A stretch of 64,000 nt of DNA, from NCBI GenBank assembly GCA_010015675.1, contig ML976977.1:1841448-1905447 (forward strand). Direction: 5' to 3'. Origin of the DNA: Byssothecium circinans (Eukaryota > Ascomycota > Dothideomycetes > Pleosporales > Massarinaceae). A model generated the notes under the pieces. The model ran no database searches, was not told the DNA's origin, and saw nothing but the letters and a program-made list of their open reading frames with translations. Position numbers and translations under genes: made by a program. Shown piece after piece: positions 1 through 64,000 of this stretch. Position 1 is the first letter of the stretch. The number at the start of each line of letters is the position of its first letter.

Positions 1-640
1 TTTATAATTACATGTTTAAGTCTAGATACTTTAGCGAGAGTTTTACTCTATTTACGTTTTATACGTAGGAAATATGCTAGCGACTTCTTTATTAGTAGAG
101 GGTACAATTTGCTCTATAAGGGGTTAGCATGCAGTAAAGTAAAAGTAATAGATCTTGCTAATTTCTCTAGGCCTAGAGGCTATAAAGGCTTATCTATGAA
201 GGTATAAGTATAAAAGTAACTATTATAATGCATAATAAAATATACTTCTACCTTATAATCTTGCTGTAACTTGCTACATTTATTACTAAGGGTTTAGACC
301 TGCTTTTAGAAGTTCTTGTTTATACCTTACCTTACCTTTGCATCTACAACTCTTAATTACTGTTAAGATGATATAATAGATGTGTTAAAAGATACTAGAC
401 AAGCATGTCTATATATATAGACTAGCTGAGTGGAGATTATATAGCAGAAAAAGGTACAAAACTATAGATCTAGTTTGCTAGTGCCCATTTCTAGGTTCCT
501 GTTTATAGGTTCCCGTCTGCAGGTTCCCAAAACTGGCTCCCGTTTATAGGCTCCTAAAACTAGCTCCCGTTTACAGGCTCCTAAAACTAGCTCTGTTTAC
601 AAGTTCCAAAAATAGTTCCCTATTTCGGCGCCAAAATAAG
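1..640. repeat. Right terminal region of a RIP-degraded inverted-repeat element (copy 0, cut by window start)
   Basis: AT-rich sequence that resembles 16,150-16,640 in the same orientation and, inverted, 10,000-10,450. Shared landmarks are the stretch around 85-115 (tattagtagagggtacaat) against 16,191-16,215, the block around 160-200 against 16,255-16,290, and the segment with ctgttaagatgatataa near 362 against the inverted left end near 10,140. From about 490 to 610 there are short imperfect tandem units built on ggctcctaaaactagctcccg. I infer the right end of a second copy of the element at 9,790-16,640. No coding frame is recognisable. Confidence 0.6.
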
Positions 641-1250
641 CTCCGAAGCCCAATCCGGCTCCCTTTTGTTAGTCTGTATACTGCTGGCCTTCTAGCCTTC
701 TGCGTCTCGTGTAGCGTATCGCGGGCTTTTCGGAATTCCACTTTAAGCGCCTCGTCATGGACTTTCAATTGCTGCCAATCGCTGTATTTCCTTACAGCAA
801 TATCTCGCAGGCCAGGAGCAGGGGGACAGCAGTTATTAATCTAGAAACCCGTGGCGGAGCTATTCCTATATAGGAGCTATTCGCGTAGGGGAACCACTCC
901 CGTAGCGGAGCCCTTCCCGTAGCGGAGCAGTTCGCGTACGGGCGCTTAGAGAATACGGGAATGGCCCCCGCACGGGCGCTTAAAGGATACGGGAGTGACT
1001 CCTAAACGAAGACCTAGAGAATGCGGGGACCTAGATGCCCGTTTTACATCACCCTGCTCGTAAAGCAGCCGTGCACCCTAATCGCCTATAGACGATAATC
1101 GCCCGTACGGGATACGTAAGCCGGGTTAGAGCTCTACGGCTTAGGAGCTTCTCTCATACGGGATTCCCAGTACAGAATTCAGTCGTAACGCTTAGGAATT
1201 TTACCCATATGGAGGTATTTCCCGCATGGAATACACAACACAGGACTCGA
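640..1250. repeat. Non-genic GC-richer stretch with short direct and inverted repeats
   Basis: No gene seen. The motif cccgtagcggagc (or one base different) recurs near 848, 899 and 916. Short motifs such as gggcgctta and atacggga also recur between 945 and 1,160, partly inverted. It could be the outer end of the flanking element or an independent small repeat. The composition is not RIP-like. Confidence 0.4.
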
Positions 1251-1587
1251 ACTCTACCGTCTACAGTCGCGAGCACAATCGGTTTCCGGTTCTTGCATTG
1301 GCTGTGTTCTTAGCGCACGGCCCGCACAATGGAGGATTACTGGATTCAGTTTAGTGCAGAGCAGGGGTAGTAAGATAAAATACTCAGCAACCAGTATTAC
1401 ATAGCCAGCCGTCACATCACGTGCCATCCCAAACTGTAATCTATTACTAACGAAGCATAAGCAAAGACTTACGTGTTGCTCACCTTTGGATCTCGTTAGA
1501 AATAGTGGAAGGTTACTCTTTGGAAAAGTCTTGTTACTTTCAATGAAGAGCAGCGGGCAACCTCTAGCCAGATTTCTGAGAAGGGCG

Positions 1588-4500
1588 TCAAGAAGTAGCA
1601 CCCCGCCTTCCAAGAAGCCCCCAAAACACCCCCATAAGACCCAAGATGGTAAAAGTGGGGACTGAGGCATTCTGTATATCGTTTGGGTGGTTCATCAACC
1701 AGTAGACCCAGAAGCTGAACGCTGAAAAGAAGAGAGCAACATGATATACGAATAAAATCGCAAAGGATAACGAATAATCTGCTTCAAGTCCAAACGCAAC
1801 TTCTCCTGGTTGGCTCTGGTCTACATTGAAAGCACTTTCTTTCCTTGGAATGCGTTTCCATTTATGAGAATGGCGTGGGAGAGGACGGCATTTATGCAAG
1901 CAGAATGGTAGCAGAGCCCAGGAGCAGTGCATGTCGCATGCCTTGAGACAGATAGCAAAGAGCTTTCGGTCGATCAGTGGATTTCTAGCCCGTGGAGGCC
2001 GAGGATCATATTCATAATGATCCGTATAACCATGATCCTCGGGAAGGGCTTCGCCGCTACTGTAAATTTGATCGACATTGATTGTCTCGAACTATGATGT
2101 TTAGTTGTCAGGGTTTCAACGCTTGAAGGTGGCGCTTACTCGAACAAACTTACAATAGCGGAAGCGGAAGGGAGAAAACCACCGTTGGAAGAGCCAACGG
2201 TGCTTGTTATGTCTTGTCTTCAGCTCCTGGAAAAAGGAAGGATCATCGAGCAGACTTGTCATCTCAATATTTTCAATCTCATCGAAGTCGTGTGTATTCT
2301 GGACACCGAAAACTACCCACGAAGGGACTCGCTGCCGTATTACGGGATTGGCGCTTGGACAACCGCCTTGTGCTTGCGTGCCGCTAGAACCGTTCGTTCT
2401 TGGGGAAAATATCGGTGGTGTTTTTTTAGTTGGACTATGTGTATAAGCTGACGACGCAATGCTAGCGGTCATAGACGCTGGAGTATAGAGCTGTTGAGCT
2501 TTTGATGACGACTCCTGGGTTGTCGATGCAAAGCTTAGGGTTTCCCGATGACACATCCTTGCGACTGATTGGCATATACGATGGAAGGTAGTCGTCCAAG
2601 TGGCCGGAACCGTCATTGTTTCACAGCAGGAACAATCAAATGGATGGTCCCCGATGAAAGCCAGGGCCCGCTGTATAGACTCGGCCTCCTTCAGCGAGAT
2701 TACCTTGAACAGATGTTGCTCACAAAACTGTACCTGCTTAGCATTTTGTATAGCTCTCTCACTGTGGCAGAAGAGTTGCTTACTGTCCACTGTAGCCGCA
2801 ATCTACCAGGTGGCAGATCCGGTATTCGAGGCATTAGAGGCCACCAGTCCCATTCGAAAGCGCTGTGGTCTTCGGCAAATGCCTTGATTTTGTTCATTAA
2901 AGACGTGTCATTCACAGATGAGATATGAATGGCATGTTTCCGAGTGCACGCTATCACTTCCCTTATCGACACCGGGAGAACCAACAGTCTTAGCTCGTGG
3001 ACTAGCTCTTGAAATGGACTGCCTCTGCGTAAAAATGCGGTGGCCTGGGTGATGCTTGGAAACCGCAGCTCATTAGGACGATGCTCATCTGTGTCGACGT
3101 CACTGTCACACTCGTTGCCGGATTGTGAATACTCTTCCTCAATTGGTTTGGTGTTTTCTGCGTTTCGCAATGCGTACACGTTCTTTGCCCATTTTTCAAG
3201 GTGAATCTTTTCCACTGGCTGGTGAGTCAGTCCATCCATTGGCTTCGAAGAGCTCTCTCCATCTCCCTGTATGAGAGCTACGATCCGCTGTGCTATGTTG
3301 AGCCGATTCATTCGAGACTTCAGAACCGAGACAGTATCTTTCTCTACTGCAATGTGCGCTTCGTTCTGCAGCTTCAACACATATAGTTTGAGAATCCGGC
3401 GATAGTTCTCTTGGAAGCGCTGAGTCCCGAGCCTTACAAGAGCCTCTTCATGCAGTGGACGTAGCTCCTCTAGCTCTGCAAAAAAGGAACCAAATTGCCG
3501 AACGGCTAGAATCTCAGGTTCTGTTCTTCTTATCGCAGCTCGTGAGGCGATGTCTTCGTCGTTGGACTCCACAGATATGCAGTCCTCATCTGTAAGAACT
3601 TCCTGCTTCATCTCCCGCAAAGATGAACAATAGTTGAGTTCCGTTGCGTCTTCGTCTTGAGTGTCCACTAGTGTCGTACTCCCAACAGTGGAATCTGCTT
3701 GAGTGGAACGGTAAGCCTCGGCCCTTGCATGCAGAGAGGTTTCGTCGACAGCTGTTGGAAGTAAAAACTCCTTTCCAGGGGAACGGACTGCGACGACGTC
3801 CTTGAGCAGCTCCACCGCCTTCTGCACCTGTCCGTCCGCTTCGTATGCTACTGCGAGCGCGTGCTGCGACGCCAGTCGAGACGGGTGCTCCTCCGCCAGC
3901 ACCTTCTCGCGCACTACGACCACTCGCTCTAGCAGCTCCACCGCCTTCTGCAGCTGTCCGTCTGCTTCGTATGCTACTGCGAGCGCGTGCTGCGACGCTA
4001 GCCGAGAGGGGTGCTCTTCTGCCAGCACCTTCTCNNNNNNNNNNNNNNNNNNNNNNNNNNNNNNNNNNNNNNNNNNNNNNNNNNNNNNNNNNNNNNNNNN
4101 NNNNNNNNNNNNNNNNNNNNNNNNNNNNNNNNNNNNNNNNNNNNNNNNNNNNNNNNNNNNNNNNNNNNNNNNNNNNNNNNNNNNNNNNNNNNNNNNNNNN
4201 NNNNNNNNNNNNNNNNNNNNNNNNNNNNNNNNNNNNNNNNNNNNNNNNNNNNNNNNNNNNNNNNGGGGTGCTCTTCTGCCAGCACCTTCTCGCGCACTGC
4301 GACCACATGCTCTAGCAGCTCTACCGCCTTCTGCAGCTGTCCGTCTGCTTCGTATGCTATTGCGAGCGCATGCTGCGACGCCAGCCGGTCGGGGTGCTCT
4401 TCCACTAGCACTATCTCTTTCACTGAGACTACATGCTCCAGCAACTGCACCGCCTTCTGTACCTGCCCGTCTGCTTCGTATGCTCCTGCGAGCTCGTGCT

Positions 4501-7067
4501 GCGACGCCAGTCGGTCGAGGTGCTCGCGCTTGCGAATGTGGTTGAATGAAACCATCCACGTTGCGATCACTGCGTTCGCCGACCCCTTGTACCGCGTGTC
4601 GTCGCGGAACTCTCTGCTTATTAACGCAACAACGTCTTGCTCCGTGCTCCGAAGCAGCCATAGGTACTCCTGAAAGGACATGCGATTTCTGTTTAGGTAG
4701 GCGGCAGCCTGCGTGATAGCGAGTGGCAGGCACGTCAACTCAGCCAGTAACTCAGTTGTCGTTGCATCATCGTGAAAAAGGCCTTTCCTTGTCAGCAACT
4801 TTTCAAGGAAGGCGGCTGCGTCCTGTCGGTCCATCGCCCCAAGCTCTACGACATCGCCGCGTGTTAGCTCAGCTATCTCTGGGTTGCGCGTCGTGTACAT
4901 GACCACGCCTGCCTCGCTCTTGGGCAGGTACTCGATGATGCCCTTTGACTGCTCCGTTCCGAAGAAGATGTCAGCGTCGTCAGCGTTGTCGACCACTAGC
5001 AGCCACCGCCCTACTCGGCTTGAGCTTAAGTGCTGCTGCACTATCTCTTTTACGTCTTCTTCTTCGTCTGCTGCTTGCGGTATGCGCAGCGCTTCTGCGA
5101 TGCCTACGCATGCTTGCTCGAAGCTCTCCATGCTCAGTGCAGGCACCCACAAGACTGAATACTCTGGCCACCTTTCTTTCACGCTGTATGCAAACTGCAG
5201 TGCAATCTGTGTCTTGCCTGTCCCGCCAAGCCCCACGATAGACAGCTGATGGCAGTCTTGATCTACTATCAGCTTCTGCTGCAGCATGCGAATCTCATCT
5301 TGTCTTCCGACAAAGTATCGATTCTTAGTAAAGGGAATGCAGTAGGTCGCTTTGGCTAAACAGCATTAGCGCTAATACACAGCTACACGCAGGACTGCTA
5401 CTGCACTAACCGCTCGCCTCTCGAACTGTCTCGTCCACCGTGTGTGTCTTCCCCACCTCAGCTGGCGGCATCACCGACAGCACTTCCTTTGCCCACGCAG
5501 CCGGAGTCGCTACGGCATACGGCTGCCACCGTTTGTTCTTGTGCGAGTCGGCGTAGGAACAGTATTTGGTCATATGTCCTAGCTTTCTGCCTTGCAAACA
5601 GTTATGTTAGTGACGCACGATACCACAGAAGAGTAACTCACAGTATATACAACGAACAGGATATCCGCATTCTGATGCTTTGTGTCCGGGATAAAGGCCT
5701 GATAGTATGGTTAATTGATTTGAAAAGCCATAAACACATACGATGGTTATACATTTACCGCAGGCAGTTGCACAATGATTCTTCCAATGTCCTAGACGCC
5801 CGCAGTTGAGACAACGACCTTCATTCCAGCGCAGCTCCGTCTCCTCTTGCCACTCTACTTCGCCCGCTGCAAGCTCCCACACTATTGCCTTCCGCAAAGC
5901 ATTATTCTGCTTCTTGCTTCCACTCGGACCAGCGCGTATATGCAGACTCTCTGCAAGCCATTCGCGGAACCTTATGCCACAGTTTAGGTCAAGTACCTTC
6001 AGCAGATCGACTACAGACTCCTGCCAATTCAGTCTCTTATTTTTCCCACGTGCCAAATCCGCAAGAGCAGCATTTAATTCAGGCTGTTCTGGGTATATGG
6101 AGTCGTCTGGACCGTCAATAGCGTCACGCATAGTTTTTTGCTCGACGACATCGGCGAAAGGGATGATTGATAGAAGCTCCTTCGCGTAGGCTGCTGCTGT
6201 CGCCGCCGCGTACGCCTGCCACCGCCTGTTCTTGTGCGAGTCAGCGTACTCGCAGATGCCGCGGATCACCAGACACGGGAAGCTGTTTATCAGGCCCGCC
6301 GCCTCCATCTCGAAGCAGAGCACGCCGCCGAGCTCTTCGCTGACTTTGTCTCGTTCAGCCGCGCTCCTCATCACCTGGTTGCCCGATGCGATCGTGCCGT
6401 AGTGTACCACCACATCCTGCCTCCGCGGCTCCCGAACTGCTAAGTAGCTTTTGTCGCACTGCCTGCATGTCGCTCCTCCCTCATGGTTGTACGTCACGTG
6501 GTAGAGAGCGTCCGGGCCAGCAGCTTCTCGCGTGAAGTCTGGCAGACTATCGAGCTTGGACAGATACTCGGCTAGTCTGCCCCTCCCTCTCATGTGCTTG
6601 GCCCGCAGGTTCGCGACCGCGCTAAGCAGAACTGTTGGCGGAGTGTTCAGCGATCCGGTGCGTTCAAATCCACTCGGCGTAGCCTTGCTAGAGTCGTACT
6701 GCACCACTCCGCCATGCACCTTGTGCGGCATGCTAACCACCACGTCCCCAAGCCTAATGTCTGCTTCCTCACTAGGCACGCCTCCTCCGATGCCTACCAT
6801 CAGTCCAAACCGCGTAGACGTGAACGCCAGCCCCATCTGGACAGCGACTGCGGCAGCCGAATGGGTGCCTGTTTGCCCTTCAGGCAGGCAGGCGATAACG
6901 ACGTTGTGCTCGCCGACTCGTCCGCAGGTGTAAATATTGGTGTCGTGGGCATCGGACAGGGGCGTCTCGTGCTCTTCGTCGAGCATCTCCTGGGCGGCTG
7001 CCAGCTCGACGGGCAGTGCGCACACCCATCCCACCGCGTACTCTTCGCGGCGCAGCTGGCGCGTCAT
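1588..7067 (-). CDS. NLR-like receptor: PNP_UDP / DUF3597-like / CCHC knuckles / NB-ARC / TPR / C-terminal two-TM region
   Basis: Six-exon model: 7067-5759, 5698-5642, 5590-5411, 5355-2784, 2733-2140 and 2091-1588. Introns (60, 51, 55, 50, 48 nt) all have GT..AG ends. Known exon sequence sums to exactly 1,662 codons, so the assembly gap must be a multiple of three. Order: PNP_UDP domain (about residues 8-310, starting EEYAVGWVCALPVELAAAQ), a DUF3597-like segment (about 340-400), a CCHC knuckle (5,813-5,772), a second CCHC rebuilt by splicing intron 2 (5,651-5,559), and a duplicate of the PNP C-terminal segment (5,556-5,440). Then comes NB-ARC with P-loop GLGGTGKT (5,233-5,210) and LLVVDN near 5,005-4,985, followed by 42-residue TPR units (4,533-3,800). 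The C-terminal half resembles a conserved fungal region with two hydrophobic segments near its end (1,780-1,590). The usual winged-helix part between NB-ARC and TPR appears absent. Fungal NLRs of this kind are linked to nonself recognition and cell death; the role here is inferred. Confidence 0.75.
3805..4533 (-). repeat. Near-identical TPR repeat array (126-bp units) inside the NLR gene
   Basis: Four visible 42-residue units of the type RLASQHALAVAYEADGQ..KAVELLEHVV, two on each side of a run of N. Units differ at very few positions, as in NLR repeat arrays that undergo concerted evolution. Phase is conserved on both sides of the gap: codon ends at 4,265, codon starts at 4,034. The missing piece should therefore be 99 + 126n bases. 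225 bases (one extra full unit) is close to the 230 placeholder Ns. Confidence 0.85.
4035..4264. other. Assembly gap (230 N) within the TPR array
   Basis: Run of N that falls exactly in the near-identical repeats, so it is most likely a collapsed or unresolved repeat. It shifts the apparent reading frame by one base because 230 is not a multiple of three. That shift is an artefact and not a mutation. Confidence 0.95.
5356..5758 (-). other. Intron cluster 1-3 of the NLR gene (5758-5699, 5641-5591, 5410-5356)
   Basis: Intron 1 starts GTAAAT and ends CAG. Intron 2 starts GTGAGT, has CACTAAC as branch-like sequence and ends CAAG. Intron 3 starts GTTAGT, has GCTAATG and ends TTTAG. Removing intron 2 creates a perfect CCHC knuckle (C-x2-C-x4-H-x4-C). 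Removing intron 3 joins the duplicated PNP tail to the typical NB-ARC lead-in IPFTKNRYFVGRQDE. These two results are the main support for reading everything as one gene. Confidence 0.75.
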
Positions 7068-7671
7068 GTATGGCTGTTACGACGAGGGTGGAAATGTGGG
7101 ACACAGTTGTGGAGGACTGCCTGCGCAGATGAAGAAGATGTATACGAAGTGGTGGTTTGACAGCCTGGCCGCAGCAAACGCTGCTGCTCAGCCTCGCAGC
7201 CTGCATAGCACACGGCTGCCCACTGTGAGCAAGCGCGCGCGGCACAAGCGCGGCCCGCCCATTGGCCAGGCGTGCATGGTGTGCATGTGCAAGCATAGCA
7301 CCACACAGAACGCGCCCCTGGCTGCTGGTGGTGCGTGAGCAAGCCGCATCTCGACTGACTCCAACAACCGTCCCTTCACGCGAACCCTTGTGCATGCATC
7401 TCTTTAGATGGTGCAGATGTCGTCACTGCCTGTGCTACAGTTCTGTGAGCCACTTATGCGCCAGCTTGCAGCCCGGAACTAAGCAGTGTGCAGCTTCGAA
7501 GGGTTGGACGTTGGAAAACAGGTAGCTTGATCAATGCCTCGATGTACTGCGGCCGTTCTTCAATCTTGCTATCTTCTAAGCATTCTAACAGGATCCCCAT
7601 TCCCCCAAGCTACAATACCTGTATTGATAACCTCCTATCGGCCGCTCTTCCAACACTAACTGTTCTGCAGG
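7068..7671. promoter_or_regulatory. Intergenic region between two divergent genes
   Basis: About 600 bases between the NLR start codon (7,067, minus strand) and the first recognisable exon of the CorA-like gene (plus strand). No conserved protein frame was recognised in either strand. It presumably contains the NLR promoter and the 5' end of the CorA-like gene. A 3' splice site (cactaactgttctgcag, ending 7,671) precedes that exon, so an unseen 5' exon should lie here. Confidence 0.4.
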
Positions 7672-9009
7672 TTGGTGCAGGAAGATGTCTTTTCGACAGG
7701 CAAACAGCTTGCGCTGGAATTGTTGCGACACTTCCGGACACATCAACATCTGCACTCGAATGTGTACAGGCGATCTGATGGTTTCTTTGTCTTTGAGGAG
7801 TCTTTCGATGGAGATGGTCACCTTTAAGCCTATTGTAATCAGGACATGTCCAGACGCAATTCTTCACTGACCTCCGCGGTAGACACATGGTTCCGCGTTC
7901 AAGTTAAAGCTGTGTCGCCTACCCTGGCCTACGCGTGGCATGAGATGACGTTCTTCTCGCGCTGGGATCCTCAGAGATTTGTGATCCTCTGCATTGGCGT
8001 GGACCTTGCGTTCCAGCACCTTCTACAACGGAAATTGTCCCACATGTGGACGCGACTCCCACATTCTAAGCCTGTACTCGCTGCATGTACCACTTATAGA
8101 GGCAGTCATTGAGTTGCAGGACTCGTCTGTCTGGTCTATACGGGACATCATTCGGAGCATTGAAAAGGCGAGTTTGACTGAGCTAGAAAAGGCGTTCGTC
8201 GTTTTGATGTTGGGTGCGTAGGACCGCTCGCTGTCGACCCGTGGTTCCCAGAATTTCTTGATGTTGCACGAAATGGCGAGACACGCCATCCACTCTTTTG
8301 AGACTCTCAGCGTATCGGTGGAGACGCTGGAAGCTATGCAGCAGCAGGCAATCAACCTTCCCACGAAGAACAAGCGGGGAAGCGGAGAGCTTATGGAAGC
8401 GTCTTACCAAGTACGCGTGCACATGGAGTCTCAGATTCGGATGCTTCGGAACCTGTTTCTGCGTTCTCAATCGAACAAAGAACGACTGCAGAACGAGATT
8501 GCTCTTGTAGGGGTGAACATGTGGATCGTGGAAAGAGCCATGACTAATGTACTACCAGACGTACAACCTGATCGCCCAGCGAGACAGTCAGGTAATGATG
8601 GGCTTAGGAGAAGCGGTAAGGGTCGATAGTGGAGCCATGAGGACGATTGCAGTAGTGACTTTGGCCTTCTTGCCTCCGACCTCTCTATCGGTCCGTTTCC
8701 TCCCGCCACTTCCAAGCCCATGCTGATAGCGAGTAGGCCATCTTTAGCATGAGTTTCTTCAACTATACGCCCGGACAAGATGGCGCTAAAGCTGAATGGT
8801 TAGTGTCTGAGGAGTTTTGGGTGTACTGGGCGTGCGCGATACCACTGGAGCATGTGGTCGCAGCGCACGAGAGGGTGCTGGCGGAAGAGCACCCAGACCG
8901 ACTGGCGTCGCAGCACGAGCTCGCACGAGCATACGAAGCAGACGGACAGGTGCAGAAGGCGGTGGAGCTGCTGGAGCACGTTGTTGCTGTTGAAGCTCGC
9001 ACTCTTTGA
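7672..9009 (+). pseudogene. CorA-like two-TM protein gene, damaged, with a TPR unit fused at its end
   Basis: Exons in my model: 7672-8167, 8222-8506, 8559-8690 and 8737-9009. Introns: 8168-8221 (a GC-AG intron, gcgagt..gtag), 8507-8558 and 8691-8736. After splicing the frame reads through a segment like those of fungal CorA-family proteins: LHEMARHAIHS (8,264 on), then RSQSNKERLQNEIAL, then a membrane helix ending FSMSFFNYTPG (8,743-8,775), in the place of the GMN signature region. The second helix starts (FWVYWACAIPL) but is replaced by a TPR unit from about 8,846. Damage: an in-frame TAA at about 7,825 and a frame change near 8,065, between a frame-1 and a frame-2 stretch that are both family-like. 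CorA family members are Mg2+ channels, but many fungal relatives have unknown roles. Confidence 0.6.
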
Positions 9010-9162
9010 GACGATCATCCTTCTCGGCTGGTGTCAGTTGAAGCTTTGGCTGACATGTATGCCCAGCTGGCTGTTGACCCAGTCGAAGCACTGTCCTCTG
9101 TATCTTGCGATAGCTCAACAATAGCTGGCTCTGGTAGTCACGTTGTTCAGCATTGTAACTAG
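8846..9162 (+). pseudogene. 3' fragment of a second NLR TPR gene
   Basis: Encodes one TPR unit nearly identical to those of the minus-strand NLR (EEHPDRLASQHELARAYEADG), in the opposite orientation. A TGA at 9,007 interrupts it. The same frame then continues with a diverged TPR (DDHPSRLVSVEALADMYAQL) to a TAG at 9,160. The TGA is one transition away from an Arg codon. I read this as the tail end of another TPR-type NLR, joined in frame to the CorA-like gene by rearrangement. It may also be the raw material for exchange with the array at 3.8-4.5 kb. Confidence 0.65.
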
Positions 9163-9785
9163 CATTAGAACGTGCCTACACGGCTGTGGTTTGTATTGTC
9201 TCGCCTAGTTAGGGATCGTAGTACTGTACTAGCACTACAGTACTAATTAATAAAGAAGCCTTCTCTCTGACAAGGAGCTGTTCACAGCAACTAGCGTGTC
9301 TGTAACTGCTGGCTTCGCAAACTTCCATTTCCGATGCTGTTAGACGACTAAGATAGCTTACTGCTCATTTGTCCTGTATCTGATTTTGCTATACGACAGA
9401 CGGTATAGATTACACAGCACCCATGCAAAACGCTAGTACCGATCTGATAGCACCCTTGTCGCGTGGACCGTGCGGTGAGAACAAAGCTGACGGAAGATCC
9501 GGAAACCGATTGTGCTCGCCACTGTAAGCACTTTATCCCTGCGGCATGTAGTTATCCGTCCTCACATTCCCTCATAAGGTGAGATGTCGGAAGACTGTCC
9601 AGACTGGGTTCCCACTTCTAACCTGTGAGAATGCTTCACTGGAGAGGTGTTTTCTCAGGCTTGATCGATGACGCAAGACACTATACGCCGCAGCAACGAG
9701 GACAATACAATTTTTGTCTCGCTACGTTACTGTAGGAGTTGCTATCACGAATTGTATCTCCTCCCACCTTATCTAAAATAGCGGA
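9163..9785. other. Non-genic flank of the gene island
   Basis: No supported gene. It contains one copy (9,495-9,525) of a 27-base sequence, ccggaaaccgattgtgctcg and onward, whose inverted copy lies at 1,258-1,285. Base composition changes to RIP-like at about 9,780. Confidence 0.5.
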
Positions 9786-10689
9786 AATAGGAATTGAGGA
9801 CGATGAACCATTTTTGGCTAGGGGTCGAAACTAACAGGGTTTGAAATGGGAACCAGATATCGAGAAACGGGGATTAAGGACGATAAAATTTAACTATTTT
9901 TAGCTAGCCCTTAAAACTAATAAGGGGCTTAAAAAGGGACCTAGGAAGTATACTACGTCCTAAAACGCAAACTACTATAGGGTTAAAATAGGAACTAGAA
10001 AGCTAAAACAGGACTAGTTTAAGAACCTAGTAGCCGTAATTAGGTATTAGTTTAAAATCTATATCACATAGTAATACTATTTTATAGTCTATATATTTAT
10101 AGACTAGCCAGTCTAATCTCTACTGCTATAGTTATATTATCTTAACAGCATTTATGCGTACTAGCATATGCTAAGTTAAGGTAAGCTGTAAATAATAACT
10201 ACTAGAAGCTATTAAAAACCCTCTATAAGAAATTAGCCAAGCTATATCTAGAGTACGATACTTATATATATTTCCTAATATATTGCAATAGACAATTTAA
10301 TAGATTTATATTAATAGATAAGAAGATAGGCCAGCCTTAGTTACCTCTAAGTTAAGAAGCTCTTATAAGCTCCTCCCCTTCTACAACTAGTAAGAGTTAA
10401 CTCCTATTAAGGATAAATTATACCCCCTGCTAGTAATAAAGTTACTAGCCTATTACTATCAAGCTTAACAAAGACTAGCGAATATAGCCTTCCGTAGGGC
10501 TATTTTGCATAAATATTTAACTAAATATAGCGTAACCTTAGCACAGGGAAGTTACGCGTAGCTAAAAATAGGGCTTACATTATACTAAGCTAAGTATAAT
10601 AATAAAGACAGCGTAGGGGCTAAAGTAGAATCTAAATTTAATATAGTTTATCTAATTAAATAGTAGAATAATAAAAGAGTATCTTATTT

Positions 10690-11030
10690 ACTACTCCTTT
10701 CTTTTCTATCTTAATAAAATTATATTTTCTTTCTCTTTTTTACTGCTGCTACCTCTTTAGCCCTGTCTCTCTCCCTATGCCTAGATTCTCTCTTAAGTAT
10801 ATTTCCTATTTCTCTTAAATTCTTTCCTATAACAATGTTAAGCTAGTCACCTATATTCTATAGGAGGCTCTTAATATAGCTGTTTTTTTGTTTAAGGCTT
10901 TCTATTATTATACCTTATTAGGCGAGTTCGCGGCTAAGGCTATTAACTATAGCGCTTATTCTTTCTATGTTATCTAATAGAGTAAGCTGTAGTTCACGCA
11001 TTTTTTTAGGTACTTACTTAAGTTATATAG
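10690..11030 (-). pseudogene. C-terminal fossil frame, coiled-coil and basic tail, inside the TIR element
   Basis: Reading leftwards on the minus strand there is a helical, Leu/Ile-rich stretch (MRELQLTLLDNIERISAIV) followed by a basic tail (HRERDRAKEVAAVKKRKK) and a stop near 10,690. Internal stops are all RIP-type. Composition suggests a nucleic-acid-binding C-terminus. Family not recognised, and the upstream extent could not be followed with certainty. Confidence 0.4.
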
Positions 11031-13129
11031 GTATAGAGCAGCTATCTTTTATAGTAAGTATTATATAGCCTCTACATCTATATCTACTTTGCTAATTATG
11101 GAATAACTTCTATATCTAGTTAGTAACTAATTGTTTATCTTATATTAGTAATTAACTTAAATAGAACGTAGAATTATTACCTATCTATTCTGTAGTACTA
11201 GCTTCTTCCTTTAAGCTATTAGTTTAAACTATAATTAAAGCAACCTAGCATGGTTAGCAATATTTTAGAGAGTATATATCTCTAATATACCTCTCCCTAG
11301 TTTATAGTAGGATCCTTAATAGTAGATTATAAGTAGCTTATCTTTAAAGAGTGTAGAAGGAGGTAGACGGAAGAGTTTAATAGAAGGCTAATAAAGTATT
11401 AATAGAGGGTTAATAGAGGGGATAGGATAACTTAAAGTTTACTTAAAAGGTAATACTTCTTTATACTCTTCTTCTACGGCTTAAATAATAAGAGAGCGCA
11501 AGGCAGACTTATACGCCTCAAGCCTTGCTTCTATTGCTAGTTATTGCTTCATACGCATCCCTATGCCTCTATAGTAGGCTATGCTAGTTAGGGAGGTATA
11601 ATATATACTTCTTATCCCTTACGCAACGAGCTTAAGGCAGCGAAGCAATAGGCTCTGTAGTAGTGCCTCCCTATCTATTTATCTCTTAATATCTTACTTT
11701 AGCAGTAGAGGACATAGGCAAGCATAGCTAAAGCTACCTCTATATAGCCCCTATCTAGCAGGTAGATAGTATTATTCTTTAAATATAGTAACTACACAGC
11801 TGCTTTAAGAGTCTACCTATATAATCCGCGAGGTTAACTTATAATAACTATAGAGCTATTTTCTAGCTAGATAATCTAGGTAACATCTACTACTAACGTA
11901 GTATTTAAGCTACTTCTAGCCTTTACCTATTTCTATAGTAATATTACTATTGCCTACGCCTCTAATACCTACTAAGGAGAAATTTATGCGAAGTTCCTAA
12001 TTATAAAGCAACTAGCTATCTATAGCTGCTAACTTATAGATGCAGTCAAATCTATCTATAGCTCTATAGCATATACAGCACTTAATATACTAGGCTACAG
12101 GGAATGTAGGTGTTAGGGAGGCTTATAGCTACTTAAGGTATAGTCTCCTTTTAGTTTAGGGATTCTATTAGCGCCCTAACCCTACCTAGATTAAAGCCTA
12201 TATACTTAGAATACTCTATTTGTATAAGGATTTGTCCCTAGGGTAGTAGTCTAGGAAGCCGTCTTTACTCTAAGATATACCTATAAGGCGTAGCAGGTAA
12301 TAAACTCTAATTTAGTAGTTTAAATTATTATACCCATTTTCCCTATATGCTGCCCTTAGGGCAGGGTATCATGAATTACGGTGTTAATATATTGCTAGGC
12401 CCTTATTTATACGGCGCCTCTATAGCTAGGCTTTTAACAACCCCTATAGTAGACTTGTTAGATATATAAGGTAGATAAAGTATCTTTCTAACTAGATATA
12501 CTATTAGGGATGTATAACGTCTACCCTATTCTCTTAGTTACAAATAATGCCGCATAGCTATACTAGCTTCCCTATGCGTATATTATAACCTACTCTTTGA
12601 TGTCTTACTTTAGCACTATAGGGAATAAGATAACCGACGCTATTTTATCCTATATACCCCTTATTTATAATTTAATCCTTATAGTATTTTCTTTCCTATC
12701 TATATATACACTTAGGAGCCCCTATTTATATAGTCTTTAGTAATTTCACGGATATATATAGCGCTAGCTAGCTATAGTTAATATTAGTCTCCTTAAGTTG
12801 TATAGCCGCCTAAGCTAGAGCTTCGCCTTAGCGCTGTAAAGAAAAGGCGTCTATACGGAGTCCTAGGAGACCTTAGAGATATTACCTAGAGTACATATCT
12901 CTTACAGCTAGCTATAGCAGGTAGAGTATAAGGAACAATACTGTTAAGGGTACAAATTTTATCTTTCTATTTATTTAAGCCTTTGTATCCTAAAGGTTAT
13001 AATATAGAATACCTGCAGATACCTAGCTTAATAATGCTATCTATTCTATTAGAAGGAAGAAAGGTAGTGCTATCTATAACTACTACGCCTCTTATAAGTA
13101 GCCTTACTAGCAAGGTATAGTAGTCTAAA

Positions 13130-16000
13130 GTGGCTAGTTTATAGGGCGGATATAGGCAGTAAGGATTTTTAGGAGGCAGGAAGGTTATAGGTAGTTTAAA
13201 AGCTATTCACGTTAGCTATAGATGCTATAGGAATCCTAAGCCTAATAGGCGTAGGAGCTATATAAAGAAGAAGTATAGAGAGATTACGTTAATAGAAGCA
13301 GTAACGCTATAGCAAGGTCTATTAGCCTGCTTAGCCCTAAGCTCGTCGTGTTACAGGTATGGCTTAGTAAGAGGCTATAAAAGGTAGCTTTGCTTACCCT
13401 GTTCCTATTAACTAGAGTGTAGCATAAATAGCAGGATAGTAATATACAAGTAGAAAGTCCCTCTAACTAGTCCTAGTAATACCTACAGGTTCTCTAGCTA
13501 TAGTATATAAGGCTATATTACTAGAAAGCGGCACTGCTACTATATATAAAATATTAGTAGTATAGTATTAATAGGTATATATCTATTCTAGGCTTTTAAT
13601 TATTATACAAGGTATCTAATAGTAATTAATTAGATATAGTATTACTAGCTAGCCTAGTAGCGCATAATATTAAAGCGCCTCTAGATAATAGTACTAAGGG
13701 ATAGGTAAAGTAATAGGAGATATATAAGATAGCAAGTTTCTACTATAAGGTTAGCTAGTAGTTACTTCTAATTTATACCTCTACTATAGAGTACTCCTTT
13801 TATAGTAGCTATCTATAATAATCTACTTACCTAGCTATTCATGAACTATTATGCTAAAGACGTAATCTATGAAGTATGTTTAGGCTATATATCTAGAGTC
13901 TACTCCTTATTAGTGATGCTTTATTAGTAAGAAGGCTACTACTAGAAAGGGTCTTCTAACTACTACAACTCTAGTAAGCGTATCTGCTAAGGCTAATAGC
14001 TTAAACGTTAATACTATTTCTCTTAATATAAGGTAGCCTGCTATTGCTGCCGTGGATATACCCTAGGAGTCTAATAAACAATAAGAGCTATAAGGTAGAG
14101 AGCCGTTATTTATAAGGTAAGAGAATATAAGTAATATAGCTATTAGTCGCCTTACTAAGGGCTTAGATAAGGCAAGTTAAAGCTTACTACTAGTCTACGG
14201 CAAGAAGCTAATTCACGCTAATAGGACCTAGCGCTATATAAGGAAGAGATAGCTAAAGATAGGACACCCTTTAGAGTAGAAACTCTAACTAATATAATTA
14301 ATATAGATACTTCTAGCGCTTAGCTGTAAGAGATAGAAGAACTAGCTAAGACTTTATTAAACTATTATAACTAGCCTTCTCCTAAGAGTTTAGAAAGGCA
14401 ACTTAGTCTACTATCTAGAATACAAGCTCTATTAGCTAAGGAGATTATTAACAAAGGTTAAGTCCTAACCCTAATTTACTTTGTAGAAGTAGTCGTTATA
14501 GTAGCGCCACCTACTAAAGAAGTAGTTATTAGGGTAGAGGTAGCTACTAAAGTACTAACACCTATAGAAGTAAATAAGGAGAATAGTTAAGAAGTTGTGA
14601 TTAGGAATTCCCTAGAGCGTATAGTTAGACTTAAAAGTAGATAAGTAGTACTACTTTAAGCAGTCTAGAGATTACAAGGTATAAAGTCCTAATTTTTTAG
14701 AGGTAGAGACTAACGTATAATCTAGATAACCTAATAGTACTTAACTTTAAATCTAACTCTAACTACAATTATTATAGTAATTTATCTTGAAAATTAGCTC
14801 GCTTAAGATAGTAGAACTAATATTTAGGCATAGTACTATAGTTATTGCCTAAATTTAAGAATAAGACTATTATAGGCTTTAAAGAGAAATAGACAGAAAT
14901 ATAGATTTACTAGATAGGCATAGATAATATGCGCAGCTAAGTAGAAGATACGCAAATTTATAAAATACTTAATTAATTTAACTAATACCTTAAGGGGGTA
15001 TATAATAATAGCAGCTTTACTATAGGGTCCGCTTCCTTCCTCTTAAAGGAGTAGAAGGCTATTAAAACTAAAGCAGTAGAGTACTAGATAGGTATATTAG
15101 GCATGCTATTTCTTTAACATGTGCAATAATTTAGTAGTCTATTAGAGGAGTTTAAGAAGTAAGAGCTACTATATAATATAATTATAGCGTATTATAGGAT
15201 GGCAAGTAATAAAGAATAATATTAGTATCTAGACGTTACTCTCTAGCTAGCCAAATTAATTTTTTAGTAATTTATCTAAATAAACTTCTAGGAATACTTT
15301 AATACTACGTGCTAAAGACTAAATTATACTATAGATACTGCGACTCTCTACGATGACTTAGGCGACGCGAGCTCTTGACAGGACTTAACTTAGACAATAT
15401 AGGAGGGAGATTCAATTACCCATGTAGGCGCCGTATCTTACGATTATAATATATATCTTTAGCACCTATTCCTTAGATGCCTTATTAGTGTAGGTTCCTT
15501 TATAAACTAAGTATACTACTATAACTTACTATTAAATAAGGCCTAAATAAGCTTTTACATATAGTCCTCTATATTTTAGTATAAGTAAGTCTTTAACCTA
15601 CTAGGACTTAGCTAACTTTGCTGGATATAAACCTCTTACTAATAGTATGTACTAGGCTTAGCAACGCCTAGTACGAAGCGAAGAGTAGTGCAATATATAC
15701 CTTTATTAATTAAATTCTCTGCTAATAGATTAGAAGTATAAGTAGCCTTAAAAATAATATCTATAATACTATAGGACATCTACGAGGACTAGAGGATTAG
15801 ATAAATAGTTAGAAAAAGGATATAGAAGAGATACAGGATTAGATATAAAAGAAGTATCCTAGAATTCACGCAAAAAAGAGAGTAAAGTAGGCAAATAACA
15901 ACGCAGTAGGATAGGCTAGAGAGAAATCTAAAAGATAAAAGACGCTTAATAATTAGGAGAATAGCAAATAGTAGTAGAGAAGCTAATATAACGTTGAATT
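13130..16000 (+). pseudogene. Fossil protein-coding region(s), function unknown, inside the TIR element
   Basis: Several plus-strand stretches read as protein with stops only at positions explicable by C-to-T or G-to-A changes. They are 13,150-13,600 (basic, Tyr-rich), 14,470-14,660 (KEVVIRVEVATKVLTPIEVN), and about 15,350-15,770 (e.g. RRVVQYIPLLIKFSANRLEV). A Lys/Arg-rich tail follows to about 16,000. I cannot link them into one gene or assign a family; a transposase or accessory gene of the surrounding element is the natural guess. Confidence 0.4.
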
Positions 16001-16639
16001 TATTACTTCCCCTATTGCAAGTTAGTGCTATAGCGCTTATTTAGAGTTAGTTAGACTAGAGCTTTACGTATTAAAAAATCTCCCTTACTTTTGTAGCTAA
16101 TTAGGAAACTTCTTTCCCTTCCTTTCTAATTACCTGCTTGTTTATCTCTTACTTTCAGCTCTTTAGCTAGCGTAGGCTACGGACCTTTTTATTAGTACAG
16201 GGTACAATTTTTCCTTTATCTAAGTTAGCAAATTTAGTAATTTAGAAAGGGAAGAGCTTACTAGAGTTTCTAGACCTAGAGACTATAAAGGATAGTCTAT
16301 AGACGTAAAAATATAATATTATCTATTGCAATATACTAGAAAATAAATATCTATATTATACTTGCTCTATAACTTAGTAAGTTTTCTATTAAGCGTTTTT
16401 ATTTGCTTGTAGAAATTATTGTTAGCAGCTCGCCTCGCCTTAAAGGGCGTAAGCACGGGTGATTTTTTCTACGAAGACATAGCTAACTTACGCTATGCAG
16501 AATAGCATAGTATATTAAAAAATATATAGATTTAATAAAGCTATATATCTTAGAAGTAGATTTTTAGGTTCCTGTTTTAATCCCCTAACGGTAACCTAGA
16601 GGTCTAATTCAACCCCTTCTAACTATTTCTAAATAAAGT

Positions 16640-18300
16640 AGGGCTTAAAAATAGCCTCTGCCTTAGTATACTTTGTTTGCAGCCTATATAGAAGTATCCT
16701 TTAATACTCTTTCTCCTAGCTAAATTACTCTTACTCTACATACCTACGCAAATAATATTATTCTGCCTTAGCTTATATAATAGTACGATTAAAATGTATT
16801 TAGTAGGCTAGGATTCTATAAAATTTAGTTAGGTTGTATTACTAATTATAGCTATTCTAAGCTATAGGTATTAGCGCCGGTTACTTAATTAGCTTGCTAG
16901 ATAATATTTAGATTAATTCTATTAAATTTACATAAATATTACCTTCCTTTCTTGTCTTTATTATTAGAGTGTTGTGTGCTATATACTTCTAATATAGCGA
17001 ACTAATCTATAGTTGTAGGTTAGCTCCTACTATGTAAAGTAAAATATGCTAAGCTAGGGCGTTCTTAAGTAGTAATCTGCCTACGCTTTATCCTCCTTTT
17101 ATATTAGCTAATCTAGTATACCGTAAAGTAAAAGCATCCCCTAGTTTTAAACATTATAGTAGCTAAGATAAGGAACATGTAATAAAGGCTTAGGCCACGT
17201 ATATATATATAAGATAGTGTAGTCTAGATAGAAAAAAGAAATAAACTACTTACTTAAAATAGGTAGATAAATCTAGGGATGTATCTCTAAGAAGAGAAAT
17301 CTAACTAGGATGTAAATCTACCTAGGACGCCTCTCCTAGAAAAGAAGATAGACTAAGACACCTCTCTAGGAAGAGAAAATAGACTAGAATATATCTCTAC
17401 CTAGGGCGCCTCTCCTAGGAGAGAAAATAGACTAGGATATATCTCTAACTAGGACGCCTCTCTAGGAAGATAAATCTAGGGACGCCTCTTTAGGAAGATA
17501 AATCTAGGGACGTCTCTCTAGAAAGATAGATTAATTTAATTAATTAATTAGCTTAGCTACCTTAGTAGCGGCTATGCAGCGCTTTAGCTATAAATATAGG
17601 TATCCCCTCTTTATCCCTAGAGGTAAAGCTATTTATTTACTTTAAACTACTTTCTAATCCCTCTACTATGCTAATTCCTCTGCTACGCTAATCCCTTTGC
17701 TACGCTAATCCCTTTGCTATGCTAATCCCTCTACTATGCTAATCCCTCTGCTACGTTAATCCCTCTGCTACGCTAATCCCTCTGCTATGCTAATCCCCTT
17801 AATCGTAAATAGTTATAAGCAAAAAATGTGCTACTAAACATTTATAGTGTACTTAAGGAGTATTTAAAATATACTTAGCCTAACTAGGGGTAATTAAGAT
17901 TAGCCCTTACTATATTAGACTACCTAGTATTGCTATAAGTAGTATAAACTGTAAGTTAACTCTACCTATACCTCTACCTTACTTTATTATACACGTATTA
18001 TTCTTAGCTAGAATAGTACTCCCACTATACATAATATAATTATAAAGGTATTGCTCCTACTATTAAGGCTAGGAGATTAGCTTATAAGTCTAGATTTAAG
18101 GCTGTCCTAAAGTAACTACTGTACTTTAACCTCGCTAGACTAATTATAATAATAGTTCCTCCTTCTAAATAACCTCCTATATATTATTATAGAGTTTATA
18201 GACTTACTATAGCTAAAAAATAAGTATAAATTCCTAGTAAAGAGTAGTATTACTAAAGGTTATATAGAGATACCTCTACTACTATTACGTTTATAATAAT
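16640..18300. repeat. AT-rich RIP-mutated sequence with two minisatellites
   Basis: No gene supported. At 17,270-17,530 an imperfect array alternates units such as cctctctaggaagataaatc with agggacg/aggatatatctctaa. At 17,657-17,806 an 18-bp unit (taatccctctgctacgc) is repeated about eight times with only transition differences between units. The rest is TpA-rich debris. Confidence 0.6.
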
Positions 18301-21300
18301 AGCTATTATAATGCTTTTAAAGCTACCCTTTAAAGCTACTACCTAAGTAGCGCTAGCTTTTTCCCCCTCTCTATGATATCCTAAAGCTACACACCTATAG
18401 ATCCTGTACTAAGCCTATGTAAGGAGCCTAACTTGCCTAGCCTAATATAATAGGTATCTTAGGATTAAAGCCTTTAGCACCTACGTAATAGCACCCCTAA
18501 GGATAATTAACTAGATAAGCAAGTATTTTTATATAAGTTATACTTGCCTGTGTAGGCTCCAACTAGGCGCTAAGGATACCTAGGTAATATTCTTAGACAA
18601 ACTTATAAGATAGGGTATGTTAAGTTGCGTAGCTTACTCTATCTCTTACTAACCTTTAATTACCTACTATACTTAGCGAATAGATTACTATTCCCTATAA
18701 ATAGCCTCTAAGGTGTAATTTAGAGACTATAGCAACACCTAACTATAAGGGGTAGGCGTAGTATTATAGCAAGGAGTAGTATACTAAAGGTTATACGTAA
18801 AGCCTATTACTACTTACGTAAAAGGTAGGTAGAAGCTACTATTACTTAATATACCTTATATCCCTCTATAGAGCTCTATATAGCTACTATCTAAAGAGTG
18901 CTAGCTACTACCCCTCTATAGCATCTAGGTGCTATGCGCTTATAGATAATTTACTAACCCTATCCTAAGAGACTTTACTACTTACCCTCCTTAAAAGCTT
19001 AAGGCATACTCTAACTTCTACTGTCTAACGTTTAGGTTCTATGGTAACTCCTTTTATATATACCCCTATACTTTGCTAATAATCTAGGCTATTCTAGATC
19101 GCTAGCGTAACAAGGTTGCAGACAAGGTATAGGTATATACTTCTAAAGTCCCTTCGTCTATAGTGCTAGCTACGCCCTAAACTAGCAAGGGGGACTTTAT
19201 GCAATATACTTACTAGTATACCTAGGCTACTGTAAGTGCTACCTTTATCTATTAGCGCTGTTAATACTAAGGCTTAGATACCCTATCTATATAGAGGTTT
19301 GTATTAGTAGGTGCTATATATAGAGACGCTATCTCCCCTAAGCTAGAAGGTAAGATATAAATTTTACTATTACTAGAAGGAATAGACACTCTAGACTAAT
19401 CCTTTAGATTATAGAAAAACTAACGACGCTGCCTGTAGGGTAAGAACTACTTAGATAACTTATATAATACTCTTCTACTAATATATAGCCTCTATTTAAG
19501 ATATACCACGCGCCTATCGCAACTTATAGTGGGTTAGGCGCTTAAGAATGCCTTATAAGCAAGTCTAGTAAGCTAGTGGATTATTGATAGCTAGGTCTTC
19601 TTACGCTATATTTATATAACTTCTATATTAAGCTTAAAGCTTATGGTATTACTACTAGCGCTATCTTAAGATCCTAGCTCTAAGGCGTATATGTCTCTCC
19701 TTAGGGCTACCTCTAAAAGGGGCATAGTATAGAGAATATGTATAAAGCTACAGTACTCCTTAGGTTAAGTTAATATCTTTATAAGCTTCTATACTTCTAG
19801 TTTTATAGCCAATATATTATCTTTTAACCTATATCTTAACGAACCTACACTCTAGTTTGGAATAGAACTAACGTAGTCTTTTAATAATCTAGTTTATAAC
19901 ACCCTTCCTAGTAAATCTATAGTAGCTACTAATCTAAATAAAGAAATACTACCTCGCGATAACCCTAACTAGGCGGCCGCCGTTAAATTAGGGATTAAGA
20001 CTAAATTAGGAACTATGCTAAACTAGACTAAAGTAAGCGTAGATCAAAGCGCAAAGGAAGTGTTAACTATTAAGAGGTCTTATAACAATTATTTCCTAAG
20101 GAAGCAGTTAAATATAATAGAAGCCTTATATATACTAAAGAAACTAAAAATAGTTCCTAGTACTAATAAATTGCTAGGAGGAGCACTGACTATTAAGATT
20201 AACATACGTTAGACGCATTATAAGAACTATTAATTTATATTTCCTAGTACGAAGCAGAACAACATGATAAAAGTACAAGAGTAAGTAATAATAGTACTAC
20301 TTCCTAGCACTAATAATCCCTAGGCAAATACTAATACTGTAGCTAAAAGTTAAGTTAGTACTACTAAGATTAAGGCTTAGTATATAGCTTTAGAGCTTTC
20401 TAGGCTTAAAGACTAGACTAGGAGTAAAGACAAGAACTTAGAAATTTAGTCTAAATCCTAACCTACTAGCAAAACGCTGCAAGAGGTTGCTGAAAAGGAG
20501 TCTAAAGCAATAGTTAATATTAAGGGAGACAGTCCTACTAAGGCGCTTAATAGTTAATATGTAGGTGCTATACTACTTATTGAAACAGCTATATAGGTAG
20601 GGACGGAATTAGTTAAACTAGATTATAAGATCCTTACATCTAGGATAGTACCTATAGACCTATCAACAGCTCCTAACTACAAGCTTAGTTATAGTAGTTT
20701 AGTTATAGGTATACCTACTAATATCTTTTAGGGATCTAGCTCTAATATAGAAGTTTAGTCTAACTAGTTAATTAATTTAAACTAAAGACCCTTAATACAC
20801 GATAAAGCCAAGGAAGCTAGAGTTAGCGAATTGCATATAGGTACTGTCCCTTCTATTAAAACCTATAGGCAACAAAGCTAGACTGCCTAACTAAGCGAGG
20901 ACCGTGCTAGATTAAAGGCTACTAAAGTAGCGATACTAATAAGCTAAGAACTAGGATCTTTAATGAATCTAATTACTATACTAGATAACTCCTATATTGT
21001 TAATAATAATAGGGGTATACCTATTGTTACTAATACTATAGATAAGGTTAGAGATAATAGAAGGACTAGACAAAGACTACTATAATAGGACTTAATTAAT
21101 TCGCTATCTAAGAACTTAATTAATTAGACTTCTAAGGACTTAGTTAATTAGATATCTAAGGACTATAAGAAGTAATATAAAATAAAGATATTAGTAGAGT
21201 AGAAGAATATACTAGAGTAGTAAGTTATACTAAGTAAGCTTAAGATATTCTATAAAACTAAGTAGTCTAAGGCTTTTAGGATAGCGATAAGAAAAGCATA

Positions 21301-21650
21301 CAGGGTCGTCTAGAAGGGCATTTCTAGACCTCTAGGAAATATAGGTATACTTTATAAGGAGTAGAAGAGTTTCGAACCAGAATTACTATAAGGCTTATAG
21401 GCTAAATTAGACAGAATACTTTTACGTAAGTTTAGAAGGACTTTAGTACAATTTTATAAGGTAGAAATTAAGAGACTAGGTACTAATATTGCTATAAGCG
21501 ATAATACTAACGATAATAACTATAAACTAAGTAGTCGCTCTTAGTAGAGTAGTTTTTTTTTTAATTAATAAGGTTAATCTACTATATAAGTCTATTTAGC
21601 TTTAGTAAAATCTGTATTAAATTTTCTTTCTACGCTAACTTTAAGGTATA
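18300..21650 (+). pseudogene. Long RIP-masked fossil reading frame (about 800 codons visible), function unknown
   Basis: From about 19,240 to 21,640 one plus-strand register reads as protein for about 2.4 kb. Essentially all stops are TAG/TAA convertible from CAG/CAA/TGG. Visible fragments include LGIKTKLGTMLN (about 19,990), TKALNS (about 20,540) and a Lys-rich C-terminal part around 21,170-21,500. A weaker register extends upstream to about 18,300. It was probably a large transposon protein. I recognise no domain, and lengths are approximate. Confidence 0.45.
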
Positions 21651-22745
21651 GCTTGTAATCTAGCATTAACCTAAGCATAGTATCTAGTTTCTTAAGCTAG
21701 TACTATTAGAATAGTTTACGCTTTAGCGTACTATAGTAGTAGGTATCTCTCCTTAGAATAAAAAACGCTATATTAATAACTATAATACTAGAATTAATAG
21801 GTTAACTTAGAACTATAGCATTAGAAAATAGATAACTATATCTATAATTAGAACCTACTCTAAGCAAATAATAGAATATTATACTTAGGATCTAGCGTGC
21901 AAGTAGTTCAGCTACTATTCGCTTTTACAGAAGCTTGCAAAATTAGTTTCCGCTTTTTCCTATACAATTAGCCTTAGCCGAAGAGCTCTAATCAGCCTAG
22001 AGCCGTGTACTAAAATAGCGTAACTAAAAGACATGCAAAGCTAAGACCTAATCTATTATTCTTGTCTAATTCTATACGCTCTTAATCTACTAAGCGATGC
22101 TTATTGACTATAATTGCTGCCTGGATAGCGCGGAACTTTTTATATACTCTTATAATTATCTTCTACCTAACTAGTAAGGCATAGATGTTTAGCAGCTACA
22201 GGCTTGTAGAGGCTGTAGATATACTTAATAATATTTAGACTACTATAAATCACATAATATACTAATAGTACAGCTAGAACGTTAAGACTAGTAGGATAAT
22301 ATAGGCGCTAAAAGCTCTTTACTATATCTAGCTAAGAAGTTTTTAGTTAAGCGCTTCTTTAGCTTATAGAAGTTTTGAGCTTATAGAAGTTTTTAGCTTA
22401 TAGAAGTTTTTAGCTTATAGAAGTTTTTAGCTTATAGAAGTTTTTAGCTTATAGAAGCTAAGACATTATTCTTAAGATTTATAAGCAATAATAGAAACTA
22501 AATAATAAGCCTGCTAATAGAGGACGCCCACCCTAACACGGACAAGGAAGGACTGTAAAGATCTAGCTTACACTATATTTAGGAGTTAACAACTATATAG
22601 CTTTATTATATCTATAGACGCTGTCTTATAGGGAAGATAGCGCTATAGGCAGATACTAGCTACTAGAAAAAACTATTGATATACGTAATATTAAAGAGTA
22701 GCTATAGTGTCCTTTCCTCTTAACAACATAACTTACCTTACCTAA
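21650..22745. repeat. RIP-degraded sequence with an 18-bp tandem array and a short coding remnant
   Basis: At 22,337-22,460 the unit cttatagaagtttttag is repeated about six times. From 22,495 a plus-strand remnant reads KPANRGRPP (AT-hook like) and continues to about 22,735 with RIP-type stops only. No family is recognised. The remnant ends just before the Rep-like frame. Confidence 0.45.
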
Positions 22746-22767
22746 CACTCTTTATTACTACTAAATC

Positions 22768-24253
22768 ATGTTTTCTTAAAATCTGTTCTTAGCCTATAAT
22801 AACCTTAGTAGTCTAACCTAAGCCTTCGCGAATACGTCACCTAGGGCTACTAGCGACAACATTAAAAAGCCGTAAGTCCCTTAAAGTAGTAAAGAATAAT
22901 TTGTATAATAACTAGAATCTCCTCTATTCATCTCCTCCTTAACTAAAATCCCCTTAATAAACCTGCCACCGCCTACGCCACAAGAACCTGCGCCGTAAAA
23001 TGATAAAGAACTAAGTGATGAGTAGGAGCCTATCGCCTCTAATGTACCTTTCTAGTTAGTAGCTAAAACTATTTTCCTTACCTTCCTAAAGTATCGCCTA
23101 GACCTAAAAGAATTTATAGAGACTATTAAAAAGTAGGGGTTTAAGGACTTTTACGCTATCTAAAAATAATATAAGGATGGAACCCTATACTTCCACATCC
23201 TTAGTAAGTAGGCTACTAAGCGAAACATTAAATTACATAAAGCCTTTAATATTAGGGAATACTACCCTAATATCTAAAAAATAAAAAACCGCCTTACCGC
23301 CTAGAGATATCTTTACAAAAAGGGCGCTCTATATATTAGAGGGGAGATAGCTATGCTAAAATTAATTTAGTAAGATATCCGCTAAGATTTCTAGGCGGCG
23401 GCGGTTAAAGAAACTAATAAAGACGCGTTTCGCGAATAGTTTAAGAAGGAGGCTACTAAAGAGTACGTCCTACACTACTCTAACGTGCGCGTATACATGT
23501 GCGACACCTTTAAGGAACGCGTTATCGCATATAACCTCCTTAAGCTTATTGGTGAGTAGAAGATCCTAGACACTCTTACTACGTAGTATAATAAAAACAT
23601 TAATAGTAAGTTAAGTCTATAGCCCTAACCCTAATCTGCTATGCTTAGCCTAGATAATTACATTCCTCTAACCCTTATCTTAAAGGTTGCATACTCTAGG
23701 GTAGGCCTCTAGGCTCTAACCCTAACTACCCTAACCCCCTAACCCCCTAACCCTAACCCTAATTAAGGGTACGGGTGACTGCTGCTTAACTTAGGGGCTA
23801 AAACACTAACTTATTATAGATATAAGAAGACTAAAAACCCTATACCTCTTTAGTAAAACCTAGTGCTTTAAAACTATCTAAGCCTACTTACTCTATCTCG
23901 TAACCTATGCATACATGAGCGGTTAGTAGAACTCCTAATAATTTAACCCTACCTGCTAGTACATTGTAATTAATGACGTATCCCTAGAAGATAAGGATAT
24001 ATTTAAATATTATAAATAAGTGCTAGACTACTAAAGAGAGTTTTCTATCACGGACAAGTATTATAGGAAGACGCACGTGAGAAATTAGTTAAAACTATGC
24101 ATCTACGTTAGCAACGTAGACCTACGTAACTACACGGGAATTAACGTAGACTAGTTAGAGGGAAACTGTGTATTTATTAAAGTAAATGCACCTTTCTTTA
24201 AAGAAATTAAAGTAATGTTAAAGGACTCTAATAATATGCGCCAGCTAGCATAG
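22768..24253 (+). pseudogene. rep: Endogenous CRESS-DNA virus-like replication-associated protein (Rep), RIP-inactivated
   Basis: A frame starting at ATG 22,768 keeps all hallmark positions of a rolling-circle Rep. Motif I-like FLTF is at 23,074-23,085. The HUH position (now read Y-F-H) is at 23,188-23,196. The catalytic Y-x-x-K is at 23,308-23,319, followed by K-G. After a telomere-like insertion come a Walker A-like G-A-K-T (about 23,806-23,817) and, one frame over, a Walker B-like V-I-N-D at 23,966-23,977. A strongly conserved helicase stretch then leads to a motif C-like S-N at 24,110-24,115. Reps of geminiviruses and genomoviruses have this order (HUH endonuclease, then SF3 helicase). 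Broken by about 20 RIP-type stops, a frame change between 23,760 and 23,960, and the insertion; no activity possible. Closer affinity to fungal genomoviruses than to plant viruses is my inference. Confidence 0.75.
23623..23768. repeat. Interstitial telomere-like repeats (CCCTAA type) inside the Rep fossil
   Basis: A short run ccctaaccctaat at 23,623-23,635. A longer degenerate run of about nine CCCTAA / CCCCTAA units lies at 23,714-23,766 and ends at aattaaggg. It separates the endonuclease and helicase halves of the Rep frame. The unit contains no CpA/TpG, so RIP would leave it intact. Confidence 0.85.
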
Positions 24254-24283
24254 AAAATAAAATAAGATAATAAATATAATTAA

Positions 24284-25261
24284 TTATACATCTAGCTTCT
24301 CGTGTATATCTTACTAATAATAATGAGTAGTAATGGCCCGTATCTCTATAGCTAGAAAAGCAGAAGCTTAATAGAAATTCTAAGGGAGAATCTCTATAGG
24401 CGCCTTAGACGGCGCCACTAATAATATAGATGGTGCCCTCTTAGCCTTCTTCGCAGAAAGCTTAGAAGGACTAGCAGAATGGGACGTAACACCTATAGGT
24501 AGGTTAATCTGCATAGCATCTATTAGGACCAAATTAAACTTTTGCTACTTAAAAGAGAAATAGCCTACGTAAACAATTATAAACTAATAAAACCTATATA
24601 TTAACTCTAAATTTAGCAAAGACTACTCCTAAGTTAAACTTAAACTAAACGCTAAACGCCGCCTATAATCTACCTAACAATTAAATGGCTGAGGCTCCAA
24701 ACCTAATGCAGCACCTTAGCTATAAAACGTCCAATCTAAATACACATCTTTCTAAGCTTTTTTTACTATAGGCTAAAAAATAGCCTCCTAAGTCTTATCC
24801 CGTTCTAAAACGGGACTAATAGATGGGATAAGCAAAGAAGACCTAACGCAAGAAGAATCTCTTAAAACGCTAAAACTAAGCCTTATATCCTAATACTAAA
24901 TACCACCATCAATGCCAGAAACTGGAGCAAAAAGACTGTTTAGATCTTGATTCTAAATGGTGAGAACTCAGATTGAATAATTCTAAGAGGTGAGGACTTT
25001 AAAGCGAATTCCACCCCCCTAGGATTAGATAACGTCATTAAGGCGGCAGCTTAGAAGAATGAGCTCTATTATAGGTAACATAAAATAGGTATCCCCTATC
25101 CTAACATAATGCTTAAAAGTAGTAAAAGAACTAAAGCGAGAATAGAGCCAGGCCTTAACGGACTAAAACGCCTCTGTAACATCGTGAACAGCGCGAGCAA
25201 AAGAATAAGGAACCTAATGATGGACATTACGGTAATACCTGCTATTACGTCTAAAAGGCAT
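24284..25261 (-). pseudogene. Convergent 325-codon fossil frame with Arg-rich N-terminus; capsid-protein candidate of the CRESS-like element
   Basis: On the minus strand, ATG at 25,261 opens one register that stays in phase to TAA at 24,284 (978 nt). About twenty internal stops, all TAG/TAA/TGA, are derivable from CAG/CAA/TGG by RIP. No frameshift is needed. The start is short, basic and aromatic (begins MPFRRNSRYYR), as expected of small ssDNA-virus capsid proteins. It converges on the Rep frame with about 30 bases between the two 3' ends, the arrangement of a genomovirus/geminivirus genome opened at its large intergenic region. The length is also typical. No fold could be checked, so capsid identity is inference from position, length and N-terminus. 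Confidence 0.55.
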
Positions 25262-25880
25262 CCTTAATAAAAATGATAGTAAGGACGACGGCGGTTATAA
25301 TAACGCTAAGCTAAATATACGCGCCGTGTACTATATCTAGTGAAACGGACTAGACCGTATAAATAGCAATTACTATAGAATAAGCAATAAAATTAAGAAA
25401 AGTAAGGCATAACTAACGGAGCGCTATAAGAAGCGGCGTAGTTAAATATACGGCACAGCAACACAATTATACGATAGCTAGATAATGAGCTGCCTAATAG
25501 AGAAGGTCTAACAGACATCATAACTATTTAGTAAACAAACTTTATTAAAATGCGGTATAGCGCATAACTAATATAACTGCTTAGCTGGCTAAAAGAGGCC
25601 GCCTAATACTATTAACGGAATGGTCTGATACATTAGTAGCTTAACTCTCTGCCGCATATAACTAAAACACACTATAGCATGCAATACTAATTATTTAAGG
25701 ATATAATAGAAATTTAGAAACACACGTCCTACCTAGTCTAGCAATTCTTTCTTATTTCACACTACGCTAAGGCAAATTCAATACTTCTAAGCTAGAGTAC
25801 CCCCCTCTAGTAGGGTACCCTACTTCTATCTACCTAAGAATACTACTGTCTAACTAAGGACACTAGGATACTAGATACCA
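25262..25880. other. Region between the capsid-like frame and the Gypsy element (candidate intergenic/boundary region)
   Basis: No coding frame supported. If the CRESS-like reading is right, part of its large intergenic region should be here. A stem-like inverted repeat, gagtacccccctctagtagggtaccctac, lies at about 25,795-25,823. Recognisable Gypsy gag-homologous sequence begins near 25,885, so a junction lies between. Confidence 0.35.
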
Positions 25881-26002
25881 TAGCTATAGTATTAGTATAC
25901 TTACTTTAAGTCTAGTATTAGTAATAGCTAACTAGGCTAACTAGATATAGCAATAGGCTAAATAAATTAATAGGTTAATATAGGTGATTACTTAACTCTA
26001 GG

Positions 26003-26477
26003 TGTTACTAAAGGGTATACTCACTAGATCCTAATCTATATTAGGGGAGGTTAGTTGTATAAGGTGTACACTTTAAGTAGTAGGCTTTAGTAATTTAAGA
26101 GGCAAATATATAAATAATATTTATCTAAAGATAACTAATTCTATAACTAATTATAGAATAACTAAGTATTAATCTAGGTAAAAGATAAACTAAAGAGAGT
26201 TAAATACACAGAACTAGAATCTAAAAGATAAAGGAAATCTATCTAGTCTTTATACTACTTATTCTATTTCTCTAATAAGTCTCTAATCCTACCTAGAGCT
26301 CTTACTCCTTAGATCTCTATCTAATCTAGGATCTTAGTCTACTCCTAGGATCTCTTAGTCTTAGCAGGATTATAATTATGTAACTAGCAACCTAACCTTA
26401 CCCTGTACCTTACTATCTGATACTCTCCCTAAGGGTATTATTCCTGCGTAGCTACGCTTAACTATTATCTTGTAGTA
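26003..26477. mobile_element. Solo LTR inserted in the gag of E1
   Basis: Starts tgttactaaagggtatac and ends ttgtagta (RIP form of ttgtaaca). It is flanked by the perfect 5-bp duplication ctagg at 25,998-26,002 and 26,478-26,482. Removing it joins gattacttaactctagg to ctaaggacactatacc, exactly the continuous gag sequence seen (inverted) in the related element at about 42,830-42,860. LTR length is 475. Confidence 0.9.
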
Positions 26478-29400
26478 CTAGGCTAAGGACACTATACCCT
26501 ATAGAAAGATTACAGCGCTAGAAAAGTATAATAGAGGATAAGATAGCTTAAAGCTATTCCTTACTAATATAGATTTATACTGTTAGTTTAACTCTATAAT
26601 AGGGGATTAAGATAAGATTCTTGCGGTCAGTATACACCTAAAGGATAGGGTAGCTACTTAGATATAACTCTTTATAGATAACTATCTTATAAATAAGATA
26701 AAGAACTATAAAGATAATACAAAGGCTATCTTTAAAAGCTAGACAGCGTTTAAGGAAAAGATTTAAAAGGTATTTAAGAAACTTAATAAAGAAACCTAAG
26801 TAAAGTAAAAGATATCTTAGATCTAGCAGGAGAAATTAGTCGTAAGGTATATAATAGAGTTTAAGCAGCTATAGTTAAAGATTAATTAGGATAATACGCT
26901 AAGACGCACAGCCTTCTATAATAAGCTAAAGGAAGTAGTTAAGGATAAAATAATCTTTTACAATAAGCCAGACAACCTATAAGATATAATTAACCTAGCT
27001 ACCTATATTAATAATCAGCTCTACAAACAAGCGCTATAAAAGAAGTAAAGGGATATAATAATTATTCCTAACTCTAGAAGATATAGAAAGCTAAAAACAC
27101 TATATTATAACTATAATAGCAACGTAGTAATAATAGATAAAATCTAATAAAAGAGGTAATTTAATAAGCGTAGAGGAAGATAGCCTAATAGCTTAACCAA
27201 TAAATAGCGCTAGAAACACTTTAAGAAGAAGGTATATCTCTAATATAGTAAAGTAGGATACTTTTATAGAGACTACCTAAAGAACTAAGGCTAGGCTAGT
27301 AAGCTTAGGGTAATTAAGATTAGGATAGTTAAGTTCTAGGTAATAGGATTTAAGGAGGATAAACTAGAGACGCTATAATAGTAGCCTACTTCTTATCCGC
27401 CTTTAGAATTAGACTAGGCGGCAAAACTATCTAACGATAATATTAGTAATATAGATCCTACTTTACCCTTTAAAATATTCTAGGAAATAGAAACACTATG
27501 CCTAAGCTAAGGTCTAGCTTAGAATAAGGTGCTAGACTAGGTAGTTTAACTATAAATAGACGTAAGAGTATATTAGAAGTACACTAGCACTATATATAAA
27601 GGATTAGCCTGCGTAGTACCTATACTAGTGTATAGTAAAAATACTAATAAAGTAGTAGAAGAAGCTATACAGCTCTAAGACCTACCTAATAGAGGGGATT
27701 ATATTAAGGTAGAAGAACTAGAAAAGGACCTATACTAAGAGGTTAATTAGTATTACTACTAGAAAGATTAGTACCTCTACTATAAGCGCGAACAAGATAA
27801 GGTAAGTCATTAGCCTAGACGTATATTATATATTATAGTCCTAGATAAGGATTATCTAGTATTAACCTATTATACTTATTACTTTAGTAATTAGCAATAG
27901 CAACACGAACGTATTAGATAGTAGAAGTGCTACGATAAGTACTACTAGGTATATTAGTTAAGTAAGCATGTCGTAGGATACTAGCTAGTAGAACTAATAG
28001 ATAGTAATATACTAGAATATAATATTAAGGACTACTATTACTAATACCCCTTAGAACACCCTATAGACTAGGAGTATAAGAAGATAGACCAGGCATAGTA
28101 TAAGGTAATTTTTAACTATATATACTATACGCTCTACAAGGAAGAAGCCGCGTAGGATAAGAAAGGTTAAAACTATAACTTACTTACTCTAAAGGAATAC
28201 CTAGATAAAGACTATAGATACTATACACTCCCTACCCTCTCTTGCGAATCTAAGAGGGATGCTTGCTAAAGGAAACAAAGCAATTCTATATAATATTAGC
28301 AAACAATACTAGATAATTAGTATTAGTAAAGGGTAGCCTATAGTAATAAGCTAGTAAATATAACTTAGTTCCTAGTAAGGCCTAAAACTCTAACAACTAA
28401 TAATATTACTAGGAAGGAAAGTCACGCTGATTACCTTATAATTAGTGCTTTGATAACTTATACTAAGCATACCTATTAGAGAAACTTAGGGAGGGTTTCC
28501 TGAAGAGAGATAATTTATTAATAGAGCACGCACGCCTGCTATAGACAGCCTATTACAAGAATAGCTATTAGATATACCTGTCTAAGAAATAAGGAGTAGG
28601 TTAGTTTCTAAGGAAACTTTAAGGGTTAAAAAACTAGAAAGCTACTAGGGATAGGGTTACGCTAGCAAGAGTATTCCTATAACAACCTTATATAACGTAC
28701 GATACCTAGAGCTACCTATCTATTAATTAAAGGTAGAGGTACGTATATATAGATATAAGCTTATAGTACTAGTAGATAGTAGAGCTATATATATAATTAT
28801 CTCCCTATAAGTAGTTAAGAAATTTAATATACCCTATTAAGATAAGGAATATCTAATATAAGTAGTATTAGCTAATAACAGACTAATATCCTATAGTAAT
28901 AGATTCTTAAGGTTAGAAACCTAAGAAGTATTATTCTACGTACTTAGAATTAAAGATATAATATCCCTTAATATTATAGATCTTAGTAAAGAAGATATAT
29001 TAATTAGATATAATTAGCTTAGAAAGTATAATCCTGCTATTAATTAGTAGAAAGGTATAATATTTAGCTAAGAACTAGCGCGTAAGGTTGCTAGAATACG
29101 CTACGGAAAATTAGGCCTAGTAATCTAGAGCTTACCTAGTTAGACTAGATAGATTAGTAAAATATTACCTTATAAGATTAAGAAGATCTATAAGAAGAAC
29201 CCTTTACAATTAGAAGTTATTTAGATATAGAGAGTTATAACTATAAAAGATAAATCCTAACTAATAATACTACTAAAATATAAAGAGTTTTAAGACCTAT
29301 TTAAGGAATAAGAAGAAACTATATTACTAGAATACTAGGAATAGGATTATAAGATTTACCTAGAAGAAGGCGCGAAGTTACGCCTAGGACTAATATATCT

Positions 29401-30645
29401 ACTTACGTAGGACTAGTAGGAAGAGCTAAGAACTTATATTAAGAAAAATATAAAGTAAGGATATATATAAGAGAGTGTAAGCCTAATAGCTTTACTAATT
29501 CTTTTTATTTTAAAAAAGAATAAAAAGCTACAGCTCTATATAGATTTTAGATAGCTTAACTATATTATAAGGAAGAACTAATACCCTTTTCCTTTAATCT
29601 AAGAACTTATAGACTACCTCTAAAAAGTTAAGTAGATTATAAAATTTCATATATAAGATAGATTCTATTAAATATAGATAGCTAAGGGCTTTAAATAGCT
29701 AACAGCCTTTAAAACTTATTATAAATTATACAAGTGTATAGTTATACCCTTTAGCCTAATAAACGCGCTTATAATATTTTAGGCACTTATTAATAGAGCA
29801 CTTTATAAATATTTAGATATTTTTATAACTACGTACATAGATAATATACTAGTGTATATCTTAGGAACACTTAAAGATTATATAGAATACGTTAAGAAAG
29901 TACTTAAGAAGCTTAGGGAGTACTAATTACCCTTGTAGCTAAAGAAATACGAATTCTATATTATAGAGACAGACTACTTAGGATTTATTATCTTATAAGA
30001 TAGTATTACTGTAGACCTAAAGAAAGTTAAAACTATAAAGGAATAGATAAAACCTAAAATAGTTAAAGATGTATAATTCTTTCTAGAATTTACAAACTTC
30101 TACTAGAAGTTTATTAAGGGATACTTAAAAACTATAGCACCTTTTATAGAGATTACTAAGAAGGAATATAAGGAATTTAAATAGGGACTAGAATAATAAG
30201 AAGCTTTTAAAAAACTTAAGGAATTATTCTTATTGGCCCTTATATTATAGATGTACGACCTAGAATAGCTACTATAAGTAGAAATAGATATATTAGACTA
30301 CACCTTAGGAGTAATTCTCTTATAGTAAGGCAAAGATAAGAAGTAGAAACTAGTATTCTACTACTCTTAAAAGTTCTTAGAGGTAGAACTTAACTATAAT
30401 ATTTATAATAAGGAACTACTAGTGATAGTAGATACCTTTAAACAATAGTAAGCCTAGTTAGTAGGCGCTAAATACTAAGTAGAGGTATATTTAGATTACT
30501 AGAACCTAATAAGTTTTATAATAACTAAGAAACTTAACTAATAATAGGTTAGATAGGCTAAGATAATAGTAGATTATAACTTTAAAGTATACTATCGCCT
30601 AGGATTACTAAATAGAGTAGTAGATGCTCTTAGCTAAAGATCTAA
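26478..30645 (+). pseudogene. E1 gag-pol fossil: gag, zinc knuckle, protease, reverse transcriptase, RNase H
   Basis: RIP-inactivated coding strand with recognisable order. A CCHC knuckle whose Cys and His codons now read Tyr lies at 27,235-27,276. The protease active-site triad position (D-S-R-A, Gly changed to Arg) is at 28,775-28,786. The reverse transcriptase catalytic box reads Y-I-D-N at 29,834-29,845. RNase H-like sequence runs from about 30,270 to 30,640, where a conserved block ends in a D-A-L type motif. The frame is cut at 30,645 by A1 and resumes at 45,570. Ty3/Gypsy gene order (RT, RNase H, then integrase) is satisfied. No functional product is possible. Confidence 0.8.
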
Positions 30646-31099
30646 TATTACTAAGAGGTATACTTACTAAATCCTGTTCCGTGTTAGGGGAGGTTAGTTA
30701 GTGTAAGNNNNNNNNNNTAGGCTTTAGTAGTTTAAGAGGTAAACGTACTAAAGTAACTAATTCTATAATAAACTATAGAATAACTAAGTATTAATCTAGG
30801 TAAGAGATAAACTATAGAGAGTTAACTACAAAGAATTAGAATCAGAAAAGCAAAGGAAACCCGCCTAGTCTTTATACTGCTTATTCTGTTCCTCTAATAA
30901 GTCCTTAATCCCACCTAGAGCCTTTGCTCCCTAGATCTCTATCTAATCTAGGATTACATCCTGCTCCTAGGACTAGCTAATCTTAGCAGGATTATAATTA
31001 TATAACTAATACCCTAACTCTATCCTACGCCCTACTATCTAATACTCTCCTTAAGCGTATCGTTCCTGCATAGCTATGCTTATCTACTATCTTATAATA
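30646..31099 (-). repeat. A1 left LTR (3' LTR in element orientation)
   Basis: Begins tattactaagaggtatac, ends ttataata; RIP forms of tgttac..gtaaca. The short inverted ends make the LTR look the same when read from either strand. Confidence 0.9.
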
Positions 31100-34000
31100 T
31101 TATCCCTCTCTTTTAAGGTTATTATCTTAATATCTTAAGAGGTGTGTCTGCTATACCACTTCTTCTTGTAGCTAGTATATAAGTCGTGCGTGTCTCTAGT
31201 TACTTATAGTGTTATAGCCTCCCTTATAGTTTTACTAACCTTTTCCTAACTATACCTAAGGTTCTGTCTAAGTCGTTAACTACGCGCCGCCACTATTAAG
31301 CTAACTAAGTCTGTTCTTAAAGATTAGAAATAACGCTAGGTTATAAGTATTATTAGAAGCGTAAGCTTTACTATTTTATTAATATAGCTATAGGTTAGTG
31401 CACTGCTTATATTTAGGTTTATACTAAGTATAGTCTGTTTATCTCTAAGGAGAGGTAGGAGAAAGCGTAGAAGGAGAAAAAGGAAAAGTAAATTACGCTT
31501 CTTTATTCTAAGGCTAAGGTAGCACAGCTCCGTGTTAAGCTAGCTAAGCTTAAGGCCTGCAAGCGTTTTTTTACGGATTAAGATTACTGTGTCCTAAATA
31601 TAATAGACACTACTTAAGAGGTAGAGACTTTAAAAAGTATAGAGACTACTACTTTAGTTAAACCGCTGCTATCTAAACTATTGTTAACTAATCTAGGCTA
31701 GTTACAGGCTAATTCTTCTTTAACTTCTTTTAATCCTTCTTTATCCTTTAACTTTTCTGTTTTTCTAGCGAATATGGAGTTATTGCCTCTAGATACTACT
31801 AGTAGTAGTTCTTTACTAATTTCTTGTAGTCTATAAGATTCTATATTAGCTCCTAGGTATTCTAGCTATCTAGCTAGTCCTTCTATTTAACTAAGTACTT
31901 CTACTAACGCTTAATTTTTCGCAGGTTATTAATTTCCTTAACCTTGTAATCTTTGTCTTTAAGCTTAATCTGCGTCTTAACTTTAGCGTCTAGTGGTGCT
32001 AGTTTAAGGAGTAATTTATAAAAGATAAGGTATATACGTATACTTTTAGGGAGTTTTAGTTTAAATATTACTAGTCCTTTAACTTCTAGGATCTAGAATA
32101 GTCCTATTTAGAGGTTATCTAGTTTATTATATAGCCGTTTAGTTTTTAAATTTTTTTGTAATAGGAAAACTTTATGCCCTTCTTTAAAGGTTAGTCCTTT
32201 AAGCCTTTTCTTATTTACTAATTTAGCTATTATAAGGTTTCTTTAAGCAATTTATTAGCTTAATTTATTATGTAATTTGCGAAGAAGTCGTGCCTTATCA
32301 TTAGCTCTAGCTAAAAGGCTTTTAATATTCTTAGGATCCTGATAAGCAATCAGCTTATATCTATAATTCGCGTAGTGCGGCGAGTATCCTATTATTATAG
32401 ATCTCGTACTATTGTAGGCTAGTTAAGCTGTTAGTAGGAGTTCAACCTAGTTATCCTATAGCTTATTAGTGTATATTCTTAGATACTATTCTAGTGTCTA
32501 GTTTATTTGTTCCATCTAACTATCTATCTATAGATAGAAGCTAGTTAAGAGTTTTTTATTAACTCTAAGCTTTATAAGGAACGTGCTTTAGTACTTAGAG
32601 GTAAATAGTATTCTACAATTAGTAATAAACTATTCTAGCATGCCGTATTAGCTAACAAGTACCTTAGTTACTTCATAAGCTATTTCTTTAGCTATAACTA
32701 TTTCTTCTATTAGTACAAATATTAATGCTTTAGTTAATTAATTAACAATTACTAATATTAAGTTGTATAGCCATGCTAATCTAGGTTCTAACAATTTTAG
32801 GAGCTTTATAATAAAGTCTATCGTAACGCTAATCTATAGGCGTACGGGTAGTTCTAGTAATTAGAGTAATCTATAAAGCTTATATCTCTTAGGCTTATTC
32901 TTAGAATAGGCTAAATAGTCGCCTACTATATTCTAAACTACTTTTCATACATTAGGTATTAAGTACTTATTTAAAATCTATTGAACTATTTTGTTAATCC
33001 TAAGATATCTATAGAACTTAGACTTATATAATTCCTAGATAAGTAAACGTGCCTATTTCTTAGGAACTTGTTGTTATCTATTAGGATCCTAGGTTAGCTC
33101 CTGCTGCTACTTATCCTAAAGGTTCGCAACTATAGCTACCTTAGCTAGTTGTAGTTGATTATAGACTAGTTATCTATCTAGTTCTTATTAGAGAATCGTA
33201 TTATATGTAATATGTCTATCTATTTCTTAAAGGTTAGATGTTTAGCTAAGGGCGTCTGACGCTCTATTTAGTAATCCTAGACGATAGTATACCTTAAAAT
33301 TATAATCTACTATTAACTTAGCCTATCTAACCTATTATTAGTTAAGTTTCTTTATTATTATAAAACTTATAAGGTTCTAGTAATCTAAATATACCTTTAC
33401 CTAGTATCTAGCGCTAACTAACTAGGCTTGCTATTATTTAAAGGCATCTACTATCGCTAGTAGTTCCTTATTGTAAACGTCGTAGTTAAGCTCTATACTT
33501 ATAAACTTTTATAAGTAGTAGAATACTAGTCTCTACTTCTTATTATTACCTTATTATAAGAGAATTACTCCTAAGGCATAATCTAATATATCTGTTTCTA
33601 CTTATAGTAGTTGCTCTAGGTCGTACATCTATAATATAGGGGCTAATAAAAATAATTCCTTAAGTTTTTTAAAAGCCTCCTACTATTCCTATCCTTAATA
33701 GAATCCCTTTTCCTTCTTAGTAATCTCTATAAGAGGTGCTGTGATTTTTAAATATCCCTTAATAAACTTTTAATAGAAGTTTATAAATCCTAGAAAGGAT
33801 TGTACGTCTTTAACTATTTTAGGTACCTTTATATCTTATACAGCCTAGACTTTCTTCAGGTCTATAGTAATACCCTCTTACAAGATAATAAATCCTAAGT
33901 AGGCCGTCTCTGTAACGTAGAATTTATATTTCTCTAGCTATAGAGTTAACTAATACTCCCTAAGCTTCCTAAGCACCTTTCTAATATATTTAATATAATC

Positions 34001-35947
34001 TTTAAGCGTTCCTAAAGTATACACTAGTATATTATCTAGATACGCAGTTATAAAAATGTCTAAGTATTTATAAAGTGCTCTATTAATAAGCGCCTAAAAC
34101 GTCATAGGCGTGTTTGTCAGTCTAAAGGGTATAACTATATACTTATATAATCTATAATAAGTTTTAAAGGTAGTTAGCTATTTAAAGCCTTTAGTAATTT
34201 GTATTTAATAGAATCTATTTTATATATTAAATTTTGTAATCTACTTAACTCCTTAGAGGCGATCTATAAGTTCCTAGATTAGAGGAAGAGGGTAATAGTT
34301 CTTCCTTATAATATAGTTAAGCTATCTATAATCTATATAGAGTTGTAGCTTTCTATTCTTTTTTAAAATAAAGAGAATTAGTAAAGCTATTAGGCTTATA
34401 CTCTCTTATATGTATCTTTACTTTATATTTTTTTTAATATACGTTCGTAGTTCCTTCTACTAGTCCCGTGTAAGTGGATATATTAGTCCTAGGCACAGCT
34501 TTACGTCTTCTTTTAGGTAAATCTTGTAATCCTATTCCTAGTATTCTAGTAATACAGTCTTATTATATTCCTTAAATAGATCTTAAAACTCCTTATATTC
34601 TAGTAGTATTATAGGTTAGGGTTTATCCTTTATAAGTATAACCTTTTATATCTAAATAACTCCTATTTATAAAGGGTCCTTCTTATAGATCTTCTTATTT
34701 TTATAAGGTAATATCTTGCTAATCTGTCTAGTCTAACTAGGTAACCTCTAGATTATTAGGCTTAATCTTTTATAGCGTATTCTAGCAACCTTACGCGCTA
34801 GTTCTTAGCTAAATATCGTGCCTTTATACTAATTAATAGTAGGATTATGCTTCCTAAGCTAATTGTACCTAATTAATATGTCTTTTCTACTAAGATCTAT
34901 AATATTAAGGGATGTTAAATCCTTAATTCTAAGTACGTAGAATAATACTTTTTAGGTTTCTAACCTTAAGAATCTATTACTATAGGATATTAGTCTATTA
35001 TTGGCTAGTACTACTTATATTAGATATTCCTTATCTTAATAGGGTACATTAAATTTCTTAACTACTTATAGAGAGATAATCGTCTATATAGCTCTACTAT
35101 CTATAAGTGCTATAAGCCTGCATCTGTGTACACGCACCTCTACCTTTAGTTAATAAATTAGTAGCTCTAGGTATTATATATTATATAGGGTTATTATAGG
35201 AATGCTTTCACTAGTATAACCTTATCTCTAGGAGTATCCTAGTTTTTTAACTCTTTAAGTTTCCTTAGAAACTAACCTAATCCTTATTTATTAGATAGGT
35301 AGATCTGATAGCTGTTCTCGTAGTAGGCTGTCTATAATAAGTGTGTGTACTCTATAAATAGATCGTCTCTTTAGGGGAAACCTTCCCTAAGTTTCTCTAA
35401 GAGGTGTGCTTAATATATATTATTAAAGCACTATTTGTAAATTAGGTTATTATAACTTTCCTTTCTAGTAGTGTTGTTAGGTAATAGGGTCTCTAGTCTT
35501 ATAGGTACTTAGGTTATAGTTACTAGCTTATTACTATAGGCTACTTATTCCTGATACTAATTATCTAGTATTATTTGCTAGTATTATATAGAATTGCTGT
35601 ACTTCCTCTAGCAAGCATCTCTCTTAGATTTACAAGGAAGGGCAGGGAGTGTATAGCATCTATAATCCTTATCTAGGCATTCTTCTAGGGTAAGTAGGTT
35701 ATAATTATAACCTCTCCTGTCCTATGCGGCTTCTTCTTTATAGAGCGTATAGTATATATAGTTAAGAATTATCTTACACTATAAATAATCTACCTCTTTG
35801 TGCTTTTAGTCTATAGGGTGCCCTAAGGGGTATTAATATTAGTAGTCTTTAATGTCGCATTCTAGTGTATTACTATCTAATAGTGCTACTAGCTAATATC
35901 CTATAATATGCTTGCTTAGCTAATATATCTAGTAATACTAGTTGTAG
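31100..35947 (-). pseudogene. A1 integrase, RNase H, RT, protease and part of gag (RIP fossil)
   Basis: Read on the minus strand. Gag-end and protease lie near 35,100-35,900, RT around 33,700-34,500, RNase H around 33,280-33,650 and integrase around 32,000-33,250. The integrase C-terminal block (a G-D-K-V-F-L-L type motif) lies near 32,150-32,210, followed by a chromodomain-like module (about 31,800-31,980). The sequence aligns along its length with A2, B1 and B2. The fragment stops where A2 is inserted. Stops throughout are RIP-type. Confidence 0.75.
31360..31913 (+). pseudogene. Antisense fossil ORF near the 3' end of A1
   Basis: Plus-strand frame opposite to gag-pol, between the 3' LTR and the integrase C-terminus, with only RIP-type stops. 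It includes YSKAKVAQLRVKLAKLKAC and ends TAA at 31,911. The equivalent frame is present in A2 (to 37,221), B1 (to 50,332), B2 (to 56,608) and, mirrored, in E1. It looks like a small coiled-coil protein. Its 3' end overlaps the chromodomain coding strand. Confidence 0.6.
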
Positions 35948-36407
35948 TATTACTAAGGGGTATACTTACTAAGCCTAATCCATGTTAGGGGAGGTTAATT
36001 AGTATGAGGCATATACGTTAGGTAGTGTGCTTCAGTGGTTTAAGAGGTAAACGTGCGAAAGCAACTAATTCTATAACTAACTATAGAATAACTAAGTATT
36101 AATCTAGGTAAGAGATGAACTATAGAGAGTTAACTATAAAGAATTAGAATTAGAAAGATAAAGGAAATCTATCTAGTCTTTATACCACTTATTCTATTCC
36201 TTTAATAAGTCCTTAATCCTGCCTAGAGCCTCTACTCCCTAGATTACCATCTAATCTAGGACCTTAGTCTACTCCTAGGATTTCTTAGTCTTAGTAGGAT
36301 TACTATCACGTGACTAGCGCCTTAACCTTTTCCTGCGCCCTACTATTTAATACTCTCCCTAAGCATATTGTTCTTCCGTAGCTACGCTTATATATTATCT
36401 TGTAACA
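35948..36407 (-). repeat. A2 left LTR (3' LTR of the element)
   Basis: tattactaaggggtatac .. cttgtaaca. Followed by tcatccccctcttta, the minus-strand polypurine tract (complement taaagagggggatga). Confidence 0.9.
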
Positions 36408-36666
36408 TCATCCCCCTCTTTAAGGTTATTATCCTAATATCCTAGGAGGTGTGTCTGCTATGCCACTTCTTCTTATAGCTAGTATATAAGTCGTACGTGT
36501 CCCTAGTTACTTATAGTGTTATAGCCTCCTCTAGGGTTTTACTAACCTTTCCTTAACTATGCCTAAGGTTCTGTCTAAGTCATTAACTGTACATTATTAA
36601 TACTAAGCCAATTAAATCTGTTCTTAAGATCTAGAGATAATGCCTAGCTGTAAACGCTATTAGAAG

Positions 36667-37221
36667 CGTAAGCTTTACTATTTCATTACTGTGGCTATAG
36701 GTTAGTGCGCTGCTTACATTTAGGTCTACGCTAAGTACAGTCTATTTGTCTCTAAGGAGAAATGGGAGAAAGTGTAAAAGGATAAAAAGGAGAAGTAAAT
36801 TACGCTTCTTTATTCTAAGGCTAAGGTAGCGTAGCTTTATGTTAAGCTAGCTAAGCTTAAGGCCTGCAAATGCTCCTTTATAAATTAGGATTACTATGTC
36901 CTAAACGTAATGGACGCTGCTTAAGAGGTAGAGACTTTAAAGAGTATAGAGTCTACTATTTTATCTAAACCGCCGCTATCTAAACCATTATTAACTAACC
37001 TAGGCTAGTTATAGGCTAATCCTTCTTTGACCTCTTTTAATCCTTTTTTATCCTTTAACTTTTCTATTTTCCTAGCAAACACGGAGTTACTACCTTTAGA
37101 TACCGCTAGTGGTAGTCCTTTACTAGTTTCCTATAGTCTATAAGATTCTATATTAGTTCCTAGGTATTCTAGCTATCTAGCTAGTCCTTTCACTTAACTA
37201 AGTACTTCTACTAACGCTTGA
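36667..37221 (+). pseudogene. Antisense fossil ORF of A2
   Basis: A continuous register of about 185 codons on the plus strand with RIP-type stops only, ending TGA at 37,219-37,221. It contains KPLLTNLG- and LVPRYSSYLASP-like blocks that recur in the other copies. Retention of the same register in copies with diverged DNA supports a real former gene on the strand opposite to pol. No known domain recognised; Lys/Leu-rich heptad-like part at the start. Confidence 0.6.
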
Positions 37222-40200
37222 ATTTTTGTAGGTCCTTAATTTCTTTAACCTTATAATCTTTATCTTTAAGTTTAACTTATGTTTTAACTTCAGCGTCTAG
37301 TAGTGCTAGTTTAAAGAGTAATTTATAAAAAATAGGGTGTATGCGCATACCTTTAAGAAGTTCTAGTTTAAACGTTACTAGTCCTTTAGCCTCTAGGATT
37401 TGAAAGGGTCCTATTTAGAGGTTATCTAGTTTGTCGCATGGCCGTTTAGTTTTTAAATTTTTTTATAATAAGAAAACTTTATCCCCTTCTTTAAGGGTTA
37501 GTCCCTTAAGCCTTTTCTTATTTACTAATTTAGCTGTTATAAGGTTCCTTTAAGCTATTCATTAGCTTAATTCATCATGTAATTCGCGAAGTAGTCGTGC
37601 CTTATCATTAGCTCTAGCTAAAAGACTCTTAATGTCCTTAGGGTCTTAGTAAGTAATTAGCTTATATCTATAATTCACGTAGTGTAGTAAGTATCCTATC
37701 ATTAAGGATCTTATGCTATTATAGGCTAATTACGCTGTTAGCAGGAGTTTAACCTAGTTATTTTATAGCTTATTAGCATACATCCTTAGATACTATTCTA
37801 GTGTCTAGTTCATTTATTCCATCTAACCATCTATCTATAGGTAAAAGTGAGTTAAGAGCTTCTTATTAATTCTAAGCTTTACTAGGAACGTGCTCTAATA
37901 CTTAGAGGTGAACAGTGTTCTATAATTAGTAATAAACTATTCTAGTACACCATGTTAACTAATAAGTGCCTTAGTTACTTTATAAGCTATTTCCTTAGCT
38001 ATAACTATTTCTTTTATTAGTATGAATATTAATGCTTTAGTTAATTAGTCAACGATTACTAATATTAAGTTATATAGCCGTACTAATCTAGGTTCTAATA
38101 ATTTTAGGAGCTTTACTATGAAGTCCATCGTAACGCTGATCCATGGGCGTGCGGGTGGTTCTAGTAATTAGAGTAATCTATAGGGCTTATATCTCTTAGG
38201 CTTATTCTTAGAATAGGCTAAATAGTTACCTATTACATTCTAAACTACTTTTTGTACATTAGGGATTAAGTATTCGTTTAAGATCTATTGAATTATTTTA
38301 TTAATCCTAGGGTGTCTATATTCTTTAGACTTATGTAGCTTCCGTATTAGGGTTAGTGCAAGGACTTTATGTAGTATAATTCATTATTTCTTATCTTAGG
38401 GCGGCCCTACCCTTAGATGGTTTACTAAATCATACTCTACCCTCTACTTAGGGGTTAAATAATTGTAATCCGCCTAGTTATGTACCTCTAGTCCCTAATA
38501 GTTAATTCTAGCTACCTTAGTAAGCTTATTAAGCTTCTTATTCTATAATCACGTGACTTTAGTCACCTTAGCTAATCATTTAACTAAAGTTCCTTTAAAT
38601 AGTTATGGTTAGTTATAGCCTAGACTACTATCTTTGTCCTTTCATAGGACCGCGTCATACGTGATAGGTCTGTCTATTTCCTAAAAGTTAGATCTTTAGC
38701 TAAGAGCGTCCGCCACTCTATTTAGTAATCCTAGGTAATAGTGTACCTTAAAGTTATAGTCTACTATTATCTTAGCCTATCTAACTTATTATTAGTTAAG
38801 CTTCTTAGTTATTATGAAACTTATTAGGTTCTAGTAATCTAAATATACCTCTACCTAGTGTCTTACGCCTACTAACTAGGCTTGCTATTATTTAAAGGCG
38901 TCTACTATCACTAGTAGTTCCTTATCATAAACGTCATAGTTAAGTTCTACTCTTAAGAACTTTTAAGAATAGTAGAACACTAGTCTCTATTTCTTATCCT
39001 TACCTTACTATAAGAGAATTACTCCTAAGGTGTAGTCTAATGCATCTATTTCTACTCGCAGTAGTTATTCTAGGTCGTGCATCTAAAGTATAGGGGCTAA
39101 TAAGAATAATTCCTTAAGCTTTTTAAAAGCCTTCTACTATTCTTATCCTTAATAGAATCCCTTCTCTTTCTTAGTAATCTCTGTAAGAGGCGCTATAGTC
39201 TTTAAGTATCCCTAAATAAACTTCTAGTAGAAGTTAGCAAATCCTAAAAAGGATTATACGTCCTTAACTATCTTAGGTTTTAGCTATTCCCTTATAGTCT
39301 TAACTTTCTTTAGGTCCATAGTAATGCCGTCTTATAAGATAATAAATCCTAAGTAATCCATCTCTATAACATGGAATTCACATTTTTCTAGCTATAAGAG
39401 TAATTAATATTCCCTAAGCTTCCTAAGTGCCTTCTTAACATGTTTAATATAATCCTTAAGCGTTCCTAAGGTATATACTAGTATATTATCTAGATACGCA
39501 GTTATAAAGACATCTAAGTATTCATAAAGCGCTCTATTAATAAGCGCCTAAAATGTCATAAGTACGTTCGTTAGTCTAAAGGGCATAACTATATACTTAT
39601 ATAGTCTATACTAAGTTTTAAAGGCAGTTAGCTAATTAAAGCCCTTAGCTATCTATATTTAATAGAATCTATCTTGTATATTAAATTTCATAATCTACTT
39701 AACTCCTTAGAGGTAGTCTATAAGTTCCTAGATTAGAGGAAGAGGGTATTAGTTCTTCCTTATAACATAGTTTAGCTATCTATAATCTATATAGAGTTAC
39801 AGCTTTCTATTCTTCTTTAGGATAAAGAGAATTAGTAAAGCTATTAAGCTTACACTATCCTATATATACCCTTACTTTAAGTTCTTCTTAATATATTCCC
39901 GCAGCTCTAGCTGCTGTTTAAATGTAAGCAGGTATATTAGTCCTAGGCGCAGCTTCGCGCCTTCTTCTAGGTAAATCTTATAATCCTATTCCTAGTGATC
40001 TGGTAATACAATTTCTTCTATTTCCTTAAATAGGTCTTAAAACCTTTTATATTCTAGTAGTATTATTAGTTAGGGTTTATCCTTTATAGGCGTAACTCTC
40101 TATATCTAGATAACTCCTATTTATGAAGGGTCCTTCTTATAGATCTTCCTAATCTTATAAGGTAATATCTTGCTAATCCGTCTAGTCTAACTAGGTGAGC

Positions 40201-43029
40201 TCTAGATTGCTAGGCTTAATCTTTTATAGCGTGTTCTAGCAACCTTACGCGCTAGTTCTTAGCTAAATATTATGCCTTTCTACTAATTAATAGCAGGATT
40301 ATGCTTCCTAAGCTAATTATAACTAATTAACATGTCTTCTTTACTAAGATCTATGATGTTAAGGGATGTTATATCCTTAATTCTAAGTACGTAGAATAAT
40401 ACTTCTTAGGTTTCTAACCTTAAGAATCTATTACTATAGGACATTAGTCTATTATTAGCTAATACTACTTATATTAGACGTTCCTTATCTTAATAGGGTA
40501 TATTATATTTCTTAACTACTTATAGGGAGATAATTATCTATACAGCTCTACTATCTACTAGTGCTATAAGCCTGCGTCCATATATATGCACCTCTACCTT
40601 TAATTAATAAACTAGTAGATCTAGGTATTATACATTCTATAGGGTTATTATAGGAATACTCTTACTAGCGTGACCCTATCTCTAATGGTATCCTAGTTTT
40701 TTAACCTCCTTAGTTTTAACGGAAACTATCCTAATCCCTATTTATTAGATAGGTGTATTAAGTAGTTATTATTATAACATGCTGTCTAAGATAGACGTCT
40801 ATGCTCTATTTTTACTTCTTCCTTCTTTAGGAAACCTTTCCTAAGTTTCTCTAAAAGATGTGCTTAGCATATGTTATTAAAGTATTAGTTGTAAGGTAAG
40901 TTATTATAACTCTCCTTTTCTAGGGCGTTATTAGGTGTTAGGGATCCTTACCTTATAGGGAACTAAGTTACGTTTACTAGCTTATTACCTTAGGTTACCC
41001 TTTCCTAGTATTAATTATCTAGCAACTTTTACTAGTATTGTTTAGAATTACCCTACTTCCTCTATTAAGCATCCTTCTTAGATTCGTGAGGAAGGGTGGG
41101 GAGTGCATAGCGTCTATAATCCTTATCTAGGTATTCCTTTGCTATAAGTAGGTTATAGTCCTAACCTCTCTTATCCTACGCGGCTTCCTCTTTATAGAGC
41201 GTATAGAATATATAGTTAGGAATTATCTTACACTATACTTAGTCTACTTCTTCGTGCTCTTAGCTTATAGGGTGCCCTAGGGGGTATTAATATTAGTAGT
41301 CTTTAATGTTGCATTCTAGTGTCTTCCTATCTATAGGTCCTACTAGCTAATATCCTATAACATGCTTACTTAGCTAATGTACCTAGTAGTGCTTATTATA
41401 GTACTTATGCTACCTAATGCGTTCATGCTACTATTGCTATTTACTAAAGTAATAAGTGTAGTAAGCTGCTACTAGACAGTCCTTATCTAGAATTATAATG
41501 TGTGATATTCTCCTAGGTTATTATCTTACCTTATCTTATTCACACTTGTAGTAGAGGCATTAGTCTACTTAGCCCTAGTACTAATTAACTTCCTAGTAAG
41601 GATTCTTCTTAGGTACTTCTACCCTAATGTATTCCTTTATCACGTATAGGCCTTAGATTTGCATAGCCTCTACTACTACCTTACTAGCTTCTCTACTATA
41701 CACTAACATAGGTATGGTGCAAGTTAGTCCTTTATGCGTAGTGCTAGTGTATCTCTAGTATATTTTAGCGTCTAGCCATTATTAAACCATCTAGTCTAGC
41801 ACTTTATTCTTAGTTAGATCTTAGCTTAGGCTTAGTAACTCTTAGAATTCTCTAAAGAGTATTTTAGGGTCCATTTTGCTAACATTATTATTAGAGGGTT
41901 TCGCCTAATCTAGTTCTAAAGGTGGGCAAGGAGTAGGCTACTAATATAGCTCCTCTAGTTCTTCTTCCTTAGATCCTATTACCTTAAACCTAATTATCCT
42001 AATCTTAACTACTCTAAGCTTACTAGCCTAGCCTTAGTTCTTTAGGTAGTCTCTATAGAAGTGTCCTACTTCGCCGCATTAGAGACATACCTTCTTCTTA
42101 AAGCGTTCTTAGCGTTATTTATAGGTTAAGCTGTCTAGCTATCTTTCCTTGCCCTTATTAAACTGCTTCCTTTATTAGACTTTATCTATCATTACTACAT
42201 TACTGTCCTAGTTATATCGTAGTGTCTTTAGTTTTCTATATCTTCTAGAGTTAGGAATAACTATTATATCCTATTATTTCTTCTATATTACTCGCTCGTA
42301 GAGCCTATTATTAATTTAGGTAGCTAGGTTTATTATATCTTATAAGTCTTCTAGCTTATTATAATAGATTATACTATCCTTAATAGTTTCTTTTAGCCTA
42401 TTATAGAAGGCTATACGCAATAGCGCATTATCTTAATTAATCTTTAACTATAGTTATTTAAACTCTATTATATACCTCACGACTAATCTATCTTACTAGA
42501 TCTAAGATATCTTTTACTCTACTTAGGTCTCTTTATTAAGTTCTCTAAACACCTTCTAAATCTTATTTTTAAATGCTATCTAGCTCTTAAAGATAGTCTT
42601 CATGTCATCCTTATAATGCCTTATCTTATTCATGAGATAGTTATCTATAAAGGGCTATATCTAAGTAGCTACCTTATCCTTTAAGTGCATACTAGCCGCA
42701 AGGATCTTATCTAAGTCCTTTGTCAGGGCATTAAAGTGATAGTATAAATCTATATTAGTAAGGAATAGCTTTAAGCTATCTTATCCTCTATTATACTTCT
42801 TTAGCGCTGCAATCTTTCCATAGGGTATAGTGTCCTTAGCCTAGAGTTAAGTAATTGCTTGCATTAATCTATTAATCTATTTAGCCTATTACTATAGCTA
42901 GTTAGCCTAGTTAGCTATTACTAATGCTAGACTTAAAGCAGGTGTACTAACACTACTACTAGTAGCACGTAGGGTAGTAGGAGCTAATATTATGTACGTT
43001 TAAGTTCTTAAACCTATAGGTAGTTAAAG
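37222..43029 (-). pseudogene. A2 gag-pol fossil (chromodomain integrase at left, gag at right)
   Basis: Minus-strand polyprotein remains. The integrase tail motif G-D-K-V is near 37,475, RNase H with its D-A-L-type end near 38,700, RT between about 39,100 and 39,900, and protease near 40,550. The CCHC knuckle region lies near 42,040-42,110 and the gag start near 42,900. RIP stops are throughout. Chromodomain-like sequence at the integrase C-terminus places it among chromoviruses. Confidence 0.75.
42990..43029 (-). promoter_or_regulatory. Leader just inside the A2 5' LTR: primer-binding region with hairpin
   Basis: Directly after the 5' LTR (element orientation) comes ctttaactacc, then a self-complementary segment (gtttaagttcttaaac at 42,998-43,013 on the plus strand). 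The same structure is in A1 (about 45,078) and B2 (about 62,222, taggttcttgaaccta). The sequence does not begin with TGG as most tRNA primer sites do. Confidence 0.45.
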
Positions 43030-43489
43030 TGTTACTAAGGGGTATACTTACTAAGCCTAATCCATATTAGGGGAGGTTAATTAGTATAAGGCGTATATGT
43101 TAGGTAGTGTGCTTTAGTAGTTTAAGAGGTAAATATATGAAAGTAACTAATTCTATAACTAACTATAGAATAACTAAGTATTAATCTAGGTAAGAGATAA
43201 ACTATAGAGAGTTAACTACAAAGAATTAGAATTAGAAAGATAAAGGAAATCCGTTTAGTCTTTATACCGCTTATTCTATTTCTCTAATAAGTCCTTAATC
43301 CCGCCTAGAGCTTCTACTCCCTAGACTACTATCTAATCTAGGACCTTAGTCTGCTCCTAGGATCTTTTAGTATTAGTAGGATCACTATCATGTAACTAGC
43401 GCCTTGACTCTGTCCTGTGCCCTACTATTCAATACTCTCCCTAAGCGTATCATTCTTCCGTGGCTATGCTTATACATTATCTTATAACA
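43030..43489 (-). repeat. A2 right LTR (5' LTR of the element)
   Basis: tgttactaaggggtatac .. cttataaca, 460 bases, aligned along its whole length with 35,948-36,407. Confidence 0.9.
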
Positions 43490-45108
43490 TGTACCACCTC
43501 TACCAGCTAACGCGTTTATGTTGCTGTTGCTAATTGCTAAAGTAATAAGTATAGCAGGCTGCTACTAGACAGTCTTTATCTAGAATTATAATATGCGATA
43601 TTCGTCTAGGTTATTATCTTACCTTATCTTATCCTTATTTATAGTAGAGGTACTAATCCTCCTAGTAGTAATACTAATTAATTTTCTAGTACGGATCTCT
43701 TTCTAGTACCTCTACCTTAATATATTCCCCTATACCGTATAGGCCTTAGAGTTGCATAGCTTCTACTACTACTTCGCTAGCTTTTTCACTATATACTAAT
43801 ATAGGTATGATATAAGCTAGTCCTTTATACGTGGTACTAACATATCTCTAGTATACCTTTATATTTAACTATAGTTAAACTATCTAGTCTAGTACCTTAT
43901 TCTTAGCTAGACCTTAGCCTAGGCGTAGTATTTCTTTTTTCTAGGGATTTATATTTCTAATATTATTGTTAGATAGTTCTAATACCTAGTCTAGTTCTAA
44001 AGGCGGGTAAGAAGTAGGCTACTAACGTAGTACCTCTAGTTCCTCCTCTTTAAGTCCTATTACCTAGAATTAACTATCCTAATCTTGATCATCCTTAGCT
44101 TGCTAGCCTAGCCTTAGTTCTTTAGGTAGTCCTTGCGGAAGTATCCTACTTCACTATATTAGAGATATACCTTTTTCTTAAAGTATTCTTAGCGTTATTT
44201 GTAGGTTAGGCTGTCTAGCTATCTTTCCTTACCTTTATTAAACTGCTTTTTTTATTAGATTTTGTCTATTATTACTACATTGCTATTATAATTGTATTGT
44301 AGTGTCTTAGGCTTCCTATATCTTTTAAAGTTAAAAATAATTATTATATCCTATTATTTCTTCTATAGCGCTTGTTTGTAGAGGCGGTTGTTAATTTAGG
44401 TAGCTAGGTTAATTATATCTTATAAGTTATCTAGCTTATTATAATAGATTATCCTATCCTTAATAGTTTCCTATAGCCTGTTATAGAAGGCTATACGCAA
44501 CAGTATATTATCCTAATTAATCTTTAACTATAGTTGTTTAAACTCTGTTATATACTTCGCAACTAACTTCTTCTACTAGATCTAAGATATCTTCTACTCT
44601 ACCTAGGTCTCTTTATTAAGCTTGCTAAACACCTTCTAAATCTCTTCTTTAAACGCTGTCTAGCTTTTAAAGATAGCCTTTGTATTGTCTTTGTAATACT
44701 TTATCTTATTTATAAGATAGCCGTCTATAAAGGGTTATATCTAAGTAGCTGCCCTATCCTTTAGGTATATACTAGCCGCGAGGATCTTATCTTAGTCCCC
44801 TATTATAGAGTTAAACTAACAGTACAAATCTATATTAGTAAGGAATAGCTTTAAGCTATCTTATCCTCTATTATACTTTTCTAGCGCTGTAATCTTTCTA
44901 TGGGGTATAGTGTCTTTAGTCTAGAGTTAGGCAATCGCCTACATTAACCATTAATTTATTTAGCCTATTGCTGTATCTAGCTAGCCTAGTTAGCTATTAC
45001 TAATGCTAGACTTAAAGCAGGTGTTCTAATACTACTACTAGTAGCACGTAGGGTAGCGGGAGCTACTATATCGTACGTTTAGGTTCTTAAACCTGTAGGT
45101 AGTTAAAG
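43490..45108 (-). pseudogene. A1 gag remainder (RIP fossil)
   Basis: Continues A1 where A2 interrupted it. It aligns with A2 41,400-43,029, including the CCHC region near 44,130-44,180 and the gag start near 45,000, with the leader hairpin before the LTR at 45,109. Confidence 0.75.
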
Positions 45109-45569
45109 TGTTACTAAGAGGTATACTTACTAGATCCTATTCCATGTTAAGGGAGGTTAGTTAGTGTAAGGTATATATATTAGGTAGTAGGCTTTAGTAG
45201 TTTAAGAGGTAAACGTGCTAAAGCAACTAATTCTATAATAAACTATAGAATAACTAAGTATTAATCTAGGTAAGAGATAAACTATAGAGAGTTAACTACA
45301 AAGAATTAGAATTAGAAAGGTAAAGGATATCTACCTAGTCTTTATACCGCTTATTCTATTCCTCTAATAAGTCCTTAATCCTGCCTAGAGCCTCTACTCC
45401 CTAGATCTTTGTCTAATTTAGGATTATATCCTACTCCTAGGATTAGCTAGTCTTAGCGGGATCATAATTACGTAACTAACGCCCTAACCCTATCCTGCGC
45501 CCTACTATCTAATACTCTCCCTAAGCGTATTATTCCTACGTGGCTGCGCTTATCTACTGTCTTGTGACA
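45109..45569 (-). repeat. A1 right LTR (5' LTR of the element)
   Basis: tgttactaagaggtatac .. cttgtgaca, 461 bases, followed directly by the duplication tctaa and resumed E1 pol. Confidence 0.9.
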
Positions 45570-46678
45570 TCTAACCTTTAGGAAATAGATAGACCTATTA
45601 CATATAATATAATTCTCTAATAAGAACTAAATAGATAACTAGTCTACAATTAACCACAACTAGCTAAGGTAGCTATAGTTGCGAACCTTTAAGATAAATA
45701 GTAGCAGGAGCTAACCTACGACCCTAATAGATAATAATAGGTTCCTAAGTATTAAGCATATTTACTTATCTAGGAATTGTATAAGTCTAAGGCATATAGA
45801 CACCCTAGAATTAATAAAATAGTTTAATAGATCTTAAATAAGTACTTAATACCTAATATATAAAAAATAGTTTAGAAAGTAATAGGCGACTATTTAGTAT
45901 ATTCTAAGAATAAGCCTAAGAGATATAAGCCCTATAGATTACTCTAACTACTAGAACTACCCACACGCCTATAGATTAGCGTTACGATAGGCTTTATTAT
46001 AAAGCTCCTAAAATTATTATAACCTAGATTAGCATAGCTATATAACTTCATATTAGTAATTGTTAATTAATTAACTAAATTATTAATATTTGTACTAACA
46101 GAAGAAATAGTTATAGCTAAAGAAATAGCTTATAAAGTAACTAAGGTACTTATTAGTTAATATAGTGTACTAGAATGGTTTATTACTAATTATAGAATAC
46201 TATTTACCTCTAAGTATTAGAGCACGTTCCTAGCAAAACTAAGAGTTAATAAGAAACTTTTAACTAGCTTTTATCTATAGATAGATAGTTAAATAGAATA
46301 AATAAACTAGACACTAGAATAGTATCTAAGGATGTACGCTAATAAGCTATAGGATAACTAGGTTAAACTCCTACTAATAGCATAATTAGCCTATAATAGT
46401 ATAAGATCTATAATAATAGGATACTCACCGTACTACGCAAATTATAGATATAAGCTAATTACTTATTAGGACCCTAAGGACGTTAAGAGTCTTTTAGCTA
46501 AAGCTAATAATAAAGCATAACTACTTCGCGAATTACATAATGAATTAAGCTAACAAATTACTTAATAAAACGTTATAATACCTAGATTAGTAAATAAGAA
46601 AAGGCTTAAGGGACTAACCCTTAAAGAAGGGGATAAAGTTTTCCTATTATAAAAAAATTTAAAAACTAAATAGCTATA

Positions 46679-47619
46679 ACGTATTCCACCACCGAAGCGG
46701 CCACACCACCGAAGCGGCCACTTTTTGCTTGGCGGAAAATCAAAGATTCAACCTTTAATAACAATTTAAACATTAGAGCTATTAAGCTAAAATTTTAAGT
46801 ATAGATATATATAATATAAATATAAAGGATTATGAAAAAATATTCTAGGATTTCTAATAGCTTAGTAAGCTATATANNNNNNNNNNNNNNNNNNNNNNNN
46901 NNNNNNNNNNNNNNNNNNNNNNNNNNNNNNNNNNNNNNNNNNNNNNNNNNNNNNNNNNNNNNNNNNNNNNNNNNNNNNNNNNNNNNNNNNNNNNNNNNNN
47001 NNNNNNNNNNNNNNNNNNNNNNNNNNNNNNNNNNNNNNNNNNNNNNNNNNNNNNNNNNNNNNNNNNNNNNNNNNNNNNNNNNNNNNNNNNNNNNNNNNNN
47101 NNNNNNNNNNNNNNNNNNNNNNNNNNNNNNNNNNNNNNNNNNNNNNNNNNNNNNNNNNNNNNNNNNNNNNNNNNNNNNNNNNNNNNNNNNNNNNNNNNNN
47201 NNNNNNNNNNNNNNNNNNNNNNNNNNNNNNNNNNNNNNNNNNNNNNNNNNNNNNNNNNNNNNNNNNNNNNNNNNNNNNNNNNNAGGCTGCACGCTATAAT
47301 AACTTAATAGCTACTAACTAATATACTAATAAGTAAGTGCTAAAAGTTATATAGTATATTACTAACGTTTAGCTATTAATCTATAGGTAAAGGTAGGTTT
47401 TACCTAAGATATCCTCTTTTACTAATAACTATTTTATTACGTAAGCTATAGCTATAAAATTATAATAGCTATTAGTTTATATATATATCTACCTAGGTTT
47501 AAAATTTTAAAAGAAAATATTAAGGTTTGGCTTTGTTATTAAGATAATACTCTTTGATGTTCCTTGCCAAGACAAAGTGGCCGCTTCGGTGGTGTGGCCG
47601 CTTCGGTGGTGGAATACGT
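46679..47619. mobile_element. Small DNA transposon with intact 54-bp TIRs and TA duplication, inserted in E1 integrase
   Basis: Left end acgtattccaccaccgaag and right end its inverted complement. Each TIR contains two direct copies of the 17-mer accaccgaagcggccac. It is flanked by TA at 46,677-46,678 and 47,620-47,621, and removal restores the integrase frame. TA target site and ACGTA-type start fit the Tc1/mariner (pogo/Fot1-like) superfamily. About 0.94 kb including 407 N, so probably non-autonomous; no transposase frame is visible in the sequenced parts. Confidence 0.85.
46877..47283. other. Assembly gap (407 N) inside the DNA transposon
   Basis: Interior of the transposon is unsequenced. 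Apparent open frames over this stretch are created by N and mean nothing. Confidence 0.95.
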
Positions 47620-48650
47620 TACAATAAACTAGACAACCTCTAATTAGGACTATTCTAGATCCTAAAGGCTAAGGGACTAGTAATATTTACACTAAAACTT
47701 CTTAAAAGTATACATATATACTTTATTTTTTATAAACTCCTCTTTAAACTAGTACTACTAGATGCTAAGGTTAAGACGTAAATAAAACTTAAAGACAAAG
47801 ATTACAAAGTTAAGGAAATTAAGGACCTATAGAAATTTAAGCATTAGTAGAAGTACTTAGTTAAGTAAAAAAACTAGCTAGATAGCTAGAATACCTAGGA
47901 GCTAATATAGAATCTTATAAACTATAAGAGATTAGTAAAGGACTACTACTAATAGTATCTAGAGGCAGTAACTCTATACTTACTAAGAAAGTAGAATAGT
48001 TAAAAGATAAGGAAGGATTAAAAGAGATTAAAGAAGAATTAGCCTATAACTAGCCTAGGTTAGTTAATAACAATTTAGGTAGTAGTAGTTTAGATAAAAT
48101 AGTAGTCTTTATACTCTTTAAAGTCTCTACCTCTTAAGTAGCATCTATTATATTTAGGATATAGTAATCTTAGTTTATAAAAGAATACTTACAGGCCTTA
48201 AGTTTAGCTAGCTTAATATAAAGCTATACTACCTTAGCTTTAGAATAAAGAAGTATAATTTACTTTTTTTTCTTTTCTTTTTAAACTTTCTCCTACTTCT
48301 CCTTAAAGATAAATAGACTGCACTTAGTATAGACCTAAATATAAGCAGCGTACTAACCTATAGCTGCATTAATAAAATAATAAAGCCTACGCTTCTAGTA
48401 ACGTTTATAGCTAGGCGTTATCTCTAGACCTTAAGAATAGACTTAGTCTATATAGTATTAATAATACATAGTAGATAACTTAGACAGGACCTTAGGTATA
48501 GTTAAGGAAAAGTTAGTAAAACCCTAAGGGAGGCTATAATACTAAAAGTAACTAAGGATACGCATAACTTATATACTAGCTATAGGAAGAACTAATATAG
48601 CAGACACAGTTCCTAAGATATCAGGATAATAACCTTAAAGAGGGGGATAA

Positions 48651-49008
48651 TATTATAAGATAATAGTTAAGCGTAGCTACGCAGGAATAATACATTTAGG
48701 GAGAGTATTAGATAGTAGGGTGTAAGGCAGGGTTAAGTTACTAGTTATATAATTATAATCCTGCTAAGACTAAGAGACCCTAAGAGTACACTAAGATTCT
48801 AGATTAGATAGAGATCTAGGGAGCAGGAGCTCTAGGTAGGATTAGAGACTTATTAGAGGAATAAAATAAGTAGTATAAAGACTAGATAAATTTCCTTTAT
48901 CTTTTAGATTCTAGTTCTTTATAGTTAACTCTCTATAGTTTATCTCTTACCTAGATTAATACTTAGTTATTCTATAGGTTTATTATAGAATTAGTTACTT
49001 TAGCACGT
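48651..49008 (+). repeat. E1 3' LTR, first part
   Basis: Inverted relative to the other LTRs. It begins tattataagataatagtt and breaks off at tagcacgt, where B1 is inserted. It continues at 62,738. Confidence 0.9.
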
Positions 49009-49489
49009 TGTTACTGAGGGGTATACTTGCCAAGTCCTGATCCGTGTTAGGGGAGGCCAGTTGGTGTAAGATATATACGTTAAGTAGTTAGTCTTTAGTA
49101 GTTTAAGAGGTAAACGTGCTAAAGCAACTAATTCTATAATAAACTATAGAATAACTAAGTATTAATCTAGGTAAGAGATAAACTATTAAGAGTTAACTAT
49201 AAAGAATTAGAAGAAGAAAGATAAAGGAGAACTATCTAGTCTTTATACTACTTATTCTATCTCTTTACCTTATCCTACTACATCTGCTACGTCCTTAGTA
49301 GGCATAGTAGACTAAGCACTTAGTGCTACATCTATTACGTCCTCTTAGCACGTAGTATACTAAGCACGTCACCTAACCTACTAACGTAAACCTGCCCCGC
49401 GCATCATCATATTGCTATCTCTTAGGCTTAATACCTCTTGCGCTGTATTATTTAGCTCTAGATATCTTGTATCTTTTTTATTTATAATA
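49009..49489 (-). repeat. B1 left LTR
   Basis: tgttactgaggggtatac .. tttataata, 481 bases. The first 200 or so bases match the A-type LTR; after agaactatctagtc the sequence is different (ctacatctgctacgtcc type), defining a second U3 subtype. Confidence 0.9.
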
Positions 49490-52400
49490 TTATCCCCTCT
49501 TTAGGGTTATTGTCCTAATAACTTAAAAGATCTAGTTGCTACGCCGCGCCTACCTATAGCTAATATATAAAGTGCGCGTCTCCCCTATTAACTATAAGAT
49601 TATATCTTCTACGGATATTCTATAACTTCTTACCTAACTATACCTAAGGTCTTGTTAAGCAATTATAAATAATTTTACTTTACCTAGATCCGTGCTATAG
49701 ACTACGTCGTAGCGAAACTATATTATTATTATTATAAAAAGAACCTTTATTATCTTTTATTACTAGAGGGTAATTGTACTAAGTGTGTGTTAGCTAGGGT
49801 AAAGTATTCTCTCTTCCCTTTTAAGGAAGAATTTGCTACTTTTACTTAGAAGCGCTAATAGCTTTATTGTAAGCTCTAAGAAGTTAAGCAACATAAAGTT
49901 AAGCTTAATCATTAAAAGTTAGATCTAGAGGATTAGTTGGACTTAACCACTAATAAAGAGTAGAAGTTATTTATAGATAAGAAGGTATCTATTACTACGC
50001 TAGAGGCTCTTAAGAAGAAAATAGGTATTTAAAAGGGATCTATTAGAGAATCTTATATAGATGCTACTAAAGCTCTTTTACCGCTATAACCTAAACTGCT
50101 AACTAACCTAGGCTAGTTATAGGCTAATCCTTCTTCTAACCCTTCTTTTAATGCTTCCTTATTTTTTAACTTTTCTACTTTCTTAGTAGATATAGAACTA
50201 CTGCCTTTAGATACTATTAATAATACTATTTTCCTAAATCCTTATAGCCTATAAGATTTTATATTAGTTCCTAGGTATTCTAGCTATCTAGCTAGTCCTT
50301 TTACTTAACTAAGTACTTCTACTAACGTTTAAATTTTTGCAGGTCCTTAATTTCTTTAACCTCGTAATTTTCATCCTTAAGTTTGATTTGTATTTCAACT
50401 TTAGTGTCTAGTAGTGCTAGTTTAAAAAGGGATTTATAAAAGATAGAGTATATACGTATACTTTTAAGGAGTTTTAATTTAAATGTGATAAGTCCTTTAG
50501 CCTCTAGGATCTAAAATAGCCGTATTTAAAGGTTATCCAATTTATCGTATAGCCATTTAGTTTTTATATTTTTTTATAATAGGAAAACTTTATCCCCTTT
50601 TTTAAAGGTTAGTCCTTTAAGCCTTTTCTTATTTACTAATTTAGCTATTGTAAGGTTCCTTTAAGTAATTTATTAGCTTAATTTGTCATGCAATTTATAA
50701 AGTAGTTATGCCTTATTCTTAGCTCTAGCTAAAAGACTTTTAACGTCCTTAGGATCCTAATAAGTAATTAGCTTATATCTATAATTTATATAGTACGGTA
50801 AGTATCCTATTATTAAGGATCTTACATTATTATAGGCTAGTTAAGCTATTAATAGGAGTTTAACCTAGTTGTCCTATAGCTTATTAGCGTATATCCTTAG
50901 ATACTATTCTAGTGTCTAGTTTGTTCGTTCTATCTAACTATCTATCTATAGACAAAATCTAGTTAAAAGCTTCTTATTAACTTTAAGCTTTATAAGGAAC
51001 GTGATCTAGTATTTAGAGGTAAATAGTGTCTTATAGTTAGTAATAAACTATTCTAGTACACTATGTTAACTAATAAGTGCCTTAGTTACTTTGTAAGCTA
51101 TTTCTTTAGCTATAACTATTTCTTCTATTAGTATAAATATTAATGCTTTAGTTAATTAGTTAATAATTACTAATATTAAGTTATATAGCTATGCAGATCT
51201 AGGTTCTAATAATTTTAGGAGCTTTATAATAAAGTCTATCGTAACGCTAATCTATAGGCGTACGGGTAGTTTAAGTAGTTAGAGTAATCTATAGGGCTTA
51301 TATCTCTTAGGCTTATTCTTAGAATATGCTAAATAGTTGCCTATCACGTTCTAAACTACTTTTTATACATTAGGGATTAAGTATTTGTTTAAAATCTATT
51401 AAACTATTTTATTAATCCTAGGGTGTCTATATTCCTTAGACTCGTGTAATTTCCGTATTAGGGTTAGTACGTAAGCTTTATGGAGTATAATCTATTATTC
51501 CTTATTATAGGGTAGTCTTACCCTAAGGTAGTTAACTAAGTTATATTCTACCCTCTATTCTAGGGTTAATTAATAGTAGTCTATAAAGTCATATACCTCT
51601 AGTCCCTAATAATTAATCCTAGCTACTTTAGCTAATTAGGGTTAATTGTAGCTTATACTGCTATTATTATCCTTTTATAGGACCGTGTTGTGCGTAATAG
51701 GTTAGTCCGTTTCCTAAAGGTTAAGTCTTTAGCTAAAAGCATCTACCGCTCTATTTAGTAATCCTAGGCGATAGTATACCTTAAAGTTATAATCTGCTAT
51801 TAACTTAGCCTACCTAACCTATTATTAGTTAAGTTTCTTAGTTATTATAAAACTTGTTAGGTTCTAGTAATCTAAATACACTTTTACCTAGTATTTAGCG
51901 CTAACTAACTAGGCTTACTATTATTTAAAGGCGTCTACTATTACTAGTAGTTCCTTATTATAAACGTTATAGTTAAGCTCTACGCTTATAAACTTTTATA
52001 AGTAGTAGAATACTTATATAATCTGTAATAAGTCTTAAAGGCTGTTAGCTATTTAAAGCCCTTAGCTATCCGTATTTAATAGAAACTATCTCGTATATTA
52101 AATTTTATAATTTAACTCCTTAGAGGTAGTCTATAAGTTTCTAGATTAGAGGAAAAAAGTAATAGTTCTTCTTTATAATATAGTTAAGCTATCTATAGTC
52201 TATATAGAGCCGCAGCTTTCTATTTTTCTTTAAAATAAAGAGAATTAGTAAAGCTATCAGGCTTACACTCTCTTATATATATCTTTACCTTATATTCTTT
52301 TTAATGTACGTCCTTAGTTCCTTCTACTAGTCTTACGTAAGTAGATATATTAATTCTAAGCGTAACTTTGCGCCTTCTTCTAGGTAAATTTTATAATCCT

Positions 52401-55216
52401 ATTCTTAGTAATCTAGTAATCTAGTTTCTTCCTATTCCTTAAATAGATCCTAAAACTCCTTATATTCTAGTAGTATTATTAGTTAGGGTTTATCCTTTAT
52501 AGGCATAACTTTCTATATCTAAATAACTCCTATTTGCAAAGGGTCCTTCTTATAGATCTTCTTAATTTTATAAGATAATATCTTACTAATCCGTCTAGTC
52601 TAACTAGGTAAGCTCTAGGTTACTAGGCTTAATCTTTTATAGCGTATTTTAGCAACCTTACGCGCTAGTTTTTAGCTAAATATCGTGCCTTTCTACTAAT
52701 TAATAGTTGGATTATGCTTCCTAAGCTAATTATAACTAATTAATATATCTTCTTTACTAAGATCTATAATATTAAGGGATGTTGTATCCTTAATTTTAAG
52801 TACGTGGAATAACACTTCTTAGGTTTCTAACCTTAAGAATCTATTACTATAGGGCATTAGTCTATCGTTAGCTAATACTAATTATATTAGACGTTCCTTA
52901 TCTTGATAGAGCATATTAAATTTTTTAACTACTTGTAGGGAGATAATTATCTATATAGCTCTACTATCTATAAGTACTATAAGCCTGCATCTATATACGT
53001 GCACCTCTACCTTTAATTAATAAACTAGTAGATCTAGGTGTTATATATTATATAGAGTTATTATAGGAATGCTCTTACTAGCGTAACCCTATCCTTAGTA
53101 GCATCCTAGTTTTTTAATCCTTTAAGTTTCCTTAGAAACTAACTTAATCCCTATTTATTAGATAGGTATACTAGGTAGCTGTCGTCGTAACAGGCTGTCT
53201 AAGATAGGCATCCGTGCTCTATCTCTAGATTATTTCTTTGCAGAAAACCCTTTCAAAGTTTCTCTAAGAGGTGTGCTTAATATAGGTTATTAAAGTGCTA
53301 ATTATAGGGTAAGTTAGTATAACTTTCTTCCCTTATAATAGCTCTAGGTAGGCGTCTTATAGTCTAAGTATATGAGATATTATCTCTAGCTACCCTATCT
53401 TCTAGATAGCCTTATAGCTAGTGTTACGTCTCTAGCAACGTCTACTATACCTATTATATAAATACTGTTTTTTGTCTAAAAGCGTCTTCCTTAGTCTCGT
53501 TAGGAAGCGTCAGGAATTTGTAGCGTTTGCATACGTCCGCTAAGTACTTAAAGGAGGGTAGTAGCTTATAGCTAGCTCTATATCTAGCCTATACTACTTC
53601 TTCCTTTAGGAGGAGGTAGAACATGCATCCTAGCAGTAATACGCACTAGTTCTAATTAAGCTCCTTATGTCCTTTATCTAAAGGATATCCTATAGGATAA
53701 TAGTATAGACATATATTATCCTTGCATACTAATTCCTTACTATTTAACTAACCGGCTAGCTAATATCCTGCAACATGCTTACTTAGCTAGTGCAGCTAGT
53801 AATACGTGTTATAGCGCTTGCTCTATCCTAGGCGTTCGTACTATTATTGCTAGTATTTAAAGTAGTATATATAGTAGTTGTCTTCTATATAGTCCTTCTC
53901 TAGGAGAAGGGCGTAAGAGGCTTATCTAAGCGTGTATCGCACGCTCTTTCTCTCCTATAGGTAACTTACGCAGTATTCCCTCGTATAGTTATACTAATTA
54001 ACTTCGTCGTGTTTATTGTTAACCTTAATTTGCTATACCTTAGTCTGTAGGCCTTACTCCTTTATTACTGCTACTACTGCTTCGTTAGCGTGTCCTCTGC
54101 GCACTAGTGTGTCTTAGGTGCATGTCTCTTCCTTATATACGTCGTCTCTACATATCTAGTATAGATTATCTTTAAGCTATTAAAGGACCTTATAGTTATC
54201 TATCTAGTTTAAGGGTTAGACTATTTTGTGCTTAATATTAGAGCTTGTTATCTAGGCTGAGATAGTTTCTATATTATTATAGTTAGATGATTCTATTATC
54301 TAATCCTATTCTAGAGGTAGGTAAGGAGTAGGCTACTATTATAGCTCCTTTAGTTTATCCTTCTTAGGCCCTATTACCTTGAACTTAACTATTTTTATCT
54401 TAATCGCTTTAAGCTTACTAGCTTATCCTTAGTTCTTTAGGTAGTTTCTGCGGAAGTATCCTACTTTACCACATTAGAGATATGCCTTCTTAAAGCATTC
54501 CTAGCGTTGTTTGTAGGTTAGGCCGTCTAGCTATCTTCCCTTACCTTTGTTAAATTACTTTTTTTATTAGATTTTACCTGTTATCACTATATTACTGTTG
54601 CGGTTATATTATAGTGCCTTTAGTTTTCTATATCTTCTAAAGTTAGGAATAATTATTATATCCTATTATTTCTTCTGCAATGCTTATTTATAGAGGCGGT
54701 TATTAATTTAGGTAGCTAGGTTAATTATATCTTGCAGATTATCTAGTTTATTGTGATAGATTATCCTATCCTTAACAGTTTCCTTTAGCCTATTATAGAA
54801 GGCTATGCGCAGCAGCGTATTATCTTAATTAATCTTTAACTATAGCTGCTTAAACTCTATTATATACTTCGCGACTAACTTCTCCTACTAGATCTAAGAT
54901 ATCTTTTGCTCTACCTAGGTCTCTTTGTTAAGTTTACTAAATACCTTCTAAATCTCTTCCTTAAATGCTGTCTAGCTCTTAAAGATAGCCTTTATATTAT
55001 CTTTGTAATGCTTTATCTTATTCATAAAATAGTTATCTATAAAAGGTTATATCTAAGTAGCTGCCATATCCTTTAGGTATATACTAGCCGTAAGGATCTT
55101 GTCTTGGTTCCCTATTATAGAGTTAAACTAACAGTATAAATCTATATTAGTAAAGAATAGCTTTAGGCTATCTTATCCTCTATTATACTTTTCTAGCGCC
55201 GTAATCTTTCTATGGG
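49490..55216 (-). pseudogene. B1 gag-pol fossil with an internal deletion in RT
   Basis: Homologous to A1/A2 pol on the minus strand. At 52,013-52,017 about 615 bases corresponding to 33,525-34,140 of A1 (RNase H/RT junction) are absent, with the short homology atact at the join. Gag is cut at 55,216 by B2. An antisense frame with KEEFAT and LEALKKKIGI blocks lies at about 49,770-50,332 on the plus strand. Confidence 0.7.
49770..50332 (+). pseudogene. Antisense fossil ORF of B1 (second subtype)
   Basis: Plus-strand register with RIP-type stops only. The N-terminal half (e.g. TLEALKKKIGI near 50,000) differs from the A-type product. The C-terminal half (LVPRYSSYLASP near 50,270) is shared. 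Lys/Glu/Leu-rich, likely coiled coil. Ends TAA at 50,330. Confidence 0.55.
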
Positions 55217-55758
55217 TGTTACTAAGGGGTATACTAGCCTAGCCTAATCCGTGTAAGGGGAGGAAGGTTAGTGTATAGTATATACGTTAGGTAGTAGGCT
55301 TTAGTAATTCAAGAGGTAAACGTGTAAAGCAAACTAATTCTATAACTAACTATAGAATAACTAAGTATTAATCTAGGTAAGAGATAAACTTTAGAGAGTT
55401 AACTATAAAGAACTAGAAACTAAAAGATAAAGGAAATCTATCCTATCTCTTATACCTACTTCTTTATTTCATCTACTACGTCTACTACGTCTACTACGTC
55501 TACTACGTCTACTACGTCTACTACGTCTACTACGTCTACTACGTCTACTATGTCTACTACGTCTATAGCACACGTATTAGACTAAGTAGTAAGCGCTACG
55601 TCTACTACGTCCTCTTAGCACGTAGCATACTAAGCACGTTACCTAACCTACTAACGTAACCCTACCCCGCACATTATTGTGCCGCCATCCTCTAGCCTTA
55701 ATACTTCTTGCGCTGCATTATCTAGCTCTAGATACCCTATATCCTTCTATTTATAACA
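55217..55758 (-). repeat. B2 left LTR with internal minisatellite
   Basis: tgttactaaggggtatac .. tttataaca, 542 bases. It is longer than B1's LTR mainly because the 9-bp unit tctactacg is repeated about ten times at 55,472-55,565. Confidence 0.9.
55472..55565. repeat. 9-bp minisatellite (tctactacg)n in the U3 of B2
   Basis: About ten near-perfect units, one with a transition (tatg). B1's LTR has only one or two diverged units at this place. Confidence 0.9.
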
Positions 55759-58700
55759 TCATCCCCCTCTTTAGAGTTATCATCTTAATAACTAAAGAGA
55801 TCTAGCAGCTACGCCACTTCCACCTATAGCTAGTATAAGAAGCGCCTATCTCCCCTATTAACTATAAGATTATATCCTCCTTAGATATTTTATAATCTCC
55901 CGCCTAACTATACCTAAGGTCTTATTATCTAACTATAAATAATCCTACCTCACCTATATTTAAGCTATAGACTACGTTGTAGTGAAACCATGTCATTACT
56001 ATTATAAGAAGAGCCTTTATTACCTCTTATTACTAGAGGGTAATTATGTAGAGTGCATTTTAGCTAGGGTAAAGTATTCTCTCTTTCCTTCTAAGGAAGA
56101 GTTTACTACCCTTGCTTAGAAGCGTTAACAGCTTCATCATAAGCTTTAGGAGGTTAAGTGACGTAAGGTTAAGCTTAATTATTAAAAGTTAGACCTAGAA
56201 GATTAGTTAGGCTTAACTACTAATAAGGAGTAGGAGTTATTCATGGATAAGAAGGCGTCTATTACTAAGCTAGAGGCTCTTAAGAAGAAGATAGGTATTT
56301 AGAAGGGCTCTACTAGGGAATCTTGTATAGGTGCTACTAAAACTCCTTTGCTGCCGCAATCTAAATTACTAACTAACCTAGGCTAGCTATAGGCTAATCT
56401 TTCTTCTTTTACTAATCCTTTTTTTAATCCTTCCTTATCTTTTAACTTCTCTACTTATCTAGTAAACCTAGAATTACTGCCCTTAGATACCGTTAGTAAT
56501 AACCCCTTACTAAATCCTTACAGCCTATAAGATTCTATATTAGTTCCTAGGTATTCTAGCTATCTAGCTAGTCCTTCCACTTAACTAAGTACTTCTACTA
56601 ATGCTTAAATCTTTGTAGGTCCTTAATTTCTTTAACCTTATAGTCTTTATCTTTAAGTTTGAACCTTATCTTAATTTTAGCGTCTAGTAGTGCTAGTTTA
56701 AGGAGTAATTTATAAAAGATAGGGTATATGCGTATGCTTTTAGGGAGCTCTAGTTTAAACGTTACTAGTCCTTTAACCTCTAGGATCTAGAATAGTCCTA
56801 TTTAGAGGTTATCTAGTTTATCATATAGTTATTTAGTTTTTAAATTTTTTTATAATAGGAAAACTTTATCCCCCTCTTTAAAGGTTAGTCCCTTAAGCCT
56901 TTTCTTATTTACTAATCTAGCTGTCGTGAGGTTCCTTTAAGTAATTTATTAGCTTAAATTATCATGTAATTTATAAAGTAATCTTGCTTTATCATTAGCT
57001 CTAGCTGAAAGACTTTTAACGTCCTTAGGATTTTAATAAGTAATCAGCTTATACCTATAATTTGCGTAGTGCGGCGAGTATCCTATTGTTAAGGATCTCA
57101 TGCTATTATAGGCTAATTATGCTGTTAGCAGGAGTTTAACCTAGTTATCCTGTAGCTTATTAGCGTACATCCTTAGATACTATTCTAGTATCTAGTTCGT
57201 TCGTTCCATCTAACCGTCTATCTGTGAGTAGAAGCTAGTTAAAAGCTTCTTATTAACTCTAAGCCTTGCTAGGAATATGCTCTAATACTTAGAGGTGAAC
57301 AGTATTCCATGGTTAGTAATAAACTATTCTAGCATACCGTATTAACTAATAAGTGCCTTAGTTACTTTATAAGCTATTTCTTTAGCTGTAACTGTTTCTT
57401 CTATTAGTACAAATATTAATGCTTTAGTTAATTAGTTAATGATTACTAATATTAAGTCACATAGCCGTGCTAATCTAGGTTCTAATGATTTTAGGAGCTT
57501 TATAATAAAGTCTATTGTAACACTAATCCATAGGCGTGCGGGTGGTTCTAGCAATTAGAGTAATCCGTAGGGCTTATGTCTCTTAGGCTTATTCTTTGAA
57601 TAGGCTAAATAGTTGCCTATCACGTTTTAAACTGCTTTTTATACATTAGGGATTAAGTATTTGTTTAAAATCTATTAAACTATTTCGTTAATCCTAGGTT
57701 GTCCATATTCCTTAGACTTATGTAGCCTTTAGATAAGCATTTGCGCTCTATCTCCTTAGACTCGTCTGCGTCTATTAGGCTCTTAGGTAAGCTTATTAAG
57801 CTTCTTATCCTATAACAATGTAACCTTAGTCACCTTAGCTAATCATTTAATCAGAGTTCCTTTAAATAGTCGTAGCTAGTTATAGCCTAGATTACCATCT
57901 TTGTCCTTCTATAGGACCGCGTCATGCGTAATAGGTCTATCTATTTCCTAAAGGTTAGATCTTTAGCTAAGAGCGTCCGCTACTCTATTTAGTAATCCTA
58001 GGTAATAGTGTACTTTAAAGTTATAGTCTACTATCATCTTAGCCTACCTAACTTATCATTAGTTAAGTTTCTTAGTTATTATAAAACTTATTAGGTTCTA
58101 GTAATCTAAATACACCTCTACCTAATATTTAGCGCTAACTAACTAGGCTTACTATTATTTAAAGGCATCTACTATTACTAGTAGTTCCTTATTATAAACG
58201 TCGTAGTTAAGCTCTATACTTATAAACTTTTATAAGTAGTAGAATACTAGTCTCTACTTCTTATCATTACCTTACTGTAAGAGAATTACTCCTAGGGCGA
58301 AATCTAATGCATCTATTTCTACTCTCAGTAGCCGTTCCAGGTCGTGCATCTATAATATAGGGGCTAATAAGAATAATTCTTTAAGCTTCTTAAAGGCCTT
58401 CTATTATTCCTATCCCTAATAGAATCCCTTTTCTTTCTTAGTAATCTCTATAAGAGGTGCCGTGGTCTTTAAGTATCCCTAAATAAACTTCTAATAGAAG
58501 TTTACAAATCCTAAAAAGGATTACACGTCTTTAACTATTTTAGGCGTCTTTATATCCTGTATAGCCCTGACTTTCTTTAGGTCCATGGTAATGCCTTCTT
58601 ATAAGATGATAAATCCTAAGTAATCCATCTCTATAACGTAGAATTCGCACTTTTCTAGCTATAGGGGTAATTAATACTCCCTAAGCTTCCTAAGCACCTT

Positions 58701-61700
58701 TTTAATATATTTAATATAATCTTTAAGCGTTCCTAAGGTATACACTAGTATATCATCTAGGTACGCAGTTATAAAAACGTCTAAGTATTTATAAAGTGCT
58801 CTATTAATAAGCGCCTAAAATGTCATAGGCACGTTTATTAGTCTAAAGGGTATAACTGTATACTTATATAGTCTATACTAAGTTTTAAAGGTAGTCAGCC
58901 ATTTAAAGCCCTTAGCTATCTGTATTTAATAGAATCTATCTTATACATTAAATTTTATGATCTACTTAACTCCTTAGAGGCAGTCTATAAGTTCCTAGAT
59001 TAGAGGAAGAGGGTAATGGTTCTTCCTTATAACGTAGTTTAGCTATCTGTAATCTACATAGAGTCGCAGCTTTCTATTTTTCTTTAGGATAAAGAGGATT
59101 AGTAAAGCTATTAGGCTAGCACTCTCTTATATATATCCTTACTTTAAGTTCTTCTTAATGTACTCTTATAGTTCTAACTACTAGTCTAGAGTAAGCAGAT
59201 ATATTAGTCCTAGGCGCAGCTTTACGGTTTCTTCTAGGTGAATCTTATGATCCTATTCCTAGTAATCTAGTAATGCGGTTTCTTCTATTTCCTTAAATAG
59301 GTCTTAAAACTCCTTATATTCTAGTAGTATTATTAGTTAGGGTTCATCCTTTATAGGCGCAACTTTCTATATCTAAATAACTCCTATTTATAAAGGGTCC
59401 TTCTTATAGATTCTCTTAATCTTATAAGGTGATATCTTGCTAATCCGTCTAGTCTAACTAGGTGAGCTCTAGATTACTAGGCTTAATCTTTTATGGCGTG
59501 TTCTAGCAACCTTATACGCTAGTTCTTAGCTAAACATAGTGCCTTTCTACTAATCTATAGTAGGATTATACTTTCTAAGCTAATTATAACTAATTAACAT
59601 GTCTTCTTTACTAAGATCTATGATGTTAAGGGATATTATGTCCTTAATTCTAAGTACGTGGAATGACACTTCTTAGGTCTCTAACCTTAAGAATCTATTA
59701 CTATAGGACATTAGTCTGTTGTTAGCTAATACTACTTATATTAGATATTCCTTATCTTAATAGGGTATATTATATTTCTTAACTACTTATAGGGAGATAA
59801 TCATCTAAGCAGCTCTACTATCTACTAGTGCTGTAAGTCTGCGTCCTTATACATGTACCTCTACCTTTAATTAATGAACTGGTAGATCTAGGTGTTATAC
59901 GTTATATAGGGTTATTATAGGAATGCTCTTACTAGCGTGACCCTATCCCTAGTAGCTTCCTAGTTTTTTAACTCCTAGGGTCCTTCCTAGGACCTTCCTA
60001 CTACTTATTCCTTACGTAGATGAATCTGATAGTCGTCTATGTAGCACGCTGTCTAAGGTAAATAAGCGTGTTCTACCTTAATATTATTTCATCGTAGGAA
60101 ACCTTTCCTAAGTTTCCCTAAGAGGTGTACTTGACACATGTTATTAAAGTACTATTTATAGGGTAGGTTATTATAACTCTCCCTAATAATAGCTCTAGGT
60201 AGGTATCTTATAGTCTAAGTGTGCAAGATATTATCTCTAGTAGCCCTATCCTCTAGATAGCCTTATAGCTAGTGTTACGTTTCTAGTAATATTCGCTATA
60301 TCTATTACGTGAGCGTCGTCTTTCATCTAAACGCGTCCTCCTTAGTCTTATTAGGAAGAGCTAGGAATTCATATTGTTGGCATACTATTGCTAAGCACTT
60401 AGAAGGGGGTAGTAGCCTATAGTTAGCTCCGTGCCTTATCTATGCTACTTCTTCCTTTAAGAGGAGGTAGAACATGCATCCTAGGAGTGCCTTATACTTA
60501 TTCTACTTAAGCTCCTCGTGTCCTTTGTCTAAAGGATGTCCTATAGGGTAATGGTAGAGACATGCATTATTCTTATATACTATTACTTCCCTATATATTC
60601 ATCTAGCTAGCTAGTATCCTGCTACATGCTTACTAAGCTAGTATAGTTAGTAGTGCATATTATAGCACCTATTCTAACCTAAGTGTTCGTGCCATTTCTG
60701 CTAGTACTTAAAGTGGTGTACGTGGTAGTTATCTTCTATATAGTCCTTCTCTAGGAGAAGGGCGTAAGAGGCTCGTCTAGGCGTGTGTTACACGCTTTAT
60801 CTTTCCTATAAGTAGGGGACGTAGTCCTCCCTTATATAGTTATACTATTTGACTTCATTATGTTTATTATTAATCTTAATCTATTATACTTTTATCTATA
60901 GATCTTACTCCTTTATCGCTGCTACTACTACTTCATTAGCATAGCCTCCGCGTATTAGCGTGTCCCTAGTATACGTTTCGCCTTTATATGTATTATCTCT
61001 ATATATCTAGTATAGATTATCTTCTAGCCGTTAAAGGACCTTATAGTCATCTATTTAGTTTAAAGGGCGTATTATTAGGGCTAAAATAGATTCCATGTCA
61101 CTATTATTGTTATTAGACAGTTCTATAGCTAGGTCTTATTCTAGAGGTGGGCAGGGAGTAAGCTGCCATCATAGCGCCTCTAATTTACTCTCCCTAGGTT
61201 CTATTACCTTAAACTTGATCATCTTAATCTTGACCGCTCTAAGTTTACTTAGTTAGCCCTAGTTCTTTAGGCAGTCTCTATAGAAGTATCCTACTTTACT
61301 ATATTAGAGACATGCTTTCTTCTTAAAGCGTTCGTAGCGTTATTCATAGGTTAGGCTATCTAGCTATCTTCCCTTACCTTTATTAAACTGCTTCCTTTAT
61401 TAGACTTTGTCTATCATCACTATATTACTGTTATGCTTATACCGTAGTGTCTTTAGCTTTCTATGTCTTCTAGAGTTAAGAATAATTATCATATCCTATT
61501 GTTTCTTCTATATTACTCTTTTATAGAGCCTATTATTAATTTAGGTAGCTAGGTTAATTATGTCTTGTAAGTCTTCTAGCTTGTCATGATGGATTATGCT
61601 ATCCTTAACAGTTTCCTTCAGCCCATTATAGAAGGCTGTGCGCAACGGCGTATTATCCTAATTAATCTTTGACTATAGCTGTTTGAACTCTATCATATAT

Positions 61701-62253
61701 CTAGTGACTAACCTATCCTACTAGATTTAAGATATCTTTTACTCTACTTAGGTCTCTTTATTAAGTTCTCTAAATACCTTCTAAATCTCTTCTTTGAACG
61801 CTGTCTAGCTCTTAAAGATAGTCTTTGTGTCATCTTTACAATACCTTATCTTATTTATAAGATAGTCATCTATAAGGGTTGCATCCATGTGGCTGCCTTA
61901 TCCTTTAGGTGCATGCTGGCCGCGAGGATTTTATCCAAATCCTCTATTAGGGCATTAAATTAACAGTACAAATCCATGTTAGTAAGGAATAGCTTTAAGC
62001 TATCTTATCCTCTATTATACTTCTCTAGCGCTGCAATCTTTCTACGGGATATAGTGTCCTTAGCCTAGAGTTAAGCAATCACTTGCATTAATCCATTAAT
62101 TTGTTCAGCCTATTACTATATCTGGTTAGCCTAGTTAGCTATCACTGATGCTAGACTTAAAGCAGGTGTACTAACACTACTACTAGTGGCACGTGGGGTA
62201 GTAGGAGCTACCATTATATATGTTTAGGTTCTTGAACCTATAGGTAGTTAAAG
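55759..62253 (-). pseudogene. B2 gag-pol fossil
   Basis: Full internal region (6.5 kb) on the minus strand: chromodomain/integrase 56,600-57,900, RNase H about 58,000-58,300, RT 58,300-59,200, protease about 59,800, CCHC region about 61,260-61,330, gag start about 62,190. An antisense plus-strand frame lies at about 56,040-56,608. It carries more unmutated CpA/TpG than E1, A1 and B1, so it is probably the youngest or least RIPed copy; RIP stops are still frequent. Confidence 0.75.
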
Positions 62254-62732
62254 TGTTACTAAGGGGTATACTAGCCTAGCCTAATCTATATAAGGGGAGG
62301 AAGGTTAGTGTATAGTATATATGTTAGGTAGTAGGCTTTAGTAATTCAAGAGGTAAATGTATAAAGTAAACTAATTCTATAACTAACTATAGAATAACTA
62401 AGTATTAATCTAGGTAAGAGATAAACTATTAAGAGTTAACTACAAAGAATTAGAAGAAGAAAGATAAAGGAGAACTATCTAGTCTTTATACTACTTATTC
62501 TATCTCTTTACCTTGTCCTACTATATCTGCTACGTCCTTAGCAGGCGTAGTAGACTAAGTACTTAGTGCTACGTCTACTACATCCTCTTAGCACGTAGCA
62601 TACTAAGCATGTTACCTAATCTACTAACGTAAACCTGCCCCGCGTATCATTGTATTACCATCTCTTAGGCTTAATACCTCTTATGCTGTATTATCTAGCT
62701 CTAGATACCCTATATCCTTTCTATTTATAATA
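62254..62732 (-). repeat. Chimeric right LTR (B2-type left half, B1-type right half)
   Basis: 62,254 to about 62,390 carries B2-specific differences (ctagcctagcctaat, attcaagaggtaaa, aactaactatag). From about 62,425 it carries B1-specific ones (aactattaagagttaac, agaagaagaaagataaagg, ctgctacgtccttagc) and lacks the B2 minisatellite. The crossover lies between about 62,386 and 62,425. Confidence 0.85.
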
Positions 62733-62737
62733 TACGT

Positions 62738-62840
62738 TTACCTCTTAAACTACTAAAGCCTACTACCTAACGTATATACCTTACACTACTGACCTCCTTT
62801 AACATAGATTAGGATCTAGTAAGTATACCCCTTAGTAATA
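62738..62840 (+). repeat. E1 3' LTR, last part
   Basis: Resumes with ttacctcttaaactactaaa and ends cttagtaata. With 48,651-49,008 it makes a 461-base LTR. Confidence 0.9.
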
Positions 62841-64000
62841 CTACTACGTAAGCTTTACACTTAATAAAATAGCTATCTTTATTAGTTTTATACGTAAAGA
62901 CTTATTTAAAAGAGAGTAGCTAAATATTAACTATTAAGCGTTTAACTTCTACCTAGGTATATTTTACTCTAAGTATATTAATTTCTTTTTAAGCTACTTA
63001 TTAAAAGAGCTTACTAAAACAGTAGTTATACAGATCTCTCTGTTTTTTTTAGTAGTACTAGTAGCTTATCCTAATAGATTTAAGCTTTATAAGTGTCGTC
63101 TTAGTAGTGTATAGTAGTAGTAATTATAGAATATAGTATTATATACTTTCTACCTTATATATAAGTAGTATTAGCTTATAGGAAGTATATCTTTATAAAC
63201 CTAAAAGAGCCCTTGGGACTAGAGTTACTTAGTAGTATATACATACCTATACTTCCTATACCTCTAAGATTATTATCTAGTCTTAGATTATTTAGTAACT
63301 TACTATAAGTTCTCTAGCTCTCTCTTAATATAGGGGGCTAGATCTATTATTTATATTTCTATCTAGGTGTATTATTAGCTTTACCTAAGGCTATAGAAGT
63401 ATTAGGTCTAGTTTAAAAGGCTTTAGTAAAGCTTAATAGCTCTTACTAATAAGGATTTTACCTTTATAATTATAGTAGGTCTACTTCTATAGTAGAGTAT
63501 ACTTTCTAAAGACTACTAGTATAATTACTACTATCTCTAGTAAGGAGATATAGCTCTCTTATAGCCTCTAGCTCTAGAGTTTACTTAGGAAAGAAAAGCC
63601 CTATATAGTAATTATTACGCTTAACGCACTATCTCTATAACTTACTAGCTAAGCTTATTACGTACGTATTAGTAGCTTACTTATTTACTTAATTATCTAG
63701 CTAGCTAGCTTAATACTTAGTATCTTAAGTAGTAATATCCCTAAGCTTATTAAGAGGTATTTAGATTATTATACTACTTCTTTACTTATCTAACCTCTTA
63801 GGCTTAAGCTTAAAGGCTTAGCCTAAGTTAGTAATCTTATTCTTATAAAGAATATTAATAATCTTAATAGCTATATCCTAGGAGAGCTTTTTACTCTTTC
63901 TAGCATAGACCTATAACTTATTAAATATTACATTACATATTATAATTACTTAGTATTAGAATATAAGAGTATATTTAATACTTATATTAATCTGCTCTTA
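62841..64000. other. AT-rich RIP-mutated sequence, unassigned
   Basis: TpA-rich like the rest. No LTR, TIR or recognisable domain found. Some minus-strand register with a basic character reads between 63,550 and 63,950, but I could not connect it to a family. Confidence 0.4.

What the first reader, a model, noticed from the sequence alone, without database searches (positions are those of the whole stretch)
22768..25261. Endogenous CRESS-DNA virus-like element with Rep and a convergent second gene in a fungal chromosome
Rep-type motifs appear in the canonical order on the plus strand (motif I, HUH, YxxK, Walker A, Walker B, motif C) despite RIP. A minus-strand frame converges on it with about 30 bases between them. 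That is the layout of a whole genomovirus/geminivirus-like genome linearised in its intergenic region, which would be more than the rep-only fossils usually reported. RIP on it also implies it was multicopy or sat among RIP targets.
Basis: partly seen in the sequence, partly recalled or inferred. Interest (0 to 1): 0.93.

Follow-up and report, generated by a model that had tools for sequence, protein, structure and literature searches.

The report
Decayed viral Rep gene in fungus
A fungal chromosome carries the badly decayed remains of a replication gene like those of small circular DNA viruses, next to a second decayed coding stretch whose identity and even strand could not be settled, so a whole fossil virus is possible but not shown.

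Summary
The Rep is real. A 98-residue piece (window 23,056-23,349, X at every stop) matches Pfam Gemini_AL1, the geminivirus Rep catalytic domain, over profile positions 5-108 of 113 (E 0.0014, 19.1 bits, below the curated 24), as its only Pfam match. Helicase-type motifs follow in another frame (23,921-24,247). Between them lie 244 bases without codon periodicity, holding telomere-like CCCTAA repeats.

Codon periodicity is significant in the catalytic part (2 of 2000 shuffles as high), the helicase part (21 of 2000) and 24,281-25,261 (0 of 2000), and absent in the insert and both flanks.

The claimed convergent second gene is a coding-like stretch, but its strand is unresolved: minus fits one frame, plus fits with frameshifts. 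No search named it capsid, transposase or anything else. The unit 22,466-25,886 was found once in the assembly (searches not exhaustive), between a repeat with one close copy and a many-copy LTR-retrotransposon-like element. All of it is RIP-mutated.

Best reading: a geminivirus/genomovirus-type Rep fossil, a kind already reported in fungi. A whole Rep-plus-capsid genome is possible but unproven.

The parts
22466..25886 (.). single-copy unit that holds the Rep remains and the second coding-like stretch
   Evidence: left edge = end of a repeat shared with contig C33; right edge = start of a many-copy repeat; no second copy found (one search scored 40 of 314 candidates)
   Evidence: no periodicity (795 of 2000); + frame best of six, 20 of 541 RIPped windows elsewhere as good
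23053..23352 (+). Rep catalytic (HUH endonuclease) domain, 7 in-frame stops, all TAA/TAG
   Evidence: PF00799 E 0.0014 for the 98-residue piece 23,056-23,349; stops; weak PDB Rep alignments E 0.8-1.2 behind an intein at 0.38
23074..23085 (+). motif I, reads FLTF
   Evidence: aligned with the Rep chain of 6q1m
23188..23199 (+). motif II remnant, reads YFHI (one His left)
23218..23274 (+). stretch in the place of the geminivirus Rep sequence (GRS), between motifs II and III
   Evidence: position and reading; within the PF00799 match; name recalled
23308..23319 (+). motif III, reads YLYK (YxxK)
23552..23795 (+). non-coding segment inside the Rep: intron or insertion; begins GTGAGT
   Evidence: no periodicity (642 of 2000); sequence
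23623..23762 (+). telomere-like CCCTAA repeats
   Evidence: 4 of the window's 8 matches to CCCTAACCCTAA (up to 1 mismatch) lie here; 0 of 100 shuffles of the window reach 8
23794..23805 (+). possible Walker A remnant (GAKT)
   Evidence: four residues only
23921..24247 (+). helicase-type part: Walker B-like IVIND (from 23,963) and motif C-like CIYVSN (24,098-24,115); 9 in-frame stops
   Evidence: periodicity of 23,796-24,280: 21 of 2000; no family or PDB match
24281..25261 (.). second coding-like stretch, 327 codons; minus frame from the ATG at 25,261, or plus frame(s) ending in the stop after 25,267
   Evidence: 0 of 2000 shuffles as periodic; strand unresolved; no homologue found
22685..22693 (-). 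TAATATTAC, the geminivirus-type nonanucleotide, chance not excluded
   Evidence: 5 in the window against 4.78 expected; its possible stem ranks 12th of 90 TAATATT sites

Best explanation
This is an old endogenous viral element: a Rep gene of geminivirus/genomovirus type, from a circular ssDNA virus or virus-like replicon, integrated into a filamentous fungus's chromosome and then mutated by RIP in a transposon-rich region. It does nothing now: each Rep part carries in-frame stops, the parts lie in different frames, and a non-coding, telomere-like segment splits them. In life (inferred from the family) such a Rep nicked the origin of a circular DNA, stayed covalently bound through the YxxK tyrosine, and unwound DNA with its SF3 helicase for rolling-circle replication. 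Integration probably came through repair of a nicked or broken host site (inferred). The RIP is most simply spread from the duplicated retroelements beside it, or from lost copies (inferred). A second decayed coding stretch of about 1 kb follows; whether it is a capsid gene on the opposite strand or more plus-strand coding sequence is open.
For: PF00799 over nearly the whole profile with motifs in order, no Viral_Rep, Helitron or plasmid Rep family listed; coding periodicity in both Rep parts and absent in the insert and flanks; a codon model trained on RIP-simulated host ORFs picks the motif frame in both Rep parts; RIP-type composition throughout; neighbouring LTR-retrotransposon-like repeats. 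Fungal Rep fossils nearest to the genomovirus SsHADV-1 are published (PMC3198968).
Against: The Pfam score is below the curated cut-off, and one of ten control sequences reached E 0.0071 with another family. The helicase part has motif evidence only. The genome search with PF00799 did not list this locus at all; at E <= 10 it listed one other place, C31, E 0.401. Weak matches to other families also occurred: an NCBIfam sigma factor E 0.021, a PHROG of unknown function E 0.052, an intein in PDB E 0.38 ahead of the Reps. Direct searches for relatives found none for the catalytic piece (only chance hits at E 2-3).
Confidence: 0.8

Rival explanations
1. A whole genomovirus-like genome: spliced Rep on plus, capsid gene on minus converging on it, linearised in the large intergenic region.
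For: Second stretch is coding-like in one minus frame of 327 codons that opens with an ATG at 25,261, where periodicity ends; its left half looks minus-coding (0.004 of simulated genes as extreme if plus were true). Size from 23,041 to 25,261 is 2.2 kb, against 1.9-2.3 kb and ambisense genes in genomoviruses (PMC7077246, passages). The insert starts GTGAGT, as an intron would. TAATATTAC on the would-be capsid strand upstream of Rep.
Against: No capsid match. The right half looks plus-coding (0.004 if minus were true). TAATATTAC is at chance frequency, its stem ranks 12th of 90, and none of 7 flank pieces folds better than its shuffles would allow by chance (lowest z -1.31).
Confidence: 0.35
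2. A Rep-bearing transposon or a long Rep-like gene: the second stretch continues on the plus strand as a C-terminal part or second plus-strand gene, as in the geminivirus-like transposon of Tuber.
For: Right half scores as plus coding and includes a 62-residue open plus frame ending at 25,267; allowing frameshifts, plus scores above minus in the amino-acid model (9.6 against 4.4). The Tuber element joins a Rep with transposase ORFs (PMC3198968 section 8).
Against: Needs one or more frameshifts; codon model gives a tie (-0.0 against -0.5). No transposase match. No terminal inverted repeats above background. No second copy found.
Confidence: 0.3
3. Chance: RIPped non-coding DNA that happens to resemble Rep.
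For: Below-cut-off Pfam score; a shuffle reached E 0.0071 with another family; no direct homologue.
Against: The one family that matched is the one predicted beforehand from the motifs, nearly full-length and in order; independent periodicity in exactly these parts and not in the flanks; no PF00799 in 12 neighbouring frames.
Confidence: 0.05

Closest known systems
Endogenous SsHADV-1-like (genomovirus-type) Rep sequences of fungi (Liu et al. 2011, PMC3198968; passages and sections 6-8 seen)
   Same: Geminivirus-type Rep domain, decayed, in a fungal chromosome; single or few copies in most of the species tabulated.
   Different: Here RIP-mutated, split by a telomere-like non-coding segment, and followed by a second coding-like stretch; in that survey all fungal entries are Rep and the three capsid-like ones are in tobacco and sloth.
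Geminivirus-like transposon of Tuber melanosporum (same paper, section 8)
   Same: Rep-like gene with a second coding region in one element.
   Different: Tuber: 42 Rep genes or remnants, 37-bp terminal inverted repeats, transposase ORFs. Here one copy found, no such repeats, no transposase match.
Genomoviridae (PMC7077246, passages; intron and nonanucleotide details partly recalled)
   Same: Rep type (inferred), size range, possible ambisense layout, possible intron.
   Different: Capsid not identified, origin hairpin not shown, Rep non-functional and integrated.

Membership tests
Geminivirus/genomovirus-type Rep (PF00799) | Catalytic domain with motifs I, II, III in order | tested here: met
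   E 0.0014, positions 5-108 of 113, 19.1 bits, below the curated 24; motif II has one His of two
Geminivirus/genomovirus-type Rep (PF00799) | SF3 helicase with Walker A, B and motif C | tested here: inconclusive
   B- and C-like motifs in order, Walker A a remnant, no family match
Genomoviridae (complete genome) | Capsid gene on the strand opposite to Rep | tested here: inconclusive
   coding-like stretch, strand unresolved, no capsid match; the genome search with PF00844 found nothing, but its controls rang nowhere
Genomoviridae (complete genome) | Origin hairpin with nonanucleotide | tested here: inconclusive
   TAATATTAC present at chance frequency, stem 12th of 90, fold z 0.11
Genomoviridae (complete genome) | Rep phylogeny within the family | not testable with these tools
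   no genomovirus Rep could be obtained; a geminivirus-type fragment also found nothing in viral contigs, so that collection's silence is uninformative
Geminivirus-like transposon (Tuber type) | Terminal inverted repeats | tested here: not met
   best outer inverted pair 72% over 32 bases, like unrelated pairs; flank-to-flank inverted score reached by 48 of 200 shuffles
Geminivirus-like transposon (Tuber type) | Many copies | tested here: not met
   self only; one search scored 40 of 314 candidates
Helitron / plasmid / circo-nano Rep | Match to the corresponding Pfam families | tested here: not met
   one search lists PF00799 only at E <= 10 (filters drop most above about 0.1); no plasmid match

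The most novel reading that the evidence does not exclude
A complete, RIP-mutated genomovirus-like genome, Rep with intron plus capsid gene, caught in a fungal chromosome, with telomere repeats captured inside the Rep, which would mean that a virus insertion and a telomere-type break repair met at one spot.
Probability: 0.25. Interest if true: 0.7.

Novelty: new member of a known kind. Interest (0 to 1): 0.4.

Why it matters
It adds a fungal host lineage to the Rep fossil record and shows such a fossil inside RIP-mutated heterochromatin, where ordinary BLAST surveys would miss it. If the second stretch were shown to be a capsid gene, it would be a fungal fossil with both genes, whereas the survey read here tabulates only Rep for fungi (PMC3198968), and would show which viruses infected fungi long ago.

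Tried and rejected
Relatives by sequence. Catalytic piece: none in viral contigs, plasmids or the protein database (15 candidates, none at E <= 1); phages gave 6 records at E 2-3, taken as chance. Helicase piece: 9 candidates, none; viral contigs gave one locus, L003 (37% over residues 15-52, E 2e-5 against candidate stretches only, contig 12,842 bases), not followed up. A degenerate pattern for one conserved stretch gave 2 contigs of 14 and 52 kb, not followed up. Second stretch: 602 candidates, none; viral contigs none in either orientation.

Families. PHROGs weak hits only (E 0.052, 0.18, 0.2); NCBIfam a sigma-factor model at 0.021; PDB arginases at 0.2-1.7 for a piece of the second stretch, none for two other pieces. 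Rfam: nothing in the window.

Coding strand of the second stretch. A first codon model from one host ORF favoured plus (0.4 against -22.1); a better one from 47 host ORFs (19 of 20 fetched stretches used, one AT-rich one left out) favoured minus slightly overall (2.3 and 5.6), minus strongly in the left half and plus strongly in the right half; with frameshifts allowed plus leads or ties. The model finds the true frame in 72 of 95 (amino acids) or 78 of 95 (codons) simulated pieces, and in some 201-base windows of the catalytic part a minus frame scored best. I therefore drew no conclusion. The stretches tested for periodicity were drawn after reading the translations.

Terminal redundancy. 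A gapped direct similarity 22,486-22,522 / 25,464-25,502 was reached by 6 of 200 single-base shuffles; too weak to use.

Literature searches without a RIP-mutated endogenous CRESS element in their listings: (0 papers). Subscription journals are not held.

Full report
SETTING. The window is part of contig C1 of a 48.4-Mb, 109-contig genome. Bases 1 to about 9,800 are ordinary (GC 0.50; CA and TG at 1.10 and 1.15 of expectation); from about 10,000 on GC falls to about 0.3 and CA and TG fall to roughly a third, the mark of RIP. The left part encodes an NB-ARC and TPR protein and a phosphorylase-superfamily protein, arrangements familiar from filamentous ascomycetes (recalled). The exact telomere repeat CCCTAA x4 occurs 112 times; of the 9 contigs listed, 7 carry it at an end that I could verify.

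THE UNIT. Window 18,502-22,147 has a copy on contig C33 at 90.7% identity, which resumes at 22,145-22,409 (91.7%) beyond 5.6 kb inserted in the C33 copy and runs out in a 17-base minisatellite at about 22,463. From 25,887 on the sequence is a repeat with at least 40 other places whose frames match reverse-transcriptase RNase H domains (E 1.2e-15 and 3.1e-13) and weakly gag (0.029); calling it Gypsy-type is inference. Between them, 22,466-25,886 was found only once. That is not a proof: one search scored 40 of 314 candidates and did not list the 265-base C33 match that a direct comparison found.

THE REP. With X at each stop, the piece 23,056-23,349 matches PF00799 at E 0.0014, 19.1 bits, profile 5-108 of 113, and no other Pfam family. 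The score is below the curated 24 bits. Of ten controls one reached 0.0071 and one 0.071, with unrelated families, so the E-value alone is modest; the weight lies in its being the family predicted beforehand, matched almost end to end. Twelve frames of the neighbouring repeats, 17,274 residues, gave no PF00799 at E <= 0.1. In PDB three Rep chains align at E 0.8-1.2, behind an intein at 0.38. A genome search with PF00799 did not list this locus. The motifs read FLTF, YFHI, YLYK: one of the two histidines of the HUH motif is gone. The 166 codons of 23,053-23,551 hold 12 stops, all TAA or TAG.

THE SPLIT. 23,552-23,795 begins GTGAGT, has no codon periodicity (642 of 2000 shuffles as high), and holds four of the window's eight matches to CCCTAACCCTAA (0 of 100 shuffles reach eight). 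It may be an intron or a telomere-type insertion; RIP of a CCCCAA-rich tract could also make such letters (inference). After it come a Walker A remnant in the first frame and, in another frame, Walker B-like and motif C-like stretches with nine stops in 109 codons. The frame change implies a frameshift or a second intron.

PERIODICITY. Against 2000 dinucleotide shuffles each: 23,041-23,551, 2; 23,796-24,280, 21; 24,281-25,261, 0; but 22,466-22,767, 1586; 22,768-23,040, 795; 25,262-25,886, 461. Against other RIPped windows of this region, which include decayed retroelement genes, the values are not exceptional (0.08-0.29 of windows as high). The limits of the stretches were set after reading translations.

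THE SECOND STRETCH. The minus frame from the ATG at 25,261 has 23 stops in 327 codons, the plus frame in the same codon register 21. Such antisense pairs mimic each other. A codon model trained on RIP-simulated ORFs of this genome names the motif frame in both Rep parts but splits here: for 24,281-24,769 minus wins by 14.8 (amino acids) and 10.4 (codons), for 24,773-25,261 plus wins by 13.1 and 5.4. With frameshifts allowed plus leads by 5.2 in one model and 0.5 in the other. No library or database named it. The viral collection may simply lack such viruses: a geminivirus-type Rep fragment also found nothing there.

ORIGIN. TAATATTAC lies on the minus strand at 22,693-22,685, the right strand if the capsid were minus, but the window holds 5 against 4.78 expected, its stem ranks 12th of 90 and the piece folds no better than its shuffles (98 of 200 as good).

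RIP. It is as deep in the catalytic part as in the retroelements (CA 0.27, TG 0.28) and shallower in the second stretch (0.50-0.51, 0.53-0.75). Spread from the repeats on both sides, or from copies now lost, would each explain it; neither is shown.

COMPARISON. Liu and colleagues (PMC3198968; passages and sections 6-8) tabulate Rep-like sequences in eight fungi, all nearest SsHADV-1, none with a capsid entry, and a Tuber transposon that joins a Rep to transposase ORFs. Passages of PMC6186406 and PMC9603141 agree that fungal elements lie near Genomoviridae. The present Rep is a new member of that kind. The second gene would make it more, but that is not shown.

Noticed in passing
window 23,623-23,762: Telomere-like CCCTAA repeats inside the Rep remains, about 212 kb from the contig end.
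   Followed up: partly
L019 2,372-7,967 (contig C33): The C33 copy of the left repeat carries 5.6 kb not present in the window copy, with 3 bases shared at the joint; a likely transposon insertion.
   Followed up: no
window 22,335-22,457: 17-base minisatellite at the end of the left repeat, also in the C33 copy, where part of it reads N.
   Followed up: no
window 26,002-64,000: Nested, repeatedly duplicated LTR-retrotransposon-like copies in both orientations, all RIPped.
   Followed up: partly
window 3,998-7,067: NB-ARC/TPR and phosphorylase-superfamily ORFs side by side on the minus strand, an NLR-like fungal gene, just outside the RIPped region; an N run lies in its TPR part.
   Followed up: partly
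window 9,800-10,000: Sharp change from balanced host DNA to RIPped AT-rich DNA.
   Followed up: no
window 22,486-22,522 and 25,464-25,502: Weak direct similarity on both sides of the two coding stretches (6 of 200 shuffles as high).
   Followed up: partly
L003: A 12.8-kb viral contig with a weak match to the helicase piece.
   Followed up: no
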